Assembly (NCBI GenBank): GCA_018771605.1 | Contig: CP076324.1 | Span: forward strand, 372,001-436,000 | DNA length: 64,000 nt | Reading direction: 5' to 3' | From: Aquificota bacterium | Lineage (GTDB): Bacteria; Aquificota; Aquificia; Aquificales; Aquificaceae | In this document: positions 1 to 64,000 of the stretch, piece by piece | Layout of the letters: every line of letters begins with the position of its first letter | Numbering within the stretch: the first letter of the stretch is position 1 | Notes under the pieces: generated by a model | Told to the model about the DNA's origin: nothing | The model's input: the letters and a program-made list of their open reading frames with translations, nothing else | The model's database searches: none | Translations under genes and position numbers: made by a program

Positions 1-42
1 TATTATATTCTTAAAATTTACATCTTCCATATAAAAATTTGG

Positions 43-72
43 TTGAGATAGATTATCAAAGGGAATTATAAT
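43..72 (+). promoter_or_regulatory. Sigma-70-like promoter of the SDR gene
   Basis: TTGAGA at 43-48 is followed after 18 bp by a perfect TATAAT at 67-72. The ATG of the following gene is only 12 nt further on, so the transcript would have a 5' leader of a few bases. No Shine-Dalgarno sequence is visible between the box and the ATG. Confidence 0.5.
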
Positions 73-84
73 CTTTCTTTAGTC

Positions 85-780
85 ATGGGGGCTAAAAAAG
101 CCATCATCACAGGAGGAAGTAAGGGAATAGGAAGGGCTATGGTGGAGAGATTACTAAGGGATGGTTGGGAGGTTTGCACCTGCTCAAGAAAGGAAGAGGA
201 CCTAATAAAACTAAAGCATGAACTTGGTAATCCTGAGGGCCTTTATATAAAGGCTTGTGATGTAGGAGATAGAAGGTCTGCAAAGGAGTTTGTAGATTTC
301 TGTGTGGAAAAATTGAAGAAAATAGGCCTTCTTGTTAACAACGCCAGCATCCTTGGAGAAAGGTTATCCATAGAGGACTATCCTGAAGAAGTGTGGGAGG
401 AGGTTATAAGGGTGAATATAAACGGTGTCTTTTATATAACCAAGTATGCCCTTCCTTACATGTCTGAAGGTTCTGTGATAGTAAACATGTCTTCCGGTGC
501 AGGCAAGAGGCCAGCTCCCTATTGGGGAGCCTATGCTGTTTCCAAGTTCGGTGTGGAGGGCTTTAGCCTCCTTTTGGCAGAGGAGTTAAAGGGGAAAGGT
601 ATTAGAGTCTATGCCCTAAACCCAGGCGCTACAAGGACCCAGATGAGGGCAAAGGCATACCCTCAAGAGGACCCAAATACACTAAAACCTCCAGAAAAGG
701 TGGCGGAATTTATGCTAAAGCTCATAAGCTCTAAAGTTCCAAGTGGTTCTTACGATTATAAGGATATTAGGGATGTATAA
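85..780 (+). CDS. SDR family oxidoreductase
   Basis: A 231-residue classical short-chain dehydrogenase/reductase, of usual length for the family. The nucleotide-binding TGGSKGIG lies at residues 9-16, NNAS at 85-88, the catalytic serine region (NMSSG) near 134-138 and YAVSK (Tyr150, Lys154) completes the catalytic set. It should be an active cytosolic NAD(P)H-dependent reductase. The substrate cannot be read from sequence. The short C-terminal part lacks an obvious substrate lid. Its stop codon overlaps the start of the next gene by 8 bp, which suggests translational coupling to the c-di-GMP protein without showing a shared function. Confidence 0.9.
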   Translation: MGAKKAIITGGSKGIGRAMVERLLRDGWEVCTCSRKEEDLIKLKHELGNPEGLYIKACDVGDRRSAKEFVDFCVEKLKKIGLLVNNASILGERLSIEDYPEEVWEEVIRVNINGVFYITKYALPYMSEGSVIVNMSSGAGKRPAPYWGAYAVSKFGVEGFSLLLAEELKGKGIRVYALNPGATRTQMRAKAYPQEDPNTLKPPEKVAEFMLKLISSKVPSGSYDYKDIRDV

Positions 781-3673
781 ATACAAAGTTGTTGGGCTTA
801 TCATTTTTGGCTCATTGATTACTCTATTTTCCTATATAATCAGAGATAAGGTTATATTAGAGTGGCCAATTTTCGCTTTTTTAATGGCATTATCACGCAT
901 AACATCCTTCTCTTTACTCTTTTTTACTACCATTCTGCTTTTGGCTTTAGGTAAAAGGTTTATAAGCAAAAGGTTTTATTGGTTTGGATTGTTCCTTGTT
1001 TTTTCTTTAATTCCGGACCTTTTCCATATACTGTTCCTTTTAGGTGAAAGAAATAGAACGGCATATCTCTATCTACTATCAGAAATCTTTCTATTCTTAG
1101 CCCTATTCATACTTGTTTTTTACCACAAAATTACCAATTGGTTATCCATAAAGGTTTATGGTCTTGTATTGACCTTTTCCATACTATCCTCAATTTATGT
1201 AATACTCTTCTACAACACCCTTCCGCCCCTTTACATAGAGAATGTAGGCACGCCTCTTTATAGAGATGTATCTGAATTAATATTTGCGCTTGTTTACGTC
1301 TATCTTGCCTTCTATGTTGTAAAGAATAAAATCCTGGGAGAAAAAAGTTCTTGGTGTATCTTCCTGTCTTTAGTATTTTTATCCCTTTCTTCTATAAGCT
1401 TGGCACTTTACCAATACATTTACGACATTATGATAGTTATTTCCTCTTTTCATAGGCTTTTTGCTTATGTGTTTCTTATTTATGTAATTCTTTATATCAA
1501 TTTGAGAAGAGAGGCTATTGACATAATAAATGAGATGATAGGTATCCTTAAAGATATACTACGAATAAAACCTATAAAAGAAGGAAGCCTTTACCTTTTG
1601 AAGCTTGAACATGGTTTTAGGTATTTGATAAAAGCTCTCTTCCTTTATGATTTGGAAAAGGGCAAGCCTGTGGCTATTGTATATGGTCCAGAACGCTCAG
1701 ATGTGCCTATAATTGACACAAGTAGCATTAAGAAGCTAATTAAAGACTTTGGAGGTCAATACTTTCATAAGAATGTTCACTATAATCTATATGAGAACTA
1801 TCTTATCGTAAGCCTTCTAAAGGCTTATCCAGAAAGCCCATTGGCAAAGCTTCATGTGCTTAACACAGAAAGGACCATACTTGGATATCTACTAAACTGG
1901 ATAAACTTTGACAAGCTTATAGAGGAGAAAACAAGGGAGCTTGATAGGTTATACCTTCTTTTGGAGACTTCCGAGTATGCTACACAGGCATACAACAACA
2001 TAGACACCTTTTCAAAGCAGGTGCTTGAAAGGCTTGATTATATTCTCAACATGGATGGGAGTGTTTTTTATATGTGGAACAAGAACGCAGAACTTCCAGA
2101 AAGGATAGTATTTTCCAGCGGCTTCTTGGCGAACTTCCCAGACATAAAAACTTATGAGCTTTTAAAGGAGGTTATAGAAAGCTCAGAAATGTATGGGATG
2201 GATAGGGATTACATGTATTGTAAGTTTGAGGAGAATTTTTACCAATCTGGTATGGTGGGGCTTAGAAGAGGAAGGAGCTTTGATAAGGAGGAACTGCTCT
2301 TTTTCAAAACAGTGGGCAACCAGCTCTTTCATGTGGTAAGGCTTATGAAGGTAATAGAAGACCTTCAAAAGGCACAAGCAAGCATAAGGTTGCTAACTGA
2401 ATACGACCCTCTTACCATGCTCTATAACCGAAAAAGCTTTGAAAAGATCTTTGAAAGGGAGATAGAAAGGACAAGCAGGTCTGGGGGGCCTTTATGTCTT
2501 CTATTTATGGATGTGGATAACCTTAGGGTTATAAACAACACTTATGGATACTTTGTTGGAGATTTGGCGCTCAAGCATGTTGCAGAGCTTATAAAAAGAA
2601 AAACAAGAAAGTTTGATATTGCTGGCAGATTGGGAGCTGACGAGTTTGGCATATTGCTTCCAAGAACAAACAAGATGACTGCAGAGTCCATTGCAGAAAG
2701 GCTAAGACAAGAAATTGCAGATACGCCACTTGTGGTTGGAAAGGATAAAATACATGTAAGCATAAGCGTGGGTATAGTGTGTTATCCCTTTGATGCAGAG
2801 AAAAAAGAAGAGATCTTTTCCCTTGGTGAGGCTCTTATAGCTCTAATAAAGAGGGAGGGCAAGGGCAAGGTAAAGAAGGTGGAAGAGCCTATAAGTAAGA
2901 TGCTTCCTGCCCTTAGAAAGGTTGAGAAGGAAATATTAGAGGCTTTTGAAAAGAGAGCTGTTGATGTACTTTTCCAAGAGATATTAAATGTACATACTAA
3001 TACTGTGGAGGGTTTTGAGGCGCTTATGAGGTTATATGTGGATGGTGGCTTTTTGCCTGCGGGAGACTTTATACGTAGGGCGGAGGAGATGGGAGTAATA
3101 CGTGAATTGGATAAAATAATGGTGGAAAAGATTTTTGAAGGCGCATCTAGATTTAAGAATAAGGATTTCTTCCTGTTTGTAAACCTCTCCCCGCAAAACC
3201 TTACGGAGGATTATATGAAATGGGTTGTAAGTATGGTGGAAAAGTATGGTATAAAGTCAAGCAGGTTGGTTTTTGAAATAACGGAAAGGGAAGCCATACA
3301 GGATATAGTGGAGGTCGGCAACTTTATAAAAGGTATGAAGGAGTTTGGTTTTAAGTTTGCCATTGATGACTTTGGCTCAGGCTATGCGAGCTTCATTTAC
3401 CTTAAATACCTACAGGTGGACTTTCTTAAGATTGAAGGAGAGTTTATAAAAAGTGTAAAAGATTCTGTGATTGATAGAGGATTTGTGAAAAGTATAGCGG
3501 ATATTGCCAAAGCACTGGGTATAAAAACCATAGCGGAGCAGGTGGAAGATGAGGAAACTCTCAATATACTCCTTAGCCTTGGAGTGGACTATGCACAGGG
3601 CTATTACATAGGCAGGCCTGCACCCATGGAGGAAAAGATTAAGGCTTACTTTTCCAAAGAAACAGACCAATAA
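773..3673 (+). CDS. Membrane-anchored GGDEF-EAL protein (c-di-GMP turnover)
   Basis: I start at the ATG at 773 (MYKYKVV) because it overlaps the SDR stop by 8 bp; an in-frame ATG at 743 lies deep inside that gene. About 966 residues: seven or eight hydrophobic segments fill the first 245, then a linker and GAF-like region, a GGDEF domain around residue 621 and an EAL domain from about 748. The GGDEF signature reads RLGADEF, so its second glycine is lost, although an RxxD inhibitory site precedes it. The EAL part keeps EAL, FVNLSP, EITERE, DDFGSGYAS, a DFLKIEG lysine and AEQVED. The likely net activity is c-di-GMP phosphodiesterase, with the GGDEF domain possibly a GTP sensor. Confidence 0.88.
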   Translation: MYKYKVVGLIIFGSLITLFSYIIRDKVILEWPIFAFLMALSRITSFSLLFFTTILLLALGKRFISKRFYWFGLFLVFSLIPDLFHILFLLGERNRTAYLYLLSEIFLFLALFILVFYHKITNWLSIKVYGLVLTFSILSSIYVILFYNTLPPLYIENVGTPLYRDVSELIFALVYVYLAFYVVKNKILGEKSSWCIFLSLVFLSLSSISLALYQYIYDIMIVISSFHRLFAYVFLIYVILYINLRREAIDIINEMIGILKDILRIKPIKEGSLYLLKLEHGFRYLIKALFLYDLEKGKPVAIVYGPERSDVPIIDTSSIKKLIKDFGGQYFHKNVHYNLYENYLIVSLLKAYPESPLAKLHVLNTERTILGYLLNWINFDKLIEEKTRELDRLYLLLETSEYATQAYNNIDTFSKQVLERLDYILNMDGSVFYMWNKNAELPERIVFSSGFLANFPDIKTYELLKEVIESSEMYGMDRDYMYCKFEENFYQSGMVGLRRGRSFDKEELLFFKTVGNQLFHVVRLMKVIEDLQKAQASIRLLTEYDPLTMLYNRKSFEKIFEREIERTSRSGGPLCLLFMDVDNLRVINNTYGYFVGDLALKHVAELIKRKTRKFDIAGRLGADEFGILLPRTNKMTAESIAERLRQEIADTPLVVGKDKIHVSISVGIVCYPFDAEKKEEIFSLGEALIALIKREGKGKVKKVEEPISKMLPALRKVEKEILEAFEKRAVDVLFQEILNVHTNTVEGFEALMRLYVDGGFLPAGDFIRRAEEMGVIRELDKIMVEKIFEGASRFKNKDFFLFVNLSPQNLTEDYMKWVVSMVEKYGIKSSRLVFEITEREAIQDIVEVGNFIKGMKEFGFKFAIDDFGSGYASFIYLKYLQVDFLKIEGEFIKSVKDSVIDRGFVKSIADIAKALGIKTIAEQVEDEETLNILLSLGVDYAQGYYIGRPAPMEEKIKAYFSKETDQ

Positions 3674-4262
3674 TTTGAAAGACTAAATTTATGGAGAAAA
3701 CCATCAAGGTTGTATATATGGTAGCCTTATACCAAAAGTCCATAGGGTAAACCCTAAGTAGCATATCCTCATCTCTAAACCTCCAAGAGTAAGGGTCAAA
3801 GAAAAGGTTATGAAAGGCAACAAAGAGCCACTCATAGTTTGTCAAAGAAACAAAAAACACAAAAAGGGCAAAAAGCTCCAAAAGTAAAGCTCCAAAGAAA
3901 AGCACCTTTCCCATCTCTTTTAAATTTCTCAAACTAAGGAAAAGCAAAAACCACACTGGAAGGCCAATGTATAAAAAACCGAAGAAAAAGCCCAAAAGCC
4001 TTTTTACATCCTCCATATGCTTTATCTCTCTGTAGTTAAAAAGCCCAGAGTTTTTAAAGTCTTCCATACCCTTATCCGATAGCACAGACCTTAGCCCAAG
4101 CTTTGCTATGTTTAACCTCTGTTCGTAAGGCATAGGGTCTGGAGGGAGGACTACCCTTGGATAAAGGAAGTCTACAAAGGCCTCTGTAAAGCTAAGCCTA
4201 ACACAGAGTAAGGTTAAAAGCACAGGAAAGAGAAGTATAAGAAGGGCTTTTATGGGTTTCAT
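3639..4262 (-). CDS. Hypothetical four-helix membrane protein
   Basis: I do not recognise this protein. The start at 4262 (MKPIKALL) is preferred because the upstream gene ends there in an ATGA overlap; a longer frame would run into that gene. About 207 residues with an N-terminal hydrophobic segment, a soluble loop of about 80 residues, then three hydrophobic segments, so an inner-membrane protein with an extracytoplasmic loop is likely. It overlaps the end of the convergent GGDEF-EAL gene by 35 bp. It is probably co-translated with the small coiled-coil protein upstream. Confidence 0.65.
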   Translation of the reverse strand: MKPIKALLILLFPVLLTLLCVRLSFTEAFVDFLYPRVVLPPDPMPYEQRLNIAKLGLRSVLSDKGMEDFKNSGLFNYREIKHMEDVKRLLGFFFGFLYIGLPVWFLLFLSLRNLKEMGKVLFFGALLLELFALFVFFVSLTNYEWLFVAFHNLFFDPYSWRFRDEDMLLRVYPMDFWYKATIYTTLMVFSINLVFQIIGLFLWKSKP

Positions 4263-4561
4263 ATTTTGGCTGGTGCAATTGCGGTTCTCCTGTCCCACAT
4301 CACAAGGCCTATGAGAATGCCCATACCGCTGAAGAGGATACCAAAGCCCCAGAGCATAAAGGTTTGAAGATTGTCAATCTGTTTTTGGAGATTTTCATTC
4401 TGCTTTTGCATTATAAACTTAAGGTCATCAACCTGTTTTTGTAGTGCCTTTTGACCCTCTTCAAGCCTAATAAGCCTATCCCTATCCTCTTGGGTAAAAG
4501 GCACCTCACGGGAGAATGAAAAGGCGGTTAAAAGTAAAACGGCTAAGAAAAATTTCTTCAT
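4259..4561 (-). CDS. Small exported coiled-coil protein with C-terminal membrane anchor
   Basis: 100 residues. An N-terminal signal peptide (MKKFFLAVLLLTAFSFS) is followed by a polar heptad-rich segment (about 25-68, many Gln/Leu/Asp) and one hydrophobic segment (about 69-90). It looks like a periplasmic coiled coil tethered to the inner membrane. The stop codon overlaps the start of the downstream membrane protein by 4 bp, so the two may form one complex. A TATAAT box sits 7 nt before the ATG. Function unknown. Confidence 0.65.
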   Translation of the reverse strand: MKKFFLAVLLLTAFSFSREVPFTQEDRDRLIRLEEGQKALQKQVDDLKFIMQKQNENLQKQIDNLQTFMLWGFGILFSGMGILIGLVMWDRRTAIAPAKI

Positions 4562-4568
4562 ATCTTAA

Positions 4569-4574
4569 ATTATA
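4569..4574 (-). promoter_or_regulatory. -10 box directly upstream of the coiled-coil gene
   Basis: The minus strand reads TATAAT here, with only 7 nt to the ATG at 4561. Transcription would begin at or next to the start codon, implying a leaderless mRNA. No clear -35 box was found. Confidence 0.4.
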
Positions 4575-4580
4575 TGCCAA

Positions 4581-4605
4581 AGGGGCGGGTGGCTCTAAGC
4601 CACCC
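4581..4605 (-). terminator. Hairpin downstream of the di-haem gene
   Basis: GGGTGGCT and AGCCACCC form an 8-bp stem with a 3-nt loop between the di-haem gene and the next minus-strand gene. There is no T-run after it, so it may be a processing or stabilising hairpin, not a classical intrinsic terminator. Confidence 0.35.
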
Positions 4606-4612
4606 AATTAGG

Positions 4613-5581
4613 TCAATACCCTCTTGTGTTGGTAGGTCCCGCATGGCAGGCAATACAGGACTTTTGATTTCCAACCACTTTGACCAAGCCAAAGCTTTCC
4701 GCTATTCTTTGATGCTTGGCGTGTATGCTCTCCAAAGGTTTGAACTTTCTTACCTGTGGCACGTTTATACCTTGATGGCATTGGTAGCAGGTTAGCATGG
4801 CCTCTTTCCAAAGGCTTACAGCCTTCTCTTTGTTCTTCTCCTCAAGAGCCTTTGGAAGCTCGTTATAGAGGATGTTGTTCCTGTGTTTTACCACAGCTTT
4901 TAGGTCATCGCTCCACTGGGCCACCATGGGTCCTGCTAAAGCCATGTTCTTTCCGCAGGCAGAGATTCCAGTGGGGCTTTTGATAAGCCTTAGGGCCGCA
5001 TCAAACTCACCCCTTTCTATATAGCCTCTTAGGGCCACAAAGGAGAAGAAGGTCTTGTAAGCTCCAGCCTTAAAGTTTAGCCTAACATCCGCCAAGTATC
5101 TTCCCGCTTGCATCACATGTTCCTTGTTGGCACCTCCCACCACCAGTATGTTTTTGCCATCTTTTTGGACAAGCTTTATAGTGGGCTTTTCAAAGCTAAG
5201 GCCAAGCTCTTTTACTATGCTGTTGTTCGTTCCAACCACTATAAGGTTTTGGTAGCTGAGGTCCTTTAGCCTTTGGTCGCTTACCAAAAGCTCGGGCATC
5301 CTTGACTGCTTTACATCCTCCGCATTAAAGCCTATATCTTCTGTCCACTGGCCAAGGTAGTAGGCTATCCTGCCCGCAAGGGCCACTACTTCTGGGTCCT
5401 CTTTTGAGCCATAAACTATGAGAGTGTTGGGTATGGTGGCATCCTTCACAAGGGCTGGCGTGCCAGTCCATACCTCACCGTATTTAACGTATGGGAAAAG
5501 CCTGTCTGCAAAGGGTGGGTCAATGACAGGCTGAGAGAAGGCTATGCCAGCTATGGCGCTTAAAAGCATAATCTTTCTCAT
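4613..5581 (-). CDS. Periplasmic di-haem c-type cytochrome-like protein
   Basis: 322 residues with a signal peptide (MRKIMLLSAIAGIAFS). Two haem-attachment motifs lie near the C-terminus: CYQCH (about residue 272) and CIACH (about 312), both CxxCH. The N-terminal 170 residues contain no haem motif. They hold alternating beta/alpha elements with segments such as LIVVGTNNS and LVVGGANKEHV, resembling the fold of periplasmic or cell-surface sensory domains. A helical stretch rich in Lys/Glu with a conserved-looking H-x-x-H region sits just before the haems. It is likely exported and loaded with haem in the periplasm to act in electron transfer. The partner is not visible in the neighbourhood. 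Confidence 0.75.
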   Translation of the reverse strand: MRKIMLLSAIAGIAFSQPVIDPPFADRLFPYVKYGEVWTGTPALVKDATIPNTLIVYGSKEDPEVVALAGRIAYYLGQWTEDIGFNAEDVKQSRMPELLVSDQRLKDLSYQNLIVVGTNNSIVKELGLSFEKPTIKLVQKDGKNILVVGGANKEHVMQAGRYLADVRLNFKAGAYKTFFSFVALRGYIERGEFDAALRLIKSPTGISACGKNMALAGPMVAQWSDDLKAVVKHRNNILYNELPKALEEKNKEKAVSLWKEAMLTCYQCHQGINVPQVRKFKPLESIHAKHQRIAESFGLVKVVGNQKSCIACHAGPTNTRGY

Positions 5582-5603
5582 CCTTCGCCTCCTTATTTTT
5601 TTA

Positions 5604-5676
5604 TCGGGGTGAGGGGACTTGAACCCCTGACCTTCGGCTCCCGAAGCCGACGCTCTGCCACCTGAGCCACACCCCG
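5604..5676 (-). tRNA. tRNA-Pro (anticodon CGG)
   Basis: The minus strand folds into a full cloverleaf. The acceptor stem CGGGGTG pairs with CACCCCG, the anticodon loop is TTCGGGA (anticodon CGG, codon CCG), and the T-arm loop is TTCAAGT. The discriminator is A and CCA is not encoded. The mature 5' end directly follows the stop codon of the deaminase gene with no spacer, so the tRNA is probably cut out of that gene's mRNA. Confidence 0.95.
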
Positions 5677-6972
5677 TTAAGATAAAATTTTATCCATCAA
5701 AAACTTTTCTATCTTATCCCTCCATTTTTTGGCCACAAAAAGCACTTCCTCTTGGTCAAGGGTCTTTAACTCTCCCTTCTCTATCAATATTTTACCTTTG
5801 CATATGACCGTATCTATATCGGAGGACTTGGCAGAGTATACAAACTGGGCTATGGGATCATAAAGGGGCTGAAGGTGTGGCCTGTTTGTATCTACAAGGA
5901 TAAGGTCCGCCTCGTAGCCCACCTCCACCTTGCCCGCCTTTATGCCTACGGCCCTAAAGCCCTCCTCCGTGGCTATTCTCAAAGCAGTTCTTGCATCCAT
6001 GGCCTTTGCGTTAAGGCTTGATCCCTTTTGGAGCTTAACCATTACGCTTAGCTCTTCAAGCATGTCCAAGTTATCGTTGGAGGCAGGCCCGTCGGTGCCA
6101 AGGCATACATGAATGCCTCTTTTTACATAATCGCTTATGGGGGCTATGCCAGAGGCAAGCTTTAGGTTGCTCTCGGGACAGTGAAGCACCTTTGCACCGC
6201 TTTCCTTTATCATCTCCCTCTCTTCCTCTGTGGTCCAAACCACATGGGCCATAAGGAGCCTGTGGCTAAGCAATCCAAGGCTATGAAGGTGTTCCACTGG
6301 CCTTTTTCCAAACCTTTCAAGGGATGCCTCCACCTCTTGCTGTGTCTCCGCCGTGTGGGTGTGGATGTATACATCCTCTTCTAAGGCAAGCTCAAGGGAT
6401 TTTTTGAGGGTCTGTGGTGAGCAGGTATATACCGCATGGGGACAAAGCACAGGAAAGACAAGGTCGGAGTTTTTAAACTCCCTTATAAAAGCTTTTGCCC
6501 TCTGTAAATACTCCTCTGGGCTTTTTGCCACCTTTGTTGGGAAGTCTAAGATGCCAAAGCCAAGGCCAGCCCTTATGCCAGCCCTTTGGGCCACCTCCGC
6601 CACAGCCTCCTCAAAGAAGTACATATCCATAAAAAGGGTTGTGCCAGACCTTATGGCCTCCGCAATGCCTACGAGGGCTCCATCCCTTACAAACTCTGGA
6701 GATACAAACTCACCCTCCAAAACCCATATGACCTTTTGAAGCCAGTCCATAAGTGGAAGGTCTGCACCAAGGCCCCTCAGAAGGCTCATGGATATGTGGG
6801 TGTGCATGTTGGCAAAGGAAGGGAAAACTACCTTACCATCGGCATGTATAGTTTGCCTTGACTCTTTTTGAATGCCTTCTCCTATCTCCACAATTAGGCC
6901 ATCCTTTATGCCTATGTCTACAGGCCTCCTTCCTTCTGGCAATAGGGCTTTCTTAATCAACAGGTCCAGCAT
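5677..6972 (-). CDS. mtaD: 5-methylthioadenosine/S-adenosylhomocysteine deaminase-like amidohydrolase
   Basis: 431 residues, the usual length of the MtaD/SsnA/TrzN amidohydrolase group. The metal-binding HTH occurs near residue 58 (NMHTHISMSLLRG), a second His site in HTHTAETQ near 205, a His in LMAHVVW and the catalytic Asp in LGTDGPASN near 315. These are the hallmarks of an active Zn/Fe-dependent purine-ring deaminase acting in methionine salvage or S-adenosylhomocysteine recycling. Substrate choice within the group is inferred. The stop codon abuts tRNA-Pro and TATAAT lies 7 nt upstream of the ATG. Confidence 0.85.
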   Translation of the reverse strand: MLDLLIKKALLPEGRRPVDIGIKDGLIVEIGEGIQKESRQTIHADGKVVFPSFANMHTHISMSLLRGLGADLPLMDWLQKVIWVLEGEFVSPEFVRDGALVGIAEAIRSGTTLFMDMYFFEEAVAEVAQRAGIRAGLGFGILDFPTKVAKSPEEYLQRAKAFIREFKNSDLVFPVLCPHAVYTCSPQTLKKSLELALEEDVYIHTHTAETQQEVEASLERFGKRPVEHLHSLGLLSHRLLMAHVVWTTEEEREMIKESGAKVLHCPESNLKLASGIAPISDYVKRGIHVCLGTDGPASNDNLDMLEELSVMVKLQKGSSLNAKAMDARTALRIATEEGFRAVGIKAGKVEVGYEADLILVDTNRPHLQPLYDPIAQFVYSAKSSDIDTVICKGKILIEKGELKTLDQEEVLFVAKKWRDKIEKFLMDKILS

Positions 6973-6979
6973 TGCTTAT

Positions 6980-6985
6980 ATTATA
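6980..6985 (-). promoter_or_regulatory. -10 box of the mtaD-tRNA-Pro unit
   Basis: The minus strand carries TATAAT with 7 nt between it and the mtaD ATG, so the mRNA is probably leaderless. The divergent zinc-ribbon gene starts 44 bp away, so the two promoters share one short region. Confidence 0.45.
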
Positions 6986-7015
6986 TTCTTTGTGAAGGTA
7001 GATAAATTCTCCAAA

Positions 7016-7699
7016 ATGCTCCAGCTTCAAAGGGTAGAGCTTGAAATAAACAGGGTAAATACAGCCATAAGAAGGCTTCAAAGCCAAATAGAAGAGGCCA
7101 TAAGGAAGATTGAAAGCTTAAAGGAAGAGAGAGAAAGGATAGCAAGGAGGATTGAGGAGATAAAGAAAGAGATAAAAAAGCAAAGGGAACAGATAGAGGA
7201 GTGTAGGGAAAAAGCAAAGAGGGCGGAGGAGAGGCTAAGTCTTGTTAAAAAGGCCGAAGAATATAAGGCACTTTTGAGGGAAAAGGCGAAGGGAGAGGAC
7301 TGTGTTATAAAGCTTTCAGAAAGCATAAAAAGGCTTGAAGAGGAGTTAAAGGCCCTTGAAGAAAAAAGGGAAGATAAAAGGTTTATAAAAGAGACTCAAG
7401 AGCTGGAGGAAGAACTTTCCGACCTAAGATACTCACAGCTTAGGCTAAACACAAGGCTTGAGGAATTACAAAAAGAACTTGAAGAGTTAAGGAGTAAAAC
7501 GGAAAAGTCTATACTTGAAGAGTATGAAAGGCTAAAGAAGAAGCATGGCCTGCCCATCATACTTCCCATAGATTCTCTTGGTGCCTGTACCAACTGTGGA
7601 ACAAAGCTACCATCAGCTCTGTATTCAAGGCTTATAGCTGGCGATGTGGGAGTTTGCCCATCCTGCGGAAGGCTTGTATACCATGAAGAACAAGTTTAA
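7016..7699 (+). CDS. Coiled-coil protein with C4 zinc ribbon (CT398/DUF164 type)
   Basis: About 227 residues from the ATG at 7016 (MLQLQRVELEI). Longer frames would read back into the divergent mtaD gene. Residues 1-175 are a nearly continuous heptad coiled coil rich in Glu/Lys/Arg. The C-terminus has two CxxC pairs, CTNC and CPSC about 27 residues apart, forming a zinc ribbon. This architecture matches the bacterial zf-RING_7 (CT398-like) family, proposed to act with basal cell-envelope or nucleic-acid machinery; its exact job is not settled. It overlaps rodA by 17 bp and so is translationally linked to it. Confidence 0.8.
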   Translation: MLQLQRVELEINRVNTAIRRLQSQIEEAIRKIESLKEERERIARRIEEIKKEIKKQREQIEECREKAKRAEERLSLVKKAEEYKALLREKAKGEDCVIKLSESIKRLEEELKALEEKREDKRFIKETQELEEELSDLRYSQLRLNTRLEELQKELEELRSKTEKSILEEYERLKKKHGLPIILPIDSLGACTNCGTKLPSALYSRLIAGDVGVCPSCGRLVYHEEQV

Positions 7700-8792
7700 G
7701 AAAATCCTTATAGATTATGACCCATACCTGCTTTTTGCTTTGGCAACCCTTTGCCTTATAGGCCTTGTGGGCGTGTATAGCGCCACATACAAGGGAAGCC
7801 CTTCTCTCCTCTTTTTGAAGCAGAGCCTTTACATCTTAGCGGGCTGGTTTATCATCCTACTCCTTTCAAGGCTAAACTTTAGGATGGTCTTTGATATGGC
7901 CCCAGCCATATACTTTTTAAACCTCTTTCTTTTGGTGCTTGTGCCCATAGCTGGCAAGACGGTCTATGGTGCCAAAAGGTGGATTGACTTGGGACCGGTT
8001 AGCATCCAACCATCAGAGCTATTTAAGTTCTCCCTTTTGGCCTTTTCCCTATATACCTTGAGCCACACAAAAAGGCTTTTCAGCAAAGAGTCCCTCATTC
8101 TTATTTTGGCCTTTGCCATACCTTCCCTCTTTACCCTCAAACAGCCAGACCTTGGAACCACCATAACTTACGGAGTTATACTTATCACGCTACTTTTCCT
8201 CTATGGTGCAAAGCTAAGATACTTTATACTGTCGGGCCTTACCTTTATTTTACTTTCTCCCGTGCTTTGGCACTTTTTAAAAGACTATCAAAAGGAACGG
8301 ATTCTTGCGGTTATTGACCCTTACCAAGATTACCATGGCAGTGGCTACCAGCTCATTCAATCTATGATAGCGGTAGGCTCTGGTGGCCTTTTGGGTAAAG
8401 GTTTTTTGCAAGGCACCCAATCCCACCTTCTCTTTTTACCAGAAAAGCACACAGATTTTATTTTTTCCGTAATAGCTGAGGAATGGGGCTTTCTTGGTAG
8501 CTTTTTAATAATTTCCATGCTTTTTTTAACCTTTTATAGGATCCTTCTTTATGCCTTAGATATTCCTCACAGAGTAGAAAGACTATACCTTGGCACCTTT
8601 GCAGGCCTTTGGCTCTTTCAAACTTCTGTAAACCTTCTTATGACTATGGGCTGGGCTCCTGTAGTGGGCATACCCCTTCCCTTTGTAAGCTATGGGGGAA
8701 GTAGCATTCTCACCTTTTCCACCCTTTTTGGCCTTGCCCTCTCCATCATAAGAGAGCACAGAAACAGGCCCATAAAGTTTGAAAATGCTTAA
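7683..8792 (+). CDS. rodA: Rod shape-determining SEDS glycosyltransferase RodA
   Basis: About 369 residues from MKNKFKK at 7683; the longer frame overlaps the zinc-ribbon gene heavily. Ten or so hydrophobic segments and SEDS signatures are visible: GAKRWIDLGPVSIQPSE, the loop DPYQDYHGSGYQLIQS, then LPEKHTDFIFSVIAEEWGF and a C-terminal PFVSYGGSS. The protein polymerises lipid II glycan strands for side-wall synthesis together with a class B PBP. The RodA-like loop favours this name over FtsW. No PBP2 or mreBCD is adjacent. Confidence 0.9.
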   Translation: MKNKFKKILIDYDPYLLFALATLCLIGLVGVYSATYKGSPSLLFLKQSLYILAGWFIILLLSRLNFRMVFDMAPAIYFLNLFLLVLVPIAGKTVYGAKRWIDLGPVSIQPSELFKFSLLAFSLYTLSHTKRLFSKESLILILAFAIPSLFTLKQPDLGTTITYGVILITLLFLYGAKLRYFILSGLTFILLSPVLWHFLKDYQKERILAVIDPYQDYHGSGYQLIQSMIAVGSGGLLGKGFLQGTQSHLLFLPEKHTDFIFSVIAEEWGFLGSFLIISMLFLTFYRILLYALDIPHRVERLYLGTFAGLWLFQTSVNLLMTMGWAPVVGIPLPFVSYGGSSILTFSTLFGLALSIIREHRNRPIKFENA

Positions 8793-9864
8793 AGGCCTAT
8801 ACATACACATACCTTTCTGCTCTCACAAATGCCCTTACTGTGATTTTGTATCCTTTGTGGACCAAAGTGTGGACCACTGGGAGTATTTAGACCTTCTTTT
8901 GAAAGAGATAGAACTCTACAAGGACAATGACTTTGACCTCAGAACCATATACTTTGGGGGCGGGACTCCTTCCTTGATAGACCCAAGGCTATACCAAGGC
9001 TTTATGGAAAGACTTTCCAATCTTTTGGACCTCTCTAATGTGGAGGAGATAAGCCTTGAGGCAAACCCGGAAAACTACACATTGGAAGACTACAGATATT
9101 TAAGATCCATAGGCTTCAACAGGATAAGCGTGGGAGCCCAGAGCTTAAGGGAAGAAGGTTTAAAGACCCTTGGCCGAGTTCATTCCGTAAAAGACACGCT
9201 CAAGGCCCTTGATAACATCCATAGGGCAGGCTTTGAAAACATAAACATGGACCTTATCTTTGGCTATGAGGGTCAAAGCCTTGAGGATCTACAAAAAGAG
9301 CTTGATATGTTAAAGGGTCTGCCCATCACCCACCTTTCCTTTTACCTTCTTACACCTTACGAGGATACCCAGTTTGGTAACCTATACAGCAAAGGCCTTT
9401 TAAAGCTTCCTTCCGAGGATACCATAGGGTATATGTATGACCTTATCTGTGATAGCCTTGAGGCCATGGGCTTTTTGCATTATGAGATATCCAACTTTGC
9501 CCTTCCCGGCTATGAGTGCAAACACAACCTCCTTTATTGGACCCATGAGGAGTTTTTGGGCCTTGGAGTCTCCGCATGGAGCTTTGTAAATCACACACGC
9601 TTTGGGAATACAAAGAACATAAAGCTATACGCTCAAAAGGTAAAAAGTGAGAAAAGGCCTGTAGAATACCAAGAGGTTCTAAAAGACAAAGACCTTTTAT
9701 ACGATTACCTCTTTGTTGCCCTTAGGACAAAAAGGGGTGTGGAGAAAAACCTTTTGTCCATTCCGGAGGACCTTAGGGAGTTCTTTGAAGAGGAGGATGG
9801 CAGGTGGAGGTTAAACAGAAGGGGCATGCTGATTATAAACGAGATACTTTTAAGGCTAAAATAA
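8785..9864 (+). CDS. hemW: HemW-like radical SAM protein
   Basis: About 359 residues. I choose the ATG at 8785, which overlaps the rodA stop by 8 bp, over an in-frame TTG two codons earlier. The radical-SAM motif CSHKCPYC (CxxxCxxC, Cys12/16/19) is followed by DF, as in HemW and unlike HemN, which has a further Cys. The SAM-binding segment YFGGGTPS follows. HemW-type proteins bind haem and are thought to act in haem handling; they are not oxygen-independent coproporphyrinogen oxidases, so HemN activity should not be assumed. Confidence 0.88.
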   Translation: MLKGLYIHIPFCSHKCPYCDFVSFVDQSVDHWEYLDLLLKEIELYKDNDFDLRTIYFGGGTPSLIDPRLYQGFMERLSNLLDLSNVEEISLEANPENYTLEDYRYLRSIGFNRISVGAQSLREEGLKTLGRVHSVKDTLKALDNIHRAGFENINMDLIFGYEGQSLEDLQKELDMLKGLPITHLSFYLLTPYEDTQFGNLYSKGLLKLPSEDTIGYMYDLICDSLEAMGFLHYEISNFALPGYECKHNLLYWTHEEFLGLGVSAWSFVNHTRFGNTKNIKLYAQKVKSEKRPVEYQEVLKDKDLLYDYLFVALRTKRGVEKNLLSIPEDLREFFEEEDGRWRLNRRGMLIINEILLRLK

Positions 9865-9868
9865 ACTT

Positions 9869-11143
9869 ATGCTAAGCAGAAGAGAGTTTTTAAAGTATGG
9901 TGGCTCTTTTGCTATTATTTCTATTCTTCCTTCTTGTGCAGAAGCCACCACAAAGAGACCTTTTTTAAACCTTCTTCCAGAGCAAAAAGAGATAGAGATA
10001 GGAAGGTCCTATGTGCCCTACGCCATAGAGGAATTTGATGGGCTATACTCCGATAGGGAAATTCAAAGTTATGTAAAGAACGTTGGCCTTAGCCTTACAA
10101 GGGTGGCAGAAAGGAAGCTACCCTACGAATTTTATGTGGTAAATTCTTCCCAGGTCAACGCCTTTGCCCTTCCTGGTGGGCCGGTTATGATAACCAGGGG
10201 CCTATTGCTTAGGTTAAACTCGGAGAGCGAGCTTGCAAACGTGCTTGCCCACGAGCTTGGGCACCTAAACGCAAGACACCATGCAAGGTTTTTAGAAAAG
10301 CAGTTTGGCCTTAGTCTTCTTTTGAACATAGGGGCCTTGCTCTTGGCAGACAAGCCTTACGGGCAGGTGCTTTTGCAGTTTGGACAGATAGGTGCGGGGC
10401 TTTTGAGCCTAAAGTTCAGCAGGGACCAGGAGAGGGAAGCGGACCAGTATGGCCTTCTCTATGCCTACAAGGCTGGCTATGACCCAATGGGCATGATAAG
10501 AGTTTTTGAGACCTTTAAGGCTATGGAAAAAAGAGAAAGAGCGCCCGAGTGGCTCTCCACCCACCCACTTCCAGAAACAAGGATGGCCGAGGTAAAAAGG
10601 ATGATAGAGACTTTTAAGCCTACAGGCTACTTTATAACAGACACCCAAGACTTCCAAGTTGCAAAGGAAAAGCTTTTTAAGACAAAGCCTTCCTTTGATG
10701 AGTTTGACAAAGGAAAGGTTGCCTTTGCCAAAAAGGATTACAGTCAGGCAAGCAGACACTTCCAAAGGGCCATAGAGCTTTATCCAGAGAACTACACAGC
10801 AAGGGCCTATATGGCCTACATACTTGCCATGGAAGGAAGGACAGGGGAGGCCGAAAGGCATTCAAGTCTTGCACTAAGGACCATGCCCGATGTTTTCCTT
10901 ACAAACTTTGTGCATGGCTATGTAAAGTTTGCCCAAAGGGAATATCAAGAGTCTTTAAGATATCTTCAAAAGGCAAACAGGCTCATACCGGACCATGCCT
11001 CCACCCACTACTACCTTGGAAGGAACTACGAAGCCCTTGGACAAAGAGAAAAGGCCATAGAACACTACAGGATAGCCCTTGAGCTATCTCAAGGCAAGGC
11101 GCCATGGGCGGAGGATGCAAAAGAAAGGCTAAGAAGGTTATAA
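9869..11143 (+). CDS. M48 metalloprotease with C-terminal TPR repeats (BepA-like)
   Basis: 424 residues. The N-terminus combines an SRREFLK twin-arginine-like motif with a possible lipobox (LPSC), so it is exported and may be a lipoprotein. The zinc motif HELGH is near residue 128, with the third ligand in EREADQYG near 190. TPR-like repeats follow from about 270 to the end (for example FDKGKVAFAKKDYSQASRHF). BepA/YfgC-type proteins monitor and degrade misassembled outer-membrane proteins in the periplasm. The final three codons and the stop lie inside the direct repeat that flanks the adjacent mobile elements, so the gene was left intact. Confidence 0.87.
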   Translation: MLSRREFLKYGGSFAIISILPSCAEATTKRPFLNLLPEQKEIEIGRSYVPYAIEEFDGLYSDREIQSYVKNVGLSLTRVAERKLPYEFYVVNSSQVNAFALPGGPVMITRGLLLRLNSESELANVLAHELGHLNARHHARFLEKQFGLSLLLNIGALLLADKPYGQVLLQFGQIGAGLLSLKFSRDQEREADQYGLLYAYKAGYDPMGMIRVFETFKAMEKRERAPEWLSTHPLPETRMAEVKRMIETFKPTGYFITDTQDFQVAKEKLFKTKPSFDEFDKGKVAFAKKDYSQASRHFQRAIELYPENYTARAYMAYILAMEGRTGEAERHSSLALRTMPDVFLTNFVHGYVKFAQREYQESLRYLQKANRLIPDHASTHYYLGRNYEALGQREKAIEHYRIALELSQGKAPWAEDAKERLRRL

Positions 11144-11151
11144 TTTTCTCA
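11130..11151. repeat. Target-site duplication, copy A
   Basis: First of three identical direct repeats of 22-23 bp with a central TTATAAT. This copy contains the end of the M48 protease gene (…AGG TTA TAA). The other copies are at 11363-11384 and 14085-14106. The three copies separate two adjacent mobile elements. Confidence 0.85.
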
Positions 11152-11362
11152 TACGCCGAGTGAGAAATTAATTAGGAAGCTGGGATACCATCATACCTTC
11201 TTGCAAAAAATAAATGAGACAAGAAATGTAGAAGCACGGCATGCCGTGCGACTACTAATAAAAAATCCAAAAGTAGTGGCGGGTCTTGAACCCGCCTGAT
11301 GTTTTATAATCTGGCAGGTTTAAAACCTGCCACTACAAAGGATGAATTTCTCACCCCACGTA
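11152..11362. mobile_element. Miniature inverted-repeat element (MITE), 211 bp
   Basis: The element has no coding capacity and lies between two copies of the 22-bp direct repeat. Its ends are imperfect inverted repeats, TACGCCGAGTGAGAAATT at the left and TACGTGGGGTGAGAAATT on the other strand at the right. These match the ends of the adjacent IS, which could mobilise it. The interior holds several perfect palindromes: GCACGGCATGCCGTGC near 11236, a GGCGGG/CCCGCC hairpin near 11280 and a GGCAGGTTT/AAACCTGCC hairpin near 11312. The last two are nested inside GTAGTGGC/GCCACTAC. Confidence 0.75.
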
Positions 11363-11384
11363 TAAGAAGGTTATAATTTTCTCA
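11363..11384. repeat. Target-site duplication, copy B
   Basis: This is the middle copy of the direct repeat, separating the miniature element from the full IS. Its presence shows that the same target was used for two successive insertions. Confidence 0.85.
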
Positions 11385-11444
11385 TACGCCGAGTGAGAAA
11401 TTCCCTTTAAGCTAAACCTTCCATATCAATAAAAAGACAGCAGG

Positions 11445-11466
11445 GCTACTATAATAGTAGCTCTAA
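11445..11466. promoter_or_regulatory. Palindrome upstream of the transposase gene
   Basis: GGGCTACTA and TAGTAGCTC form a stem of about 9-10 bp with a tiny AT loop, followed by GGAGG and the transposase ATG. It could fold in read-through transcripts and hide the ribosome site, a common way for insertion sequences to limit transposition, or it could be a binding site. The same structure precedes copy 2. Confidence 0.45.
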
Positions 11467-11487
11467 AAATCATCGGAGGTTTTTATC

Positions 11488-12324
11488 ATGGAAATTATAC
11501 CACCTTACCTACGCATCTACCAACAAATCCTAAAAGACCTTGAAAATGCCTTGCCATTCCTTAATGTGCCAAAAGCTAAAGCAGGCAGAAAGCCTAAACT
11601 CACAGACATCCATATAGCAGCCATCTTTATACTCTCCTACATAACCAATACAAAAGTCCTCACCTTAGCTAAACTACTTATTGACCCATCCATACAATCA
11701 TGGCATATCTTCAGAAGATACAGACTCAAGAGAGTATACAGGATATTGAGAGAATACAAGCTTCACAAGCTGAGGCTTATGATTTTAGCAAGGCTTTTGT
11801 ATGGTAAGAAGATAGAACTTGTAATAGATGGAACCATAGTGGACATAGCCAATGTAAACAGGGCGAGGACACAGAAGATAAGGAGGGTAAGAGGGAAGGT
11901 ATGGTGGGCAAAGAGGAGAAGGAAGATAGTTCGGAGAGACAATGGGAAGGTAGTGGAGTTTGAGGAGGTCAGGTATGGCATGTTGATGATGGTGTTATGT
12001 GATAGGTGGGGAAGAGTTTATGATGTGTGGATAAGCTTTGGAAGTGTGCATGAGGTTAGGGCATTTAGGGAAAGGAAGAGAAGGAGTTTATGGTTTAGGA
12101 AGCTTGTGGAGAGTTGTGTGGTGTATGGAGATAGGGGTTATAGGGGTTGTGAAGGTGTTATTGTGTGTGGTAGTAGGGAGATGAGGGCAAAAAGGCAGGT
12201 AGTGGAAGGTGTTATAAGTCAGATAAAGCTTTTTAATGCTGGTAGTGGGTGGAGGACTTTAACTTGTGTGCTTGTGTATGTATATGCTTATGCTATTGGA
12301 TATAGCTATTATAGGAGGCTATAA
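11488..12324 (+). CDS. DDE transposase, copy 1 (C-terminus altered by insertion)
   Basis: 278 residues. Candidate catalytic residues are Asp114 (VIDGT), Asp215 (VYGDRGYRG) and Glu240 (RQVVEGVISQIK), the arrangement of IS4/IS5/IS982-like RNase-H-fold transposases; I cannot fix the family further. A basic stretch (RRVRGKVWWAKRRRK, 132-146) probably binds DNA. The intact copy ends YYRRGELEV. Here the nested IS110-type element replaces GELEV with a single Leu and a stop, so the protein is probably still functional. GGAGG precedes the ATG. Confidence 0.88.
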   Translation: MEIIPPYLRIYQQILKDLENALPFLNVPKAKAGRKPKLTDIHIAAIFILSYITNTKVLTLAKLLIDPSIQSWHIFRRYRLKRVYRILREYKLHKLRLMILARLLYGKKIELVIDGTIVDIANVNRARTQKIRRVRGKVWWAKRRRKIVRRDNGKVVEFEEVRYGMLMMVLCDRWGRVYDVWISFGSVHEVRAFRERKRRSLWFRKLVESCVVYGDRGYRGCEGVIVCGSREMRAKRQVVEGVISQIKLFNAGSGWRTLTCVLVYVYAYAIGYSYYRRL

Positions 12325-12348
12325 GTAATGATTAGTCTTAGACCCTAC

Positions 12349-12377
12349 TTGACAGCATTTGAGAGGGGGTCTATATT
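12349..12377 (+). promoter_or_regulatory. Promoter at the left end of the IS110-type element
   Basis: TTGACA (12349-12354), a 17-bp spacer and TATATT (12372-12377) make a near-consensus sigma-70 promoter pointing into the ribbon-helix-helix and recombinase genes. An AGACCC/GGGTCT inverted repeat (from 12340 to about 12371) surrounds the -35 box and could be an operator. Confidence 0.6.
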
Positions 12378-12419
12378 ATGTGGTTGAAATACTCCTGTAG
12401 TCATGATTGGAGGAATACT

Positions 12420-12599
12420 TTGAAGAGGAAAGAAAAGTTTCAACTATGGATGCCTTCAGAAGTTTTGTGGAAGCTCCGTGCCATAGCGGAAGAGGAAGGA
12501 AGAACGGTGTCAGACCTTATCAAAGAAGCGGTAGCTGAGTGGCTTGACAAAAAGGAAAAGGAAAAGTCAAGACCTATAAAACTGGAGGAGCTTAAATGA
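12420..12599 (+). CDS. Ribbon-helix-helix DNA-binding protein within the IS110-type element
   Basis: I place the start at the TTG at 12420, because GGAGG lies at 12409-12413 with a 6-nt spacer; an upstream ATG at 12378 has no ribosome site. About 59 residues: a beta-strand (KEKFQLWMP) and two helices (SEVLWKLRAIAEEEG; TVSDLIKEAVAEWLDKKEKE) give the typical RHH/CopG pattern. The stop overlaps the recombinase start by 4 bp (ATGA), so the two are coupled. It probably represses the element's own promoter or helps recombination. Such a gene is not a standard component of IS110 elements as I know them. Confidence 0.65.
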   Translation: MKRKEKFQLWMPSEVLWKLRAIAEEEGRTVSDLIKEAVAEWLDKKEKEKSRPIKLEELK

Positions 12600-13854
12600 C
12601 AAAATTTGTTGTGGGAGTGGATGTGGATTCTAAAGCTTGTCAGATATGTGTTAAGGAAGTTTCAAGCAAAAAAACACTACTTAACATAAAAGTTGCAAAC
12701 CTTGAACTGCAGGAGTTTATTGAAAAAAGACTGAAGGAACTTGCTGTGCCTTCTGAGTCTATGGTAGTTATGGAAAGCACTGGTAAATCTTACTTTCTCT
12801 TTCCTATGCATGTTTTTTCTTCCTTTGGTTATCAGGTGAGGGTAGAAAACCCACGCTTTATTAAAGCCTTTGCAGACAGTTTTTCTGTGAGGGTAAAAAG
12901 ACTGACAGGTATGATGCGGAAGTTTTGGCTCTTTATGGAATAGAGAGGTGCATAGGCTCATATAAGGTTTCATATCTTCCAAACGACCTGAAGGCTACCG
13001 TCAGACACTGGGCGAAGCTAAGGAAGGTGAAACAGGAGATAGAAGGATATGCTTTCTCTCAAGCTCTTGTGGTGTTTCCTTTAATTGACGAAGTTTTTGG
13101 AGGAAGTCCTTTAAAGACAAAGATTGGGAGGTTTGCTCTTTCTTACTATGAAGGCTGGCATAACTTGTATGAGAGAGATTTTCAGACTTTCAAGGAAGAA
13201 GTTTATAGCCATGTGAGGCGTGCAAGGAACACAGACAAGTTTTTAGACCTGCTTTACAGGTATGCGGAGAAGATAGCCAAGACAGGTTATAAGCCAACAA
13301 GCAGGCAGGTAGAACTTCTCAGGCTTGCTTTGAGAGAGCTTGAGGAATACGAGAAGTTAATAAGGCTTGTGGAAGAGGAGCTTATAAGGATAAGCAGAGG
13401 AATAGAAGAGGTTGAGCTTTTGAAGAGCATACCTGGGATAGGTGATTTGAGCGCTGTTGTGCTGTATGCGGAGATAGGGAATATAGACAGGTTTAGAGAT
13501 AGAGACGACCTTTGGGCATATTTTGGTATGGACCCGAGAAACGAAGAAAGCGGAGAAAGCGTCAGGAGAAGTAGCAAGATTTCCAGAGCTGGAGTGTCTT
13601 ATGTTAGAGGTTTGCTATACATGATAGCCTGCTCTCTAATAAGGAAAGGTGCGCCATATTTTGAAACATACTGGCAGTTAAGGAAAAAAGGCAAGAGCCA
13701 TAAAGAAGCTTTGATAGTAATAGCTCACAAGATAGTGAGGATAATCTATGGTGTTTTGAAAGGAAGGTTTCCGTGCAGGAAGTTTGCAGGTCATATAAGC
13801 AAGTCAGTGGTAGATTTTGATGAGCTTATTTATGAGGTGCAGGAAGATGAGTAA
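12596..13854 (+). pseudogene. IS110-family DEDD recombinase, frameshifted
   Basis: Two overlapping frames together encode one IS110-type protein of about 420 residues. The first frame supplies VGVDVDSK with the first catalytic Asp and MESTG (Glu60). It then runs off at the expected KTDxxDA motif. In the -1 frame the DNA reads KKTDRYDAEVLALYG and continues to the end, including the GDLSAVVLYAEIG and LWAYFGMDPR region typical of the C-terminal transposase_20 domain. The shift occurs in an A5 run near 12895-12899; six A residues would restore one frame. Either one A was lost or ribosomes slip from AAA to AAA. Confidence 0.8.
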
Positions 13855-14000
13855 GGGCGGAAGAGCGGGCTTCATGTTCATTGCCCTGCATGCGGGCGTT
13901 AGGAGGCGTGCCCCCTTCCGCTCTTTTAATGTGTTCCTGCGGGCGGACATTATAGATACCCCAAAAGCGGGTGTTCGGAGGATTGCCCTGGGAACACAAA
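13855..14000 (+). ncRNA. Candidate bridge/seek RNA of the IS110-type element
   Basis: This non-coding tail of the element follows the recombinase stop and can form two successive hairpins. In the first, AAGAGCGG (13861-13868) pairs with CCGCTCTT (13918-13925) and encloses a GCCC/GGGC stem. In the second, GTGTTCC (13931-13937) pairs with GGAACAC (13991-13997), extended by GGGC/GCCC and with an apical CCC/GGG stem and internal loops. IS110/IS1111 elements encode such two-loop RNAs that specify target and donor DNA; in the IS1111 group they lie 3' of the recombinase gene, as here. The assignment is inference from position and fold. Confidence 0.5.
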
Positions 14001-14084
14001 AAATAAAAACTTTGCTAACTAAATACTTGACAAAAAATTTTTCGGAGGGGTGAACTTGAGGTCTAATTTCTCACCCGGCGTGTA

Positions 14085-14106
14085 TAAGAAGGTTATAATT
14101 TTCTCA
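14085..14106. repeat. Target-site duplication, copy C
   Basis: Third copy of the direct repeat. It supplies TATAAT (14094-14099) 6 nt before the argJ ATG, and its last base is the first base of that ATG. Because the repeat carries both the upstream gene's stop and the downstream gene's start region, neither gene was damaged. Confidence 0.85.
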
Positions 14107-15236
14107 TGGAAATTTTAATGGGCGTTGGAAAGGCTGGCCTAAAGTCTGGAGAAAAACCAGACATACTTGTAGTGCTTTTGCCACAAACATGTAGTGCTTC
14201 CTTTCTTTTTACAAAAAATCACTTTAAATCTGCCAGCGTGCTTTACTCCCAAAAGGTCTTTAATGGAAGGGTAAGAGCTATGGTGATAAACAGCGGGAAC
14301 GCCAACTGTGGCGTTGGGAGGGAAGGGCTTTTGCATGCGGAACTTATGGCAAAGAGGGTGGCAGAAAAACTTGATGTGGAAGAGGATGAGGTGCTTGTCT
14401 TTTCCACAGGTGTGATAGGAAAGCCCTTACCCATAGATAGGGTACTTTCTGGTATAGATTCTGCCTGTGAAATCCTTGAACCCCTTGACCTAAAGAGGGC
14501 AAGCGAGGTAATATCCACCACTGATAGCTTCCCCAAGTATGACTTTGTGAAGAGGGATAAATTGGAGGTCTTTGGCTTTGCCAAGGGTGCTGGTATGATA
14601 CATCCCAACATGGGAACTATGCTTGCCTTTGTCTTTACCAACGCAGACCTAAGGGAGGATATCTTGGAAAGGCTTCACAAGGACATAAACGATAGGACTT
14701 TTAACTCCATAAGCGTGGATGGATGTATGAGTACCAACGATAGCTTTGGCCTCATAAGCCTTGGGTTTGTAAAGGAGGACCTACAAAAGGTGAGCGATGC
14801 CATAGAGGAGGTCTCACTTAGCCTTGCCAAGAAGATAGTTCAAGATGGTGAAGGAGCCACAAGGGTCATAAAAGTGGTGGTAAAGAACGCATCACTACAG
14901 CTAAAGGCAAGGTTTATAGCCCAGGCGATAGCCACCTCAAACCTTGTAAAGACGGCAGTATTTGGAAAAGACCCCAACTGGGGAAGGATAGTGGCGGCGG
15001 CCGGTTCTACAGCCTTTCCTATAGACCAGTTTAAGCTAAAAGTTTATATAGGAAGCCACCTTGTATACGATGGAAAGGTGCATCCCAAGGCCGTAGAGAA
15101 TGCCAAGAAGTATATGGAAGAATCTCAGGAGATTGAGATAACCCTTGACCTTATGGAAGGAAAGGAAAGCTGGACCTACTACTCTTCCGACCTTACCTAC
15201 GACTATATAAAGATCAACGCAGAATATACCACTTAG
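14106..15236 (+). CDS. argJ: Bifunctional ornithine acetyltransferase/N-acetylglutamate synthase ArgJ
   Basis: 376 residues, close to the usual ArgJ length. The autocleavage site is visible as MIHPNMGTMLAF: cleavage before Thr in GTML gives the alpha and beta chains. Other family segments are GNANCGVG, STGVIGKPLP, SISVDGCMSTND and DPNWGRIVAAAG. It recycles acetyl groups in arginine synthesis. Whether it also accepts acetyl-CoA cannot be told. The start lies 6 nt after a TATAAT box and has only a weak AGAAGG ribosome site. Before the insertions it was 6 nt downstream of the M48 protease stop. Confidence 0.92.
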   Translation: MEILMGVGKAGLKSGEKPDILVVLLPQTCSASFLFTKNHFKSASVLYSQKVFNGRVRAMVINSGNANCGVGREGLLHAELMAKRVAEKLDVEEDEVLVFSTGVIGKPLPIDRVLSGIDSACEILEPLDLKRASEVISTTDSFPKYDFVKRDKLEVFGFAKGAGMIHPNMGTMLAFVFTNADLREDILERLHKDINDRTFNSISVDGCMSTNDSFGLISLGFVKEDLQKVSDAIEEVSLSLAKKIVQDGEGATRVIKVVVKNASLQLKARFIAQAIATSNLVKTAVFGKDPNWGRIVAAAGSTAFPIDQFKLKVYIGSHLVYDGKVHPKAVENAKKYMEESQEIEITLDLMEGKESWTYYSSDLTYDYIKINAEYTT

Positions 15237-15252
15237 GCTATATTTATAAACT

Positions 15253-15771
15253 ATGATGAAAGCCATACCTTATATACTAACGGCTATCCTTTTGATTATG
15301 GTCTTATTCTTTGCCTTGGAACACAAGAAGGAGGATGAAGGCTTATCTTCTTACAGGCCACCGGTGGAGCAAAGCCTTCCAAACTTTACCTTTAAAACCC
15401 TTGATGGCAAGGAAATTAGCCTGAACGATTTTAGAGGAAAGGTCCTTCTTGTAAACTTCTGGGCCACCTGGTGTCCACCTTGTAGGGAAGAGATGCCCAT
15501 CTTTGAAAAGGAATACAAAAGGTGTAAGGACAAAGGCTTTGAAATACTGGCTGTGAACATGGATAGCTCTGAAGGGTCTGTAGAGAAATTTTTGCGTGAG
15601 AACCCTGTATCCTTTCTTATAGTAAAACCTACCGATAACCTTGAGAAGGAACTAAAGCTTATGGGCTTTCCTACCTCTTACCTTTTGGATAAGGAAGGCA
15701 AGATATACCGTATAAGGTTGGGTGTTTATAGGGAGCTTGATAAGGATCTAAAAGAGCTTTTGGGATGTTAA
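15253..15771 (+). CDS. TlpA-like membrane-anchored thiol-disulfide oxidoreductase
   Basis: 172 residues. An N-terminal hydrophobic anchor (about residues 4-22) is followed by an AhpC/TSA-type thioredoxin fold. The active site WATWCPPCREEMP (CxxC near 73-76) and the cis-Pro loop GFPTSYLLD are present. TlpA/ResA-like proteins reduce apocytochrome c or other periplasmic thiols, which fits the c-type cytochromes in this window. Two ATG codons occur in tandem at 15253 and 15256; either may be used. It follows argJ by 16 bp and is likely co-transcribed. Confidence 0.88.
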   Translation: MMKAIPYILTAILLIMVLFFALEHKKEDEGLSSYRPPVEQSLPNFTFKTLDGKEISLNDFRGKVLLVNFWATWCPPCREEMPIFEKEYKRCKDKGFEILAVNMDSSEGSVEKFLRENPVSFLIVKPTDNLEKELKLMGFPTSYLLDKEGKIYRIRLGVYRELDKDLKELLGC

Positions 15772-15886
15772 GTGTATTATGCTTCTACCTCTAGTACTAT
15801 AATCCTATATGTATGCTTTGAACTAACATCTACAATTTACGTACAAAGGCCGTTTCCAGTGTAATTAATTCAAAGCCTTTGTAGAA

Positions 15887-16231
15887 CTATTTTATAAAAC
15901 GAATACTTAAAGGATAGTGGTAAACTTCACCCTTACTGGAAGCAATTACAGCTAAGATCATTACTACAATCTGAAATATATACAGCAAAATAGCCAATAA
16001 GAAACCTACAAGCAAAAGCGCCAATAAAATAGCAATTATCCAGTATATTATCATGGTAATTTGAAAGTTTAGCGACTCTTTTGCGTTCTGATATACAAAA
16101 TCCGATTCCTTACCCACCGTAAGCATAATCACCAAAGGCAGTATTATGTTCCCAAAAGGTACTATTATGGCAATTGGAGCAAGGTGAGCTATAACTGCCC
16201 ATGTTATCTCCCTGGAAGATAATGCAGACAT
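15887..16231 (-). CDS. DUF4870 family membrane protein
   Basis: 114 residues with three or four hydrophobic helices. The pattern of an N-terminal WAVIAHLAPIAI helix, a QNAKESLNFQIT segment and two further hydrophobic helices matches the DUF4870 (Tic20-like) family. Function is not established; members are small inner-membrane proteins. The 155 bp upstream and 115 bp downstream are AT-rich and contain no recognisable gene, so it stands alone. Confidence 0.75.
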   Translation of the reverse strand: MSALSSREITWAVIAHLAPIAIIVPFGNIILPLVIMLTVGKESDFVYQNAKESLNFQITMIIYWIIAILLALLLVGFLLAILLYIFQIVVMILAVIASSKGEVYHYPLSIRFIK

Positions 16232-16394
16232 AATAAACCCTCCTTTGCATTATTTTATAACTATTTTATACAAAATTTGAGAAAAATTGTTGAATTCAAT
16301 TACTCACATTCGGTTGCAATTTACGTGTCTATATTTTATAATATTCACTAAGCTATTTTGAAGCGTTTGGTAATTTTCAATTGGAGGTTTTTAA

Positions 16395-16598
16395 ATGGCA
16401 AAAGTAAAGATGAAAACAAACAGGTCTGCAAAGAAGAGGTTTAAGATAACAGCCACTGGGAAAATAAAAAGATACAAAGCGGGTGGCGCTCACTACAATA
16501 CACGTAAGGCAAAGGATAGAAAAAGAAGACTGAGGAAGCCCACCCTTGTCCACCCAAGCTGGGAAGACAAGGTAAAGGGCATGCTTAAAGAATTCTAA
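16395..16598 (+). CDS. rpmI: 50S ribosomal protein bL35
   Basis: 67 residues, highly basic, beginning MAKVKMKTNRSAKKRF and containing the family pattern of N-terminal KTxxxxxKRFKxTxxGK. The start is supported by GGAGG at 16383-16387. bL35 usually lies between infC and rplT; neither is beside it here, so the gene stands alone. It converges with the flavoprotein gene and overlaps its end by 4 bp. Confidence 0.95.
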   Translation: MAKVKMKTNRSAKKRFKITATGKIKRYKAGGAHYNTRKAKDRKRRLRKPTLVHPSWEDKVKGMLKEF

Positions 16599-17851
16599 CC
16601 AAAGAGGTCTCTCCATAGGCCTCTTGCCCACTCCTCATATCTCTTTGCCGTTGTCTCTTTCCTTTGGTTATCCTCCCTATGGGTGGGTATGAACCTCTTT
16701 GATACTGCATCATACCTAAAGGCCGTTTCCGTCATTATGGCCTCTCTATCGTTTACCATGGCGTAGCATATCATCTGCATATACTCTTCTTTGACCTCTT
16801 TGCCCTTTAACCTTGCGTTTATTATCTTTGCCACAAGCTTACCCTCTGAGTGTGCAGCATATCCACTTTTTGGAAGATAGCTCTGAGATGCATCACCTAT
16901 AACGAAAACGTTTTTCACAGAAGTTTCAAAGGTAAGAGGATTTACCTCTACCCACTTTTGACCCTTCTTGAGAAGTCCAGCTTCTTGCAAAAGCCTGTTT
17001 GCCCTCATGGGCGGTATTACATTGGCAAGGTCATACTTAAAATCTCCATGCGATGTTTTTACAATCCTTTTATGCACATCTATATCTCTTACGTGAGCGG
17101 AAGTTACATAAGTTGCCACATCCTTATATAGGTCATAGTAGGCTGAAAGAAAGCCTTCTGAGTTTATAAGGGGTCTTTCGTTGGCGTCTATAAAGTATAT
17201 ATGTGCCTTTATCTTGTTTCTTTTTATCATGCTTGCCAATAGGGCTGCCCTTTCGTAAGGAGCGGGTGGACATCTGTAAGGTGGTGGTGGCACTGTTATG
17301 ACTATATCTCCACCTTCAAAGTCCTCTATGAGCTTTTTAAGGTATATATGCTCCGACCCAGGCCTAAAGGCTGGAGGGTTATATACAAGGGAATCTCTGT
17401 AAAATGGATAATCTTCTATATCATAGTCTATACCCGGTGATAGCACAAGATAGTCATAGGATATATATCCAGATGAGGTCCTTACTACCTTTTTATCAAG
17501 CTCCACTCCAAGCACCTTATCGTTCAAAACCCTTATGCCATGTTTTACCTCAAGCACGTTGTAGGAAAAACACAGAGGCGTAAGCTCCATAAGGCCAGCC
17601 AAGAAGTGGTTTGACATGGGGCAGGACATGAAGAAGGGCCTTTCTTCAATGAGAACCACATCAAGGTTAGGATTTTCCTTCTTTAAATACTTGGCTACAG
17701 TGACACCTCCATAGCCACCACCTACTATAACTACTTGGGCCTTAAGTCTGCTTTGTGTCTTTGAATACACCAAAAGAGGCGCTGTAATACCTACAAGGGC
17801 ACTACCTACGATCAATTCCCTTCTACTAACACCTGATAACTGATTTGACAT
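16595..17851 (-). CDS. Flavocytochrome c sulfide dehydrogenase-type flavoprotein (FccB-like), copy 1
   Basis: 418 residues. A twin-arginine signal (SRRELIVGSALVGITAPLLV) predicts export of the folded flavoprotein. The FAD-binding VIVGGGYGGVTVAKYL is at about 36-51, followed by PFFMSCPMSNHFLAG, in which the Cys corresponds to the redox cysteine region of FccB. A second FAD segment NVFVIGDAS lies near 315. FccB oxidises sulfide in the periplasm and normally passes electrons to a small c-type cytochrome, which is not encoded nearby. It overlaps the Rieske gene by 26 bp and is therefore in the same operon. Confidence 0.85.
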   Translation of the reverse strand: MSNQLSGVSRRELIVGSALVGITAPLLVYSKTQSRLKAQVVIVGGGYGGVTVAKYLKKENPNLDVVLIEERPFFMSCPMSNHFLAGLMELTPLCFSYNVLEVKHGIRVLNDKVLGVELDKKVVRTSSGYISYDYLVLSPGIDYDIEDYPFYRDSLVYNPPAFRPGSEHIYLKKLIEDFEGGDIVITVPPPPYRCPPAPYERAALLASMIKRNKIKAHIYFIDANERPLINSEGFLSAYYDLYKDVATYVTSAHVRDIDVHKRIVKTSHGDFKYDLANVIPPMRANRLLQEAGLLKKGQKWVEVNPLTFETSVKNVFVIGDASQSYLPKSGYAAHSEGKLVAKIINARLKGKEVKEEYMQMICYAMVNDREAIMTETAFRYDAVSKRFIPTHREDNQRKETTAKRYEEWARGLWRDLFG

Positions 17852-18545
17852 ATTTATCCATCTCCATAACTATACATTTTTCCACAAGCTCCTTTGCTTT
17901 TGCAGTAGAACCATACTGCTGTCTTAGGTCTGCCTTGTAGTTATCAAAGAACTGGTCAAACTGGTCCTTACCAAGAACTCCTACGGCATAAAATTGGCCA
18001 TTCTCTTCTTGTAGCACTATGGAGGCCAAAGGAACTTCTGGTGGACCATCTAAGACCTTTGCACCTTCCTTTGGGTCGTATAAACCTAAGTGGGCACAAC
18101 ACTGGATTATACCGGCCTTTTTTGTGGTCTCAGATGGCTTGTCTGGTGGATAGTAGTTTATAAAAGAGTAGTCCTTTGTAGGATAACTCCACTGGTGGGC
18201 GCATATGGCAGAGTAGGCTACTATACTCTTTTTTGACCCCACGCCCCCTGGCCAGAGGTAGCCAAGCCCATCCTTTAGCTTTATCTCCACAGGCTTTATC
18301 TCCTGGTCCAGATTAAGAAGATAACAAGGAGTGGAAACAAAGGGATAGAAGAATATGTAATTGTTATGGGGCTTGAGGTCTTCTTCCTTTAGAGGAGACC
18401 CATCCTCTTTGACAAGGAGGGCCTTTTTGTAAGTTTTTAGCATTCCATCCTGTTGGCTTGCCAGCAAATTGGAGAAAATACTGGCATCCAGCATGGAAGC
18501 CACTGCCACGGTTCCACAAGTTTTTATAAAGTCTCTCCTATCCAT
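17826..18545 (-). CDS. TAT-exported Rieske iron-sulfur protein
   Basis: 239 residues with a twin-arginine signal (MDRRDFIKTCGTVAVASM). Rieske [2Fe-2S] ligands appear as CAH in SAICAHQW and CCAH in IQCCAHLG. The gap between the two ligand pairs is about 31 residues, longer than the 15-17 usual in bc1 Rieske proteins, and the first box lacks the disulfide Cys. It lies between two FccB-like genes and no cytochrome b gene is present, so it is unlikely to be the bc1 subunit. I infer that it is an electron acceptor or partner for the sulfide-oxidising flavoproteins. Confidence 0.8.
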   Translation of the reverse strand: MDRRDFIKTCGTVAVASMLDASIFSNLLASQQDGMLKTYKKALLVKEDGSPLKEEDLKPHNNYIFFYPFVSTPCYLLNLDQEIKPVEIKLKDGLGYLWPGGVGSKKSIVAYSAICAHQWSYPTKDYSFINYYPPDKPSETTKKAGIIQCCAHLGLYDPKEGAKVLDGPPEVPLASIVLQEENGQFYAVGVLGKDQFDQFFDNYKADLRQQYGSTAKAKELVEKCIVMEMDKYVKSVIRC

Positions 18546-18678
18546 TCCTATTCACCTCTCTGTGTTATATATGCAAATTCCATGCCACGCTTTGGAAGGC
18601 TTGTATACTTCACAGAGCATTGAGAAGGGTGTTTTGTGTTGCAACATGTGATGCAAAGGGGGCAAGGCCCCCTTAAGA

Positions 18679-19998
18679 TTATGCGAACATGTCCTTATAC
18701 ATAGACCTTGCCCATTCATAGGTAGCCTTTGCCAAGGCTTCAGACCTTTCGTTTATCACCTTGGGCTTTGGAACTATCTTCTTTTCCTTTTCGTTGTAGT
18801 CGTAGGTTACGTTTATAACTATAGCCTCCTGGGGTGATCCGTTCACCATGGAGTAGCAGGTGTTGTCTGGAAGGGTAGGCTTGTATTCTTTGCCCGCTAT
18901 CCTTGAGGCAATTATCTTTGCCACTATCTTACCTTGCGAGTTGCCCATATGTCCGCTCTTTGGATAAGGCACTCCACCTATAACATCTCCCACCAAAAAG
19001 ACATTGGGGTCGGATTTTGCTTGGAAGGTTAGAGGGTCTTGGTCTGCCCAGCCGGTAGGCTTACCATCCTTGTCCTTTGCTATAAGGTCTGCCATCCAAA
19101 CAAGCTCTCCCGCCTGGTGTGGTGGCACAAGGTTGGCATCGGCAAACTTAAAGTCTCCCGCAGTGGTCTTTATTATCTTCTTTACAGGGTCCACCTCTTT
19201 TATGCTTGCCTTCGGCACATACTCCACTATACCAAGATAAACCTGCTCATAAGCTGCCCTAAAGCCTGGACCCTTTGGAGCTATGTCATCCTTGGGGTCA
19301 AGTATGATTACCCTTCCCTTTACCTTGTTTCTCTTAAAGACTTCTGCTATCATGCAAGCCCTCTCATAAGTCGCTGGTGGGCATCTGTAGGCTCCCGGAG
19401 GTACGGTGATTATAAAGTCTCCCTCTTCAAACTCATGAACCTTTCTCTTCAAGGCCAAGTGTTCAGAACCTGGTATGAATGCCGCTGGATAATGCACTCT
19501 GGTGTAGTTTATCATGTCCTTGTTGTCTCCAAACCAAGCCTTATAGTTGTACTTTATGCCGGGTGCAAGCACCAGGTAGTTGTATTCTATGTAGCCGTGG
19601 GGAGTATAGACCCTCTTTTTGTCCCTTTCTATGCCTATGACCACTGCGTTTATAAACTTGTAGCCATACTTGGAAGCTGGCTGGTTGTAGTCATGGGAAA
19701 GAAAATCCAAGCTCACAAGGTCTGCTAGCCACTGATTGGATATGGGGCAGGAGAAGAAGTTTGGCCTCTTCTCAATAAGGATAACCTCTATGTTTGGGTT
19801 TTCCTTCTTGAGGTACTTGGCTACCGTCAGCCCTGCCCATCCACCACCGCATATTACAACCCTGTTGCCCTTAGGTGGTGGAAGCACGGCTTCCATCTTT
19901 ACCACTTTTTCTGCAGCTGCAAAAATGGGCTTTGAAGAAAGCCCTGCTGCCAAGGCCCCTACTCCTACAGACTTTAAAAGGTCCCGCCTTGTAATCAT
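18679..19998 (-). CDS. Flavocytochrome c sulfide dehydrogenase-type flavoprotein (FccB-like), copy 2
   Basis: 439 residues with a TAT signal (MITRRDLLKSVGVGALAAG). FAD-binding VVICGGGWAGLTVAKYL is near 46-62, then RPNFFSCPISNQWLADL with the Cys expected in FccB, and NVFLVGDVIGG near 352. It is clearly a diverged paralogue of copy 1. It lies 133 bp upstream of the Rieske gene on the same strand. The spacer holds no gene, so the three may form one transcript. A periplasmic role in sulfide oxidation is inferred from the family. Confidence 0.86.
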   Translation of the reverse strand: MITRRDLLKSVGVGALAAGLSSKPIFAAAEKVVKMEAVLPPPKGNRVVICGGGWAGLTVAKYLKKENPNIEVILIEKRPNFFSCPISNQWLADLVSLDFLSHDYNQPASKYGYKFINAVVIGIERDKKRVYTPHGYIEYNYLVLAPGIKYNYKAWFGDNKDMINYTRVHYPAAFIPGSEHLALKRKVHEFEEGDFIITVPPGAYRCPPATYERACMIAEVFKRNKVKGRVIILDPKDDIAPKGPGFRAAYEQVYLGIVEYVPKASIKEVDPVKKIIKTTAGDFKFADANLVPPHQAGELVWMADLIAKDKDGKPTGWADQDPLTFQAKSDPNVFLVGDVIGGVPYPKSGHMGNSQGKIVAKIIASRIAGKEYKPTLPDNTCYSMVNGSPQEAIVINVTYDYNEKEKKIVPKPKVINERSEALAKATYEWARSMYKDMFA

Positions 19999-20199
19999 GC
20001 TATACCTCCCTATAAAGCGTTGTTAAAATCATACTTCTTAAGGAATGAGCTTGTCAATAAGAAAATCTTTGAGGAACCATTAATTAGGCTTATTTAAGCC
20101 TATCCTTATATGCTTATAATCAAAAGAGTCAAAAATTAACCAATTTTAAACCTTCTGCTTATATTTTATACTTTTACAAGCTTTGTTTGGAGGTAGGAC

Positions 20200-21954
20200 A
20201 TGCCAAGAAAGGGCGCAGATATTGTGATAGAGGTGTTAAAAGAAGAAGGCGTGGAGGTGATCTTTGGGCACCCCGGCGGTGCTATAATGGAAGTTTATGA
20301 TGCCCTTTATAGGGATGGTAGTATAAGGCATATATTGGCAAGGCATGAGCAGGGTGCTGGGCATATGGCAGAAGGCTATGCAAAGGCCACTGGTAAGGTT
20401 GGAGTGGCCATGTCCACCTCTGGACCCGGTGCTACAAACTTAGTGACAGCCATTGCGGACGCCTACATGGACTCTGTGCCTGTGGTCTTTATAACAGGAC
20501 AGGTTCCTACACACCTTATAGGTAACGATGCCTTCCAAGAGGTAGATATAGTGGGCATTACAAGGCCCATAACCAAGCACAACTTTTTGGTCAAAAGGAT
20601 AGAGGATTTGCCTTTAATAGTTCGTCAGGCCTTTTACATAGCTAAGACTGGAAGACCTGGGCCAGTTCTTGTGGATATACCAAAGGACATAACCCAAAAG
20701 CTTAGCGATGTGAAAATACCAACCCTTGAAGAGGTAAAAGAATCTCTACCGGGCTATAAACCACACCTTGAGGGCAACATACAGCAGATAAGGAGGGCCG
20801 TAAGGCTTATAATGGAGGCCAAAAGGCCTGTGCTTTATGTGGGTGGTGGTGCGGTTCAGGCGGAGGCCCAAAGGGAATTGGTAGAATTGGCGGAGCTTAT
20901 GAAGATACCGGTTACCACCACCAACATGGGAAAGGGTGCCTTTCCCGAGCTTCATCCCTTGGCTTTGCACATGCTTGGTATGCATGGCACCTATTATGCC
21001 AACATGGCCGTTTATAACTGCGACCTTCTCATAGCCATAGGTGCCAGGTTTGACGACAGAGTAACAGGAAAGATAGAAGAGTTTGCACCTCAGGCAAAGA
21101 TCATTCACGTGGATATAGACCCAGCCTCCATTTCAAAGAACATCGTGGTGGATGTGCCCATAGTGGGAGATGTAAAAATAGTCTTGAGGAAGATTCTTGA
21201 GGAGCTAAAGAGGGAAGGTGCAAAAATACTATATCCAGAAGAAAGACAAAAATGGCTTGAACAGATAGAGGCATGGAAGAAGAAATATCCACTCACATAC
21301 ACAAGGTCCAACAAGGTTATAAAGCCACAATACGTTATAGAGCAGATATACGAAGCTACAAAAGGGCAAGCCATAATAGCCACAGGCGTAGGCCAGCATC
21401 AGATGTGGTCCGCCATGTTCTATAAGTACTCTTTTCCAAGGCAGTTTATAAACTCCGGCGGCCTTGGTACAATGGGCTTTGGCTTGCCTGCGGGCATAGG
21501 AGCCAAGATAGGAAGGCCAGACAGGGAGGTCTTTGTTATAGACGGTGATGGTTCCTTTATGATGACCATGCAGGAGCTTATTACGGCAGTGCAGTATAGA
21601 GTGCCTGTCAAAATAGCTATAATAAACAACGGCTATTTGGGTATGGTGCGCCAGTGGCAAGAGCTTTTCTACGAAAAGAGATATTCAGAGGTAGATTTAA
21701 GCATACAGCCAGACTTTGTTAAGTTGGCAGAGGCCTGTGGAGCTGTAGGCTTTAGGGCAGAAAAGCCATCGGAGGTTAGGGAGATAATAGAAGAAGCCCT
21801 TAAGATTGACGACAGGCCTGTTCTTATGGACTTCCACGTGGATAGGGAAGAGAATGTATTCCCCATGGTGCCTGCAGGGAAGTCCTATAGGGAGATGATC
21901 CTAGAGGATGGCAAAAAGTCTGTGGAAGCTGAAACCATGTACTTGGTTGGATAA
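20200..21954 (+). CDS. ilvB: Acetolactate synthase, large catalytic subunit
   Basis: 584 residues, normal for IlvB/IlvI. The N-terminal thiamine-diphosphate glutamate region VIFGHPGGAIMEVYDAL, the GPGATN segment, the FAD-domain ARFDDRVTG and the C-terminal diphosphate motif GDGSF…NNGYLGMVRQWQ are all present. It condenses pyruvate to acetolactate for valine, leucine and isoleucine synthesis. GGAGG precedes the ATG. The 200 bp upstream are AT-rich and show no leader-peptide attenuator that I can recognise. It begins the ilvB-ilvN-pepA run. Confidence 0.96.
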   Translation: MPRKGADIVIEVLKEEGVEVIFGHPGGAIMEVYDALYRDGSIRHILARHEQGAGHMAEGYAKATGKVGVAMSTSGPGATNLVTAIADAYMDSVPVVFITGQVPTHLIGNDAFQEVDIVGITRPITKHNFLVKRIEDLPLIVRQAFYIAKTGRPGPVLVDIPKDITQKLSDVKIPTLEEVKESLPGYKPHLEGNIQQIRRAVRLIMEAKRPVLYVGGGAVQAEAQRELVELAELMKIPVTTTNMGKGAFPELHPLALHMLGMHGTYYANMAVYNCDLLIAIGARFDDRVTGKIEEFAPQAKIIHVDIDPASISKNIVVDVPIVGDVKIVLRKILEELKREGAKILYPEERQKWLEQIEAWKKKYPLTYTRSNKVIKPQYVIEQIYEATKGQAIIATGVGQHQMWSAMFYKYSFPRQFINSGGLGTMGFGLPAGIGAKIGRPDREVFVIDGDGSFMMTMQELITAVQYRVPVKIAIINNGYLGMVRQWQELFYEKRYSEVDLSIQPDFVKLAEACGAVGFRAEKPSEVREIIEEALKIDDRPVLMDFHVDREENVFPMVPAGKSYREMILEDGKKSVEAETMYLVG

Positions 21955-21966
21955 AGGAGGCAAAAG

Positions 21967-22542
21967 ATGGCAGACACCATCGGAAGCATGCAATTGGACG
22001 CCATAAAGGCACCCCTTTTTAGGGAGGTAAAAAAGGGTGAGGTGCGCAAGCACCTAATAACCCTAACTGTTAGGAATGAGCTGGGTGTTCTGGCACGCAT
22101 AGCAACCCTTATAGCGGGCAAGGGCTACAACATAGAAGGCCTCTCGGTGGGAGAAACCCATGAAAAGGGTATATCCCGCATGACCCTTGAGGTAATAGGC
22201 GATGATGTGGTCATAGACCAGGTGGTAAAACAGCTAAGAAAGCTCATAGACACCATAAAGGTGAAAGACCTAACGGACATACCCCATGTGGAAAGGGAGC
22301 TTGCCCTTATAAAGGTTCACACTGCCACCCCAAGGGCAAGGGACGAAGTATTAAGGCTTGTGGAGATCTTTAGGGCAAAGGTGGTGGATGTTTCACCGGA
22401 GACCTACACCATAGAAATAACTGGTACGGAGGATAAAATAAATGCCTTTGTGGAGCTTGTGAGGCCCTTTGGCATAAGGGAGATGGCAAGGACTGGAAAG
22501 GTGGCAATGAAAAGAGAAATCTCAAGCCAGGAGGAAGAATGA
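21967..22542 (+). CDS. ilvN: Acetolactate synthase, small regulatory subunit
   Basis: 191 residues. An N-terminal ACT domain is clear (HLITLTVRNELGVLARI, about 28-45; GYNIEGLSVG), followed by the C-terminal IlvN domain with ERELALIKVH and PFGIREMARTGK. The subunit activates the large subunit and confers feedback inhibition by valine in most bacteria. It lies 12 bp after ilvB with an AAAGGAGG ribosome site, and its end overlaps pepA by 4 bp. An N-terminal extension of about 25 residues before the ACT domain is slightly longer than usual. Confidence 0.95.
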   Translation: MADTIGSMQLDAIKAPLFREVKKGEVRKHLITLTVRNELGVLARIATLIAGKGYNIEGLSVGETHEKGISRMTLEVIGDDVVIDQVVKQLRKLIDTIKVKDLTDIPHVERELALIKVHTATPRARDEVLRLVEIFRAKVVDVSPETYTIEITGTEDKINAFVELVRPFGIREMARTGKVAMKREISSQEEE

Positions 22543-24005
22543 TGGAAGTAAAGGCATTAAGCTTTCATGTGGAGAGTATAAAAGAACCTATAGGCCTTTT
22601 TGTCTTTGAGGACCAGTGGGAAAATTTAAGCTTTTTGGGTGGTTTAAAAGAACAGGTAGAAAAGATATTAAAGGCGGAGAACTTTAAAGGAAAAGAGGAG
22701 AGCCTTGCAAAGGTTAGTTTGATCGTGGATGGTGAGGTAAGGGTCTTTTATGTTGCCGGGCTTGGCAAAAGGGAGAAGGCTGGAGAAGACAGCTACAGAA
22801 CGGCCTCAGCCCTTATAGCCAAAAGGGCAAAAAGAGATAAGGTAAAAAGCCTTTATATTTATGCAGGGGAGATAGACCATAGGCTAAGCAAGGCCATAAC
22901 GGAGGGTGCCATCCTTGGAAGTTACAGGTTTGATAAGTATAAAACCAAGAAAGAAGAGGAAGAAAATTCAAGCCTTGAAAACCTTTATATATACGGAGGA
23001 GACCAAGAGGGCATAAGCTTGGGAAAGATCTTAGCGGAAGCCCAGAACTTCACCAGAGACCTAGTGAATGAGCCAGGGAATGTGATAAACCCCATAAGCC
23101 TTGCGGAGATAGCCCAAAAGGTGGCGCAAGATTATGGCCTTGAGTGCAGGGTCTATGATGAAAAAGAAATTCAAGAGATGGGCATGTATGCCCTTTGGAG
23201 CGTGGGTAAAGGCTCTGCCACACCACCAAGGTTTGTGCATATGGTATACAAGCCAGAAGGGGAGCCAAAGGAAAGGATAGCCATAGTGGGTAAGGGCCTT
23301 ACCTTTGATAGCGGTGGCCTCAACATAAAGACGGGAGATTATATGAGGACCATGAAGATGGATAAAGCTGGGGCATGCGCCGTCATAGGCATAATGAAGG
23401 CCATAGCCCAGCTAAAACCACAGGTGGAGGTGCATGGCATCTTTGGTGCGGCTGAGAACATGCCAAGCGGAACGGCCTACAGGCCAGACGATATTATAAG
23501 GGCCATGAACGGAAAGACCATAGAGATAGACAATACGGACGCAGAGGGAAGGGTAACCTTGGCGGATAGCCTCTCTTATGCCTCCAAGCTAGGCGTCTCA
23601 AGGATCATTGACATGGCCACCTTGACCGGTGCTTGCATGGTGGCCCTTGGAGAATACACGGCGGGCCTCTTTACCAACGATGATGAATTTGGAGAGGAAA
23701 TCCTTAGCCTTTCAAGGCTTACCGGTGAGAGGATGTGGAAGCTACCCATGGATGACAAAAGGCTAAGGGAGAAGATAAAGAAGGGTGAGGGTGATGTTTT
23801 GAACTCTGGGGGAAGGTACGGCGGAGCCATAACAGCGGCCATGTTCCTTGAAGAGTTTGTGGGAGAAGGTATAAAGTGGGTTCATCTTGATATAGCTGGA
23901 CCGGCGCATCTTAGGGAGGAGTTTTCCTATTATGCTAAGGGCGGAACGGGCTTTGGTGTTAGGACCTGTGTGGAGTATATACTAAGGCTTGGTGGCAAAG
24001 GATGA
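22539..24005 (+). CDS. pepA: Cytosolic leucyl aminopeptidase (M17)
   Basis: 488 residues. The signature NTDAEGRVTLADSL is near 331-344, with metal ligands in GKGLTFDSGGLNIK and MKMDKAGACAV. The enzyme is a two-metal hexameric aminopeptidase recycling peptides; some members also bind DNA. It overlaps ilvN by 4 bp (ATGA) and its stop overlaps the next gene's start by 4 bp, so it is part of a tightly coupled four-gene operon. A second ATG immediately follows the first. Confidence 0.94.
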   Translation: MMEVKALSFHVESIKEPIGLFVFEDQWENLSFLGGLKEQVEKILKAENFKGKEESLAKVSLIVDGEVRVFYVAGLGKREKAGEDSYRTASALIAKRAKRDKVKSLYIYAGEIDHRLSKAITEGAILGSYRFDKYKTKKEEEENSSLENLYIYGGDQEGISLGKILAEAQNFTRDLVNEPGNVINPISLAEIAQKVAQDYGLECRVYDEKEIQEMGMYALWSVGKGSATPPRFVHMVYKPEGEPKERIAIVGKGLTFDSGGLNIKTGDYMRTMKMDKAGACAVIGIMKAIAQLKPQVEVHGIFGAAENMPSGTAYRPDDIIRAMNGKTIEIDNTDAEGRVTLADSLSYASKLGVSRIIDMATLTGACMVALGEYTAGLFTNDDEFGEEILSLSRLTGERMWKLPMDDKRLREKIKKGEGDVLNSGGRYGGAITAAMFLEEFVGEGIKWVHLDIAGPAHLREEFSYYAKGGTGFGVRTCVEYILRLGGKG

Positions 24006-25387
24006 GAGTAGTAATAGTTGGCAACGGACCGGCAAGCGCCAGCGCCATAGAGGCCTTTAGAAAGGTGGATAAGGATTCAGACATCATAGTCCTCTCCGAT
24101 GAGGAGTTTCCTACCTACGCACCCAACTGCATGGAGAATGTTATAAGAGGGGACATCTCCGAGGAGGCCCTCTTTTATAAGGGTGGCTTTAGCTTTTATG
24201 AGAAGTATAGGGTGGATTTTAGACCTGGTAAAGAAGTGGTAGGCATTGACAACAAAAGGAAGGTGGTTGTGGTAAAGGGAGGAGAGGAAATAGCTTACGA
24301 TAAGTGCCTTTTGGCAGCGGGAGCTTACTCCTTTGTGCCACCCATTCCCGGCGTGGAGCTGGGAGGTGTGACCACAGCCAAAAATCTCTACGATGCTAAA
24401 AGGATAAGGGAATGGGTGCTTTCGGGAAGGGTAAAGAGCGTGGTAATAGTAGGAGCGGGGCCCATAGGCATAGAGGATGCAGAGACCTTAAGACACATGG
24501 GCCTTGAGGTGCATGTGGTAGAGTTCTTTGACAGGGTGCTTCCAAGGATGTTGGACAAGTTTATGGCTGACAGGTATATGAAGCCCTTGGAAGAGGAAGG
24601 TATAAACTTCTACCTAAACCATCAAGTGGTAGCCATACATGGAGAGGACGGTTGGGTAGAAGCGGTGGAGATAAGGCCCAATGGGACGGACAAGAGCAAG
24701 TTTATAAGGGCGGACATGGTCATACTCTCCACTGGGGTAAGGCCAAGGACAAACCTCGTGGCAGATACAGACATAAAGCTACACATAAACGAGGCTACAG
24801 GAAGGGTTGTTGGAGGTATACTGGTAAACGAGTACCAGCAAACATCGGACCCTGATGTTTATGCGGCTGGGGATATATGCTCTGGCATAGACGCCTGGGG
24901 CAACCACAGATGGATAGCCCTCTTTCCACCAGCACAGCAGAGCGGTGCCATAGCGGGCTACAACATGGCGGGGCTAAAGGTCAAAAACCCAGGCCTTGTG
25001 GATTACAACGCAGTAAAGACAAGGTCTGCCACAGCTGGCAGTGGAGGAGTCTTTGAAGAGGCGGAAGAATCCTTTAGCTTTGAATGGAACGGTAAACTGG
25101 TAAAGGTCTTCTTAAAAGAGGGTTCGGTGTGTGGCTATCAATTTGTAGGCGTGGGAAAGGGAAGGACTTTAAACCCAAGGAATAGGTTTTTAAGGAATGA
25201 GAGGATAAAAAGCTGGGCGGAAAAAATTATTTTGGACAAGGGGCTTGGCCTTGAGGCAAGCGGTGTGCTATTCCATCACTTTATAAGGTTCAAAGAAAGG
25301 AAGATAGAAGGTTGGGTTGTAAGGGCTATAAAAGAGGGAATGCTTAGGTCTCTTGCCAACCCAGCCTTTGAGGTGTCTATATTTTAG
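24002..25387 (+). CDS. FAD-dependent pyridine nucleotide-disulfide reductase-like protein
   Basis: 461 residues. The N-terminal FAD site is VVIVGNGPASASAIEAF, the NAD(P) site VVIVGAGPIGIEDAETL is near 150, and the second FAD motif DVYAAGDICSG is near 285. PTYAPNC places a Cys at about residue 43, the position of the redox-active cysteine in the NADH oxidase/CoA-disulfide reductase group. About 120 residues follow the usual dimerisation domain. The exact activity (NADH oxidase, CoA-disulfide reductase or a sulfur-metabolism enzyme) cannot be decided. It overlaps pepA by 4 bp and the convergent diguanylate cyclase by 11 bp. Confidence 0.82.
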   Translation: MRVVIVGNGPASASAIEAFRKVDKDSDIIVLSDEEFPTYAPNCMENVIRGDISEEALFYKGGFSFYEKYRVDFRPGKEVVGIDNKRKVVVVKGGEEIAYDKCLLAAGAYSFVPPIPGVELGGVTTAKNLYDAKRIREWVLSGRVKSVVIVGAGPIGIEDAETLRHMGLEVHVVEFFDRVLPRMLDKFMADRYMKPLEEEGINFYLNHQVVAIHGEDGWVEAVEIRPNGTDKSKFIRADMVILSTGVRPRTNLVADTDIKLHINEATGRVVGGILVNEYQQTSDPDVYAAGDICSGIDAWGNHRWIALFPPAQQSGAIAGYNMAGLKVKNPGLVDYNAVKTRSATAGSGGVFEEAEESFSFEWNGKLVKVFLKEGSVCGYQFVGVGKGRTLNPRNRFLRNERIKSWAEKIILDKGLGLEASGVLFHHFIRFKERKIEGWVVRAIKEGMLRSLANPAFEVSIF

Positions 25388-26858
25388 GTTCGTAGACCTC
25401 TATCCTATTTCTGCCAAGTTCCTTTGCCTTGTATAGTGCCTCATCAGCCATTCTCATAAGGTCATCTATCTCTTCCACCTCTGGTACAAAGGGAGCAAGC
25501 CCTCCACTAAGGGTTGTTCTTACCTCCATTCCTCTGTACACTATAACACTATTCTGGAAGCACTGCCTTATCCTTTCTGCAACCACTCTACCCTGCTGAA
25601 GGTCTGTGTTTGGCATAAGAAGGGCAAACTCTTCACCACCTAGCCTGGCAGGCAGGTCTGACTTTCTTGAGTTCTTTCTAAGAACCTCCGTAAAATTCTT
25701 TAAAAGTAAGTCTCCAGCCTCATGGCCATAGGTGTCGTTTATCTTTTTAAAGTGGTCAAGGTCAATAAGGAGAAGGGTAAGGGGAGTTCTATACCTTTTT
25801 GCACTCTCAAGTATAAGGTTGGCATGGTCAAAGAAGAACCTCCTGTTTGGAAGCCCTGTAAGGGGGTCATAGTAGGCCAACTCTTCAAGCTCCTTTTGCT
25901 TTTCTTTTAACTCCTCAAAGGCGTGTTTTAGACTTACAGCCATGTTGTATATACTATGCTCGAGTTCCCAGACTTCATACTTGGAACTTTCTTTAGAATT
26001 TTTAAGAAGGTCAATTACAGAAAAATCCCTTTTCTCTATGCTTGCGGTTATGTTCTTTAAAAAGATCACTCTGCTTGCCAAGCTTGAAGCTATCCTAAAG
26101 AGCATAAAGGCCAAGAAGGAAAAGACCAACAGAGAGTATATAGCAAGTGCTACAAATATAAAATACGTTTCTCTATATATATTGGATACGTCTTTTATAA
26201 GTATTATCTTTCCAATAGGAAGGTCATTCATACCTATAAGTGGAACTTCTACAAGAAGATTTTTTTCGGTTAAATCGCCATAAAGCATATAGCCTTTAAC
26301 ATCAAGAGGAATATAAAAAACCTTTTGGTCCGAAAACTTATCAATCACCGTATTCCCTATAACTATTTTCCCTCTCATAAAGCTATCAATAGACCCATCC
26401 AGAATATCTTTTAAAATGTCCTTGTTATAGTATATTACCCAATCTACACCTACGGAATTTTTCATAAGTTTTAAAACTTCCTCAACCTTTATACCAATAA
26501 AATAACATTCATTGTAATGTTTTTTCTCCAAGCCATAATAAAGCCCAAAAGGTAGAACTTTATAATATTGTCCTCCATTACAGTGATCTTTATTAAGCCT
26601 TTCTTTGAAGAAATATGTCCCCTTTATAAAACCATCTTCATTAAGATACTTGAGCATTTCTCTTTCATGATTTACTATTTCCTTATAATTTTTGTATATA
26701 AGCTCATACGTTTCCCTAATCCTGCGGTCTATATGCTTAGAAGATATAAAATAAAGTAAACTAAAGGATATAACAAGAGACGATAAAACGGAAATGAACA
26801 AACTTAGATATATCCTTCTCCTTAAAGGTGTATTACAAAACAATCTATGGCACGGCAT
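25377..26858 (-). CDS. Membrane-bound diguanylate cyclase with extracytoplasmic sensor domain
   Basis: 493 residues. Two hydrophobic helices (about 14-36 and 230-253) flank an extracytoplasmic domain of roughly 190 residues; a HAMP-like linker and a short coiled coil (KQKELEELAYYDPLTGLPNRR) lead to the GGDEF domain. The active site RLGGEEF is intact and is preceded by RKSD, an RxxD inhibitory site at the right spacing. The protein should make c-di-GMP in response to an external signal. Together with the GGDEF-EAL protein at 773-3673 it gives the window a potential synthesis/degradation pair. Confidence 0.9.
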   Translation of the reverse strand: MPCHRLFCNTPLRRRIYLSLFISVLSSLVISFSLLYFISSKHIDRRIRETYELIYKNYKEIVNHEREMLKYLNEDGFIKGTYFFKERLNKDHCNGGQYYKVLPFGLYYGLEKKHYNECYFIGIKVEEVLKLMKNSVGVDWVIYYNKDILKDILDGSIDSFMRGKIVIGNTVIDKFSDQKVFYIPLDVKGYMLYGDLTEKNLLVEVPLIGMNDLPIGKIILIKDVSNIYRETYFIFVALAIYSLLVFSFLAFMLFRIASSLASRVIFLKNITASIEKRDFSVIDLLKNSKESSKYEVWELEHSIYNMAVSLKHAFEELKEKQKELEELAYYDPLTGLPNRRFFFDHANLILESAKRYRTPLTLLLIDLDHFKKINDTYGHEAGDLLLKNFTEVLRKNSRKSDLPARLGGEEFALLMPNTDLQQGRVVAERIRQCFQNSVIVYRGMEVRTTLSGGLAPFVPEVEEIDDLMRMADEALYKAKELGRNRIEVYEPKI

Positions 26859-27105
26859 AAGCTATACCCCCATCCCATAAGTGAGTCCCTATACGCCAAT
26901 AGGAGGAAATTACATTTAAACGCTCTGTTAGCACCCTCCATAAACCAATTACAAACACTTTATAGCTTATAACTTTATAGGAAATAGTTATTATTGCCAT
27001 TAATTAAATATTTTATCATGGATTTTAAGAGTCATTAACTTTACTGTTTTAAAATTGGCATTCATTATTTTTTATTCCTGCTTTGGAAGTTTTTAGATGA
27101 AGTTT
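26859..27105. other. AT-rich intergenic region, no gene seen
   Basis: About 247 bp between the diguanylate cyclase start and the pdxA end, both on the minus strand. It contains no open frame with a ribosome site and no hairpin I would call a terminator. It should hold the promoter of the cyclase gene; no clear -35/-10 pair stands out. Confidence 0.5.
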
Positions 27106-28071
27106 CTACTGTTGAACTGCTTTCTCTACAAGTTTTTCACAAAGCCTAAGGGCGCTCAAAGATGGGCTTTCATCCGCTATGCCTTTCCAAGCTATATCGT
27201 ATGCCACGCCATGGTCTGGAGATGTTCTTATAAAAGGTAATCCGAGGGTAAGGTTTACACCTTCTTTAAAGGCGAGTAGCTTAAAGGGTATAAGGCCTTG
27301 GTCGTGGTACATACAAAGGTATAGGTCAAGGTCATTTCTCAAAAAGGCGCTGTCTGGAGAAAGGGGCCCTTCCACCCTGTAGCCTTCCGCCTTAAGGGCC
27401 TCCACAGCCGGTGCTATCTCTTTTATATCCTCCTCTCCTATGGTTCCCATATCGCCCGCATGGGGGTTAAGGCCCAGAATGCCTACGGTAGGTTCCACAT
27501 CAAAAAGTCTTTTAAACTCCCTTGATATAAGCCTTACCTTTTTTATTATCTCCTGGCTTTTTATCCTTTCTGGAACCTCCCTTAGGGGTATATGGGTGGT
27601 AAAGGGGACCACTTTTATCCTTTCTGAATACATAAGCATGGCGTATTCCTTTACATTGCAGGCTTGTGCCAAAAACTCTGTCTGGCCCTCGTAGGAAAAG
27701 CCTGCCAGCTTGGCCCAAAACTTGTTTATGGGCATGGTGAGAAGGCCATGGATATTCCCATAGACCGCATCCACCACGGCCCTTCCAAGATAGGCCACAG
27801 CCACCTTACCGGAGGTCAAAGAAGGCATGAGCCTGTCTGCCTCGCTTATGTTTAGGTCTGCTATGTATATCCCGGGTGTTTTCACCTCTTCTATGGTATA
27901 TATGTCCACAAGGTCAAGGTCTATGCCCAGCTCTTTCTGGATAGCATCCATTATCTTTTTTTCTCCGTATATAACATAAGCCTTTTGTGGGTCAAAATGC
28001 TTGGATATTTTTAATATAAGCTCTGGTCCAACTCCCGCAGGGTCTCCTATGGTTATACCTATTTTAAGCAT
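27106..28071 (-). CDS. pdxA: 4-hydroxythreonine-4-phosphate dehydrogenase
   Basis: 321 residues, the usual PdxA length. The N-terminal GITIGDPAGVGPELILK, the metal and substrate histidines in PFTTHIPLR, NPHAGDMG and the C-terminal MYHDQGLIPFK with SPDHGVAYDIA are family hallmarks. It performs the NAD-dependent oxidation in the deoxyxylulose-5-phosphate-dependent pyridoxal phosphate pathway. It is divergent from purS, with only 27 bp between the two start codons, so their promoters overlap. Confidence 0.95.
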   Translation of the reverse strand: MLKIGITIGDPAGVGPELILKISKHFDPQKAYVIYGEKKIMDAIQKELGIDLDLVDIYTIEEVKTPGIYIADLNISEADRLMPSLTSGKVAVAYLGRAVVDAVYGNIHGLLTMPINKFWAKLAGFSYEGQTEFLAQACNVKEYAMLMYSERIKVVPFTTHIPLREVPERIKSQEIIKKVRLISREFKRLFDVEPTVGILGLNPHAGDMGTIGEEDIKEIAPAVEALKAEGYRVEGPLSPDSAFLRNDLDLYLCMYHDQGLIPFKLLAFKEGVNLTLGLPFIRTSPDHGVAYDIAWKGIADESPSLSALRLCEKLVEKAVQQ

Positions 28072-28082
28072 AGTTAAAATGA

Positions 28083-28088
28083 TATAAT
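28083..28088 (+). promoter_or_regulatory. -10 box of purS-purQ
   Basis: TATAAT lies 10 nt upstream of the purS ATG and inside the 27-bp interval shared with the divergent pdxA gene. The purS mRNA would have almost no leader. Binding of polymerase to one promoter could exclude the other. Confidence 0.45.
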
Positions 28089-28098
28089 AGAGTGAGTT

Positions 28099-28311
28099 AT
28101 GAGAGTTAGAGTTCTTATACTTCCAAAGAAGGGGCTTCTTGACCCAGAGGGTAGGGCTGTAAAGGAGATGCTACTGGATGAGGGCTTTCCTGTGAAGGAG
28201 GTAAAGGTGGGCAAGGTGGTGGAGCTGGAGCTGGAAAAGGAGACAGATATAAAAACCATGGTAGAAAAATACCTTATCAACCCCCTTGTGGAGGAATACA
28301 TAGTAGAATGA
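28099..28311 (+). CDS. purS: Phosphoribosylformylglycinamidine synthase subunit PurS
   Basis: 70 residues. The pattern of an initial beta strand, LLDPEGRAVKEML helix, VKEVKVGKVVELE strand and C-terminal NPLVEEYIVE is characteristic of PurS. PurS bridges PurL and PurQ in the ammonia-channelling FGAM synthase of purine synthesis. It overlaps purQ by 4 bp (ATGA). purL is not in the window. Confidence 0.93.
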   Translation: MRVRVLILPKKGLLDPEGRAVKEMLLDEGFPVKEVKVGKVVELELEKETDIKTMVEKYLINPLVEEYIVE

Positions 28312-28988
28312 GGTTTGCAGTCTGCGTTTTCCCGGGTTCTAACTGTGATTATGACACCTATTATGTGATAAGGGACCTTCTTGGACAGGAAGTAAGCTTT
28401 GTAGATTACACCACAAGAGACTTAAAAGGCTTTGACTGTGTGGTAATTCCGGGAGGCTTTTCCTTCGGAGACTATCTTAGGGCTGGTGTGCTTGCCAGTA
28501 AAACTTCTCTTGGCAAGGCCATAGTGGATTTTGCCCAAAAGGGTGGACTTGTGCTTGGCATATGCAACGGTTTTCAGATACTTACAGAGCTAGAGCTTCT
28601 GCCTGGAGCCTTATTGAGGAATGAAAATATGAGGTTTATATGCAAAGATGTGTACCTCAGGGTTGAAAACAAGGAATTAGCTTTTACGAAACGTTTTGAG
28701 GAGGGAGAAATTATAAGGATGCCAATAGCCCATGGGGAAGGAAGGTATTACCTACCAGAAGAAGAATTGAAAAAGATTGAAGAAAGAGGTCAGGTGGTGT
28801 TAAGGTACTGTGATGAGGAGGGTAATATAACTTCTCAGGCTAATCCCAATGGGTCTGTAAACAATATAGCAGGTGTATGCAACAAAGAAGGCAACGTTTT
28901 TGGCCTTATGCCCCATCCAGAAAGAGCCTGTGAAGACCTTTTGGGCTATAGAGATGGGATAATCCTCTGGCATTCTCTACTTGCTTGA
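28308..28988 (+). CDS. purQ: Phosphoribosylformylglycinamidine synthase, glutaminase subunit PurQ
   Basis: 226 residues. Class I glutamine amidotransferase triad: Cys in LGICNGFQIL (about 86), His and Glu in LMPHPERAC (about 205-210). The start FAVCVFPGSNCDYD is typical of PurQ. It generates ammonia from glutamine for PurL. It forms an operon with purS, and its stop lies just before the TATAAT that serves the next gene. Confidence 0.95.
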   Translation: MRFAVCVFPGSNCDYDTYYVIRDLLGQEVSFVDYTTRDLKGFDCVVIPGGFSFGDYLRAGVLASKTSLGKAIVDFAQKGGLVLGICNGFQILTELELLPGALLRNENMRFICKDVYLRVENKELAFTKRFEEGEIIRMPIAHGEGRYYLPEEELKKIEERGQVVLRYCDEEGNITSQANPNGSVNNIAGVCNKEGNVFGLMPHPERACEDLLGYRDGIILWHSLLA

Positions 28989-29003
28989 GAATATAATTAA
29001 ATC

Positions 29004-30575
29004 ATGAAGTTTTCAAACGAGGCTAAGGTTGGTTTTCTCGTGCTTTTATTCTCTCTTGGCTTTGCCTTCCTTATACTTACCTTTGGTGAAGTGCCGTTTT
29101 TTAGGCCGGCGGTAAAAACCTACAAGGTCTATTTTGATAACGTGGCAGGGCTAAGCGTAGGTGCCGAGGTGAGGGTGGCAGGTATAAAGAGCGGCAAGGT
29201 AAGGTCTATAAGCCTAAGGGATGGAAAGGTAGAAGTAGTTTTTGAGCTTGACAAAGACATTACCCTATACAAGGATGCCCAAGCAGAAATAGGCACTCTT
29301 GGACTTATGGGGGATAAGTATTTGAATGTTTATCCAGGAAGCCCACAGGCTGGTGTGTTGGAAGAGGGGGGAGTTATAACAAAAACCCTTGGCTATGCAG
29401 ACACAGATAAGCTTATAAAGCAAATGACAAATGCCTCTGAAAATATGAAGCTTATGGTGGAAACTTTTCAACTAATCCTCTCCGAAAATAGAGAGGATAT
29501 TAGAAAGGTTATACAAAACCTTGAGGCTCTTAGCTATAACCTTAACCTTATAGCCATGGAAAACAGAGAAGCCTTAAAAGGTGCCATAAGAAATATAAAC
29601 CTGCTTGCTTATAACCTAAACAGAACCTTGCCACAAACCATAGAGAATATAGATAGGCTTGCCAAAACCCTTGACAGTATGGCCATGGAAAACAGGCAAG
29701 ATATAAGGGAAACGGTTGAGAACCTAAAAAGTTTAAGTTATAGTTTGAAAAGCACGCTACCGGAGCTTACCACAAACCTTAACGAGCTTTCCAAAAACCT
29801 CAATCTCTTAGTTTCGGAAAACAAGCAAGATATAAGAACAACCGTTTCAAACCTTTCTGAGCTTACCACATCTTTGAAAGAAAGCTCCGAAAGACTAAAC
29901 AACATTTTAGCTACCATAGAAAGGGGTGAGGGAACCCTTGGAAAGCTTGTAAAGGATGAAGAGCTATACAGGAATGTGGTTTCTGGTGTAAAGGTTTTTA
30001 GCAAGGCTGGAGAAGTGGCGGATAAGACTAACCTCAACATAGGATTTAGGGGTGAGCTTTACAGGGGTGGAGATTCCAAAGGTATACTAACCGTCAAGCT
30101 TCAACCGGATAATGAAAAATATTATTTACTTGAGATAGTGGGCGACTCAAGAGGTAGGGTTTATAAAGAGGAAGTGCTTCCAAATCAATGGGTAGTCAAA
30201 AAGGAATTCAAACCAGAATTTACTTTGCAGTATGCAAGAGTCTTTCCCTTCTTTGGTGGAACCAACTTGGTTTTGAGGGGTGGCCTAAAGGAATCCACCG
30301 GCGGTGTGGGTGCTGACCTTTTACTCTCGGAGAGGCTAATGATAACCTCGGACCTTTGGGATTTTGGCAGAAAGGATAGGCCTTATGATAAGGACTTAAA
30401 GCCAAACCTTCAAGTGGGTGTAAATTACAAAGTGGGAGGACCTTTGTATGTAAGGTTTGGTGGGGATGACCTTCTTAATTCAAAGCTGAGGGGTGTGTTT
30501 GGTGGCGTGGGCCTTATGTTTACAGATAACGACCTTAAATACTTACTTGGAGGCTTAAGGCTTCCATTGCCTTAG
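29004..30575 (+). CDS. MCE/MlaD family protein with C-terminal barrel-like domain
   Basis: 523 residues. One N-terminal transmembrane helix (about 9-27) is followed by an MCE domain (VYFDNVAGLSVGAEVRVAGIKSG, about 40-120). A helical region with repeated SENREDIRKVIQNLE-like units spans about 140-310, and the last 190 residues are rich in alternating beta strands (FRGELYRGGDSKGILTVKL). MCE proteins carry lipids between membranes with an ABC transporter; no mlaE/mlaF genes are adjacent, so the partner is elsewhere. The repeated helices may form a tunnel and the C-terminus may contact the outer membrane. TATAAT occurs 6 nt before the ATG. Confidence 0.82.
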   Translation: MKFSNEAKVGFLVLLFSLGFAFLILTFGEVPFFRPAVKTYKVYFDNVAGLSVGAEVRVAGIKSGKVRSISLRDGKVEVVFELDKDITLYKDAQAEIGTLGLMGDKYLNVYPGSPQAGVLEEGGVITKTLGYADTDKLIKQMTNASENMKLMVETFQLILSENREDIRKVIQNLEALSYNLNLIAMENREALKGAIRNINLLAYNLNRTLPQTIENIDRLAKTLDSMAMENRQDIRETVENLKSLSYSLKSTLPELTTNLNELSKNLNLLVSENKQDIRTTVSNLSELTTSLKESSERLNNILATIERGEGTLGKLVKDEELYRNVVSGVKVFSKAGEVADKTNLNIGFRGELYRGGDSKGILTVKLQPDNEKYYLLEIVGDSRGRVYKEEVLPNQWVVKKEFKPEFTLQYARVFPFFGGTNLVLRGGLKESTGGVGADLLLSERLMITSDLWDFGRKDRPYDKDLKPNLQVGVNYKVGGPLYVRFGGDDLLNSKLRGVFGGVGLMFTDNDLKYLLGGLRLPLP

Positions 30576-30627
30576 CCTTGATTTCTTACACAACATATAT
30601 AAATTGAGTTAAATTTATTTAATAACC

Positions 30628-31704
30628 ATGTACAGAGAGGCCATTTACAAGCTTTATAAGGTTAACATGGACTTGAAGGAGAGTGAAAGGCTTTTGCTCA
30701 TTACGGACACGGAGAAGGACTACCTTGTGGACCTTATGGAAGACTTTGTGGATGTGGCGGGGGTTATAACAAGGGATGTTAAGCATTACATCTATCCTTC
30801 TTTAAAAGGCCATGGGAAGGAGCCGCCAGAAGAGGTTTGGAGGCTTGCCTTTGGAGAAAAGGCAATAGAAAAGTTAAAGGAAAAAGGTCTATTGGAAAAG
30901 GTGCTTTTTAAGGAGGACTATCCAGAACAAGAAGTTTTTGAAATACTTACATCCTACGCAGAGGATGTTCCCAATGTAGTAGTTGCCTTTCCATACTACT
31001 CAACCACCCATACCTTTTTTAGGAAGGCTTTAACATCGGCCTTCGGCTGTAGATATGCCAGTATGCCCCTCTTTGAACCAGATATGTTCTTTGGCCCTAT
31101 GGATGTGGATTGGAATTATGTGGCAAGCCTTAGCCAAGACGTGGCAGATATACTCTCGGAGGCAGAGTGGGTGCATATAAAAGCGGAAGGAACGGATATA
31201 GAATTTTCCATAAAAGACAGAAAAGCCATAGCGGACACAGGACTCTTCCATCAAAAGGGTCAGTATGGAAACCTACCAGCGGGGGAGGCCTTTGTGGCAC
31301 CCATTGAAACTTCTGCTTTTGGTAGGCTTACCATAACTTACGGTCCAGACAGAAAGCTTGAAAGGCCTATTACTTTAAAGTTTAAGGATGGAGCGGTGGA
31401 AGAGCTGGAGGGTTTTGAACCATACAGGCATTATCTTGAAGATATTTTTAAAAGACATGAAAATGCCCGTTTTATAGCGGAGTTTGGCGTTGGAACTAAT
31501 CCAAAGGCAAAAAGGCCCGACAATGTGCTGGAAGCAGAAAAGATATTGGGTACAATACATATAGCCATAGGAGACAATCATTCCTTTGGTGGAACCAATA
31601 AGGTGCCTTTTCACACCGATTATGTAGTCTTTGAACCACAAGCAACTGTAGGAGGTAAGGGATGGCAAAAGAGGCTTTTGGAGAAAGGCAGGCTCAGGAC
31701 CTAA
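30628..31704 (+). CDS. M29-like aminopeptidase (AmpS/aminopeptidase T family)
   Basis: 358 residues. The C-terminal half has the family pattern TGLFHQKGQYGNLPAGEAF, ARFIAEFGVGTNP and IHIAIGDNHSFGG…HTDYV, with the Glu and His residues expected to bind two metals. The N-terminal part (MDLKESERLLLITD) is also typical. The protein probably removes N-terminal residues from peptides in the cytosol. The next gene starts 43 bp before this one ends, so the two are co-transcribed. Confidence 0.8.
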   Translation: MYREAIYKLYKVNMDLKESERLLLITDTEKDYLVDLMEDFVDVAGVITRDVKHYIYPSLKGHGKEPPEEVWRLAFGEKAIEKLKEKGLLEKVLFKEDYPEQEVFEILTSYAEDVPNVVVAFPYYSTTHTFFRKALTSAFGCRYASMPLFEPDMFFGPMDVDWNYVASLSQDVADILSEAEWVHIKAEGTDIEFSIKDRKAIADTGLFHQKGQYGNLPAGEAFVAPIETSAFGRLTITYGPDRKLERPITLKFKDGAVEELEGFEPYRHYLEDIFKRHENARFIAEFGVGTNPKAKRPDNVLEAEKILGTIHIAIGDNHSFGGTNKVPFHTDYVVFEPQATVGGKGWQKRLLEKGRLRT

Positions 31705-32381
31705 AGCTGGAGTTGTTTAAGAAGGTTCATCTTTTTGAGGACCTATCCAACGAAGAGCTAAAGGATGCTCTTAAATATATGCAGATTAGAACCTTTAAAA
31801 GGAACGAATACCTCTTCTTTGAAGAAGAGGCGGAGCCAGGCGTTTATATACTCATAGATGGGCTTATAAAACTTTTAAAAGAGACTCATGATGCAAGGAT
31901 AGTTATAGTTAGACTTGTATACCCGGGGGATGTGTTTGGCTGGATAGAGTGGGGCAAAAAGGCACCAAAAAACACCTATACTGCAAAAGCCATGGTTGAT
32001 AGCAAAACCTTGTATATATCCAACAAAGACTTTATAAACCTTGCCATAAAGCACCCGGCCATAGCCATAAAGATGACCTGTGAGGCCACTTCCACATTGC
32101 TTCATAGCTATGAGACACTCAAAAGCATAGCTGGCGGAAAGGTGGAGGAAAGGATAGCCAAAGTGCTTTTGGAGATAGCGGACAGGATTGGCAAAAAGTA
32201 TGAGGACGTTATAGTCATAGATGCACCACTTACAAGGCTTGATATTGCAGAGATGACTGGCACAACGGTGGAGACTACCATAAGGGTTATGAGCAAGTGG
32301 AAAAAGCAAGGCATAATAAACGCAGAAAGGGGCTACATTGAGATAATAAAGAGAAGAGAGCTTGAAAAACTTGCAGTATGA
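31662..32381 (+). CDS. Crp/Fnr family transcription regulator
   Basis: 239 residues. An N-terminal cyclic-nucleotide-type beta barrel (LFEDLSNEELKDALKY to about 130) is followed by the dimerisation helix and a winged helix with recognition segment TRLDIAEMTGTTVETTIRVMSKW (split about 190-212). Only one cysteine (MTCEA) is present, so it has no Fnr-type iron-sulfur cluster. It lacks the usual cAMP-binding Arg-Ser pair, so the effector is unknown. Its TGA overlaps the 3' end of tRNA-Lys on the other strand by 3 bp. Confidence 0.87.
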   Translation: MAKEAFGERQAQDLKLELFKKVHLFEDLSNEELKDALKYMQIRTFKRNEYLFFEEEAEPGVYILIDGLIKLLKETHDARIVIVRLVYPGDVFGWIEWGKKAPKNTYTAKAMVDSKTLYISNKDFINLAIKHPAIAIKMTCEATSTLLHSYETLKSIAGGKVEERIAKVLLEIADRIGKKYEDVIVIDAPLTRLDIAEMTGTTVETTIRVMSKWKKQGIINAERGYIEIIKRRELEKLAV

Positions 32382-32452
32382 GCCGGGAGGGATTCGAACC
32401 CTCGACCCACGGATTAAAAGTCCGTTGCTCTACCAGACTGAGCTACCGGCTC
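32379..32452 (-). tRNA. tRNA-Lys (anticodon TTT)
   Basis: The minus strand folds as a cloverleaf. The acceptor GAGCCGG pairs with CCGGCTC, the anticodon stem ACGGA/TCCGT encloses loop CTTTTAA (anticodon TTT), and the T-loop is TTCGAAT. Discriminator A; CCA is not encoded. The 3' end overlaps the stop codon of the convergent crp-like gene by 3 bp. Confidence 0.95.
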
Positions 32453-32463
32453 TAAGCATTAGT

Positions 32464-32492
32464 ATTATAAAGCTTTAAGGGTTTTTAGTCAA
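32464..32492 (-). promoter_or_regulatory. Promoter of tRNA-Lys
   Basis: The minus strand reads TTGACT (32492-32487), a 17-bp spacer and TATAAT (32469-32464), with 11 nt to the mature tRNA end. The -35 box overlaps the final Asp and stop codons of glmU (GACTAA), so the tRNA promoter is built into the end of that gene. Confidence 0.65.
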
Positions 32493-33870
32493 GCAGTTTT
32501 TCTTTGCCTTTGCCCTTAAGTATTCTTAGCTTAGACCTTTCTATTGCCAAGTCGCCATCGGGTACATCCTTTGTAATTACAGAACCGCCCGCTATAAAAG
32601 AGTAGCTACCTATCTTTATAGGGGCCACTATAAGAGAGTTGCTACCTATAAAGGCACCTTTTCCTACATAACTTTCATATTTTTTCTTCCCATCAAAGTT
32701 GGCAAAGACCACGCCCGCCCCCACATTTACCTCATCCTCAAGGGTGGCATCTCCTATGTAGGCCAGGTGTTTTGCCCTAACATTTTCACCAATGTATGAC
32801 TTTTTGACCTCTACAAAGTTGCCTATGTGGCTTTTCTTACCTATAAGACTATTATCCCTTATGTGTGCAAAAGGTCCCACTATGGCACCAGACTTTATGT
32901 GAGAATTCCTAACCACAGAATAGGCATCTACTATGGCTCCATCTTCCACGGTGGAGTTCTCTATTATACTCCCTTTGCCAACTACCACACCTCTACCAAG
33001 CCTTGTATTACCCTTTAGCATCACATCTGGGTATATTTCCACGTCGCCCTCTAAAACCACCTCTGGACCTATCCAGAGGCTTTCCGGCTGGTGCAGGGTA
33101 TTGCCCTTCTCAGCCCATTCTTGCAGTATTCTAAGCCTTATTACGTTTTCCACTATAGCCAAGTCCCATCTTGTATTTACACCCAGTATCTCCGTTGGGT
33201 CCTCCGCCATAAAGCTTCTAACCTTATAGCCAGCTTGTGCCATAAGGCCAAAGACTTCCGTTAGATAGACTTCTCCCGTTTTTGGGCTTGGGCTAACCTT
33301 AAACAAGGTCTCAAGCAAATGTGGGCAGTAGAAAAGGTATACTCCTCCGTTTACCTCCCTTATTAGCTTTTCTTCAAAGGTGGCGTCTTTTTCTTCTACC
33401 ACCTTTATCACATTCCCTTCTTGGTCCTTTACCACCCTTCCATAACCGGTAGGGTCTGGTAGCTGCGCAGAGAGCAAAAGGGCGCTCAATCTTATATTCT
33501 CATACTCTTCTACCATATGTAAATACCTTTGCATGTTGTGAATGGTTTGACTTTTTACAAGGGGTGAGTCTCCATTTATAACGAGAAGATAGCCATCATA
33601 ATCTCTCCAAAAGTCTATGGCCGAAAGCACTGCATCACCCGTTCCCCCCTTTGGGTTTGATTGATAAAAATACTGGTAAGCCTCTCCAAAGTAAGCCTTT
33701 ATCTCTTCCGCTTTATGTCCCACCACAAGGGCAATATCTGGAATGTTTAGGTCCTTTAGGACCTTTAGCACATACCAAAGCATGGGCTTTTCAAGAATGG
33801 TATGCATCACCTTGGGCTTTTCACTCTTAAAGCGCGTGCCAAGACCAGCGGAAAGTACAAGGGCTCTCAT
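32485..33870 (-). CDS. glmU: Bifunctional UDP-GlcNAc pyrophosphorylase/GlcN-1-P acetyltransferase
   Basis: 461 residues, standard for GlmU. The N-terminal LSAGLGTRFKSEKPKVMH is the nucleotidyltransferase signature and GGTGDAV the uracil-binding loop. The C-terminal half is a left-handed beta helix of hexapeptide repeats with FVEVKKSYIGENVRAKHLAYIGD. It produces UDP-GlcNAc for peptidoglycan and lipid A. It is followed upstream on the same strand by lpxA, which uses the product. Confidence 0.95.
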   Translation of the reverse strand: MRALVLSAGLGTRFKSEKPKVMHTILEKPMLWYVLKVLKDLNIPDIALVVGHKAEEIKAYFGEAYQYFYQSNPKGGTGDAVLSAIDFWRDYDGYLLVINGDSPLVKSQTIHNMQRYLHMVEEYENIRLSALLLSAQLPDPTGYGRVVKDQEGNVIKVVEEKDATFEEKLIREVNGGVYLFYCPHLLETLFKVSPSPKTGEVYLTEVFGLMAQAGYKVRSFMAEDPTEILGVNTRWDLAIVENVIRLRILQEWAEKGNTLHQPESLWIGPEVVLEGDVEIYPDVMLKGNTRLGRGVVVGKGSIIENSTVEDGAIVDAYSVVRNSHIKSGAIVGPFAHIRDNSLIGKKSHIGNFVEVKKSYIGENVRAKHLAYIGDATLEDEVNVGAGVVFANFDGKKKYESYVGKGAFIGSNSLIVAPIKIGSYSFIAGGSVITKDVPDGDLAIERSKLRILKGKGKEKLLD

Positions 33871-33879
33871 GAGAATATT

Positions 33880-34671
33880 TTACCCTTTGCCAGCATCTCT
33901 TGCTACGCCTCTTTTGGAAGCCTTTATAAACTCCACAAGCCTTACCACCTCTGGGTATTTACCATATTCTTCAAGCACAAGCCTTATGGCCTCAGACCTT
34001 AGCATAGAACTTCTAAAGAGTGTCCTATAGACCCTTTTTAGCACCGTTATAACCTCTTTGCTAAAGCCCCTTCTTTCAAGGCCTATTGTGTTTATGCCAT
34101 AAAGGTGGGCATGCTGGCCGGAGGCCCTGGTGTATGGTGGAATATCCAAGGAAACTCCCGACAAGCCTCCCACCATGGCGTAGGCTCCCACCCTTGCCCA
34201 TTGATGCACAGCAGACAGTCCACCTATAAAGGCATATTCTCCCACCTCCACATGACCGCCCAAGGTGGCGCAGTTGGCCATTATCACACCCCTTCTTACC
34301 ACACAGTCATGGGCCACATGGGCATAGGCCATAAGCATAACATCGTCTTCCACCACCGTTTTTAGCTTATCCAAGGCTGTGCCACGGTGGATGGTGACAT
34401 ACTCCCTTATTATCACCCTGTTGCCTACAATCACCTCGCTCTCTTCTCCAGCATACCTTAAATGTTGTGGCTCCTCACCAATTATTGCCCCATCATATAT
34501 TTTGCACTCCTCGCCTATGGAGACCTTTCCCCTTATGGAAACCCTTGCGCCTATCCTTGTGCCTTTACCTATCTTTACTTTTCCCTCTATTATGGTATAA
34601 GGGCCTATCTCCACATCCTCACCCAGTTCCACCTCACCTTTCAGCACAGCCGTTGGATGCACCTTTTTCAT
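33880..34671 (-). CDS. lpxA: UDP-N-acetylglucosamine O-acyltransferase
   Basis: 263 residues with hexapeptide repeats from the N-terminus (HPTAVLKGEVELGEDVEIG). The LpxA-specific catalytic His lies in YAHVAHDCVV (about 125) and the conserved GGHVEVGEYAFIGG and VHQWARVGAYAMVGG follow. It performs the first step of lipid A synthesis. It lies 9 bp upstream of glmU and just after the cinA-like gene, forming an envelope operon. Confidence 0.95.
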   Translation of the reverse strand: MKKVHPTAVLKGEVELGEDVEIGPYTIIEGKVKIGKGTRIGARVSIRGKVSIGEECKIYDGAIIGEEPQHLRYAGEESEVIVGNRVIIREYVTIHRGTALDKLKTVVEDDVMLMAYAHVAHDCVVRRGVIMANCATLGGHVEVGEYAFIGGLSAVHQWARVGAYAMVGGLSGVSLDIPPYTRASGQHAHLYGINTIGLERRGFSKEVITVLKRVYRTLFRSSMLRSEAIRLVLEEYGKYPEVVRLVEFIKASKRGVARDAGKG

Positions 34672-34672
34672 T

Positions 34673-35335
34673 CTATCCTCCCTTCAAAAGGTATTGCCTT
34701 AGCATCTCAAGGGCCCATTGGGTAGCCAAAAAACGGTTTTCATTCCTACCACCATTAAAAAGAAACCTTTTTACTATTACCTCTCTATCGGTGGCTAAGC
34801 CTATGTAGGTTAATCCCACGGGCTTGTCTACGGTGCCGCCCTCCGGGCCCGATATACCCGTTATGGCAAGGGAAATGTCTGCATCCGTCTCCTCAAGGGC
34901 TCCCACGGCCATTTGCCTGCAAACCTCCTCGGAGACCGCTCCATACCTTTTTATGGCTTCCTCTTCCACGCTCAAAAGCCTAGTCTTTAATTCGTTGGCA
35001 TATACCACAAAACCGCCTACAAAGTAGGCAGAAGAACCTGGCACATTGACTATCCTCGCAGAAAGCAAACCCCCCGTACAGCTCTCCGCAGTGGCAAGCT
35101 TTAAGCCCCTCTCTTTCAAAAGCCTTCCTACCACCTCCTCCATCTCCTCCCTTCCTACGGCATAAACGTATTCACCATATTTTGCCAAAAATTCCTCCAG
35201 CTCCTCTTGGCTTTTTAAAATTACATCAACGCCACCTATCCACCTTATTTGCTTATAGCCTTCAAGCCCTTCAAGGCCTATGGTCCTTGCTATAAGGCCT
35301 TCTACCTTTAAATCCTCACACAAGCCAACCTTCAT
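34673..35335 (-). CDS. CinA C-terminal-type nicotinamide-nucleotide amidohydrolase (PncC-like)
   Basis: 220 residues. The last 155 residues match the CinA amidase domain: TAESCTGGLLSARIVNVPGSS, GGFVVYANELK, and AITGISGPEGGTVDKPVG with the catalytic Ser/Lys region. The first 60 residues are too short for a MoaB-like domain, so this is a PncC-like form and not a full CinA. The enzyme converts NMN to NaMN for NAD recycling. It overlaps the molybdopterin oxidoreductase gene by 4 bp and precedes lpxA by 1 bp. Confidence 0.82.
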   Translation of the reverse strand: MKVGLCEDLKVEGLIARTIGLEGLEGYKQIRWIGGVDVILKSQEELEEFLAKYGEYVYAVGREEMEEVVGRLLKERGLKLATAESCTGGLLSARIVNVPGSSAYFVGGFVVYANELKTRLLSVEEEAIKRYGAVSEEVCRQMAVGALEETDADISLAITGISGPEGGTVDKPVGLTYIGLATDREVIVKRFLFNGGRNENRFLATQWALEMLRQYLLKGG

Positions 35336-36915
35336 ATTAGGACCTCATAGCGATGGTAAGGCCTTTGGGCGAAGGCTCCCACCCTGTAGCCTGGGTCAAA
35401 GGGCTGGAACTCTTCGTATTCTGAGGGTATAAATATAACACCCTCCGCTATGTTTTCCGTAGTATGAAGCTCAAAGCTTACTCCCCTTATCTCTATACTA
35501 TGCCTTAGACCAAGCCTTTTGACCGTATGTGGGTTTATGTATGCCCTTTGAAACCTTTCCATATCATGGGTCCATGGGTTCCAATGCCCAAGGTCCTCCA
35601 CCAGTGTGCTGTCTGTATATAAGAAAAGGTCGCTTCTTGGTATTTCACCGCTTATATCTTTTACAAGGGCTACGTCTTTCCCTTTAAGGTAAACCTCTCC
35701 TTCTTCTTTTAACCTTTGTGGGTCAAGGCCCATATTTTGTAAAAAGGCATCCACATCCACCTTCTTAGAGAAAGCAGAAGAAAGCACCTCATAAGGGTTA
35801 TATATGCCCTCCTCTGGCTCAAGGGTCTTAGGAGAATATACAAGATAGCCAAAGCCATGCCTGTAGTTTATAAAATCCCTTTCATAGAACATGGTGCTGG
35901 CAAAGAGAAGATGAGAGTAATGGGCTGTTATGTTGGGAAAGGCTTGAAAGCTAACCACAAACTTCTTTTCAAGGGCTTTTAAGTGTTCCTCTTTAAAATA
36001 CCTAAAAAGGTTTCCAAAGACTACAAGGTTGTCAAACTCCTCCAGCCTTTCAAAAAACTCTTCAAGTCTTTTTGCTGGGAAGGGCATAAGATCACCCACA
36101 AAGCTGTAGTTAATACCATACTTGTTTCTCAATCTGGATACTATCCCAATTACTTTTTTCTCAAAGGGGGAATTAAGAAGATGGGCGCCGATCAAAACAA
36201 GAGAACCTCTGAGTAAAAACAGGCTTTTCTTTACAAACTCTATCCTCTCTTCCTTTTTCTCTGGGTCCAAAAGGGATTCTAAAAAGTCCATCATAAGGTC
36301 TGGCTTTAGAAGCCTTCTTTCTTTGGCCTTGGCGCATAGGGTCTCATACCTACTGGAAAGGCAGAAAAGGTAGGCGCCAGATTCTATGGCATCTACAAGC
36401 CAACGAGTTGCCATAACCTCCGAAAAGACAGGTTCTGCATCCACAGAAAGGATAAACTTTGAACCTTTCCATTGAGTAGGATGTAGGCTTGAAGGAACAA
36501 AATCCACCACTGGTGCATCAACGAACACATCCTCTGTTATATCCTTTGCAAGCAAATACTCTTCAATCCCTGCCTGCCTTCCAAGAAGAAAGGCCGTTTT
36601 CCCTTTTGAAAGCTTTTCTTTGAGTAGCTCTATGGCATGTGAAAGGTCTATGGATTTTAATTCCTCTCCATGTTTAAAAAAGATGCCTTTAAGCCTTATG
36701 GGATTTTTTGAAATCTCTTGTATGTAAGTGATACCCTTGGTGCAAAAGCTACCCACACCCCTTTTATCGGAAGGATGACCGTAAAGGTCTACTATTTTAT
36801 TATCCCTTAGGTAAAGTATGTAGCCACAACCACAGCCACAGCCAGCGCACAAGCCTACTTTTTGAGTATCAAAATCCTTTGCAGTAAGCGGTAGCTTAGT
36901 AGGTTCAAGTTTCAT
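35332..36915 (-). CDS. Small molybdopterin oxidoreductase family protein with [4Fe-4S] site
   Basis: About 527 residues from MKLEPTK at 36915. A longer frame from 36936 would place TATAAT inside the coding region, so I prefer the shorter start. Cysteines in CAGCGCGCGY plus GSFCTKG (about 25-65) fit the N-terminal [4Fe-4S] domain. GHPSDKRGVG and the C-terminal WTHDMERF…NPHTVKRLGL fit the molybdopterin dinucleotide domains. It is shorter than formate dehydrogenase or nitrate reductase catalytic chains and resembles FmdB/FwdB-sized proteins. No partner subunits or cofactor genes are adjacent. Substrate unknown. Confidence 0.72.
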   Translation of the reverse strand: MKLEPTKLPLTAKDFDTQKVGLCAGCGCGCGYILYLRDNKIVDLYGHPSDKRGVGSFCTKGITYIQEISKNPIRLKGIFFKHGEELKSIDLSHAIELLKEKLSKGKTAFLLGRQAGIEEYLLAKDITEDVFVDAPVVDFVPSSLHPTQWKGSKFILSVDAEPVFSEVMATRWLVDAIESGAYLFCLSSRYETLCAKAKERRLLKPDLMMDFLESLLDPEKKEERIEFVKKSLFLLRGSLVLIGAHLLNSPFEKKVIGIVSRLRNKYGINYSFVGDLMPFPAKRLEEFFERLEEFDNLVVFGNLFRYFKEEHLKALEKKFVVSFQAFPNITAHYSHLLFASTMFYERDFINYRHGFGYLVYSPKTLEPEEGIYNPYEVLSSAFSKKVDVDAFLQNMGLDPQRLKEEGEVYLKGKDVALVKDISGEIPRSDLFLYTDSTLVEDLGHWNPWTHDMERFQRAYINPHTVKRLGLRHSIEIRGVSFELHTTENIAEGVIFIPSEYEEFQPFDPGYRVGAFAQRPYHRYEVLI

Positions 36916-37139
36916 AAGGAAAGAATTATACAACATGAGCCACGCTAAGTGGAAAATGTGCTTTTACTTGTGCAAAATGGCCTACCTGCCAATCTGTTTC
37001 TTTACACTGTCTAGCTTCTCCAATGTTAAAGGCTATGTACATGACTTACTACCACTGTATGTTAAAACCAGTGCCCGCTAACAGTAGCACTTTGTTTGAT
37101 ATGTAATAGATGTTTGACACAATTCCTATATCAAACTAC

Positions 37140-37167
37140 TTGACATTTTCTATAAATGGCATATAAT
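37140..37167 (+). promoter_or_regulatory. Promoter of the AbrB-flgD-flgE unit
   Basis: TTGACA (37140-37145), a 16-bp spacer and TATAAT (37162-37167) precede the ATG at 37175 by 7 nt. The first gene would be translated from a leaderless mRNA. The 200 bp before it, back to the molybdopterin gene, contain no gene that I can see. Confidence 0.65.
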
Positions 37168-37174
37168 CAAAAAC

Positions 37175-37417
37175 ATGGATGAGTTAGCAAAAATTATGGC
37201 AAGGGGGCTTATAGCACTGCCAAGCGATGTGAGAAAAAGGCTTGGCTTAAAGGAGGGGGACCTTGTGAGGATTGAGGTCAAGGAAGACCACCTTGTAATA
37301 AAAAAGGAACAAAGAGTCTACGACCTAAAGGGTACCCTCCAGGAAAGAGAAGCTCAAGGCAAGAGCTTTGCGCAGATATTGGCTGAAGAGTTTGAAAAAC
37401 AAAAGGGGAGGAAATAA
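37175..37417 (+). CDS. AbrB/MazE-fold DNA-binding protein
   Basis: 80 residues. The N-terminal 45 residues form a swapped-hairpin AbrB fold: ARGLIALPSDVRKRLGLKEGDLVRI, with the typical GLI-LP-RKRLG-GD pattern. The C-terminal 35 residues (DLKGTLQEREAQGKSFAQIL) look like an antitoxin tail. No toxin gene follows; flgD starts 1 bp after the stop with its ribosome site inside this gene. It may therefore be a solitary regulator of the flagellar genes or an orphan antitoxin. Confidence 0.75.
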   Translation: MDELAKIMARGLIALPSDVRKRLGLKEGDLVRIEVKEDHLVIKKEQRVYDLKGTLQEREAQGKSFAQILAEEFEKQKGRK

Positions 37418-37418
37418 A

Positions 37419-38066
37419 ATGGCTGAACTAAAAGCTACAGATCCGTACAGCATAAAGCCTCCAGAGCCTAAAATACTCCCTAAAAATTATACGCAAGGTA
37501 TAGACAACCTATCTTCCGAGGACTTTTTAAAGATCTACATGGAAACAATAAAGTATCAAGATCCTTTTCAACCACAGGACTTTTCAAAGATGCTAGAGGA
37601 TATGACAAAGCTAAACCAGGTAAGATATATGAACGATATGAAGACTTTCATAGAGGGCCTAAAAGGATGGTTTAATCAGATAACCCTTCTTTCAAGCCTT
37701 AACCTTGTGGGTAAGGAGTTTGTTTTTTCTGCAGATAGGCTGGGTACTATGAATGGCGGGCAATATTACCTTATATCCTCTGAGGAAATAAAGGGTGCAA
37801 CTCTTAAAATAATGGATGGTGATGAGGTGGTAAAAGAGATAAACATAGATATAAACAGGGGGCTAAATCCTATAGATATAAGCGACCTTCCAAGGGGGCA
37901 GTTTGATATAAAGCTTATTAAGAACGGGCTTCCTGTAGAGGGTGTGAACCTGGGGTATTTAGGCAAGGTAAAGTCAGTAAATGTTTTGGATGGTGAGCTT
38001 CTTTTTGAGCTTGAAAATGGAGAGCTTGTCTCTCCTTCAAGGCTAATATATGCAGGAGGGGTCTAA
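37419..38066 (+). CDS. flgD: Flagellar hook assembly protein FlgD
   Basis: About 215 residues starting at MAELKATD (37419), which has GGGAGG 7 nt upstream; a longer frame overlaps the AbrB gene. The N-terminal SSEDFLKIYMETIKYQDPFQPQD is the FlgD signature that binds the rod, followed by the Tudor/FnIII-like C-terminal region. FlgD caps the growing hook. It is immediately followed by flgE. Confidence 0.92.
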   Translation: MAELKATDPYSIKPPEPKILPKNYTQGIDNLSSEDFLKIYMETIKYQDPFQPQDFSKMLEDMTKLNQVRYMNDMKTFIEGLKGWFNQITLLSSLNLVGKEFVFSADRLGTMNGGQYYLISSEEIKGATLKIMDGDEVVKEINIDINRGLNPIDISDLPRGQFDIKLIKNGLPVEGVNLGYLGKVKSVNVLDGELLFELENGELVSPSRLIYAGGV

Positions 38067-38068
38067 CC

Positions 38069-39445
38069 ATGATGAGAAGCTTTTTTAACGCAGTAACAGG
38101 GCTGAATGCTTACAGAACTTGGATGGACATAACTGCAGACAATATGGCTAACGTAAACACCATAGGTTTTAAGGGAGGCAGACCCATCTTTCAGGATGTG
38201 ATCTCCTCTGTAACCATAGGTCTAAACACTGTAACCAATACAATGAAATCTACAACCTATGGTGCTGGTATTGTTGTTGATAGCACACAAAAGCTTTGGA
38301 CCATAGGAAACTTTAAACAAACAGGAATAAATACAGACCTGGCTATTCAAGGAAGAGGGCTTTTTATAGTGAAAGACCCTATTTCTAACGCCTTTTACTA
38401 CACAAGGGATGGCCAATTTAGGCTTAGCAGAGACGGCTTTATGGTTAACTCTGGTGGTCTTAAATTGCAAGGGTTTAAAGTGGATGAAAAGGGTAAAACT
38501 ATTGGAACTGGCCTTGAAGATGTGCATGTGGTACCCCAACTTCCACCAAAGGCTACAGGGCAGATAAGATTTCTTGGACCCACAAACCTTAATGCAGATG
38601 CAGGTATTCCAGCGGTGGCTTTTGACCCCAACAATCCAGCAAGCTATAACTATAAATACACCGTGACCATATACGATAGCCTTGGCACACCCTATCAGGC
38701 CGATATATTCTTTAGGAAAACAGGTACGAATACATGGAATATATACATAAGGTCTGATATTGATCCAAATACTCCTGGATATGAACTTAGTGGTGATTGG
38801 ACTAATGTGCAATTTGACCCTTCTGGTAGCCTTATTTATGATGGCACTGTGGTAACAAGGGAGCCTTCTCCAGATGGCAAAAGTTATTATTACTATCTTA
38901 ATCCTAATCCCCCCTATTTAACTGTACCTGCCACAACGCCCAGCGGTGGTAGTTTCCCTATAGCTGGTGACTGGAGGATATACATGGGTGAATCTCTTCA
39001 ATCTGCTACGGTGAACACGGGCGATCCTATTCCAAATTCATATGTAACTCAATACTCTGCAGACTTTACTGTTACGGCAGAGCAGAATGGTTATCAAAAA
39101 GGTGATCTTGTAGACGTTTATGTTCTTTCAGAAGACGGCGCAGTGGTGGGAGTCTATTCCAATGGAAAATCTCTTCCACTATATAGGGTTGCCGTGGCGG
39201 TCTTTTCTGACCCAGAGGAACTTATTAAAAAAGGTTCCAACCTTTACACTTCTATATCCACGCCTACCATAATGACCCCTGGCGGTGCAGAAAAGATAAG
39301 GTCTGGCATGCTTGAGATGTCCAACGTGGATATAGCTTCTGAGTTTATAAACTTAATATCTGCTCAGAGGGCCTATCAGGCTAATACAAGGGTAATAACA
39401 TCTTCAAACACTGTGCTTGAGGATACTATAAACCTTGTTAGGTAA
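38069..39445 (+). CDS. flgE: Flagellar hook protein FlgE
   Basis: 458 residues. The N-terminus MMRSFFNAVTGLNAYRTWMDITADNMANVNTIGFK (split here as MRSFFNAVTGL and DNMANVNTIGFK) and the C-terminus GMLEMSNVDIASEFINLISAQRAYQANTRV are typical of axial flagellar proteins. The middle is a beta-rich, surface-exposed domain. It forms the hook filament. It lies 2 bp after flgD. No other flagellar gene follows, so the flagellar genes are scattered, as in Aquifex. Confidence 0.93.
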   Translation: MMRSFFNAVTGLNAYRTWMDITADNMANVNTIGFKGGRPIFQDVISSVTIGLNTVTNTMKSTTYGAGIVVDSTQKLWTIGNFKQTGINTDLAIQGRGLFIVKDPISNAFYYTRDGQFRLSRDGFMVNSGGLKLQGFKVDEKGKTIGTGLEDVHVVPQLPPKATGQIRFLGPTNLNADAGIPAVAFDPNNPASYNYKYTVTIYDSLGTPYQADIFFRKTGTNTWNIYIRSDIDPNTPGYELSGDWTNVQFDPSGSLIYDGTVVTREPSPDGKSYYYYLNPNPPYLTVPATTPSGGSFPIAGDWRIYMGESLQSATVNTGDPIPNSYVTQYSADFTVTAEQNGYQKGDLVDVYVLSEDGAVVGVYSNGKSLPLYRVAVAVFSDPEELIKKGSNLYTSISTPTIMTPGGAEKIRSGMLEMSNVDIASEFINLISAQRAYQANTRVITSSNTVLEDTINLVR

Positions 39446-39491
39446 TTTATAAGAGTGGGTTATGGGAGGGTATACGGGGGTGGGAGGGGGT

Positions 39492-40604
39492 TTAACTTTT
39501 TAGGGCTTCAAGAAGAAAAGCTATATCTTCTTCTTTGTATCTTAGGCTTGCTGTCAGTCTTAGCCTTGCCTTTCCTTTTGGAACGGTGGGATACCTTATG
39601 GCTTGAATAAAAACACCCTTTTCCAAAAGTCTGTCCCTTATCTCAATGGCTTTCGCTTCTTCATAGACCATTATGGGCAGTATGGGGGTGCCATAAAATG
39701 ATATTTCGAAGCCTATTTCTTTTATCTGATTATAAAGCTTTTCGCTTAAGCTTTTGAGCCTTTCTATCCTCCATGGCTCCCTTTGGATTATCTCAAGGGC
39801 TTTTTTGGCCCCTGCGCAAACACATGGTGGAAGAGAAGTAGAGAATATAAGACTTCTTGCCTTGTTTATAAGGAACTTACACAGATTTTCAGAACCGCAT
39901 ACAAAGGCTCCATAGGATCCTAAAGCCTTTGAAAGGGTACCCATGATTATGATATAGTCTTTCCAATCTTCTTTGAAAAACTCCAACCCACCCCCGCCAG
40001 AATTTCCCAAAACACCAGTGGCGTGAGCTTCATCCAAGTAGAGCATACAATCATGAGCTTCAGAGAGCTTTTTCAAAGTAGGTATATGGGCTATATCACC
40101 GTCCATGCTAAAGACCGTATCACTTACAATCAAACACCTTCTGTAGTTCTTCCTATGGCTTTTTAGCAACTCTTCAAGATGTTCATAATCTCTGTGTTTG
40201 TATACTAAGACGGTGGCCTTGGATATTCTACACCCATCTATAATGCTGGCATGGTTTAGCTGGTCGCTAAGGATAAGGTCCTTTTCATCTACCAAGGCTT
40301 GGATTGTGCCAAGGTTGGCAAGATAGCCAGAGCCAAAGAGAACACAGCAAGGCACTTTTTTAAAAGAAGCAAGGCTTTCTTCCAAATCCTTATGATGCTT
40401 TGTATATCCGGAAACTAAAGCAGAGGCACCAGAACCCAAGCCGTAATCCTTTAAAATCCTTATGGCCTCTTCTACCACTTGCGGATGGTCCCTTAGGGCT
40501 AAATAGTCGTTGGAGCAGAAATCTTTTAACCCTTCCCTTAGAAGCCTCTTTCTTAATAAGTTTGATGATTCAATTTTTTCTAACTCCTTTTGAAGCCAGT
40601 CCAT
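39492..40604 (-). CDS. bioF: 8-amino-7-oxononanoate synthase
   Basis: About 370 residues from MDWLQKELEK at 40604; the longer frame adds a hydrophobic, unconserved 22 residues. The PLP lysine lies in GTLSKALGSYGAF (about 222), with LYLDEAHATG and SNDYLALRDHP also conserved. It condenses pimeloyl thioester and alanine in biotin synthesis. No other biotin gene is adjacent. Confidence 0.9.
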   Translation of the reverse strand: MDWLQKELEKIESSNLLRKRLLREGLKDFCSNDYLALRDHPQVVEEAIRILKDYGLGSGASALVSGYTKHHKDLEESLASFKKVPCCVLFGSGYLANLGTIQALVDEKDLILSDQLNHASIIDGCRISKATVLVYKHRDYEHLEELLKSHRKNYRRCLIVSDTVFSMDGDIAHIPTLKKLSEAHDCMLYLDEAHATGVLGNSGGGGLEFFKEDWKDYIIIMGTLSKALGSYGAFVCGSENLCKFLINKARSLIFSTSLPPCVCAGAKKALEIIQREPWRIERLKSLSEKLYNQIKEIGFEISFYGTPILPIMVYEEAKAIEIRDRLLEKGVFIQAIRYPTVPKGKARLRLTASLRYKEEDIAFLLEALKS

Positions 40605-40674
40605 ACACCTTAATTTTATGCAAATTACATAGAAAATGAAGGCCGGGCTTCTCTTGCCCGACCCTTTCAATCTT

Positions 40675-41127
40675 TTACTTTTCAGGCTCGCAGATGTATT
40701 CCATTTCCTGGGTGGGGATGGGGCGAACCTTGGGTTTTTTTGCTACCTTTTTAGCAGGTTTTGTAGGTGGTTTGCTTGTTTGCGTTGTAGAAGACTTTAT
40801 TTCAGGCTTTTTGCTTGTAGCTTTCTTAACAGTGGATGTGGTCTTCTTTTTGGCTACAGGTTTGCTTTCCGTTGGTGTTTTTGCCTTGGGCCTCCAATAA
40901 CATCTTTGTTTTACCTCTGGGGCTATCTGCACTTGTCCGTCCTTTTCTATGACCTGCACACCACCACCAGTGGCTCCAGAAGAAGCACCACCGGATGCAC
41001 CTACATTACCAGTACCACCCGTTCCGCCAGCACTGCCTGTTCCACCGGGCAAAGGCGTTGGAGTAAGCAATGCACCACCTAACCATGGAGCAACGCCACC
41101 AGAGCTTAAAATTTCATAGTCATACAT
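40675..41127 (-). CDS. Low-complexity Gly- and Lys/Pro-rich protein of unknown function
   Basis: About 150 residues from MYDYEILSSG at 41127; the longer frame runs into a structured non-coding segment and is not credible. After a short N-terminus comes a Gly/Ser/Ala/Thr-rich stretch (about 25-60), then a basic Lys/Pro/Thr/Ser-rich half (KPVAKKKTTSTVKKATSKKP). No signal peptide is visible at this start. The end of the neighbouring secreted protein is also Gly/Ser/Gln-rich, so this could be the detached 3' part of that gene, separated by the insert at 41128-41408. That is inference. Confidence 0.45.
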   Translation of the reverse strand: MYDYEILSSGGVAPWLGGALLTPTPLPGGTGSAGGTGGTGNVGASGGASSGATGGGVQVIEKDGQVQIAPEVKQRCYWRPKAKTPTESKPVAKKKTTSTVKKATSKKPEIKSSTTQTSKPPTKPAKKVAKKPKVRPIPTQEMEYICEPEK

Positions 41128-41408
41128 ATACACTTGACTACTAAAAAGGGATGGATTAAATTGTAAACGAGAAAACAGGGAACAGGAAGCCCCACGGAGG
41201 GGAGGTTCCCCAACGATGTGGGATAAAGAGCCTGTTCCATTAGAAGAAGTTAAAGTGTTAGGAAGCCAGTCCCACTTCCTACATGGAGGTGGGAAAGCCC
41301 GCCCTGTGGTGCGGGTTGGGGTTTCGCTGAAAGGTCTCCGAAAGAGGAGACACAATCTAAGCGGAGCCTCTAAAGCAATGGCTACCTTTGCCTATTAATG
41401 TGTATGTT
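41128..41408. other. Structured non-coding segment, possible remnant of an IS200/IS605 right end
   Basis: This segment is rich in strong hairpins: GGAACAGG/CCTGTTCC enclosing CCCCAC/GTGGG and GGGGA/TCCCC (41180-41255), then CCCAC/GTGGG (about 41268-41291), CCCGC/GCGGG (about 41299-41314) and GTCTCC/GGAGAC with a GAAA-type loop (about 41335-41352). A plus-strand open frame (41138-41398) ends in KGLRKRRHNLSG and a stop, which could be a tnpB 3' end. TnpB genes overlap an omega RNA at this place. The frame has no credible start, so at most it is a remnant. A different structured RNA is possible. Confidence 0.35.
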
Positions 41409-43655
41409 TTAAGGTAGCTGTTGCAACCACCCGCTGTCTTGGCCACCAGTATTGCCGCTTTGTCCTCCACTTGAAGGACCGCTCGGTTGATTACCGCCTC
41501 CTTCAGCATAAATCGGGCAATGCTCTGGCTTGGGAAGGCTTACTTCCACCATAGGTTGGTTTTGTACGCCCGGCACGCTCACAGTGTTTTTCACCTCACT
41601 TTGGGAGCAGTTATGTTGGCTTTTTAAACAGAACTCAAGGGGTGAGGCATGGTAATAAGCTTTTACATCAAAGTTCTGAAGGTTGCTTGAACTTGATAAT
41701 GCATAATCCACTTCTACCTTTAAGGGTTGTCCATTGGTTTGGGATGCTATGCTGGATAGGTTGGCCGTTAGGCTACTGTTAGCCAAACAATCATAGGTAA
41801 ATATGGTGTTGTTTGCGTTGTCTTTTACATTTATTATAAGCTTGGAAAAGTCCGATAGGCTTGCGTTGGTGATTTCCACCTTTGTCCACAAGAAGGGCTT
41901 TGGACCAGAGCAATACTGCCAAGGTTGGAAGGTGAAGTTTTGCTTGCCTTCTTTGTCTTCACACCTTGAAGCCTTTCCCTGTGTAAGTGGCTTATTGGAG
42001 TCAAAGTTCCACATGGCAGGTGCATTATCTCCCAACACCCATATACATCCTTTATCATCTACGTTAACTGCATAGTTTTTTGGTGAAATGGTCCATGAGG
42101 GATAGGAGCTTGTGGGAGTGCATGGGCTTCCTGTGGACCAATCCCAACAGTGTACTGCATTAGTTCCTTGAAAAAAATCTGGAAAATAGGTACGAGTCCC
42201 TATGGTTATTTCAGAACCAAAACCGTACGCAGAGTTCAAAGTAGATACTATTGTTGGTGGAGTAGTTATTACACCACTGCTAATATTTACACAGCTTTGT
42301 GTAGATCCATTTAGTCTTGCACATACATGTCTTGGCGTCATGCTATTGTCATAGTATAAAAAAGTGCTTATAAAACGATTTGCTGTTATATTTCTTGGTA
42401 AAACAGACCAACCCATACATGTACCTTTGATAGCTGTGTCAAAGCAAAAGGTTCGTAAAGTCATATTTACTGTTAATAAAATATTTGTAGAATGAACTGG
42501 GTTCGTGCTGGTTGTAAGATATAGCTTGTTATTGTATATCTCTCCTGCAACAGCAGGACCCCACCACGGGTCATTGCCTGGCCATGCTGGACCAGGTTTT
42601 GGGAAAGCACCTAATGGCAATTGAAAGCCTGTAAAATAGTTCCCAAGTCCAGAGCAGAAATTACTTGGATTATTGGCATCAAGACAGTAAAGCTTACCAT
42701 CCATATCTATAATGTATAGTTCACTTCCAACCTTCCAAGGTCCTTTTACGTAAGCTTCGCCATTATAACCAGATGGTAAAGCTCCAAGCTTGAAAAAGCC
42801 ACATTCTGTATCCGTAGTAAGGTCATAACAACCTAAGCCAAATTCCCAAGAGGTATTATTAACATTGGTAGGGTTGTCCGGGGTAGTAACCACATAGTAA
42901 AGTTGAGTACCTTTAAGAAAGTACTCTTCAGGATGCATGTTAGTGGAGGAAGGCTTACCGCTTCCATCTCCTTTGGGAAGCTTTTTAGGGAAACCAGGAC
43001 ATAAGTTGCCCGTAGATGTATTAATACATCCAAAAGGCATAGCATTGGATATATTGGAACCAGGTAAGGAATGATTTCTAGTAACGTGATGATTTATATA
43101 GTAAATACGAAGCACACCACCGCTATCACGATATGGAATTACAATGTAGCCATCACCAGAGCCTGATCCTGGATTAAAAGATGCAGGGCCAGATGTGGGA
43201 ATAGTTGCACTCATATATCCATTGATAGGGGGTGCGTTTCCTGTCCATGTGGCCACCGTGTTTGTGGAGTTTAAGGTCCCGGTCCATCCCGTTGGACCTT
43301 GCAGAGAACCTGGCACTATGTTGTTTATTGGCCCTTCCGTTATGCTTATGTTATTCTGTGTGGTGTTTGTGTTGTTGGCATAGTATATAACCCAGTTTAT
43401 AGTGTATGTGTTTCCGCTTTGGGAGATGTTTACAGGCTTTTTCTCAAGCACTGGGTAGGTAGGTAAATCCTTGCCTTCGGTTAGCTTTTTGATAAGCATT
43501 GGAATAAGAAGAAGTGGCAATACTATGGCAGGCCCAATGTTAACACCTCCACCACCTTCCTTTGGTGATTCTGGGACGGGATATGGACCCTGTTGGGCAA
43601 AAACAGGATAAAAAGCTAAGGAAAAACATAGGGCTAAAATAGTAAAAACCCTCAT
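41409..43655 (-). CDS. Large secreted protein with Cys-paired propeller-like repeats
   Basis: 748 residues; I do not recognise the family. A signal peptide (MRVFTILALCFSLAFYPVFA) is followed by a hydrophobic segment (about 45-62) and a beta-sandwich-like region with many Asn/Thr (NNTNTTQNNISITEGP). The middle has at least five copies of a C-(Y/F/W)-D…C motif, for example CYDLTTDTEC, CLDANNPSNFC, CFDTAIKGTC and CWDWSTGSPC, about 45-70 residues apart, suggesting a beta propeller with a disulfide in each blade. The tail is Gly/Ser/Gln-rich. It is probably cell-surface or pilus-associated, and the DsbC-like gene upstream could serve its disulfides. Confidence 0.6.
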   Translation of the reverse strand: MRVFTILALCFSLAFYPVFAQQGPYPVPESPKEGGGGVNIGPAIVLPLLLIPMLIKKLTEGKDLPTYPVLEKKPVNISQSGNTYTINWVIYYANNTNTTQNNISITEGPINNIVPGSLQGPTGWTGTLNSTNTVATWTGNAPPINGYMSATIPTSGPASFNPGSGSGDGYIVIPYRDSGGVLRIYYINHHVTRNHSLPGSNISNAMPFGCINTSTGNLCPGFPKKLPKGDGSGKPSSTNMHPEEYFLKGTQLYYVVTTPDNPTNVNNTSWEFGLGCYDLTTDTECGFFKLGALPSGYNGEAYVKGPWKVGSELYIIDMDGKLYCLDANNPSNFCSGLGNYFTGFQLPLGAFPKPGPAWPGNDPWWGPAVAGEIYNNKLYLTTSTNPVHSTNILLTVNMTLRTFCFDTAIKGTCMGWSVLPRNITANRFISTFLYYDNSMTPRHVCARLNGSTQSCVNISSGVITTPPTIVSTLNSAYGFGSEITIGTRTYFPDFFQGTNAVHCWDWSTGSPCTPTSSYPSWTISPKNYAVNVDDKGCIWVLGDNAPAMWNFDSNKPLTQGKASRCEDKEGKQNFTFQPWQYCSGPKPFLWTKVEITNASLSDFSKLIINVKDNANNTIFTYDCLANSSLTANLSSIASQTNGQPLKVEVDYALSSSSNLQNFDVKAYYHASPLEFCLKSQHNCSQSEVKNTVSVPGVQNQPMVEVSLPKPEHCPIYAEGGGNQPSGPSSGGQSGNTGGQDSGWLQQLP

Positions 43656-43761
43656 GATGAAAACCTCCTTTACCCTCTCCCCATGAATATTTTCATAGAG
43701 ATTGAGGATAGTAAACTGTATTCAGCTAACAGGCAACGCCTTTTAATATAAGCTCAATCTT

Positions 43762-44505
43762 TTACTTTACAAGCCTATTTAGGTCCTCCTCTGTTGGTAC
43801 TCCAGAATGCATGCTACCGTTCATGCCTATGAAGGTTGGCGTTCCATTTATGCCAAGTTTGTTCAAAAACTCAAGGTTGGCTTGAATGGCCTTTTTGCCT
43901 TCTTCACACTGGTTTTGAGAGTTATACCCTTCTGTGTATTCTTTAAAACCCTTTTTATCGCATACTAAGGCTACAGATTTGCCAAAGGCTTCTGGGTGAA
44001 TGGGCAGTGGGAAAAGTATAACTTTTACTTGCACTTTGTTCTTTTTTGCCCACTCTTCTATAATAGGGTTGCTTCTTTTACAGAAGGGACAGTCTGGGTC
44101 TGTTATAAAGTATATGTATTTGTCTCCTTCTCCAAACTTTATATTTACATACTTTTCAAGCTCCTTTAGTTGATCTTTTGAGACTTTCATAAACTCTTGC
44201 TGTCTTTCTCTGGTAATGTTCTTTTTGTCTTTTAGGCTTATGAGGTTGCCTGCCAAAATGTACTTGCTTTGCCCGTCCATATAGAAAACAAGGGGCTGGG
44301 CGCCCACCTTTATCACCACTTCACAAAGGCCCTTTATATCCTGAAGCTGAGTTATGGATTCTACGGTAAAGTCCTGAGGTATAAGCTCTTTCACCTGCGC
44401 CTTCACTTGGTCCTTTGTGGGGCATTTGGCAGAACCTTGCCCGCAGGCGCTTAGGGTAAGCAAAGCTACCGATAAAACAGATATAAAGCTAAATCTTTTT
44501 AGCAT
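43762..44505 (-). CDS. DsbC-like thiol:disulfide interchange lipoprotein
   Basis: About 247 residues from MLKRFSFISVL at 44505, which has AAGGAGG upstream; a longer frame overlaps aroK. A lipobox (LTLSAC) predicts a lipoprotein. An N-terminal DsbC/G-like domain is followed by a thioredoxin fold with the active site DPDCPFCKRS (Cys139, Cys142) and a cis-Pro loop in GINGTPTFIG. It probably isomerises or reduces disulfides in the periplasm. Neighbouring secreted proteins are Cys-rich. Confidence 0.86.
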   Translation of the reverse strand: MLKRFSFISVLSVALLTLSACGQGSAKCPTKDQVKAQVKELIPQDFTVESITQLQDIKGLCEVVIKVGAQPLVFYMDGQSKYILAGNLISLKDKKNITRERQQEFMKVSKDQLKELEKYVNIKFGEGDKYIYFITDPDCPFCKRSNPIIEEWAKKNKVQVKVILFPLPIHPEAFGKSVALVCDKKGFKEYTEGYNSQNQCEEGKKAIQANLEFLNKLGINGTPTFIGMNGSMHSGVPTEEDLNRLVK

Positions 44506-44540
44506 AACATCCTCCTTTTTGAAAGCAATTATAAGACAAG

Positions 44541-45044
44541 TTATCCTTTTTTGCAAACCTTTAGTATTTCCTCCACAATCTCTTCAGGTTTAAGGCTTGC
44601 ATCAAGGGTTAGGTGAGCCTGTGCGTACCTTTGGGACCTTTCTTCAAAAAGCTTCAACAATTCTTCTCTACTCCTTTTTAAAAGGGGCCTTGAGGGGTCC
44701 TTGCCACACCTTTCTATGAAGGTATCAAACTCCACCTTTAACCAAACTACCAGGCCTTTTGACTTCATGAGTTCCATGGCATAAGGATTGGCTCCAAGGC
44801 CCCCACCTGTGCTAATTACTATGTTTTCTTTCTGACTAAGGGCTTCAAGCACACTAACTTCAAGCCTTCTAAAGTAGTCTTCGCCCTTTTTCTCAAATAT
44901 CTCTGGTATTGTCATAGCCTCAAGCCTTTGCACCTCTTCATCTACATCCACAAAGGACCAACCAAGCCTCAAGGAAAGCAACTTCCCAACAGTACTTTTA
45001 CCACTACACATAAAACCTACAAGGAATATCCTTTTATAATTCAT
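44541..45044 (-). CDS. aroK: Shikimate kinase
   Basis: 167 residues. The P-loop GFMCSGKSTVGK is at about 9-20, with DVDEEVQ as shikimate site, ISTGGGLG and the lid region RPLLKRSREEL. It phosphorylates shikimate in chorismate synthesis. It overlaps the upstream ccsA-like gene by 11 bp. Confidence 0.95.
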   Translation of the reverse strand: MNYKRIFLVGFMCSGKSTVGKLLSLRLGWSFVDVDEEVQRLEAMTIPEIFEKKGEDYFRRLEVSVLEALSQKENIVISTGGGLGANPYAMELMKSKGLVVWLKVEFDTFIERCGKDPSRPLLKRSREELLKLFEERSQRYAQAHLTLDASLKPEEIVEEILKVCKKG

Positions 45045-45792
45045 GTCTTATAAACAAAAGACTTAATATGACAAGAAGGGCACCTATTATAATCCCGTAG
45101 GAAAGGGTTTTAGGTTTTATCCTTTGGAGCAGGTTAAGATGCACGAGGATGGCATAGTATAGCCAAAGGAATAGCACATATACAAGCTTTGGGTCATTTA
45201 TCCAGTGTTGTCCAAAAAAGCTTCTGCTCCAAAGGCTTCCAAAGATCAAAGTAAATGTGAAAAATATAAAGCTTAGGTTAATAAAAAGCCTTTCACCCCT
45301 TCTTAAAAGGTTAAGGGGCATGAAAAAACCGCTCAAACTTTTCTGTTTTAGCTTAGCCTCCACCATAAACTTTATTAAGGAAAAGAGTCCTCCCAAAAGG
45401 GCAAAGGCATAAGAGAAAAGGGCTGAGGTTATGTGCAAAGAATAGAGTGGGCTTTTGTATGGAGAAGGTTCTGCAGGGAGAGCCAAAAGGGTGGACAAAA
45501 TACCCATCAAAGAAAAAAAGGCTAAAAACTTCTGAAGCTGTTCTTGCTTAAAGGATATAAGCAAGAGAAAAAAGAGCATACCATTTCCCAGCAAAGAATA
45601 AAAACCATAAGTGTCTGCAAAGGGGAAACTTCCAATATCCAATGCCATCTTTATAACGTAGGCCATGTAAAAAAACCAACCAAGGAAAAGGCTAAAAAGG
45701 GTGGGCCTTTTGAAGACAGAAAGGAAGTGATAAACTAAGGAGAATATGAAGGCTAAAAAGTAGAAAACTATACCAAGCCAAAGCAGGTACAT
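45034..45792 (-). CDS. CcsA/HemX-like cytochrome c assembly membrane protein
   Basis: About 252 residues from MYLLWLGIVFY at 45792; a longer frame would overlap acpS. About eight hydrophobic segments are visible. The haem-handling tryptophan-rich loop appears as HWINDPKL (about residue 217), a degenerate form of the family's WGxxWxWDPKE. Conserved-like histidines occur in SLHITSALFSY. Such proteins act in system II cytochrome c maturation or as HemX; the degenerate motif and short length leave this open. The start is only 15 bp from the divergent acpS start. Confidence 0.75.
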   Translation of the reverse strand: MYLLWLGIVFYFLAFIFSLVYHFLSVFKRPTLFSLFLGWFFYMAYVIKMALDIGSFPFADTYGFYSLLGNGMLFFLLLISFKQEQLQKFLAFFSLMGILSTLLALPAEPSPYKSPLYSLHITSALFSYAFALLGGLFSLIKFMVEAKLKQKSLSGFFMPLNLLRRGERLFINLSFIFFTFTLIFGSLWSRSFFGQHWINDPKLVYVLFLWLYYAILVHLNLLQRIKPKTLSYGIIIGALLVILSLLFIRHEL

Positions 45793-45807
45793 GTAAGATA
45801 GTTTATC

Positions 45808-46161
45808 ATGGTGGGCATTGATATAGTCAAAAACCAAAGGATAAAGGAAGCAGTAGAAAGGTTTGGTGAGAGGTTTTTGAAGAGAATCTATACAGAAGAG
45901 GAACTACGCTACTGTCAAAGCCAAAAGTCCTTTTATGAATGCCTTTCTGCTCGGTGGGCTTGCAAAGAAGCAGTGTTAAAGGCCTTTTATCAAGCCTATG
46001 GTGTGGTGTTAAAATTCTCTGAGATTGAGGTTTTGGGCGATAGGGGGAAGCCTGCAAGAGTGAGAATATTACGAAAGGGCTTTGAAAAGGTTAAGGTGTT
46101 GGTTTCCCTTTCTCATGAACGGGAATTCTCTGTGGCTGTGGCCTACCTTTTAAAGGAATAA
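45808..46161 (+). CDS. acpS: Holo-[acyl-carrier-protein] synthase
   Basis: 117 residues. The N-terminal VGIDIVKNQRI and ARWACKEAVLKAF carry the Mg-binding Asp and Glu of AcpS. It transfers phosphopantetheine from CoA to acyl carrier protein. It is divergent from the ccsA-like gene and converges with thiD, overlapping its end by 19 bp. Confidence 0.93.
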   Translation: MVGIDIVKNQRIKEAVERFGERFLKRIYTEEELRYCQSQKSFYECLSARWACKEAVLKAFYQAYGVVLKFSEIEVLGDRGKPARVRILRKGFEKVKVLVSLSHEREFSVAVAYLLKE

Positions 46162-46943
46162 AAGGGCCAAAAGTGGTTTAGTGGTCCATGTCCCTTGCCC
46201 AAGGGTAGTGAGTTTTCTATGGCGCCTTGTATGTACTCTTTTGCTTTTTTAACCGAATCAAGTAGGCTATAGCCCTTTGCCAGGTATGAGGTTATGGCAG
46301 AAGAAAAGGTGCAACCGGTACCGTGTGTATTCTTGGTATTGACCCACTTTCCTTTAAGGTATTCAAAACCCCTTCCATCGTAAAAAACATCTATTACCTC
46401 TTCATGCCTTAGATGTCCGCCCTTTAAAACCACCGCAGAACATCCAAGGGAGTATATCTTTTTACAAGCCCTTTCCATATCCTCAAGGCCTTTTATCTCA
46501 AAACCGCATAACTCTTCTGCTTCTGGTATGTTGGGTGTAATAACAAGGGCAAGAGGGATAAGTTCTTTTATAAGGGCCTCCTTTGAAGATTCTTTTAATA
46601 GTGTGTCTCCCGATTTTGCCCTCATCACTGGGTCAAGCACAAACTTTTCCAGCTTGAATTCCCTTATGGCTTTGGCCACCACCCTTATTATCTCCTCGTT
46701 GGAGAGCATACCGGTTTTACAAGCATCCACACCAATATCCTCTGCCACAACCCTTATCTGGTCATAGACAATCTGAGGAGGCAAGTCCAACACCTCATAA
46801 ACACCTACCGTATTTTGCACCGTTATGGAGGTTATGGCGCTCATGCCATAAACGCCAAGGGCTGTAAAGGTTTTTAGGTCCGCTTGGATGCCAGCACCCC
46901 CACCGCTATCCGACCCAGCTATGGTTAAAGCCCTTGGTGTCAT
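46143..46943 (-). CDS. thiD: Hydroxymethylpyrimidine/phosphomethylpyrimidine kinase
   Basis: 266 residues. The N-terminal [21 protein letters not shown] (first 20 residues typical), the [10 protein letters not shown] site and the anion-hole [10 protein letters not shown] near 210 are classical for ThiD. It phosphorylates HMP twice in thiamine synthesis. Its ATG shares a base with the bamA stop codon (TGATG), so the two are coupled in spite of unrelated roles. Confidence 0.95.
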
Positions 46944-49276
46944 CAGAAGAACACACCCAATACAAAGTGTAGCTTGCTCCTTGATGTATCTCCTGGCACT
47001 TTTTTGGTCTTAAAGGCCCAGTCCAGCTTTATGGGTGCAAAGGGTGTTATAAACCTTATGCCCACACCAAAGCCCCCTCTTAAGTTCTGCGTTTTTAGCT
47101 CATTCCAGTTGTCAAATCCAAGACCAGTATCGTAGAACACGGCTCCATAGAGTATGTTTTTGTAAAGTGGATAGTTTGCTTCTATGGAGAATATGGCTTC
47201 TCTTTTTGCTCCAACAGGGTCGTTGGTGTTGGGATCAAGGGGTCCTGCATAGCCATACTTGTATCCTCTTACAGTGAAGTCTCCACCCACAAAAAACCTC
47301 TCATCAAGAGGCACCCTTTTACCACCATAAGGCTCAACCATTCCAAACACACCTTTTACCGAAAGTATCAAACCAGTATCAAGCCATCTATCTTTAAAGA
47401 AGTGCTGGTGAGAAAGGATTATTTTGTTAAACTTTTCGTTGCCACCCAGCACGGGCACAGCCACCGAGTAGTTTATCTCTGTAAGGGACCCTTGAGAGGG
47501 GAAGAGGTAGTTATCCCTTGTATCCCTTGTTATGCTAAATAGGAACTTCCTTGACTGCCTTGTGCCTGCCTCTTGCTGGATTAATGGTGAAGCATTGGAG
47601 GAAATATCCTTGTATCTAACCCTTTGAAGGCTTACACCTGTGCCTACTCTCCAAAACTCTGCAAACTCTCTTGAAAGTATAAGGTCAAGTCCTGTCCTTT
47701 CTACCGTATATGTGGTGTATTCTATCCTCCTATCGTAAATGGAGCCTGTAAGGTCAATTGGCTTGTTAAGGAACCATTTCCTAGTATAAGAAAGAGAGTT
47801 ATCCTTGTATTTGCTTCCGTAAGAAACGGAAATACCTGCTATATCTCCAGTGCCAAGGAAATTACCCTTACGCAAAGACACAAAACCCGAAATGCCAGTG
47901 ACCTGGTTGTATCCTAGGCCTACAGAGAACTGTCCAGTGAACCTTTCCCTTACCTTTGCCACAAAGTCCCAGTTTTTGCCTTCGGAAGGGAAGGGGTCTA
48001 TGGATACATCTTCATAATAGCCAAGGTTAAAGATCCTTGTCTTTGACCTTTCTATCTCCTTTAAGTTTGCCAGCTCACCCTCTTGGAACCTCAGCTCCCT
48101 TCTTATCACATAGTCCCTTGATTCATAGTTGCCCTGCACTTCAATCCTGCTTACATAAACTGGCTCACCCTCTTGAATCCTTAAGCTAAGGCTTACGCTT
48201 TTCTTTTCTGGGTTCACATCCTCCCTTTCTTCCACGGAAACACCCAAAAAGCCCATCTCCGAATACCTTTTCCTTATGTTATCTTTAAGCCTATCAATGA
48301 CTTCTCTTCTGTAATAGCCTCCTCTGTTCTTTTTGAGAATATCACCCACCAGCTCTTTGTAAGCAAAGAGAGTGTTGCCCTCTATGTTTAGGTCTTTTAG
48401 CTTATACCTTGGTCCTTCTTCTATCTTTATGCTTATCTCATACCTGTTTCCTTCTCTTTTGACAGAGTAGTCTACCTTGGCTTCAAAAAAGCCCTCAGAA
48501 CGGTAAAAGTCCCTTATCTTCTTTACGTCTTCCTTTAAAACCTCTTCGCTAAAAGGTGGTTTTAGCCTAAAGGCAAGAAGGCTTACTGGCTTTGTTTCCA
48601 TAAGCCCAAGCAGTTTGCCCCTGCTAAAACTTTTATTCCCCTCAAACCTTATGCTTTTTACATACTCGGGTTCACCCTCCCTTATGGTATAAACTATCTT
48701 GGAAGCCCCCTTCTTTGGCACAAGACTATACTCTACTTCCACATTCGGATACCCCTCTTTGGCATAGGCTTCTATTATCTTTCTCTTTATATACTCCATT
48801 TCCTCACGGGTAAGCACCCTACCCAGCTTAAGCCTCCTTTGTATCTCAAGCTTTTCTTCTATGGCGGGAGAGGAAGTGTATCCCTTTGTAATCTCCTCTA
48901 TGTCTATCTTACCAACCTCTGTTTCTATACCTATCTTCTTCTCAAGGTCCTCCGATTTTATCTTTTTGTTGCCTTGAAATTCAATTTTGTATATAACAGG
49001 CAGGTCCTTTACCTTGTATATTAGGACTACTTGGTCCCCTTGCCTTTCTTCATAAACTGCCACCTCATCAAAAAAACCACTTCTATACATACGCCTTATA
49101 CTTTCCCTTACAAGGTCTGGACTGTAAAAGCTTCCGCTTTTTATGTTTATAAGGCCAAGGATAACATCCTCAGGCACGTATTGAGAACCTTCAATCCTTA
49201 TCTCCTTTATAACCTGCGCCAAAGAAAGGCTAACAAACAATAAAAGAATAGCAAAAGTTCTACACAATAAGCACAT
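46943..49276 (-). CDS. bamA: Outer membrane protein assembly factor BamA (Omp85)
   Basis: 777 residues. A signal peptide (residues 1-20, ending SLSLA) is followed by five POTRA domains, each with a central KxIxFxGN-like strand ([48 protein letters not shown]). The C-terminal barrel contains [12 protein letters not shown] and ends in F (LHFVLGVFF), as outer-membrane proteins do. It inserts beta-barrel proteins into the outer membrane. The start overlaps the purM end by 17 bp. A BamD or other partner is not adjacent. Confidence 0.92.
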
Positions 49277-50267
49277 CCTTTTTACCCTCCTCTATATTAC
49301 CGCATACAAAAGAAGAATCTACAGCCTTTAAAACCTTTTCTACATCTTCTTTACTTACCACCACCATAAAACCTACACCCATATTAAAGGTTTTATACAT
49401 CTCATCCCTTGGCACATTTCCAAGCTCCCTAATCCAGTCAAATATGGGATTTGATGGTATTCGGTTGGCTTCCACTATAGCCTTGCAGTTCTCTGGAAGT
49501 ATCCTTATTAGATTTCCCGGTATGCCACCACCGGTTATATGTGCCATACCTTTTATCATAACACCGGCTTTTTTAAGATTGTTTATCTCTCTTGAGTATA
49601 TCTTAGTTGGTTCCAAAAGCACCTCCCATATTCTTTTATCCGTTCCCTCGAACCTATCATGATAGCTTATGCCTTTGCTTTCCAGTATTTTTCTTACTAA
49701 GCTGTAGCCATTGCTATGAAAACCGCTTGAAGGAAAGCCTATTATAATATCCCCCGGCTTTATGTCCTTACCCGTTATAAGCTCTTCCCTTTCACACATA
49801 CCCACACAAAAGCCCGCAAGGTCGTAAGTGCCTTCTGGATAAAAGTCTGGCATCTCCGCCGTTTCTCCACCCACTAAGGCCACATCCGCCATCTTGCAAC
49901 CTTCCACTATGCCATCCATAACTCTTTTTAAAACCTCAAGGTCTATCTTCCCCACCGCTATGTAATCAAGGAAGGCTATGGGCTTTGCTCCAGTGGTAAG
50001 AAGGTCGTTGACGTTCATGGCCACAAGGTCTATACCTACCGTGTGATGCACCTTTACCTCTTGGGCTATTTTGAGCTTTGTCCCAACTCCGTCCGTTGTC
50101 ATCATAATGACAGGATTTTTATAGCCTTCTAAGCTTATCCCACTGGCAAAGCTTCCAAAAAGAAGGGCTTGCCTTGGCAAAGACTGGACCTTTTCCTTTA
50201 TATAATCCACAAAGGCCTCAGCCCTTTCTATGCTTACTCCTGCCTTCTCATAAGTCCATTCACCCAT
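49260..50267 (-). CDS. purM: Phosphoribosylformylglycinamidine cyclo-ligase
   Basis: 335 residues. TYEKAGVSIERAEAF at the start, GVGTKLKIA, AMNVNDLLTTGAKPIAFLDY and GGETAEMPDFY are PurM signatures, with the C-terminal HITGGGIPGNL. It makes aminoimidazole ribotide in purine synthesis. It overlaps thpR by 8 bp and bamA by 17 bp, in a run of minus-strand genes from dnaK to thiD. Confidence 0.95.
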   Translation of the reverse strand: MGEWTYEKAGVSIERAEAFVDYIKEKVQSLPRQALLFGSFASGISLEGYKNPVIMMTTDGVGTKLKIAQEVKVHHTVGIDLVAMNVNDLLTTGAKPIAFLDYIAVGKIDLEVLKRVMDGIVEGCKMADVALVGGETAEMPDFYPEGTYDLAGFCVGMCEREELITGKDIKPGDIIIGFPSSGFHSNGYSLVRKILESKGISYHDRFEGTDKRIWEVLLEPTKIYSREINNLKKAGVMIKGMAHITGGGIPGNLIRILPENCKAIVEANRIPSNPIFDWIRELGNVPRDEMYKTFNMGVGFMVVVSKEDVEKVLKAVDSSFVCGNIEEGKKDVLIV

Positions 50268-50817
50268 TTAAGTAAAACTCCTCTATAACTGTGTATATTG
50301 GTCCAACAGAAGTTAAAGAACTTTTTATAAGGGCTATCCTATCCACAAGGTCCTCTCCAAAGCTTGTGTTTTCATATTGGCGTAAAAGGTTTTTCAAGGC
50401 CTTTTTATCATACTCTTTTATCCTGCATATGGTTACATGTGGTTGGAAGGGCTTGCCTTCATCCCTTATGCCTATCTGCCTGTTTGCCCTCACTATGGAC
50501 CTTGCCATATCTATAAGCTGTCTGTAGCCATCCGCCACACCTATCCAAAGCACCCTTGCCCTATCAACGTTTGGAAATACACCAAGCCCCCTATACTTTA
50601 CCTTTACAGGTTTTAGTCCTTTGGCGGTTTCCTGAAGGCTTTTTAAAAGGTCTATCAACTTTTCTTGCTCCACCTCCCCTATAAACTGGAAGGTCATGTG
50701 AAAGTTCTGTGGCTCAACCCACTTACCCCTTATAAAGCCTTCCGACTGGGCCTGTATCTTTTCCACAGCCTCTTGTATTCTCTTTGTTGTAAAAAAGCCC
50801 ACAAAAACCCTTACCAT
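50260..50817 (-). CDS. thpR: RNA 2',3'-cyclic phosphodiesterase
   Basis: About 185 residues from MVRVFVGFF at 50817. The two HxT/S motifs of the 2H phosphoesterase family are present: HMTFQFIG (about 41-48) and HVTICRIK (about 122-129). The family hydrolyses 2',3'-cyclic phosphates on RNA. The start overlaps the end of the MepK-like gene. Confidence 0.9.
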   Translation of the reverse strand: MVRVFVGFFTTKRIQEAVEKIQAQSEGFIRGKWVEPQNFHMTFQFIGEVEQEKLIDLLKSLQETAKGLKPVKVKYRGLGVFPNVDRARVLWIGVADGYRQLIDMARSIVRANRQIGIRDEGKPFQPHVTICRIKEYDKKALKNLLRQYENTSFGEDLVDRIALIKSSLTSVGPIYTVIEEFYLNG

Positions 50818-51362
50818 TACCAGCACCTAAAAGGTCCTGTATCAAGATGCACAAAGCCAGAGCTTGGATAGTAGCCCACTCCTCCAGCCCTAAGGCCAAT
50901 AGCCAAATCCCTGAGGGCTTGCAGAGGCATACCTTCTATCCTTATATCTATCGCCCTTCCGAGTGTGTGATAGCTATTTTGGGCTACGCCCTTTTTCTTT
51001 CTATGTAGATAGGCGTTGGTAGAAGGCGACCTATAACCGGATATGACTATGATCTCCTCTTTGCCCGATAGCTGGGTTATTAGATAAAGAAGGTCAAGGA
51101 GCCTTGTGTCTATGGGTGCTATCTGACCGCTCCTGTAGTCTCTCAAAATATAGTTTATCTCCTCAAGGGAGCTGTTTATATAGTTGCCGTCCATCCAGTA
51201 GGCTACTTTAAGCCTTTCCCCTGTGTTTAACGAATATAAATTTAGCCACCTTGCCCCCTCTCTTGCATTTATCCTCTCGGGTAGGAAGGCATAAAAAAAG
51301 GAGCCAAAGGCCAATCCTCCCAAGTATGCCACAGACCTTATAAAGTCTCTCCTTGTCATCAC
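50817..51362 (-). CDS. DUF882/MepK-like periplasmic peptidoglycan endopeptidase
   Basis: 181 residues with a twin-arginine signal (MMTRRDFIRSVAYLGG). The M15-like fold shows SGYRSPSTNAYL, SYHTLGRAIDIRIEG (His and Asp metal ligands) and the C-terminal VHLDTGPFRCW (third His). In E. coli the homologue YcbK/MepK cleaves meso-DAP 3-3 cross-links and its gene neighbours the L,D-transpeptidase ycbB. The same pairing is seen here, with a 4-bp overlap. Confidence 0.87.
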   Translation of the reverse strand: MMTRRDFIRSVAYLGGLAFGSFFYAFLPERINAREGARWLNLYSLNTGERLKVAYWMDGNYINSSLEEINYILRDYRSGQIAPIDTRLLDLLYLITQLSGKEEIIVISGYRSPSTNAYLHRKKKGVAQNSYHTLGRAIDIRIEGMPLQALRDLAIGLRAGGVGYYPSSGFVHLDTGPFRCW

Positions 51363-52865
51363 CTACCTCCAGAAGAGAAAAGAACCTGAGACAAAATTGT
51401 ATCATATCCGTAGAGGTCTTCTCTAAAATGAAGCTTTCCATCCCTTCCAAAGGCCGTAAAGTAAAGAATGTATATGGGCATAGCTTCTTTTAGCTTAAGG
51501 TTTATGGTCTGTCCTTGTTCTATTAAAGCCTTTAACCTTTCCTGCGTCCATCCTTGGCCTAATAGATAAAGGGCAAGGTATTCTGCCTTCTCCACCCTTA
51601 TACAGCCAGAGCTAAAGGTCCTTTTTGTATGTTTAAAGAGGTGTTTATCGGGTGTATCATGAAGGAACACTTGGAAAGGGTTGGGAAAGTTGAACTTTAT
51701 GCGCCCAAGGGCGTTTTTTGGCCCTGCCTCTTGCACAAGCCTAAAGGGAAAGTTATTTTCATCGTAAAGCCTCCAATCTATCTGTAGAGGGTCCACCTCT
51801 TCTCCCATATAAAAGACCTTAAAGCCCTTTTTAATGAGGTATCTTGGGTCCTTTTTTACCTTTGGAAGTATGTCTTTTACCGATATGCTTGTAGGTACAT
51901 ACCATTTGGGGTTTATGGTTATGCTTTCAATTTTGCTAAAAAGCATGGGAGTTGGCCTAAAATCCTCCCTGTAGTCTCTTCCCACTATAACCTTTGAATA
52001 AAAAATGACCCTGTCTTCTTCCATTATGTATAGTTCAAAGGATGGTATGTTTACTATTAGCACTCTTTTAAAGGGCTGGTATATCCATCGGTGTTTTTCA
52101 AGGTTTAGGAGAACCTGTTTTAATCTATCTGCTGGGCTTATGTTTAACTCTTGGATAGTTTTTTTTATCAATGATGCCTGTTTCTGGTAGTCCATGCCTT
52201 TTTTGAAAGCTTTTTATTGCCTCAATAAGCTCTTGGTCAAAAACATCAGAATTTTTGTATTCTTTAAGGTCTCCCAAAAGGAAAAGCCTAAACCTTATCT
52301 CGTCAAGGCATTGGTCCCTATCTCCAAGCTTCAAATTCCTTTTGAGTTTTATAGGCTTCCACTCAAAATGGGACAAGCCTTCTAAGTATTTAGCCTGTTC
52401 TACAAGGAACCAATACTCACCACTTTTTGGGGAAAGTTCTATCAATAGGTCCCTTATTCTGCCCTCTTTTAAAAGACTGGCCAATATGTTTATCACTTGG
52501 TCTGGCTTTTTGGGAAAGTTCCAGCCCTTATAAAGCTTGGAAGGGTCTGCGCTACCATAATAAAGCTTATAGGCTATGTCTATAAGTTCATCTGTTAAGG
52601 CAAGTTCTGGGTCAAGGCTTTTACTTTCTCTGGGCCTTATGCCGTGGTGTATAACCTCTTTGAAGATCTCTTGAAGTGTGTAAAAGTTATCTGTTTTTTC
52701 GCTGTTGCAAAGCCACAGGCATTCAAAGTTTATTAGCTTGTATAGCTGATAGACCTTTTGGGGGTGTGATAACCTGTTCCAGTTTTCTTTTATCTTTTTT
52801 TCAAAGCTATTGGAATACGCAATGGAAAAAAAGACAAAGAGGTATAAAAAGAAAGGGACCGCCAT
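51359..52865 (-). pseudogene. YcbB/LdtD-like L,D-transpeptidase, split by a frameshift in an 8-A run
   Basis: Two overlapping frames make one protein of about 500 residues. The first (52865 to 52125) has a signal-like N-terminus, a scaffold domain and a peptidoglycan-binding helix set (FDQELIEAIKSFQKRHGLP). The second (to 51359) has the rest, with the YkuD domain and active site HTKRTFSSGCIRVEKAE (Cys nucleophile). In frame one the run reads GATAAAAAAAACTATC and gives DKKNY; with seven A instead of eight it gives DKKTIQELNIS and continues into the catalytic domain. The run is at 52159-52166. Either the gene is broken, the base call is wrong, or slippage restores it. Confidence 0.8.
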
Positions 52866-52882
52866 AGGCGGTCATAATTATA

Positions 52883-54745
52883 TCACATGGGCTTTCCTTC
52901 TATTACGTCTCCGCCTTCTCCTGTTTTTCCTGTGCCTTGATAGAGGTGGCTTCCCACCTTTCCTGCTACCTCAAGCACCTTTTCTGTCATGCTTCTTACC
53001 TCGTTAATATCTTGGGAGCTTGCAAAGACCTTCTTGGCTTCTTCTATGGTTTTTTCCGCCTCGGAGATTACATCAGAAGGTAGCTTATCCCTGCTTTCCT
53101 TTAGCACCTTTTCAAGGTTATAAACATGTTGGTCAAGCTGGTTTTTGGCTTCTATAAGTTCTTTTTTCCTTTTGTCCTCTTCCTCGTGCATCTGGGCCTC
53201 TTTTATCATCCTTTCTATTTCCTCTTGCGTTAGTCCAGAGGAAGCCTGCACCCTTATGGATTGTTCCTTACCCGTGCCAAGGTCCTTGGCGGTTACATGC
53301 AGTATGCCATCCACGTCTATGTCAAAGCATACCTCTATCTTTGGAACGCCCCTTGGAGCTGGTGGTATGCCCGTAAGATAGAACTTACCAAGAGATTTGT
53401 TATCCTTTGCCAATGGGCGTTCACCCTGAAGCACGTGAATTTCTACCTCTGTCTGATAGTCGCTGGCAGTGGTAAAGATTTCACATTTCTTGTAAGGTAT
53501 GGGTGTGTTCCTTGGTATAAGCACAGTCATAACGCCACCATAGGTTTCCACACCAAGGGAAAGGGGTGTTACATCTACAAGGAGTATTTCCTTTACCTCA
53601 CCAGAAAGCACGCCCGCCTGTATGGCAGCACCAACCGCCACCACCTCATCGGGGTTTACACCCTTATGAGGCTCCTTTCCAAAGAACTCTTTTATCCTTT
53701 GTTGGACCAAGGGTATCCTTGTGGAACCGCCCACAAGCACCACTTCATCAATGTCCTGAGGCCTGAGTTTGGCGTCCTCAAGGGCCCTCTTGACTATTTC
53801 CATAGTCCTATCCACAAGGTCCTTTATCATCTCCTCAAGCCTTGCCCTTGTAAGCTTCTTCTGGAGGTGTAGGGGTTGGTTGGTGGATGGGTCTATGGTT
53901 ATAAAGGGAAGGTTTATCTCCGTTTCCAGCTTAAAGGAAAGTTCCTTCTTTGCCTGCTCGCTGGCCTCCTTTAGCCTTTGAAGGGCTGTCCTATCTTTCC
54001 TTAGGTCCACACCTGTTTCCTTTTTAAACTCTTCAATGAGCCATTCCATTATCCTCTCATCTATGTTGGCACCACCAAGGTGGGTGTCTCCCGCCGTAGC
54101 CTTTACCTCTATAACTCCTTCTCCGCCTTCCAGTATGGAGACGTCAAAGGTACCACCTCCAAAGTCATAGACCAGTATTTTTACATCGCTCTTTTTGTCA
54201 AGGCCGTATGCCAAGGCTGCTGCCGTTGGCTCGTTTAGGATTCTTAGGACTTCAAGGCCTGCAATCTTACCCGCATCCTTTGTGGCCTGCCTTTGCCTCT
54301 CATTAAAGTAAGCTGGCACAGTGATTACGGCCTTTGTTATCTTTTCTCCAAGGTAGGCCTCTGCCGCCTCCTTTAGCTTTTTGAGGATTTGGGCGCCCAC
54401 CTCCTCGGGCCTGACCTTTCTGCCTAAGTTTGGAATTTCAAAGCTTGCATCTCCCTTCTCATCGGGAACCACCTTGTAGGAGACCCTTTTGGCTTCATCC
54501 AAAACCTCTTCATACTTTCTTCCTATAAACCTTTTGGATTCATACACCGTGTTTTCTGGGTCAAGTATGGCACGCCTCTTGGCTGGCTCCCCTACCAAAA
54601 CTTCCTTTTCCTTTGTCCAAGATACTACAGAGGGTGTAAGCCTTGAACCCTCTTGGTTGGCTATAACAACAGGCTCATCACCTATCATAACCGCTACCAC
54701 GGAGTTGGTTGTCCCAAGGTCTATACCTATAATCTTCTCTGCCAT
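52883..54745 (-). CDS. dnaK: Molecular chaperone DnaK (Hsp70)
   Basis: 620 residues. [14 protein letters not shown] at the N-terminus, [14 protein letters not shown], and [13 protein letters not shown] are the ATPase signatures; the substrate domain and a helical lid with a Gly/Asp-containing tail ([10 protein letters not shown]) follow. It folds and protects proteins with DnaJ and GrpE, which are not in the window. GGAGG precedes the ATG. The promoter about 35 bp upstream carries a palindrome. Confidence 0.97.
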
Positions 54746-54776
54746 AGGCTACCTCCTTTGCCTTAGTTTGTGAAAA

Positions 54777-54805
54777 AATATAAAACTTTAGTAAAGTTTT
54801 GTCAA
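54777..54805 (-). promoter_or_regulatory. dnaK promoter with a 19-bp palindrome between -35 and -10
   Basis: The minus strand has TTGACA (54805-54800), a 17-bp spacer and TATATT (54782-54777). The spacer is filled by a perfect palindrome, AAAACTTTA-C-TAAAGTTTT (54800-54782). This is a good place for a repressor that blocks polymerase. It is not the CIRCE element (TTAGCACTC-N9-GAGTGCTAA) bound by HrcA, so another regulator, or none, may use it. Confidence 0.6.
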
Positions 54806-55103
54806 GTTTTTTATATAAGGTTTTTAAAAATCTTAATAGGATATTGCTTCTTTGGCCTACATAGAGTGACACGTTGTCCGAGAAATATACCTTTGAACAT
54901 TTGGTATGTTTAGGGTCTGTAAATTTAATCTATATGGACCCTTTACGGGTACCCATTTGGCAAGAGCGAGCCCTGCACCTGCATTAACAGGTTGCAAGCC
55001 CTAGGCTTTAATTTCTCACTGAGTCTTTTAATGATATGATAGATCTCATAGAAAAATAAGAAAATAAACACATATTTACTTAAAAAATCTTAGGAGGTAA
55101 GCC
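54806..55103. other. Intergenic region with one mobile-element-like end
   Basis: There is no gene between dnaK and the hemerythrin gene. AATTTCTCACTGAGTC at about 55010-55026 resembles the inner part of the inverted repeats of the IS/MITE family. Just before it are short hairpins (TGCACCTG…CAGGTTGCA and AAGCCCTAGGCTT). The opposite end is not recognisable, so this is a possible decayed miniature element. Confidence 0.35.
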
Positions 55104-55499
55104 GTGCTTATAAAAATTCAAGAGCTGCCCAAGGTGGCCAACGAGCTGTTTAATGCCTTACATGAAGATGAGGTGCAGATAATAAATGAGCTTTATATTG
55201 CTTGTGAAAAAAAGCATTTAGAAGAAGTGGATAAACTTATGGATCTTCTCCTTTACGACATAGAGGATCACTTTTCTACAGAAGAGGAGCTTATGAGAGA
55301 GGCAGAGTTTTTTGCCTATCCAATGCACAAAGCGGAGCATGATAGTATGAGAAAGGATATAGAGGAGCTGTATAATAAGTGGAAGTCTTCAAGGGATTGT
55401 GTTGAAATTGTAAGGTTTCTAAAAGAAAAATTTGTACCTTGGCTTGTACTTCACATATCAAGGTGGGATTCCACTACAGCTATGCACATAGGTGATTGA
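55104..55499 (+). CDS. Hemerythrin-like metal-binding protein
   Basis: 131 residues, all helical. The di-iron ligand pattern is present: His20 in ALHEDE, HFSTEEELM (His and Glu), HKAEHD, and HISRWD near the C-terminus. It starts at a GTG with AGGAGG 6 nt upstream, which decides the start. Bacteriohemerythrins store or sense oxygen; single-domain forms are cytosolic. It is transcribed alone. Confidence 0.85.
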   Translation: MLIKIQELPKVANELFNALHEDEVQIINELYIACEKKHLEEVDKLMDLLLYDIEDHFSTEEELMREAEFFAYPMHKAEHDSMRKDIEELYNKWKSSRDCVEIVRFLKEKFVPWLVLHISRWDSTTAMHIGD

Positions 55500-55710
55500 A
55501 ATTTGCTGAAAACAAATAAGGCAAAAATCTTTTTGCGTTGTGCGCTGTGTAAAAGTGTTATGTTAAAAATTTAAAGGTTAGACTTCCAACCTTTAATCGA
55601 GCAACTGTAAGAATTTAGTAAATGCCTTTGTAGGGGCTGCCTTTTCACGCCTTATAATTTTGGGTAGGTTACGAGTCTATTCCTACAAAGGGTAAACTTC
55701 CCATATTGCA
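55500..55710. other. Intergenic region with inverted repeats
   Basis: TAAAGGTT/AACCTTTA near 55573-55595 forms an 8-bp hairpin that could terminate the hemerythrin mRNA. Further on CCTTTGTAGG (about 55625) and CCTACAAAGG (about 55682) face each other over 47 bp. The MITE at 11152-11362 has a similar CCTTTGTAG sequence, so this may be a related small palindromic repeat. There is no gene. Confidence 0.4.
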
Positions 55711-55731
55711 TAGCTTATAATAATATTGATA
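55711..55731. repeat. Direct repeat (left) of the restriction-modification island
   Basis: A 21-22-bp sequence, identical to 59363-59383, with TTATAAT inside. It lies outside the left inverted repeat of the IS and marks the target duplicated by insertion of the whole island. Confidence 0.8.
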
Positions 55732-56699
55732 TACGCTGGGTGAGAAATTAGACCTCAAGTTCACCCCTCCTGTAATAACTATATCCAATAGCATAAGCAT
55801 ATACATACACAAGCACACAAGTTAAAGTCCTCCACCCACTACCAGCATTGAAAAGCTTTATCTGACTTATAACACCTTCCACCACCTGCCTTTTTGCCCT
55901 CATCTCCCTACTATCACACACAATAACACCTTCACAGCCCCTATAACCCCTATCACCATACACCACACAATTCTCCACAAGCCCCCTAAACCATACACTC
56001 CTTTTCTTCCTTTCCCTAAATGCCCTAACCTCATGCACACTTCCAAAGCTTATCCACACATCATAAACTCTTCCCCACCTATCACATAACACCATCATCA
56101 ACATGCCATACCTGACCTCCTCAAACTCCACTACCTTCCCATTGTCTCTCCGAACTATCTTCCTTCTCCTCTTTGCCCACCATACCTTCCCTCTTACCCT
56201 CCTTATCTTCTGTGTCCTCGCCCTGTTTACATTGGCTATGTCCACCATGGTTCCATCTATTACAAGTTCTATCTTCTCACCATACAAAAGCCTTGCTAAA
56301 ATCATAAGCCTCAGCTTGTGAAGCTTGTATTCTCTCAATATCCTGTATACTCTCTTGAGTCTGTATCTTCTGAAGATATGCCATGATTGTATGGATGGGT
56401 CAATAAGTAATTGGGCTAATGTAAGAACTTTTGTATTGGTTATGTAGGAGAGTATAAAGATGGCTGCTATATGGATGTCTGTGAGTTTAGGTTTTCTGCC
56501 CGCTTTAGCTTTTGGCACATTAAGGAATGGCAAGGCATTTTCAAGGTCTTTGAGGATTTGTTGGTAGATGCGTAGGTAAGGTGGTATAATTTCCATGATA
56601 AAAACCTCCGATGATTTTTAGGGCTACTATTATAGTAGCCCTGCTGTCTTTTTATTGATATGGAAAGTTTGGCTTAAAGGGAATTTCTCACCCGACGTA
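55732..56699 (-). mobile_element. DDE insertion sequence, copy 2 (uninterrupted)
   Basis: 968 bp with inverted repeats TACGCTGGGTGAGAAATT and TACGTCGGGTGAGAAATT. It is nearly identical to copy 1 at 11385-14084 and defines the uninterrupted structure: palindrome, GGAGG, transposase gene, and a stop codon that lies at the inner edge of the inverted repeat. Confidence 0.88.
55748..56596 (-). CDS. DDE transposase, copy 2 (full length)
   Basis: 282 residues ending YYRRGELEV. The candidate triad is VIDGT (Asp114), VYGDRGYRG (Asp215) and VVEGVISQIK (Glu240). It differs from copy 1 at only about ten positions, so both copies are recent. Full-length status makes it the likelier source of active transposase for this family in the window. 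Confidence 0.9.
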   Translation of the reverse strand: MEIIPPYLRIYQQILKDLENALPFLNVPKAKAGRKPKLTDIHIAAIFILSYITNTKVLTLAQLLIDPSIQSWHIFRRYRLKRVYRILREYKLHKLRLMILARLLYGEKIELVIDGTMVDIANVNRARTQKIRRVRGKVWWAKRRRKIVRRDNGKVVEFEEVRYGMLMMVLCDRWGRVYDVWISFGSVHEVRAFRERKKRSVWFRGLVENCVVYGDRGYRGCEGVIVCDSREMRAKRQVVEGVISQIKLFNAGSGWRTLTCVLVYVYAYAIGYSYYRRGELEV

Positions 56700-56769
56700 T
56701 CGGATATTATTATTATCTTTTAACACTTTATTGTCAAGTGTCTATGTATGACTATGGAATTTTAAGCTC

Positions 56770-56866
56770 GTTTATTAAGTGCCTATAAGGAGTTGAAACC
56801 GGTCTCAAAACGCCCAAGCCTCACGCCCACAGCGGGGTTTATTAAGTGCCTATAAGGAGTTGAAAC
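56770..56866 (+). CRISPR. CRISPR remnant: two 30-bp repeats, one 37-bp spacer
   Basis: Identical repeats at 56770-56799 and 56837-56866 begin GTTTATTAAG and end GTTGAAAC. The spacer (56800-56836) is GC-rich. No cas gene is adjacent; the Cmr genes are about 5 kb away. The second repeat is directly followed by the truncated end of a methyltransferase gene. The 70 bp before the first repeat are AT-rich and could be leader or flank. Confidence 0.85.
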
Positions 56867-57327
56867 ATGCTGGCGATATTGGACAGGTCCCCTTCTATTT
56901 TTTCTTTTGCGTACCTTATTATATTGGCATAGGGTGGGTGGGTAAGAACCAGGTCAATGCTGTTGTCTTCAATTTCCCTCAAGTCCCGAACGTCTCCTAC
57001 TTTTACTATTTGTTCGAAGGGGTAGTCGCTATCGAAATTAAGATTTTGCCGGGCCAGCATAACTGCCTCGGGGTTAATATCAAATCCTATCCCTCTTCGC
57101 CCAAGAATTTTGCACTCAATCAAAGTAGTGCCACTGCCCACCATTGGATCGAGAACCGTATCCCCAATTTTAGAGTATCTGAGGATTACATTTCTGGCAA
57201 CTTGCGGAGCGAAATTTCCTCTATACTTAGCACTATGCGTTGCCCAGGTTCCCCTCTCAGGAAAGGACCAAACCGTTGTCAATTCTTCTTGAAAATCATC
57301 CGGACCTAACCGTTCAAAATTGTCCAT
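56842..57327 (-). pseudogene. DNA methyltransferase (SAM-dependent, N4/N6-type), 3'-truncated by a CRISPR repeat
   Basis: 161 codons. Motif I is DPMVGSGTTLIECKILGRR (about 60-78) and the catalytic motif THPPYANIIRYA is near 132. The frame ends MFQLLIGT, which is translated from the CRISPR repeat, so genuine coding stops near 56867. The substrate-binding C-terminal part (roughly 80-120 residues in relatives, by my estimate) is missing, so it is probably inactive. It overlaps the endonuclease gene by 22 bp and was the third gene of the restriction-modification operon. Confidence 0.8.
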
Positions 57328-58235
57328 AGTACCTCCCTTAATACACCTTTTTTCACAAAATAAAGGTTTAATACATAATCAACTTTTTCAAAGCCCTTTC
57401 TTATCTGATTCTTTTGCCCTCTCCATCCGTATCCATCCGTTATCCAAACAAAAGCAATTCCGTTGTTCCTCAGTTCCTCCTGGCGGTTGATGTAAGCATC
57501 CACTATTTCTTGAGGTTTGGAGCCCGTACCGGCGTAAAAATTGACCTCAATGTCAGCTAAAACCTTGCCGCCCTTCATAAGCAAAAAGTCAGCTTTCCGG
57601 TTGGCAAGGGTAGAATCGATTTCTACCCCGTATTTTCGCAGGTAGCTAAAGTACTTCTGCCTCAACACGAAGCAATCTTCCTCTTCCCTGCACACGCTGT
57701 ACAGGATTGGCTCCACCGCTCTCTCCATAAAGCTTCCACTTCGGTTTTTCCGGGCGTTGGTATCCATACCAACCTCAACACCCGCTACATAGTCCCACAA
57801 ACACTGTTTGGCTATTTCCTGAAGGAAAGTTTTCAAACCCGTCTTGTGAAAAAAATTAATAATTTTCTCTATTTCTTTTTCTTCCAATTCTTTTCTGCTA
57901 AAATCATACTCAATAATTTCGTTCTCTTCAGCACCCCTTTCATCAATAACGCTCAATTCCTTCTCTCTAACCGCGATAAGAAGGGGTATTGCTTCCACTA
58001 CTTGTGGATACCTTAAAAGTAAATTCCGCAAATCATCATCAAAATTTTTACTACCAATCAAAGTGCTGAGAATGCTCAACTCTACCCGATATCTTTCTAC
58101 GTTCTTTTTTACCTTAGCCCAGTCAACAAAGAACTCATGATTCCGGTTAGTTGCAACTAATGTGTCGTGAAACAGATTAACAATTTCTTCAGGGCTGTTT
58201 CTGTCCAGTACTTTTGCGTAAGGAGCTATGTTCAT
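57306..58235 (-). CDS. DpnII-family type II restriction endonuclease (predicted GATC)
   Basis: 309 residues. The DpnII-family core is visible as GMDTNARKNRSGSFMER (about 153-170), RKADFLLMKGGKVLADIEVNFY (Asp…Glu-x-Asn, the catalytic region, split) and GSKPQEIVDAY. It should cut unmethylated GATC. It lies between the Dam-type methylase and the truncated methyltransferase, with 11 bp to the former. Codon usage differs from the core genome, which supports acquisition by transfer. Confidence 0.88.
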   Translation of the reverse strand: MNIAPYAKVLDRNSPEEIVNLFHDTLVATNRNHEFFVDWAKVKKNVERYRVELSILSTLIGSKNFDDDLRNLLLRYPQVVEAIPLLIAVREKELSVIDERGAEENEIIEYDFSRKELEEKEIEKIINFFHKTGLKTFLQEIAKQCLWDYVAGVEVGMDTNARKNRSGSFMERAVEPILYSVCREEEDCFVLRQKYFSYLRKYGVEIDSTLANRKADFLLMKGGKVLADIEVNFYAGTGSKPQEIVDAYINRQEELRNNGIAFVWITDGYGWRGQKNQIRKGFEKVDYVLNLYFVKKGVLREVLWTILNG

Positions 58236-58246
58236 CGGCTATCCCC

Positions 58247-59212
58247 CTATTCGTAATTTCTAATTATCACTTCGCGGATCTCCCCCCTTTTCCTAGCATC
58301 CCTGTTGATATACCTCTTTGCTTCCACCCTCTCAATCACAAACCCGTCATAAAGTCGTTCAAAAAAATCGTCTTTATCATTTACATTCTTAGGATCTGAG
58401 TTGCTTAACAACAGCCAGGCACCTTTCGCGTGCATTCTCCGGAAAAATTCAGCTAATCTTTTCTGTTCGTCATCGGTAAACCCGTTTTCCGTATAACCCG
58501 TAAAATTGGCCGTGGAAGACAGAGGACGGTAGGGAGGATCGAAGTAAACCAAAGTCCCTTTCTCTATAAAATCGTCAGCAACACTGAAATCCCCACAAAT
58601 AATCTCCGCTTCCGCCAGCGCTTTAGAAGCTGCCAAAATGTTTTCTGCATCACAAATCCTCGGGTTTTTATATCTGCCAAAAGGAACGTTAAACTCCCCC
58701 TTGCGGTTCATCCTGAACAAGCCGTTGTAACAGGTCTTATTTAAAAATATTATCTGCGCTGCTCTGGAGATCCACCTTTCGCTAAAGCTGGAATAATCAA
58801 AACCTCTGCCCTGCTCGTTAAATTCCCTGCGCACCCTGTAATAATATTCTCTTCTCCCGGCCTCATCTCGCTGGAAAAACTCCTTCTCCATAGTAGCCAG
58901 CTTATTAATCAGCTCCAGCGGAAATTTTTGCACCACCTTATAAGTTAAAATCAGCTCCCGGTTAATATCGATCAGAAAGGCTTTTTTTACCAAGTAATTT
59001 CTTTTGAGAAAGAAAAATACCGCCCCACCGCCAACGAAGGGCTCAACATATTTCTCAATTACTCGTGTTTCCCTAATTTGCGCCGGCAGCCTTGCTTCTA
59101 ATGCTTCCAATAACTGCGTTTTCCCTCCTGCCCATTTTAAAAAAGGTTTAGCCTCAATTTTTTCTAAATTATTTTCTGGCAAAGCAAATAGCTCTACCTT
59201 GGAAAGGACCAT
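58247..59212 (-). CDS. Dam-family N6-adenine DNA methyltransferase
   Basis: 321 residues. FLKWAGGKTQLL (about 24-35) is motif X/I of the alpha class, VEPFVGGGAVFF follows near 57, and DPPYRPLSSTANF near 225 is the catalytic DPPY. It resembles DpnM, which methylates adenine in GATC and protects the host from the adjacent endonuclease. GTAGGAGG is upstream of the ATG. A possible TTGACA lies further upstream. Confidence 0.9.
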   Translation of the reverse strand: MVLSKVELFALPENNLEKIEAKPFLKWAGGKTQLLEALEARLPAQIRETRVIEKYVEPFVGGGAVFFFLKRNYLVKKAFLIDINRELILTYKVVQKFPLELINKLATMEKEFFQRDEAGRREYYYRVRREFNEQGRGFDYSSFSERWISRAAQIIFLNKTCYNGLFRMNRKGEFNVPFGRYKNPRICDAENILAASKALAEAEIICGDFSVADDFIEKGTLVYFDPPYRPLSSTANFTGYTENGFTDDEQKRLAEFFRRMHAKGAWLLLSNSDPKNVNDKDDFFERLYDGFVIERVEAKRYINRDARKRGEIREVIIRNYE

Positions 59213-59362
59213 GTTTTCCTCCTACCTCTATTCAGAAAATATTTGCCTGTCAAATATTATATCTTATCTTGCAGCAGAAAAAGAAAGCAAAATCTCTGGC
59301 TCAAGAAGAAATAAGCTACTTTAAAACCCTTCTCCTCTGTGTCTTTATTCTCACCCCCGCTA

Positions 59363-59383
59363 TAGCTTATAATAATATTGATA
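59363..59383. repeat. Direct repeat (right) of the island, containing the tRNA-Ser -10 box
   Basis: Identical to 55711-55731. TATAAT at 59368-59373 sits 26 nt before the tRNA-Ser gene and is the likely -10 box. Because the repeat was duplicated, the tRNA kept its -10 box, but its -35 region is now the end of the island. Confidence 0.75.
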
Positions 59384-59399
59384 TTTTTACTCCCCATCT

Positions 59400-59490
59400 G
59401 GAGGGGTGGCCGAGTGGACGAAGGCGGGTGATTTGAAATCACCAGTGGGTTCAAAGCCCACCGGGGGTTCGAATCCCTCCCCCTCCGCCA
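59400..59490 (+). tRNA. tRNA-Ser (anticodon TGA)
   Basis: The acceptor GGAGGGG pairs with CCCCTCC, the anticodon stem GGTGA/TCACC encloses loop TTTGAAA (anticodon TGA), and the long variable arm (GTGGG/CCCAC) and T-loop TTCGAAT are typical of serine tRNA. Discriminator G and an encoded CCA follow. The gene for a prenyl synthase on the other strand ends inside it. Confidence 0.95.
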
Positions 59491-60272
59491 ACTACTAAGG
59501 CAAGCAATATTTCAATCTCTTCCACAAATACTCCAAGTGATTTGGCCTTTTGCTCACACTCTTCTCTAAGGTCTTCAACCTTTTCCCAAAGGCCATCACC
59601 TAGGGACTTATAAAAACCATCCTTGTCTTTGTAATCATCCACCATTTGAAAAAGAAGGCCCACCTTTAGGCCCAAGTCTTCAAGGCTTTTCAAAAGGTCA
59701 TATCTTTTTGCTACTATTCCACCAGCAATAAAACAAAAAGAGAAGAGTTCTGCCGTTTTTTTAAGACTTATTTCATTCTGGTCTGATAGCTTTCTTATGT
59801 CCAAAACTTGCCCTCCCACCATACCTAAAAAGCCAGCCTTTTTTGCCAAAAGGCTTATTAAAGAAAGGAGTTGACTACATTCTAATGACCTAAAGTTTTC
59901 TTCATTTGCCAAAACCTCAAAGGCATAGGTAAGGAGGGCATCGCCAGCCAATATGGCCATATCTTCACCAAAGACCACATGGCAGGAGGGTTTGCCCCTT
60001 CTAAAACTATCATTATCAAGAGCAGGAAGGTCATCATGGATAAGAGAATAGTTATGCACCATTTCAACCGCACAGCCTACAGTAATAGCATCCTCCATAT
60101 GGCCACCAAGTGCATTACAAACGGCGCACAAAAAGAGAGGTCTTATGCGCTTGCCCTCTTGAAAGAGGTAGTAGGACATAGCTTCATAAAGGATTTGTGG
60201 TTCAAAGGGCTTTAGAAGTTCTCTCAGCCTTGCCTCTACCAAGTTTTTCCAAAGCTCAATTTTATTCATCAT
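59451..60272 (-). CDS. ispA: Polyprenyl (farnesyl/geranylgeranyl) diphosphate synthase
   Basis: 273 residues. The first Asp-rich motif is DDLPALDND (about 78-86) with the usual upstream GKRIRPLF; the second is DDYKDKDG (about 213). It makes C15-C20 isoprenoid diphosphates; chain length is not certain. The last 12 codons (GGGGGIRTPGGL) are read from the antisense strand of tRNA-Ser, so the native protein has a tail dictated by the tRNA. The start overlaps the upstream lipoprotein stop by 4 bp. Confidence 0.9.
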   Translation of the reverse strand: MMNKIELWKNLVEARLRELLKPFEPQILYEAMSYYLFQEGKRIRPLFLCAVCNALGGHMEDAITVGCAVEMVHNYSLIHDDLPALDNDSFRRGKPSCHVVFGEDMAILAGDALLTYAFEVLANEENFRSLECSQLLSLISLLAKKAGFLGMVGGQVLDIRKLSDQNEISLKKTAELFSFCFIAGGIVAKRYDLLKSLEDLGLKVGLLFQMVDDYKDKDGFYKSLGDGLWEKVEDLREECEQKAKSLGVFVEEIEILLALVVGGGGGIRTPGGL

Positions 60273-60703
60273 TCCACCTTATTGGTATCAATTATTTCCA
60301 CCTTATAAAGCTTTTCTTTGCCAGAATGAATTTCCTTTACTGTGTACTCTACCACCCTTTTTTGGCCTTCGTACTCAAAGACTGCACTACACATATATTC
60401 TTTTTCTGACTTTTTTGTGGGCTTGCTCACATCTTTTAGCTCCAGTTTTTTAACTATGGGTTCTATTTCGCTTTCAAAGGCTTTTTCTGTATTCTTCTGT
60501 CCGCTCAAGGCTGAAAGCATGGATATAAAGAAATGGCTAAGAGCTTTTTCCGGATTGTTTTCTACATATATCTGTATAGCCAGCCCTTCTTTTACCTCTT
60601 TTAACGTATAGTCAGAAGAGCATGGATTGTTCCATGGCAAAAATTGACAACCAGCCGTAAAAATAAAAAATAGAGATAACGACCATGGCTTATAAACCTT
60701 CAT
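60269..60703 (-). CDS. Small lipoprotein of unknown function
   Basis: About 144 residues from MKVYKPWSLSLFF at 60703; a longer frame overlaps the upstream gene. The lipobox FTAGC (about 18) predicts a lipid-anchored protein. The remainder shows a helical region and then beta strands (YMCSAVFEYEGQKRVVEYTVKEI), a pattern similar to small periplasmic DUF4878-like domains. It has 4 bp of overlap with ispA and about 14 bp with the coiled-coil gene upstream. Confidence 0.65.
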   Translation of the reverse strand: MKVYKPWSLSLFFIFTAGCQFLPWNNPCSSDYTLKEVKEGLAIQIYVENNPEKALSHFFISMLSALSGQKNTEKAFESEIEPIVKKLELKDVSKPTKKSEKEYMCSAVFEYEGQKRVVEYTVKEIHSGKEKLYKVEIIDTNKVE

Positions 60704-61535
60704 TAAATTCCTCCTCCCATATGGGCACATCTGTATACACTACAATGCCAAGCTCTTTGCAAAGCTCCAAAGCCTTCGGCTCCACCATAGGTGATATTAT
60801 TACCTTTTTATAAGCCTTTTTTCCTTCTTTTTTCTCAAAAAACTTTACCTTTCTTTCAAAGAGCAAAACATCACCAACACTTACAGAAGATTTAATTTCT
60901 GCCACTATGAGCTTGCCATTTTCTATGATAAGGTTCAGTTCTACAACCTTTCCCGGTCTTCCATCAAAAACCTCTCCCTCATAATCTATAGCCTCATACC
61001 TTTCCACTTTAACAGAAAGGTATTCTTCCATAAGGCCTTTTACCGCATTTCTAAAGGACCTTTCCGTTTTCAAGCCCCATCTTGCTCCCAAGGCGCCTAT
61101 CTGCACATCCTGCCTTTTCCTCAAAGATATAAGCTCTTGTGTGAGAAGCTCCAGCTTCTTTGAATGTTCCTCAAGCCTTCTGTTTTGTTCTTCCAATATC
61201 TTTGAGTGTTCATCCAATTTCCTACTTTGTTCCTGTAGTATTTTTGAGTGTTCTTCAAGCCTTTTGTTATGTTCCTGAAGTATCTTTAAATGTTCATCAA
61301 GCCTTATTATGGCCTCCTGCCATCTTCTTTCCCCTTCCTCTCTTAAGATTCTTATCTCCTCAAGGAGTATGTTAAACCTGTCTTCTGTCTTTTCCTTCTC
61401 TGCAAAGTAGGGTTTGAGAAAGGTTATAAAGTGGGCTCTAAAGCTTTCATCCTTCTCAAGTAGTTTGGGTAAGGTTTTAAAAAGGGCCTTCTTAAAGCTT
61501 TCGCTACTTTTAGCCTTTTTCTCTGGCTTTTTCAT
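60690..61535 (-). CDS. Coiled-coil protein with PD-(D/E)XK-like C-terminal domain (DUF3782 type)
   Basis: 281 residues. Residues 75-135 consist of 7-residue repeats of the type LEEHSKI/LQEQSRK, a long coiled coil. The C-terminal 130 residues have a nuclease-like core: VELNLIIENGKLIVAEIKSSV, with Glu and a downstream ExK, and a V-VIISP strand. This matches the DUF3782 family that is abundant in Aquificales and cyanobacteria. Nuclease activity is inferred from the fold; the biological role is unknown. Confidence 0.72.
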   Translation of the reverse strand: MKKPEKKAKSSESFKKALFKTLPKLLEKDESFRAHFITFLKPYFAEKEKTEDRFNILLEEIRILREEGERRWQEAIIRLDEHLKILQEHNKRLEEHSKILQEQSRKLDEHSKILEEQNRRLEEHSKKLELLTQELISLRKRQDVQIGALGARWGLKTERSFRNAVKGLMEEYLSVKVERYEAIDYEGEVFDGRPGKVVELNLIIENGKLIVAEIKSSVSVGDVLLFERKVKFFEKKEGKKAYKKVIISPMVEPKALELCKELGIVVYTDVPIWEEEFNEGL

Positions 61536-62039
61536 AACTGATAAAATTTTAGCATTTTTACACTGTGTGAGAAATTAAAGCTGCAGGCATCCTGCCAGTT
61601 GATTTTTTATGTAGATGCGGGTTCAAAACCTGATCTTGAGTATTTAGACGGTCGCGATTTCAGCAAGCACCGAGCAGGGTGTTTCAAAAATAGCCTGTGC
61701 CTTCACACAGACTACCACCCCAGTTCCCTACAACGGGAACTTACGCCCATATAGGATTTCCCATAAGCTCCGAAAGAGAATACCTTCCATAAGCACACCT
61801 CATAGCTGAGGGCCATATTCTCATGAGGTTTAAGACCTTTTCCTTGTCTTGATAGCTTGAGAATAAAAGCTTGGCGTTTATTGTTATCATCTATTGTTAT
61901 TTTAAAATAATTGTTAGGTAAAGTGGATTTTTTACACACTCTCCTCAACGGGGCTTGATTTTTGGATACTTCTATGCTATAATTAAAATGCATTATCTGA
62001 ACTGCGTGGGGGGTATCAAGTTTAAGGAGGATAGAAAAG
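61536..62039. other. Long non-coding region before the Cmr genes
   Basis: About 500 bp. TACACTGTGTGAGAAATT at about 61557-61574 resembles the left inverted repeat of the IS/MITE family and is followed by small GC hairpins like those of the MITE. No matching right end is seen before cmr5. A hairpin TTCCC/GGGAA near 61721-61738 is also present. A minus-strand open frame (61712-61993) overlaps these hairpins and shows no family or ribosome site, so I do not call it. TATAAT at 61978-61983 may be the -10 box of the cmr operon. Confidence 0.5.
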
Positions 62040-62405
62040 GTGAGGACATTAAATCAAGAGAGGGGTCAGTTTGCCTTAAATGAAGTAAGCAAAATAAAAG
62101 GTGAAGGGGGCAAAGCAAAGAAATACAAAAGCTATGCTAAAAAACTCCCTGCTTTTATAACCACTAATGGACTTATAGCCACTCTTGCCTTTTTGAAATC
62201 AAAGAGTGATGCCAAAGATGTTTACGATTCTGTAGTTAGATGGTTGAAACAGCAAGAATATATAGAAAGTGAGGAAAATGGATTAGAAGAATTACTAAAA
62301 GTAGATTATCACAAGCTTCGTTTGGCAACTATGGAGGCTTTGGCTTTTACCAGTTGGTTAAAAAGGATGGTAGATATTGAGATAGAAGGGGAGGAAAATG
62401 GATAG
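62040..62405 (+). CDS. cmr5: Type III-B CRISPR effector small subunit Cmr5
   Basis: 121 residues, all helical, with the Cmr5 pattern of an N-terminal helix (RGQFALNEVSKI), KKYKSYAKKLPAFITTNGLIATLAFL and LRLATMEALAFTSWLKR. It starts at GTG with AAGGAGG 12-16 nt upstream. Cmr5 forms the inner filament of the RNA-guided Cmr complex. In most operons cmr2, cmr3 and cmr4 precede it; none does here. It overlaps cmr6 by 8 bp. Confidence 0.88.
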   Translation: MRTLNQERGQFALNEVSKIKGEGGKAKKYKSYAKKLPAFITTNGLIATLAFLKSKSDAKDVYDSVVRWLKQQEYIESEENGLEELLKVDYHKLRLATMEALAFTSWLKRMVDIEIEGEENG

Positions 62406-63312
62406 GCGTGAGAGTGTTGATGAGAATTTAGCTCTACTTTTGGGCAAGAGGATTTTTGATTATTTGAAGGATGATTACCAAAGAAGTGGTAAGATTTCAA
62501 GTTCTATGCTTAAAAACCTGTGGAATAACAAGCTTAAGTCATACTCTTATCCAAAAGAAATATCTGAAGTTATAAAAAGCCATGTAGATTCTATAGCAAA
62601 ATCTTCGTCTTGCCATGTGGTCTTTGACAAAACTTTACAAACCGCTTCTCCACTTGTCTGCGGCCTTGGGGCAACTCATATATTTGAGACTTCTATAACA
62701 TTACACCACATATGGGGAGTTCCTTACATTCCGGGTAGTAGTCTAAAGGGTGTGTGTAGGCAGGTGGTCTTTTGGAAGCTCGTTGAAGTAGGGAAGTTAT
62801 CAAAGGACAATCTTAAAGATTCTCAAGAGAAATTTTATGGTGATTTAAACACCGATGACAAAGAAATTCTAAAATACCAGCTTTTGTTTGGAACGCAGGG
62901 CTTTAAAGGGCTTTTGCTTTTCTTAGATGCCTATCCTGAAATACCAGAAGGAAGTATGGGAAAACTATTTAGACTTGACATTATGAATCCGCATTATAGC
63001 GAATACTATGGAGAGAAAAGAGATATTCCGGGAGATTGGGAAAATCCTGTGCCAGTGTTTTTCCTTACGGTAAAAGAAGGGGTGTCTTTTAGGTTTGTGG
63101 TTCTCTTTGACGAATGCAGGTGGGAGGTGATAAAAAAGAAAGGAATACCTGATAAAGAAGGAAAGAGAAGGCAATTAGCTGATGAGGAAATAAAAGGGGT
63201 TGAAGAGTATATGGAAAGTGAGAAGTTTTATGAGGATATTATAGGGCAAGCTCTGGAGTTCTATGGAGTTGGTTCAAAAACAAGGCTTGGCTATGGATTG
63301 TTTGAGAGGTAA
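62398..63312 (+). CDS. cmr6: Type III-B CRISPR RAMP protein Cmr6
   Basis: 304 residues. The RAMP features are the LHHIWGVPYIPGSSLKGVCRQV segment (about 100-121, split: IPGSSLKGVCR) and the C-terminal glycine-rich loop GVGSKTRLGYGLFER. Cmr6 caps the Cmr backbone. It is coupled to cmr5 (8-bp overlap) and is followed 5 bp later by a CARF gene. Confidence 0.9.
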   Translation: MDRRESVDENLALLLGKRIFDYLKDDYQRSGKISSSMLKNLWNNKLKSYSYPKEISEVIKSHVDSIAKSSSCHVVFDKTLQTASPLVCGLGATHIFETSITLHHIWGVPYIPGSSLKGVCRQVVFWKLVEVGKLSKDNLKDSQEKFYGDLNTDDKEILKYQLLFGTQGFKGLLLFLDAYPEIPEGSMGKLFRLDIMNPHYSEYYGEKRDIPGDWENPVPVFFLTVKEGVSFRFVVLFDECRWEVIKKKGIPDKEGKRRQLADEEIKGVEEYMESEKFYEDIIGQALEFYGVGSKTRLGYGLFER

Positions 63313-63317
63313 AGTCT

Positions 63318-64000
63318 ATGGAGTTTAGGGTAAATATGGACACTACGAAAATACTTGTGGCCATATGGGGTAATTTCTCTGCTTGGAAGGATGCAAACTA
63401 TAGGTATAAGAATAAAATCTATACTTCAAGCACTACTTTACCTTTATTGCTTGATACAATAAAACCAAACTATACTTACATAATCTTGGCTGACACTTTG
63501 ATGGATAAATACGATAACATTTTTACCTATCAAGAGGGTTTGGCAAGGATAAAGAACGAGGCAGGGGCTTTCATTAAAGAAAAAATAAGAAGCTATCCTA
63601 CTAAACTAAAGGAAGATAACATAAATATTTTGATTTTGCCGGCTGTGGGCACTTTTTCAAGGTCAAGGTTTGTGGGAAATCCTAATAATTTCTATGCCTT
63701 GGTTTATTTTGAACTTGCAAGGAATATTCTAAGGAATTTGGGGTCTAAACTGGCATTTATAAGCGAAAATAATAAGCCTTGTTTAGAACTTTACCTTGAT
63801 ATAACTCATGGCTTGAACTTTATGACCATGATGACCTACAGGGCAGTAAAGGATATTTTGCAGATAATTGCCTATTTTTGCAAGGTAAGGCTAATAGTTT
63901 TGAATAGTGATCCTTTGGTGGGTAGTGGAAATATTGACTTGAATATCAACGAGATTGAGAAAATAAACGTAATACCAGCTTTTAACTTTTATAGGTATAG
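63318..64000 (+). CDS. CARF-domain protein, Csx1/MJ1666-like (partial, runs off the window)
   Basis: At least 227 codons remain open at the window end. The start ATG is 5 bp after cmr6. The N-terminal strand ILVAIWGNFSAW, ILPAVGTFSRSRF and especially LDITHGLNFMTMMTYRAV, the D-x-THG-x-N loop that binds cyclic oligoadenylate, identify the CARF domain of the Csx1/MJ1666 group. The expected HEPN RNase domain would lie beyond the edge. It is probably activated by second messengers made by Cmr2/Cas10, which is not in the window. Confidence 0.8.
   Translation, partial: MEFRVNMDTTKILVAIWGNFSAWKDANYRYKNKIYTSSTTLPLLLDTIKPNYTYIILADTLMDKYDNIFTYQEGLARIKNEAGAFIKEKIRSYPTKLKEDNINILILPAVGTFSRSRFVGNPNNFYALVYFELARNILRNLGSKLAFISENNKPCLELYLDITHGLNFMTMMTYRAVKDILQIIAYFCKVRLIVLNSDPLVGSGNIDLNINEIEKINVIPAFNFYRY

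Follow-up and report, generated by a model that had tools for sequence, protein, structure and literature searches.

A probable guide RNA downstream of an Aquificota IS110-type recombinase, apparently programmed to a translation start signal

The stretch of Aquificota DNA analysed here (64,000 nucleotides of contig CP076324.1, hereafter the window) contains an IS110-family element nested inside a small multicopy insertion sequence (IS), and raises the question of what lies between the end of the recombinase gene and the point where the host IS resumes. A sequence-only reading had placed a tail of about 190 bp here and proposed that it encodes a guide RNA; the interval does extend for 194 nt, from the stop codon (13854) to the host-IS remainder. 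Our analysis leads us to conclude, with a probability of roughly 0.92, that the tail carries the gene for a guide RNA of the bridge/seek type, which serves the recombinase just upstream and is programmed to a translation start signal. The earlier guide-RNA proposal is borne out in this respect, although it had missed the Shine-Dalgarno/start-codon nature of the target.

The boundaries of the element are fixed by a second copy in the same genome (L002, G000:C1:1310679-1312426), since the two copies match base for base while their flanks differ; they are identical bar one G, which is absent from the recombinase of the window copy. The left boundary reads TAGGAGG/CTATAAG and the right end TTTTTCGGAGG, and the exchange point could lie anywhere within the 5-bp GGAGG that both ends share. 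The core had been predicted to be GG or GGAGG; GGAGG is found at both ends, and within these 5 bp the two versions are indistinguishable. Insertion removes the last residues (GELEV) of the host transposase (11488-12324, plus strand), and the right end of the host IS resumes at 14049. The uninterrupted host IS at 55732-56699, which had been expected to give the exact target, is present and is counted among 22 uninterrupted host-IS ends in the genome, all 22 of which carry the window target, TATTAYAGGAGG followed by GGTGAACTTGAGG. The left and right flanks of L002, which sits before an acetyl-CoA synthetase gene, join to CCGTAGGAGG followed by TGTAAACATGG. The features of the element and its target are as follows.

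12319..14048 (equally 12314-14043, with GGAGG at both junctions), plus strand: IS110-family element, 1730 bp, delimited by the second copy with differing flanks and the empty host-IS copies.
12314..12318, plus strand: GGAGG at the left junction, the target-derived core; every uninterrupted copy of the host IS has it, as does the L002 target.
14044..14048, plus strand: GGAGG at the right junction, found at the right ends of all copies, which supplies the Shine-Dalgarno sequence of the downstream gene once the element has inserted.
55766..55770, minus strand: target core without an insertion, in the intact host IS (GGAGG on the minus strand).
12420..12599, plus strand: small ribbon-helix-helix (RHH) protein of 59 aa, with a TTG start and GGAGG ahead of it (73 aa from the ATG at 12378); Pfam RHH_1 above cut-off.
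12596..13854, plus strand: IS110-family DEDD recombinase, frameshifted here (one G missing at about 12890); intact, at 419 aa, in L002.

Two observations concern the host IS. Its transposase shows a weak match to IS982, far under the NCBIfam cut-off, despite more than 20 copies of the IS, and adjoining the intact copy (56770-56866) a 30-bp repeat, GTTTATTAAGTGCCTATAAGGAGTTGAAAC, occurs twice with starts 67 bp apart and looks like a tiny CRISPR array.

The recombinase belongs to the IS110 family in the broad sense, combining a DEDD RuvC-type N-terminal domain with a Transposase_20 domain that carries the SG motif. The intact copy scores 179 bits against NCBIfam NF033542 (cut-off 140), PF02371 lies above the Pfam cut-off and PF01548 just below it (truncated frame), and among PDB sequences the protein matches IS621 (8wt6, E 8e-21) and ISCro4, its acidic and SG motifs aligning with those of IS621. 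With its recombinase frameshifted and its guide RNA intact, the window copy may depend on the second copy, L002, for movement. The RHH gene is also present in the copies of a related genome (G012), and its start in the left end of another (G010), as far as that contig reaches. A further RHH gene, beside a related recombinase in G068, was examined as a possible conserved partner but set aside, as it heads a different gene pair with what we take by eye to be a DUF4007-like protein; an RHH homologue in G006 (C1:577828-577986) adjoins the transaldolase locus where a G012 element inserted. Right after the captured GGAGG, a short leader ORF can be read in the window (12319-12390, MISLRPYLTAFERGSILCG) and in G010 (L070, MMKNHRRYLTVSGGGINLCS), possibly translated from the Shine-Dalgarno sequence of the host gene.

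Minimum-energy folding of the tail yields two stem-loops, in agreement with the two consecutive hairpins with internal loops that had been described, at an energy that is no more than modestly unusual (z -1.88; 10/200 shuffles). Both follow the same plan, running from an outer stem through a GGGC/GCCC clamp to an internal loop with about 12 nt per side, and ending in a short hairpin. The stem-loops, delimited by folding and comparison of tails, and their guide segments are listed below.

13855..13923, plus strand: stem-loop 1, with the target-binding loop.
13871..13882, plus strand: right target guide UUCAUGUUCAUU, complementary to the top strand right of the core; 8/12 exact, and 11/12 and 10/12 with wobble for the two targets of this genome (G000).
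13898..13909, plus strand: left target guide GUUAGGAGGCGU, equal to the top strand left of the core plus the core; TAGGAGG 7/7 in both G000 targets.
13930..13998, plus strand: stem-loop 2, with the donor-binding loop.
13945..13957, plus strand: right donor guide GGACAUUAUAGAU, whose UUAUAG complements CTATAA at the left end of the element.
13972..13984, plus strand: left donor guide UGUUCGGAGGAUU, of which UUCGGAGG equals the right end; across five tails it changes together with the right end.

Loop 1 stands out in an unguided scan, in which any pair of segments in the RNA region could fit the two sides of the target, in either order, with 300 shuffles for comparison. For both G000 targets the best pair was UUCAUGUUCA (right side) then GUUAGGAGG (left side), which are the two sides of loop 1. 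With the top-strand match first, no shuffle in 300 did as well for the targets jointly, and 0/300 and 1/300 did so singly, whereas with the opposite guide order 39 to 165 of 300 shuffles did so, a far less striking result. Pairing of loop bases with the target was the check that the sequence-only reading had itself proposed, and loop 1 passes it on both strands.

The same scan for the donor returned CAUUAUAG then GUUCGGAGG, the two sides of loop 2, with 3/300 shuffles as good. A second loop that matches both element ends across the core, one of the marks of a bridge or seek RNA, is therefore present here, and the absence of any such complementarity had been named as grounds for abandoning the proposal. 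In 5/5 tails the left donor guide agrees with the right end at positions -7/-6, where UC, GC and GU stand with TC, GC and GT, so that loop and element end change jointly. Promoter-like sequences lie close to the same ends.

12349..12377, plus strand: internal promoter-like TTGACA-N17-TATATT in the left end, a sequence match; the G010 copy has TTGACA-N17-TAATTT.
14027..14032, plus strand: -35-like TTGACA, which in a circle of joined ends lies 17 bp from TATAAG (12320-12325).

Joining the ends would create a putative junction promoter, TTGACA-N17-TATAAG, whose activity we infer from its sequence; the G010 contig-end pieces, when joined, give TTGAAA-N16-TATAAA. Junction promoters have been described for IS621, ISEc11 and ISEc21 (PMC11208160, PMC11187229).

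The position of the RNA had also been taken to match the IS1111 group, and this holds for its location and guide order. As in that group, a long non-coding region with the RNA lies downstream of the gene, and the top-strand match lies 5' of the bottom-strand match, which is the guide order of IS1111 seekRNAs (PMC11187229). A true IS1111-group element would be compatible with a guide RNA, but inverted repeats, recombinase length and protein similarity all point elsewhere. A search of the element ends for the subterminal inverted repeats of 7-17 bp that characterise IS1111 gave a longest exact match of 5 bp, equalled in 93% of shuffles, and the recombinase has 419 aa against 330-350 aa for the group. 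In pairwise scores, for which there were few references and IS4321 was the sole sure IS1111 representative, it reaches 28 bits with IS4321 and 83-118 bits with ISMno7, a Peribacillus IS110 protein and two Aquificota IS110 proteins. We therefore consider IS1111 membership unlikely and do not file the element there, its recombinase being, by sequence similarity, closer to IS110-type proteins. Neither does it conform to the IS110 group in the narrow sense, in which the RNA lies upstream of the gene, as the left end of about 100 nt before the RHH gene is without an RNA. Some IS110-type elements do have a downstream non-coding region (PMC11187229), so the arrangement is uncommon rather than unheard of. 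The multicopy IS110 elements of G072 (L130-L143) and G097 (L144-L145) were tried as a second test case and left, having other flanks and other ends. These are copies of another IS110-type element, flanked by the repeated, palindromic-looking GAGGACTTTAGTCCGAAGGATCTC, and offer a second Aquificota case for guide-target analysis.

The tail has relatives in four further genomes of its genus and, in decayed form, in one genome of another genus of the family, and its conservation can be followed through these. In an alignment of five tails, which was fitted to the structure model and so leans towards it, the 33 named pairs are kept in 90% of cells, and 13 of the 33 have changed on both sides, compared with an expectation of 4.5 from column shuffles and a maximum of 5 with the partners slid. 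Covariation among homologous tails, whose absence had been named beforehand as a possible refutation, is thus present, and these compensatory changes agree with the predicted hairpins. In the three close tails the letters that vary are concentrated in two places, the loop 1 guides and the terminal hairpin loops, giving the conserved secondary structure with varying guide positions by which bridge and seek RNAs are recognised. Intact target-loop sequences number three; the two most divergent tails (G008 and G013) are remnants, and the decayed tail (G027, L060), which is without part of the target loop, was used for the donor loop only. A covariance model built from three tails recovers the G008 and G013 remnants (per-genome E 5e-5 and 1e-5), and when run over 136 genomes of the phylum it detected tails within the genus only; the G027 tail came from a DNA search. 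An Rfam search of 11000-16000 returned no relevant family, and a protein search of viral contigs and a DNA search of phage records returned nothing; in a search of genome contigs, matches were limited to contig ends of one Tibetan MAG. The G013 remnant (L080 1501-1659) is a diverged two-hairpin RNA without a recombinase, near the transposase gene of another IS, with its clamps kept and its loops quite different.

GC-rich hairpins followed by T runs, and the terminator-like sites present in the tail, would also suit a pair of transcription terminators or attenuators, or a DNA structure bound by the recombinase, with the target chosen by protein-DNA contacts. Such sites number 2, however, against 1.3 expected in shuffles, and this explanation, which we regard as very improbable, leaves unexplained why the loops match the target and the element ends on both strands, and why they change jointly with both.

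The remaining comparisons concern the joint change of guides and targets among relatives. Loop 1 of G010 reads UUCAUGCCAUUU and GUAAGGAGG. Its left flank is AGAAGGAGG, and its right flank AAATGTCATGGG fits the right guide at 9/12 positions exactly and at 11 with wobble, a fit equalled by 0/153 other Shine-Dalgarno/start sites; the left and right ends of this copy map to different places in G006 and may represent two insertions. Cognate guides fit their own targets better than do guides from other tails. At -7/-6 the left target guides UA, AA and CU meet targets TA (CA, by wobble, in G012), AA and CT, the guide for the G012 transaldolase insertion, whose target loop lies off the assembled contig, being assumed equal to that of the window. 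The GGAGG portion of the match is common to all Shine-Dalgarno sites, and the summed fit of guides to real sites was reached in 0/20,000 draws of other Shine-Dalgarno/start sites, taken from the window and the fetched loci. That guide and target resemble each other simply through GGAGG/ATG-like motifs in both, with the RHH protein or the recombinase recognising Shine-Dalgarno sites, is the least credible account: GGAGG is shared by construction and the element does encode an RHH DNA-binding protein, but the match reaches non-motif letters and is better than at other Shine-Dalgarno/start sites, and the variable guide letters at -7/-6 change together with the target.

One insertion in G012 (L075) is an exception, with a left guide that fits the target and a right guide matching at 2/12; the left guide sits in a self-complementary stretch, and its match could partly be coincidence. 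This copy may have moved with the RNA of another element, or its loop may have decayed. It is a 295-bp recombinase-less derivative (L075 1410-1704) that keeps both ends and the whole RNA, and is possibly a non-autonomous, MITE-like form carrying its own guide.

The insertion sites indicate what the guide would recognise. All insertions other than the window copy lie inside a GGAGG upstream of a gene, as judged from empty sites or orthologous gene starts in sister genomes. By Pfam the target genes encode acetyl-CoA synthetase, transaldolase, PmbA/TldD and GYD-domain proteins; another, after glyS, is presumably ppdK, recognised by eye, and a further one begins MLELKDLPKVANE (known from the orthologue only). 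The start codon follows GGAGG by 7 nt in three right flanks (acetyl-CoA synthetase, transaldolase and GYD) and by 6 nt in L075, and the start codon falls within CATGAA, to which the invariant guide segment UUCAUG is complementary. The window insertion has entered a Shine-Dalgarno look-alike in the multicopy host IS, with TTG 7 nt after GGAGG; this look-alike codes for the transposase end, and it is therefore the sequence that is recognised and not translation itself. A genome-wide count gives 7 occurrences of YAGGAGGN6CATG and 1 of the reversed control. As the right end of the element supplies GGAGG, the downstream gene retains its Shine-Dalgarno sequence and spacing. We infer that the guide reads a ribosome-binding site plus start codon, and that the element inserts there in different genes and restores the ribosome-binding site. 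On balance we lean towards the guide target being a generic host signal (Shine-Dalgarno sequence, spacer and start codon), through which many translation starts could be entered without breaking coding sequence.

We are now able to propose a mechanism. The RNA would be transcribed, perhaps from the junction promoter of a circular intermediate, and bound by the recombinase. Stem-loop 1 would pair with the target, UUCAUGUUCAUU on the right of the core with the top strand and UUAGGAGG on its left with the bottom strand, and stem-loop 2 with the joined element ends, UUAUAG to CTATAA of the left end and UUCGGAGG serving the right end. The recombinase would then exchange strands within the shared GGAGG. 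The programmed target would be UAGGAGG-N6-C-AUG, a Shine-Dalgarno sequence plus start codon, and the element would thus be expected to enter the translation starts of different genes, as well as the look-alike in the multicopy IS, and to restore the Shine-Dalgarno sequence at its right border. Wild-type RNA would be expected to direct recombination at the target GCTATTATAGGAGGGGTGAACTTGAGG.

Such a target logic would tie RNA-guided recombination to translation starts, as a gene-independent target that leaves coding and Shine-Dalgarno sequences intact. A partial precedent is offered by IS900 of Mycobacterium avium subsp. paratuberculosis, which we take to be an IS110-family element. According to the title of Doran et al. 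1997 (cited in PMC8141618), IS900 targets translation initiation signals; that title names no guide RNA, whereas guide letters are readable here. Translation-start targeting is therefore not without precedent, while its explanation by a guide RNA appears to be new, and a single RNA-encoded rule could, if true, also explain the targeting reported for IS900. Furthermore, an IS110-type recombinase from a largely thermophilic phylum is here paired with a guide RNA whose location and guide order follow IS1111, and this pairing is relevant to how the RNA has moved between element ends. A bridge recombinase adapted to heat, with loops that are short and easily read, may also find laboratory use.

Compared with the IS621 bridge RNA (PMC11208160), the order of target loop then donor loop, pairing of each with both strands, a DEDD recombinase and a promoter-like sequence across joined ends are all shared. 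Here, in contrast, the RNA follows the gene, in the right end of the element, the guide order within each loop is reversed, the recombinase has 419 aa against 328 for IS621, and the target takes in a Shine-Dalgarno sequence and start codon. With the IS1111-family seekRNAs of ISEc11, ISPa11 and ISKpn4 (PMC11187229) the element shares an RNA downstream of the gene and a top-strand match 5' of the bottom-strand match, and it differs from them in its lack of subterminal inverted repeats, its longer and distant recombinase and its clear donor loop. Finally, ISEc21 (PMC11187229), another member of the IS110 family, also sits inside a transposase gene belonging to a different IS, although its RNA lies upstream and it targets a catalytic motif of IS3-family elements.

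Follow-up and report, generated by a model that had tools for sequence, protein, structure and literature searches.

How did a restriction-modification (R-M) system come to lie beside a single insertion sequence (IS) just upstream of a tRNA-Ser gene? The locus belongs to an Aquificota bacterium (Aquificaceae), a heat-loving organism, and was studied within a stretch of 64,000 nt, here called the window (GCA_018771605.1, contig CP076324.1, 372,001-436,000, forward strand). A unit of 3,629 bp is bracketed by a 23-bp exact repeat (55710-55732 = 59362-59384). Its left edge is a complete IS of 966 bp, and at its right junction stands a diverged IS-like end. The features, from left to right, are as follows.

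55710-55732, unstranded: left copy of the 23-bp target duplication
55733-56698, minus strand: complete IS, 966 bp (transposase gene 55748-56596, minus strand, 282 aa)
56699-56726, unstranded: 28 bases that also form the target duplication of a second IS copy (1,286,538-1,287,503)
56701-56769, minus strand: IS607-like left-end fragment, 69 bp, 100% identical to 1,286,467-1,286,535
56770-56866, unstranded: two identical 30-bp CRISPR repeats (56770-56799, 56837-56866) and one 37-bp spacer
56842-57327, minus strand: truncated second DNA methylase, with about 154 residues left (related proteins: about 270)
57306-58235, minus strand: predicted DpnII-family restriction endonuclease, 309 aa, frame open (Pfam PF04556, E 2.4e-83)
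58247-59212, minus strand: predicted Dam-family (D12) adenine methylase, 321 aa, frame open (PF02086; TIGR00571 above its cut-off)
59345-59361, minus strand: surrogate IS-like right end, AGCGGGGGTGAGAATAA
59362-59384, unstranded: right copy of the target duplication, holding a TATAAT upstream of tRNA-Ser
59400-59490, plus strand: tRNA-Ser (TGA); the insertion lies upstream of this gene

Boundaries of the unit

The first-pass annotation had described identical repeats of 21-22 bp at both edges, a complete IS at the left edge, a diverged IS-like end inside the right repeat, an inner IS end without such a repeat, and a cargo of a Dam methylase, a DpnII-like endonuclease, a truncated methylase and a CRISPR fragment. 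The repeats are indeed identical but measure 23 bp, and the rest of the description stands: the IS lies directly inside the left repeat, AGCGGGGGTGAGAATAA is present on the minus strand from 59361 to 59345, no copy of the 23-bp repeat adjoins the inner IS end at 56698, and the cargo is as claimed.

Six exact direct-repeat pairs of at least 20 bp occur in the window, the 23-bp pair among them. Three of the other five lie at argJ, one is a CRISPR repeat pair and one is unrelated; the argJ pairs (11130-14107) represent a single other insertion site of the same IS. A chance origin of the 23-bp repeat was rejected.

Of the 14 positions scored, AGCGGGGGTGAGAATAA agrees with the IS end at 10, and 0.04% of window positions reach this score. 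Two more cargo positions in the same orientation, 57634 and 57845, also score 10, so the score alone cannot single out the right end. What singles out AGCGGGGGTGAGAATAA is its unbroken core, GGGTGAGAA, which occurs five times in the 64 kb, always inside element ends; one of the five is the inner IS end, and the other four each adjoin a duplication in the window. A chance origin of the core was rejected. So was a decayed IS copy as the source of the right end: the tip matches the IS at 10/17, but beyond it the resemblance is lost (16/83 and 23/83).

The IS and its transposase

Many copies of the IS, 95-98% identical, are present in the genome. The two 17-base ends agree at 15 of 17 positions. 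The IS end, ACGCCGGGTGAGAAATT, has the AC and the T at position 9 of the IS982 pattern 5'-AC(N)6T(N)5TT, with the TT one base later. IS982 is the one model that matches the window transposase (E 2.5e-7, 30.5 bits; cut-off 130). All four aligned members, two of them 98% identical, match NF033520, the NCBIfam IS982 model (best E 1e-12), and one relative also matches IS5 models. D114, D215 and E240 are conserved in the four-sequence alignment and would form the catalytic triad of an RNase-H-like DDE fold, the assignment being our own. Structure prediction for the transposase alone (pLDDT 45) was too poor to use, and no relatives were found in PLSDB plasmids or, by sequence, in the PDB. The transposase is probably a divergent IS982 relative.

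Composition and origin of the cargo

The Dam-type methylase, the DpnII endonuclease and the second methylase occur together, in the same gene order as in L131-L133, and the cargo is annotated as a predicted DpnII-type R-M system, which would cut and methylate GATC. The reading frame of the second methylase ends in CRISPR repeat sequence. The DpnII gene is absent from all 13 other genomes of the genus, and its closer relatives are found in Cloacimonadota and Clostridiales MAGs. Relatives carrying the R-M genes at this locus but no repeats, one of two cases named beforehand as speaking against joint movement, were not seen among these 13; nor was the other, an empty site already bearing two repeat copies, seen in the genomes searched. 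Cargo and window do not differ in G+C content (42.4% and 42.5%), and base composition thus gives no support for a foreign origin.

Between the IS and the CRISPR repeats lies the trace of an IS607-like element, whose tnpA elsewhere in the genome encodes MerR and resolvase domains. This element has been entered at the same target point in both places, and the 28 bases at 56699-56726 are, as read from this identity, half of an earlier insertion into the IS607-like promoter.

Long target duplications

In the genome, 15 of the 23 IS copies have their own target duplications of 19-38 bp. MITEs with the same ends have duplications of 18-29 bp, and relatives in other genera (48-51% identity) have duplications of 24-33 bp at 7 of 11 loci. 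The compiled duplications measure 18-38 bp in 30 of 30 cases, in a set built only from copies having a duplication. They are AT-rich, tend to start at C/AT and to end at AT/G (the slash marks the edge), and are often located at promoters or start codons. At argJ, where a MITE and the IS have entered one target, a single duplication is present in three copies. The 23-bp duplication resembles the others of this IS in length and base make-up. A long duplication is, by this sequence record, normal for the present IS; from the duplications we infer the wide staggered cut itself. The first-pass remark that such lengths are uncommon applies to the IS982 elements listed in PMC7335449, with duplications of 2-10 bp or none, but not to the present IS, for which 19-38 bp is the rule.

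Formation of the unit

A complete IS, a far edge resembling an IS end and a 23-bp duplication outside both are observed, and on this basis the 3.6-kb segment is probably a single-IS transposition unit. The first-pass proposal that one IS and a distant surrogate end moved the cargo fits every junction: outer end, surrogate end and duplication. A foreign DpnII-type R-M system would have adjoined a CRISPR remnant and an IS607-like element, and the IS would have inserted into the tnpA promoter of the latter. The transposase would then have paired the outer IS end with the surrogate end beyond the R-M genes, and the IS and cargo would have been inserted whole upstream of tRNA-Ser by strand transfers spaced about 23 bp.

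The searches revealed no donor locus. A syntenic empty site was found neither on the tRNA-Ser side in 40 relatives (upstream sequence viewed at 12 loci, ORFs at 6) nor on the hemerythrin side in 16. The neighbours of the locus differ in relatives, and since no syntenic empty site was found in the genomes searched, we infer the insertion event.

Three other histories were weighed. In the first, a lone IS inserted upstream of tRNA-Ser, homologous recombination between IS copies brought in the cargo and produced an IS-cargo-IS arrangement, and the right IS was then deleted to its tip. The many IS copies at 95-98% identity would permit this, as would another copy pair with a common duplication across 20.4 kb; but the deletion must leave 17 bases matching the true ends at 10/17 with a perfect duplication alongside, and no IS sequence is present inward of the right end. 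This history is improbable. Still less probable is a right end left over from an older MITE that had entered this target before the IS and cargo arrived: argJ, where a MITE and an IS occupy one target and a duplication is present three times, provides a precedent, but the whole-genome search with the cargo gave no MITE-like match and the similarity ends at the tip. Insertion of the R-M system alone, the IS being uninvolved, is very improbable, because the repeat directly adjoins the outer IS end and resembles, in length and base make-up, duplications of IS copies that carry no R-M genes, even though long, variable duplications at R-M insertions are among the proposals mentioned in PMC3031569 (citing Nobusato 2000).

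Other cargo units were sought in two ways: 120 end-like sequences and the surrogate end were compared all-against-all (122 ends are counted, fewer listed), and 20 stretches of 7.5-8.3 kb were scanned. Among the ends listed and the stretches scanned, a further single-IS unit with cargo did not appear. Apart from IS copies, MITEs and an IS copy that a later insertion has lengthened to 2.7 kb, they showed the present unit and a 20.4-kb unit bounded by two IS copies that share a duplication. The 20-kb block, with hydrogenase and sulfate-assimilation genes, was probably also carried between these two copies. An empty site for the right flank of this block was not found in 16 relatives.

Target choice

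Two readings of the target preference were compared. According to the first, which has about an even chance of being correct, the IS favours AT-rich DNA with C/AT...AT/G edges and senses no promoters; nearness to promoters and start codons simply follows. In the window, 21 of 124 AT-rich 25-mers ending AT/G are ORF starts anyway, and 7 of these 21 contain TATAAT, so TATAAT in 15 of 30 duplications is not clearly above start-proximal DNA. The relatives' seven sites have no clear TATAAT peak at one offset, and none of their five exact TATAAT lies at offset 8-9. Against this reading, 15 of 23 own sites have a gene start or tRNA no more than 60 nt away (14 if the tRNA is left out), compared with 96 of 300 AT-rich controls, which were scored for ORFs; a filter against longer upstream frames dropped two own sites with an edge ATG. 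Also against it, 13 of 23 own sites have a TATAAT-like hexamer at offset 8-9 (shuffle maximum 10), an offset picked after looking, neighbouring offset pairs reaching 8 and 9 of 23.

According to the second, more doubtful reading, the transposase may seek promoters, perhaps as melted RNA-polymerase complexes, and the IS would be a promoter-homing element that spares its targets. One strand transfer would fall a little upstream of the -10 element and the other at the start codon, so that the downstream gene would keep a copy of each. The IS tip TTCTCA lies 16-17 bp upstream of TATAAT at 7 of the 10 own-genome sites having exact TATAAT, and 14 bp upstream at the tRNA-Ser unit; at such spacing it would rebuild a -35/-10 promoter.

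Comparison with known systems

What is new here is the long, promoter-associated duplications; surrogate-end transposition is already known from ISEcp1 and IS1. The Aquificota IS lineage makes duplications, often at promoters, that exceed the listed maximum of its nearest family about 2-4-fold, and one IS probably carried a foreign R-M system by means of a single surrogate end. Should the promoter preference be true, the lineage would provide a simple system for the study of widely spaced, variable strand transfers, and of how an IS can settle before genes such as argJ or tRNA-Ser without destroying expression.

ISEcp1/ISEc9 belongs to the IS1380 family, and its transposase is not known to be related to that of the present IS. 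An outer IS end and a weak far end, with the duplication outside both, are found here too; the duplication is 5 bp there and 23 bp here. In the arrangement described in PMC12116815, a duplication surrounds one IS and its cargo; the outer end of the IS is normal, whereas the far end matches weakly. On this comparison the present unit appears to work like ISEcp1 but is no member of that group, because the window transposase matches the IS982 model only and not the IS1380 type.

With IS982 the present IS shares a length near 1 kb, an AC at the start of the ends and a T at their position 9, and one predicted DDE-type transposase of about 280 aa. It differs in its duplications (18-38 bp, where the elements listed in PMC7335449 have 2-10 bp or none) and in a transposase model score far below the cut-off. 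The IS1202 group, as presented in PMC10132070, also has unusually long duplications (16-28 bp) for DDE IS, but its transposase is larger and TnsB-like, and its long-duplication members have yielded no conserved target. Another parallel is the one-ended IS1 insertion of the PaeR7I R-M plasmid in E. coli, in which IS and R-M genes were inserted together with a target duplication and the far end resembled an IS end in one product; that duplication was 9 bp, the whole plasmid was inserted, and the event was recovered under laboratory selection in 2 of 28 products, as reported in PMC3031569. The cargo itself has the Dam-type methylase, DpnII endonuclease and second methylase of DpnII-type R-M systems and differs from them in the truncation of the second methylase.

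Ends of the unit

The IS and its restriction-modification (R-M) cargo are bounded by an exact direct repeat, and the junctions are arranged as follows:

55710-55732: left copy of the repeat ATAGCTTATAATAATATTGATAT
55733-56698: IS, 966 bp, adjoining the inner side of the left repeat copy
59345-59361, minus strand: surrogate end AGCGGGGGTGAGAATAA, adjoining the inner side of the right repeat copy
59362-59384: right copy of the repeat ATAGCTTATAATAATATTGATAT

The identical flanking repeats described in the first-pass annotation are thus real, with boundaries as listed here and not 21-22 bp at 55711-55731 and 59363-59383; the diverged IS-like end that it placed inside the right repeat is present as AGCGGGGGTGAGAATAA. 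This surrogate end matches 10 of the 14 scored end positions, a score equalled at two further cargo positions. The window has just five instances of its unbroken core, GGGTGAGAA, all of them in element ends: the left end of the unit, the inner IS end, two ends at a gene that we take from its sequence to be argJ, and the surrogate end itself. No similarity to the IS was found inward of the surrogate tip (16/83 and 23/83 matches).

The window (372,001-436,000) was drawn from a single-contig genome of 1,722,082 bases. In it, exact direct repeats at least 20 bp long form six pairs. Three belong to one other insertion site of the IS, one is the ATAGCTTATAATAATATTGATAT pair and one a CRISPR repeat pair. 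The sixth, CCTTTTGAAGCCAGTCCATA, is a 20-bp repeat at 6732 and 40586 (spacing 33.9 kb), unconnected with the IS.

Duplications made by the IS

The genome has 22 near full-length copies of the IS and one truncated copy. Fifteen of the 23 have a duplication of their own, 19-38 bp long, which in one case stands 7 nt and in another 2 nt away from the IS end. Of the other eight, two share one duplication, five have none, and the window copy has the surrogate end as its partner. MITEs with similar ends are 128-284 bp long and have duplications of 18-29 bp. At up to two mismatches the end pattern has 122 matches in the genome, compared with 14 for the reversed pattern. For transposases of 48-51% identity in other genera of the phylum, 11 loci were examined: nine had paired ends and seven had duplications of 24-33 bp. 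Because duplications of such length occur with IS copies, MITEs and relatives alike, the long repeat is the normal signature of the element.

At the argJ promoter (11130-14107) a MITE and an IS copy share one target, resulting in three copies of one duplication; the IS copy is itself interrupted by a further IS-like insertion. In a genome of another family, a transposase fragment (L144, G107:C1:1003413-1003967) is 96% identical, and its recent transfer is likely, since the other copies in that genome are 49% identical.

Target preference

The target set consisted of 30 duplications, 23 from the source genome and seven from relatives. They are 18-38 bp long and average 83% AT, compared with 57% for the window. 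The preceding base is C in 19, the following base is G in 18, and the duplication starts with AT in 22 and finishes with AT in 21. Exact TATAAT is found in 15 of the 30 (first-order Markov mean 6.5, P 0.0002).

A duplication edge falls within an ATG start at 10 of 23 own sites (a set slightly different from the 23 of the larger set), compared with 55 of 7570 random AT-rich 25-mers; among controls with an AT|G edge, an ORF starts in 21 of 124 anyway. Fifteen of 23 own sites have a gene start or a tRNA no more than 60 nt away (14 if the tRNA is not counted); of 300 AT-rich controls, in which ORFs were scored, 96 do. The gene downstream of the window unit is tRNA-Ser; in one relative, a copy stands upstream of tRNA-Val.

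At seven of the ten own sites having exact TATAAT, the hexamer begins 8-9 nt in from the upstream edge, and therefore TTCTCA of the IS tip lies 16-17 bp upstream of it; at the window unit this spacing is 14. Of five exact TATAAT hexamers at relatives' sites, none lies at this offset. If one mismatch in the hexamer is accepted (5/6), 13 of 23 own sites carry it at this offset, which was picked post hoc (shuffle mean 3.6, maximum 10 in 5000 shuffles). It might be speculated that TTCTCA serves as a -35 element.

Cargo

The Dam-family methylase and the DpnII endonuclease are open, and the second methylase is truncated, with some 154 of about 270 residues left. Three MAGs, one from Cloacimonadota and two from Clostridiales, have the same R-M gene order, with 52-67% identity. 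Endonuclease matches occur in 6 of 135 other genomes of the phylum (at most 43% identical) and in none of 13 same-genus genomes; the best plasmid match among those listed is 38%. A foreign origin of the system is likely because its closer relatives lie outside the phylum, with few weak matches inside it and none in the genus; G+C, which in the cargo does not differ from the window, lends no support.

The 69 bp next to the inner IS end are a perfect match to the left end of an element at 1,286,467, where the adjacent gene encodes MerR and resolvase domains, presumably an IS607-type tnpA. That element also took an IS copy at this very position, in reverse orientation and with a 28-bp duplication, so the inner flank is half of an earlier insertion into a promoter of this kind. 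A 37-bp sequence at 41102-41138 also matches the left end of the IS607-like element, at 95%.

Beyond the IS607-like fragment lies a CRISPR remnant of two repeats and one spacer. With up to three mismatches allowed, its repeat was found nowhere else in the genome; among 40 relatives, one has it, at three mismatches. After the remnant follow, in this order, the truncated methylase, the endonuclease and the Dam-family methylase.

Origin of the unit

All the cargo genes named in the first-pass annotation, as well as its CRISPR fragment, were found, and its proposal that one IS and a distant surrogate end moved them as a unit fits the outer IS end, the surrogate end and the IS-type duplication. These junctions are probably the product of a single transposition event. 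In the donor, the R-M genes would have had next to them an IS607-like promoter with the IS inserted in it; transposition would then have used the outer end of the IS and the surrogate end, making the duplication at the target. It is improbable that IS copies recombined and that a deletion followed, since the deletion would have had to produce, next to a perfect duplication, an end that differs from the true ones. The relatives searched showed no empty site at the tRNA-Ser or hemerythrin side. Six same-genus loci with ORFs listed have a gene that we assume to be smpB upstream of tRNA-Ser, with another ORF between in one; the hemerythrin match lies elsewhere in the genome or on a different contig.

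Among the ends listed, comparison yielded one further large unit, of 20.4 kb (G000:C1:160009-180442; loci L023, L188 and L009), with two direct IS copies and one 27-bp duplication outside them. Between the copies are genes for a sulfite/PAPS reductase fusion, ATP sulfurylase, TauE, a tetrapyrrole methylase, the large and small subunits of a NiFe-hydrogenase and a maturation protease. Compared with 16 relatives, the hydrogenase large subunit gave part-length matches of no more than 49% identity. The unit is most simply read as a composite transposon; an origin by recombination is possible.

Comparison with known systems

IS982 was the only model matched by the window transposase, with a score far below the cut-off; one relative of the transposase additionally matches IS5 models. 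The duplications listed for the IS982 family in PMC7335449 are 2-10 bp or none, in contrast to 18-38 bp here. The IS1202 group is reported in PMC10132070 to have duplications of 16-28 bp, for which no target was found. The literature covered, mostly open-access, yielded no report of the IS or of promoter-centred long duplications. Transposition with a surrogate end is already known for ISEcp1/ISEc9 (PMC12116815), which the window unit resembles in this respect. Its R-M cargo has a parallel in IS1, for which PMC3031569 describes an R-M plasmid moved by the same surrogate-end route.
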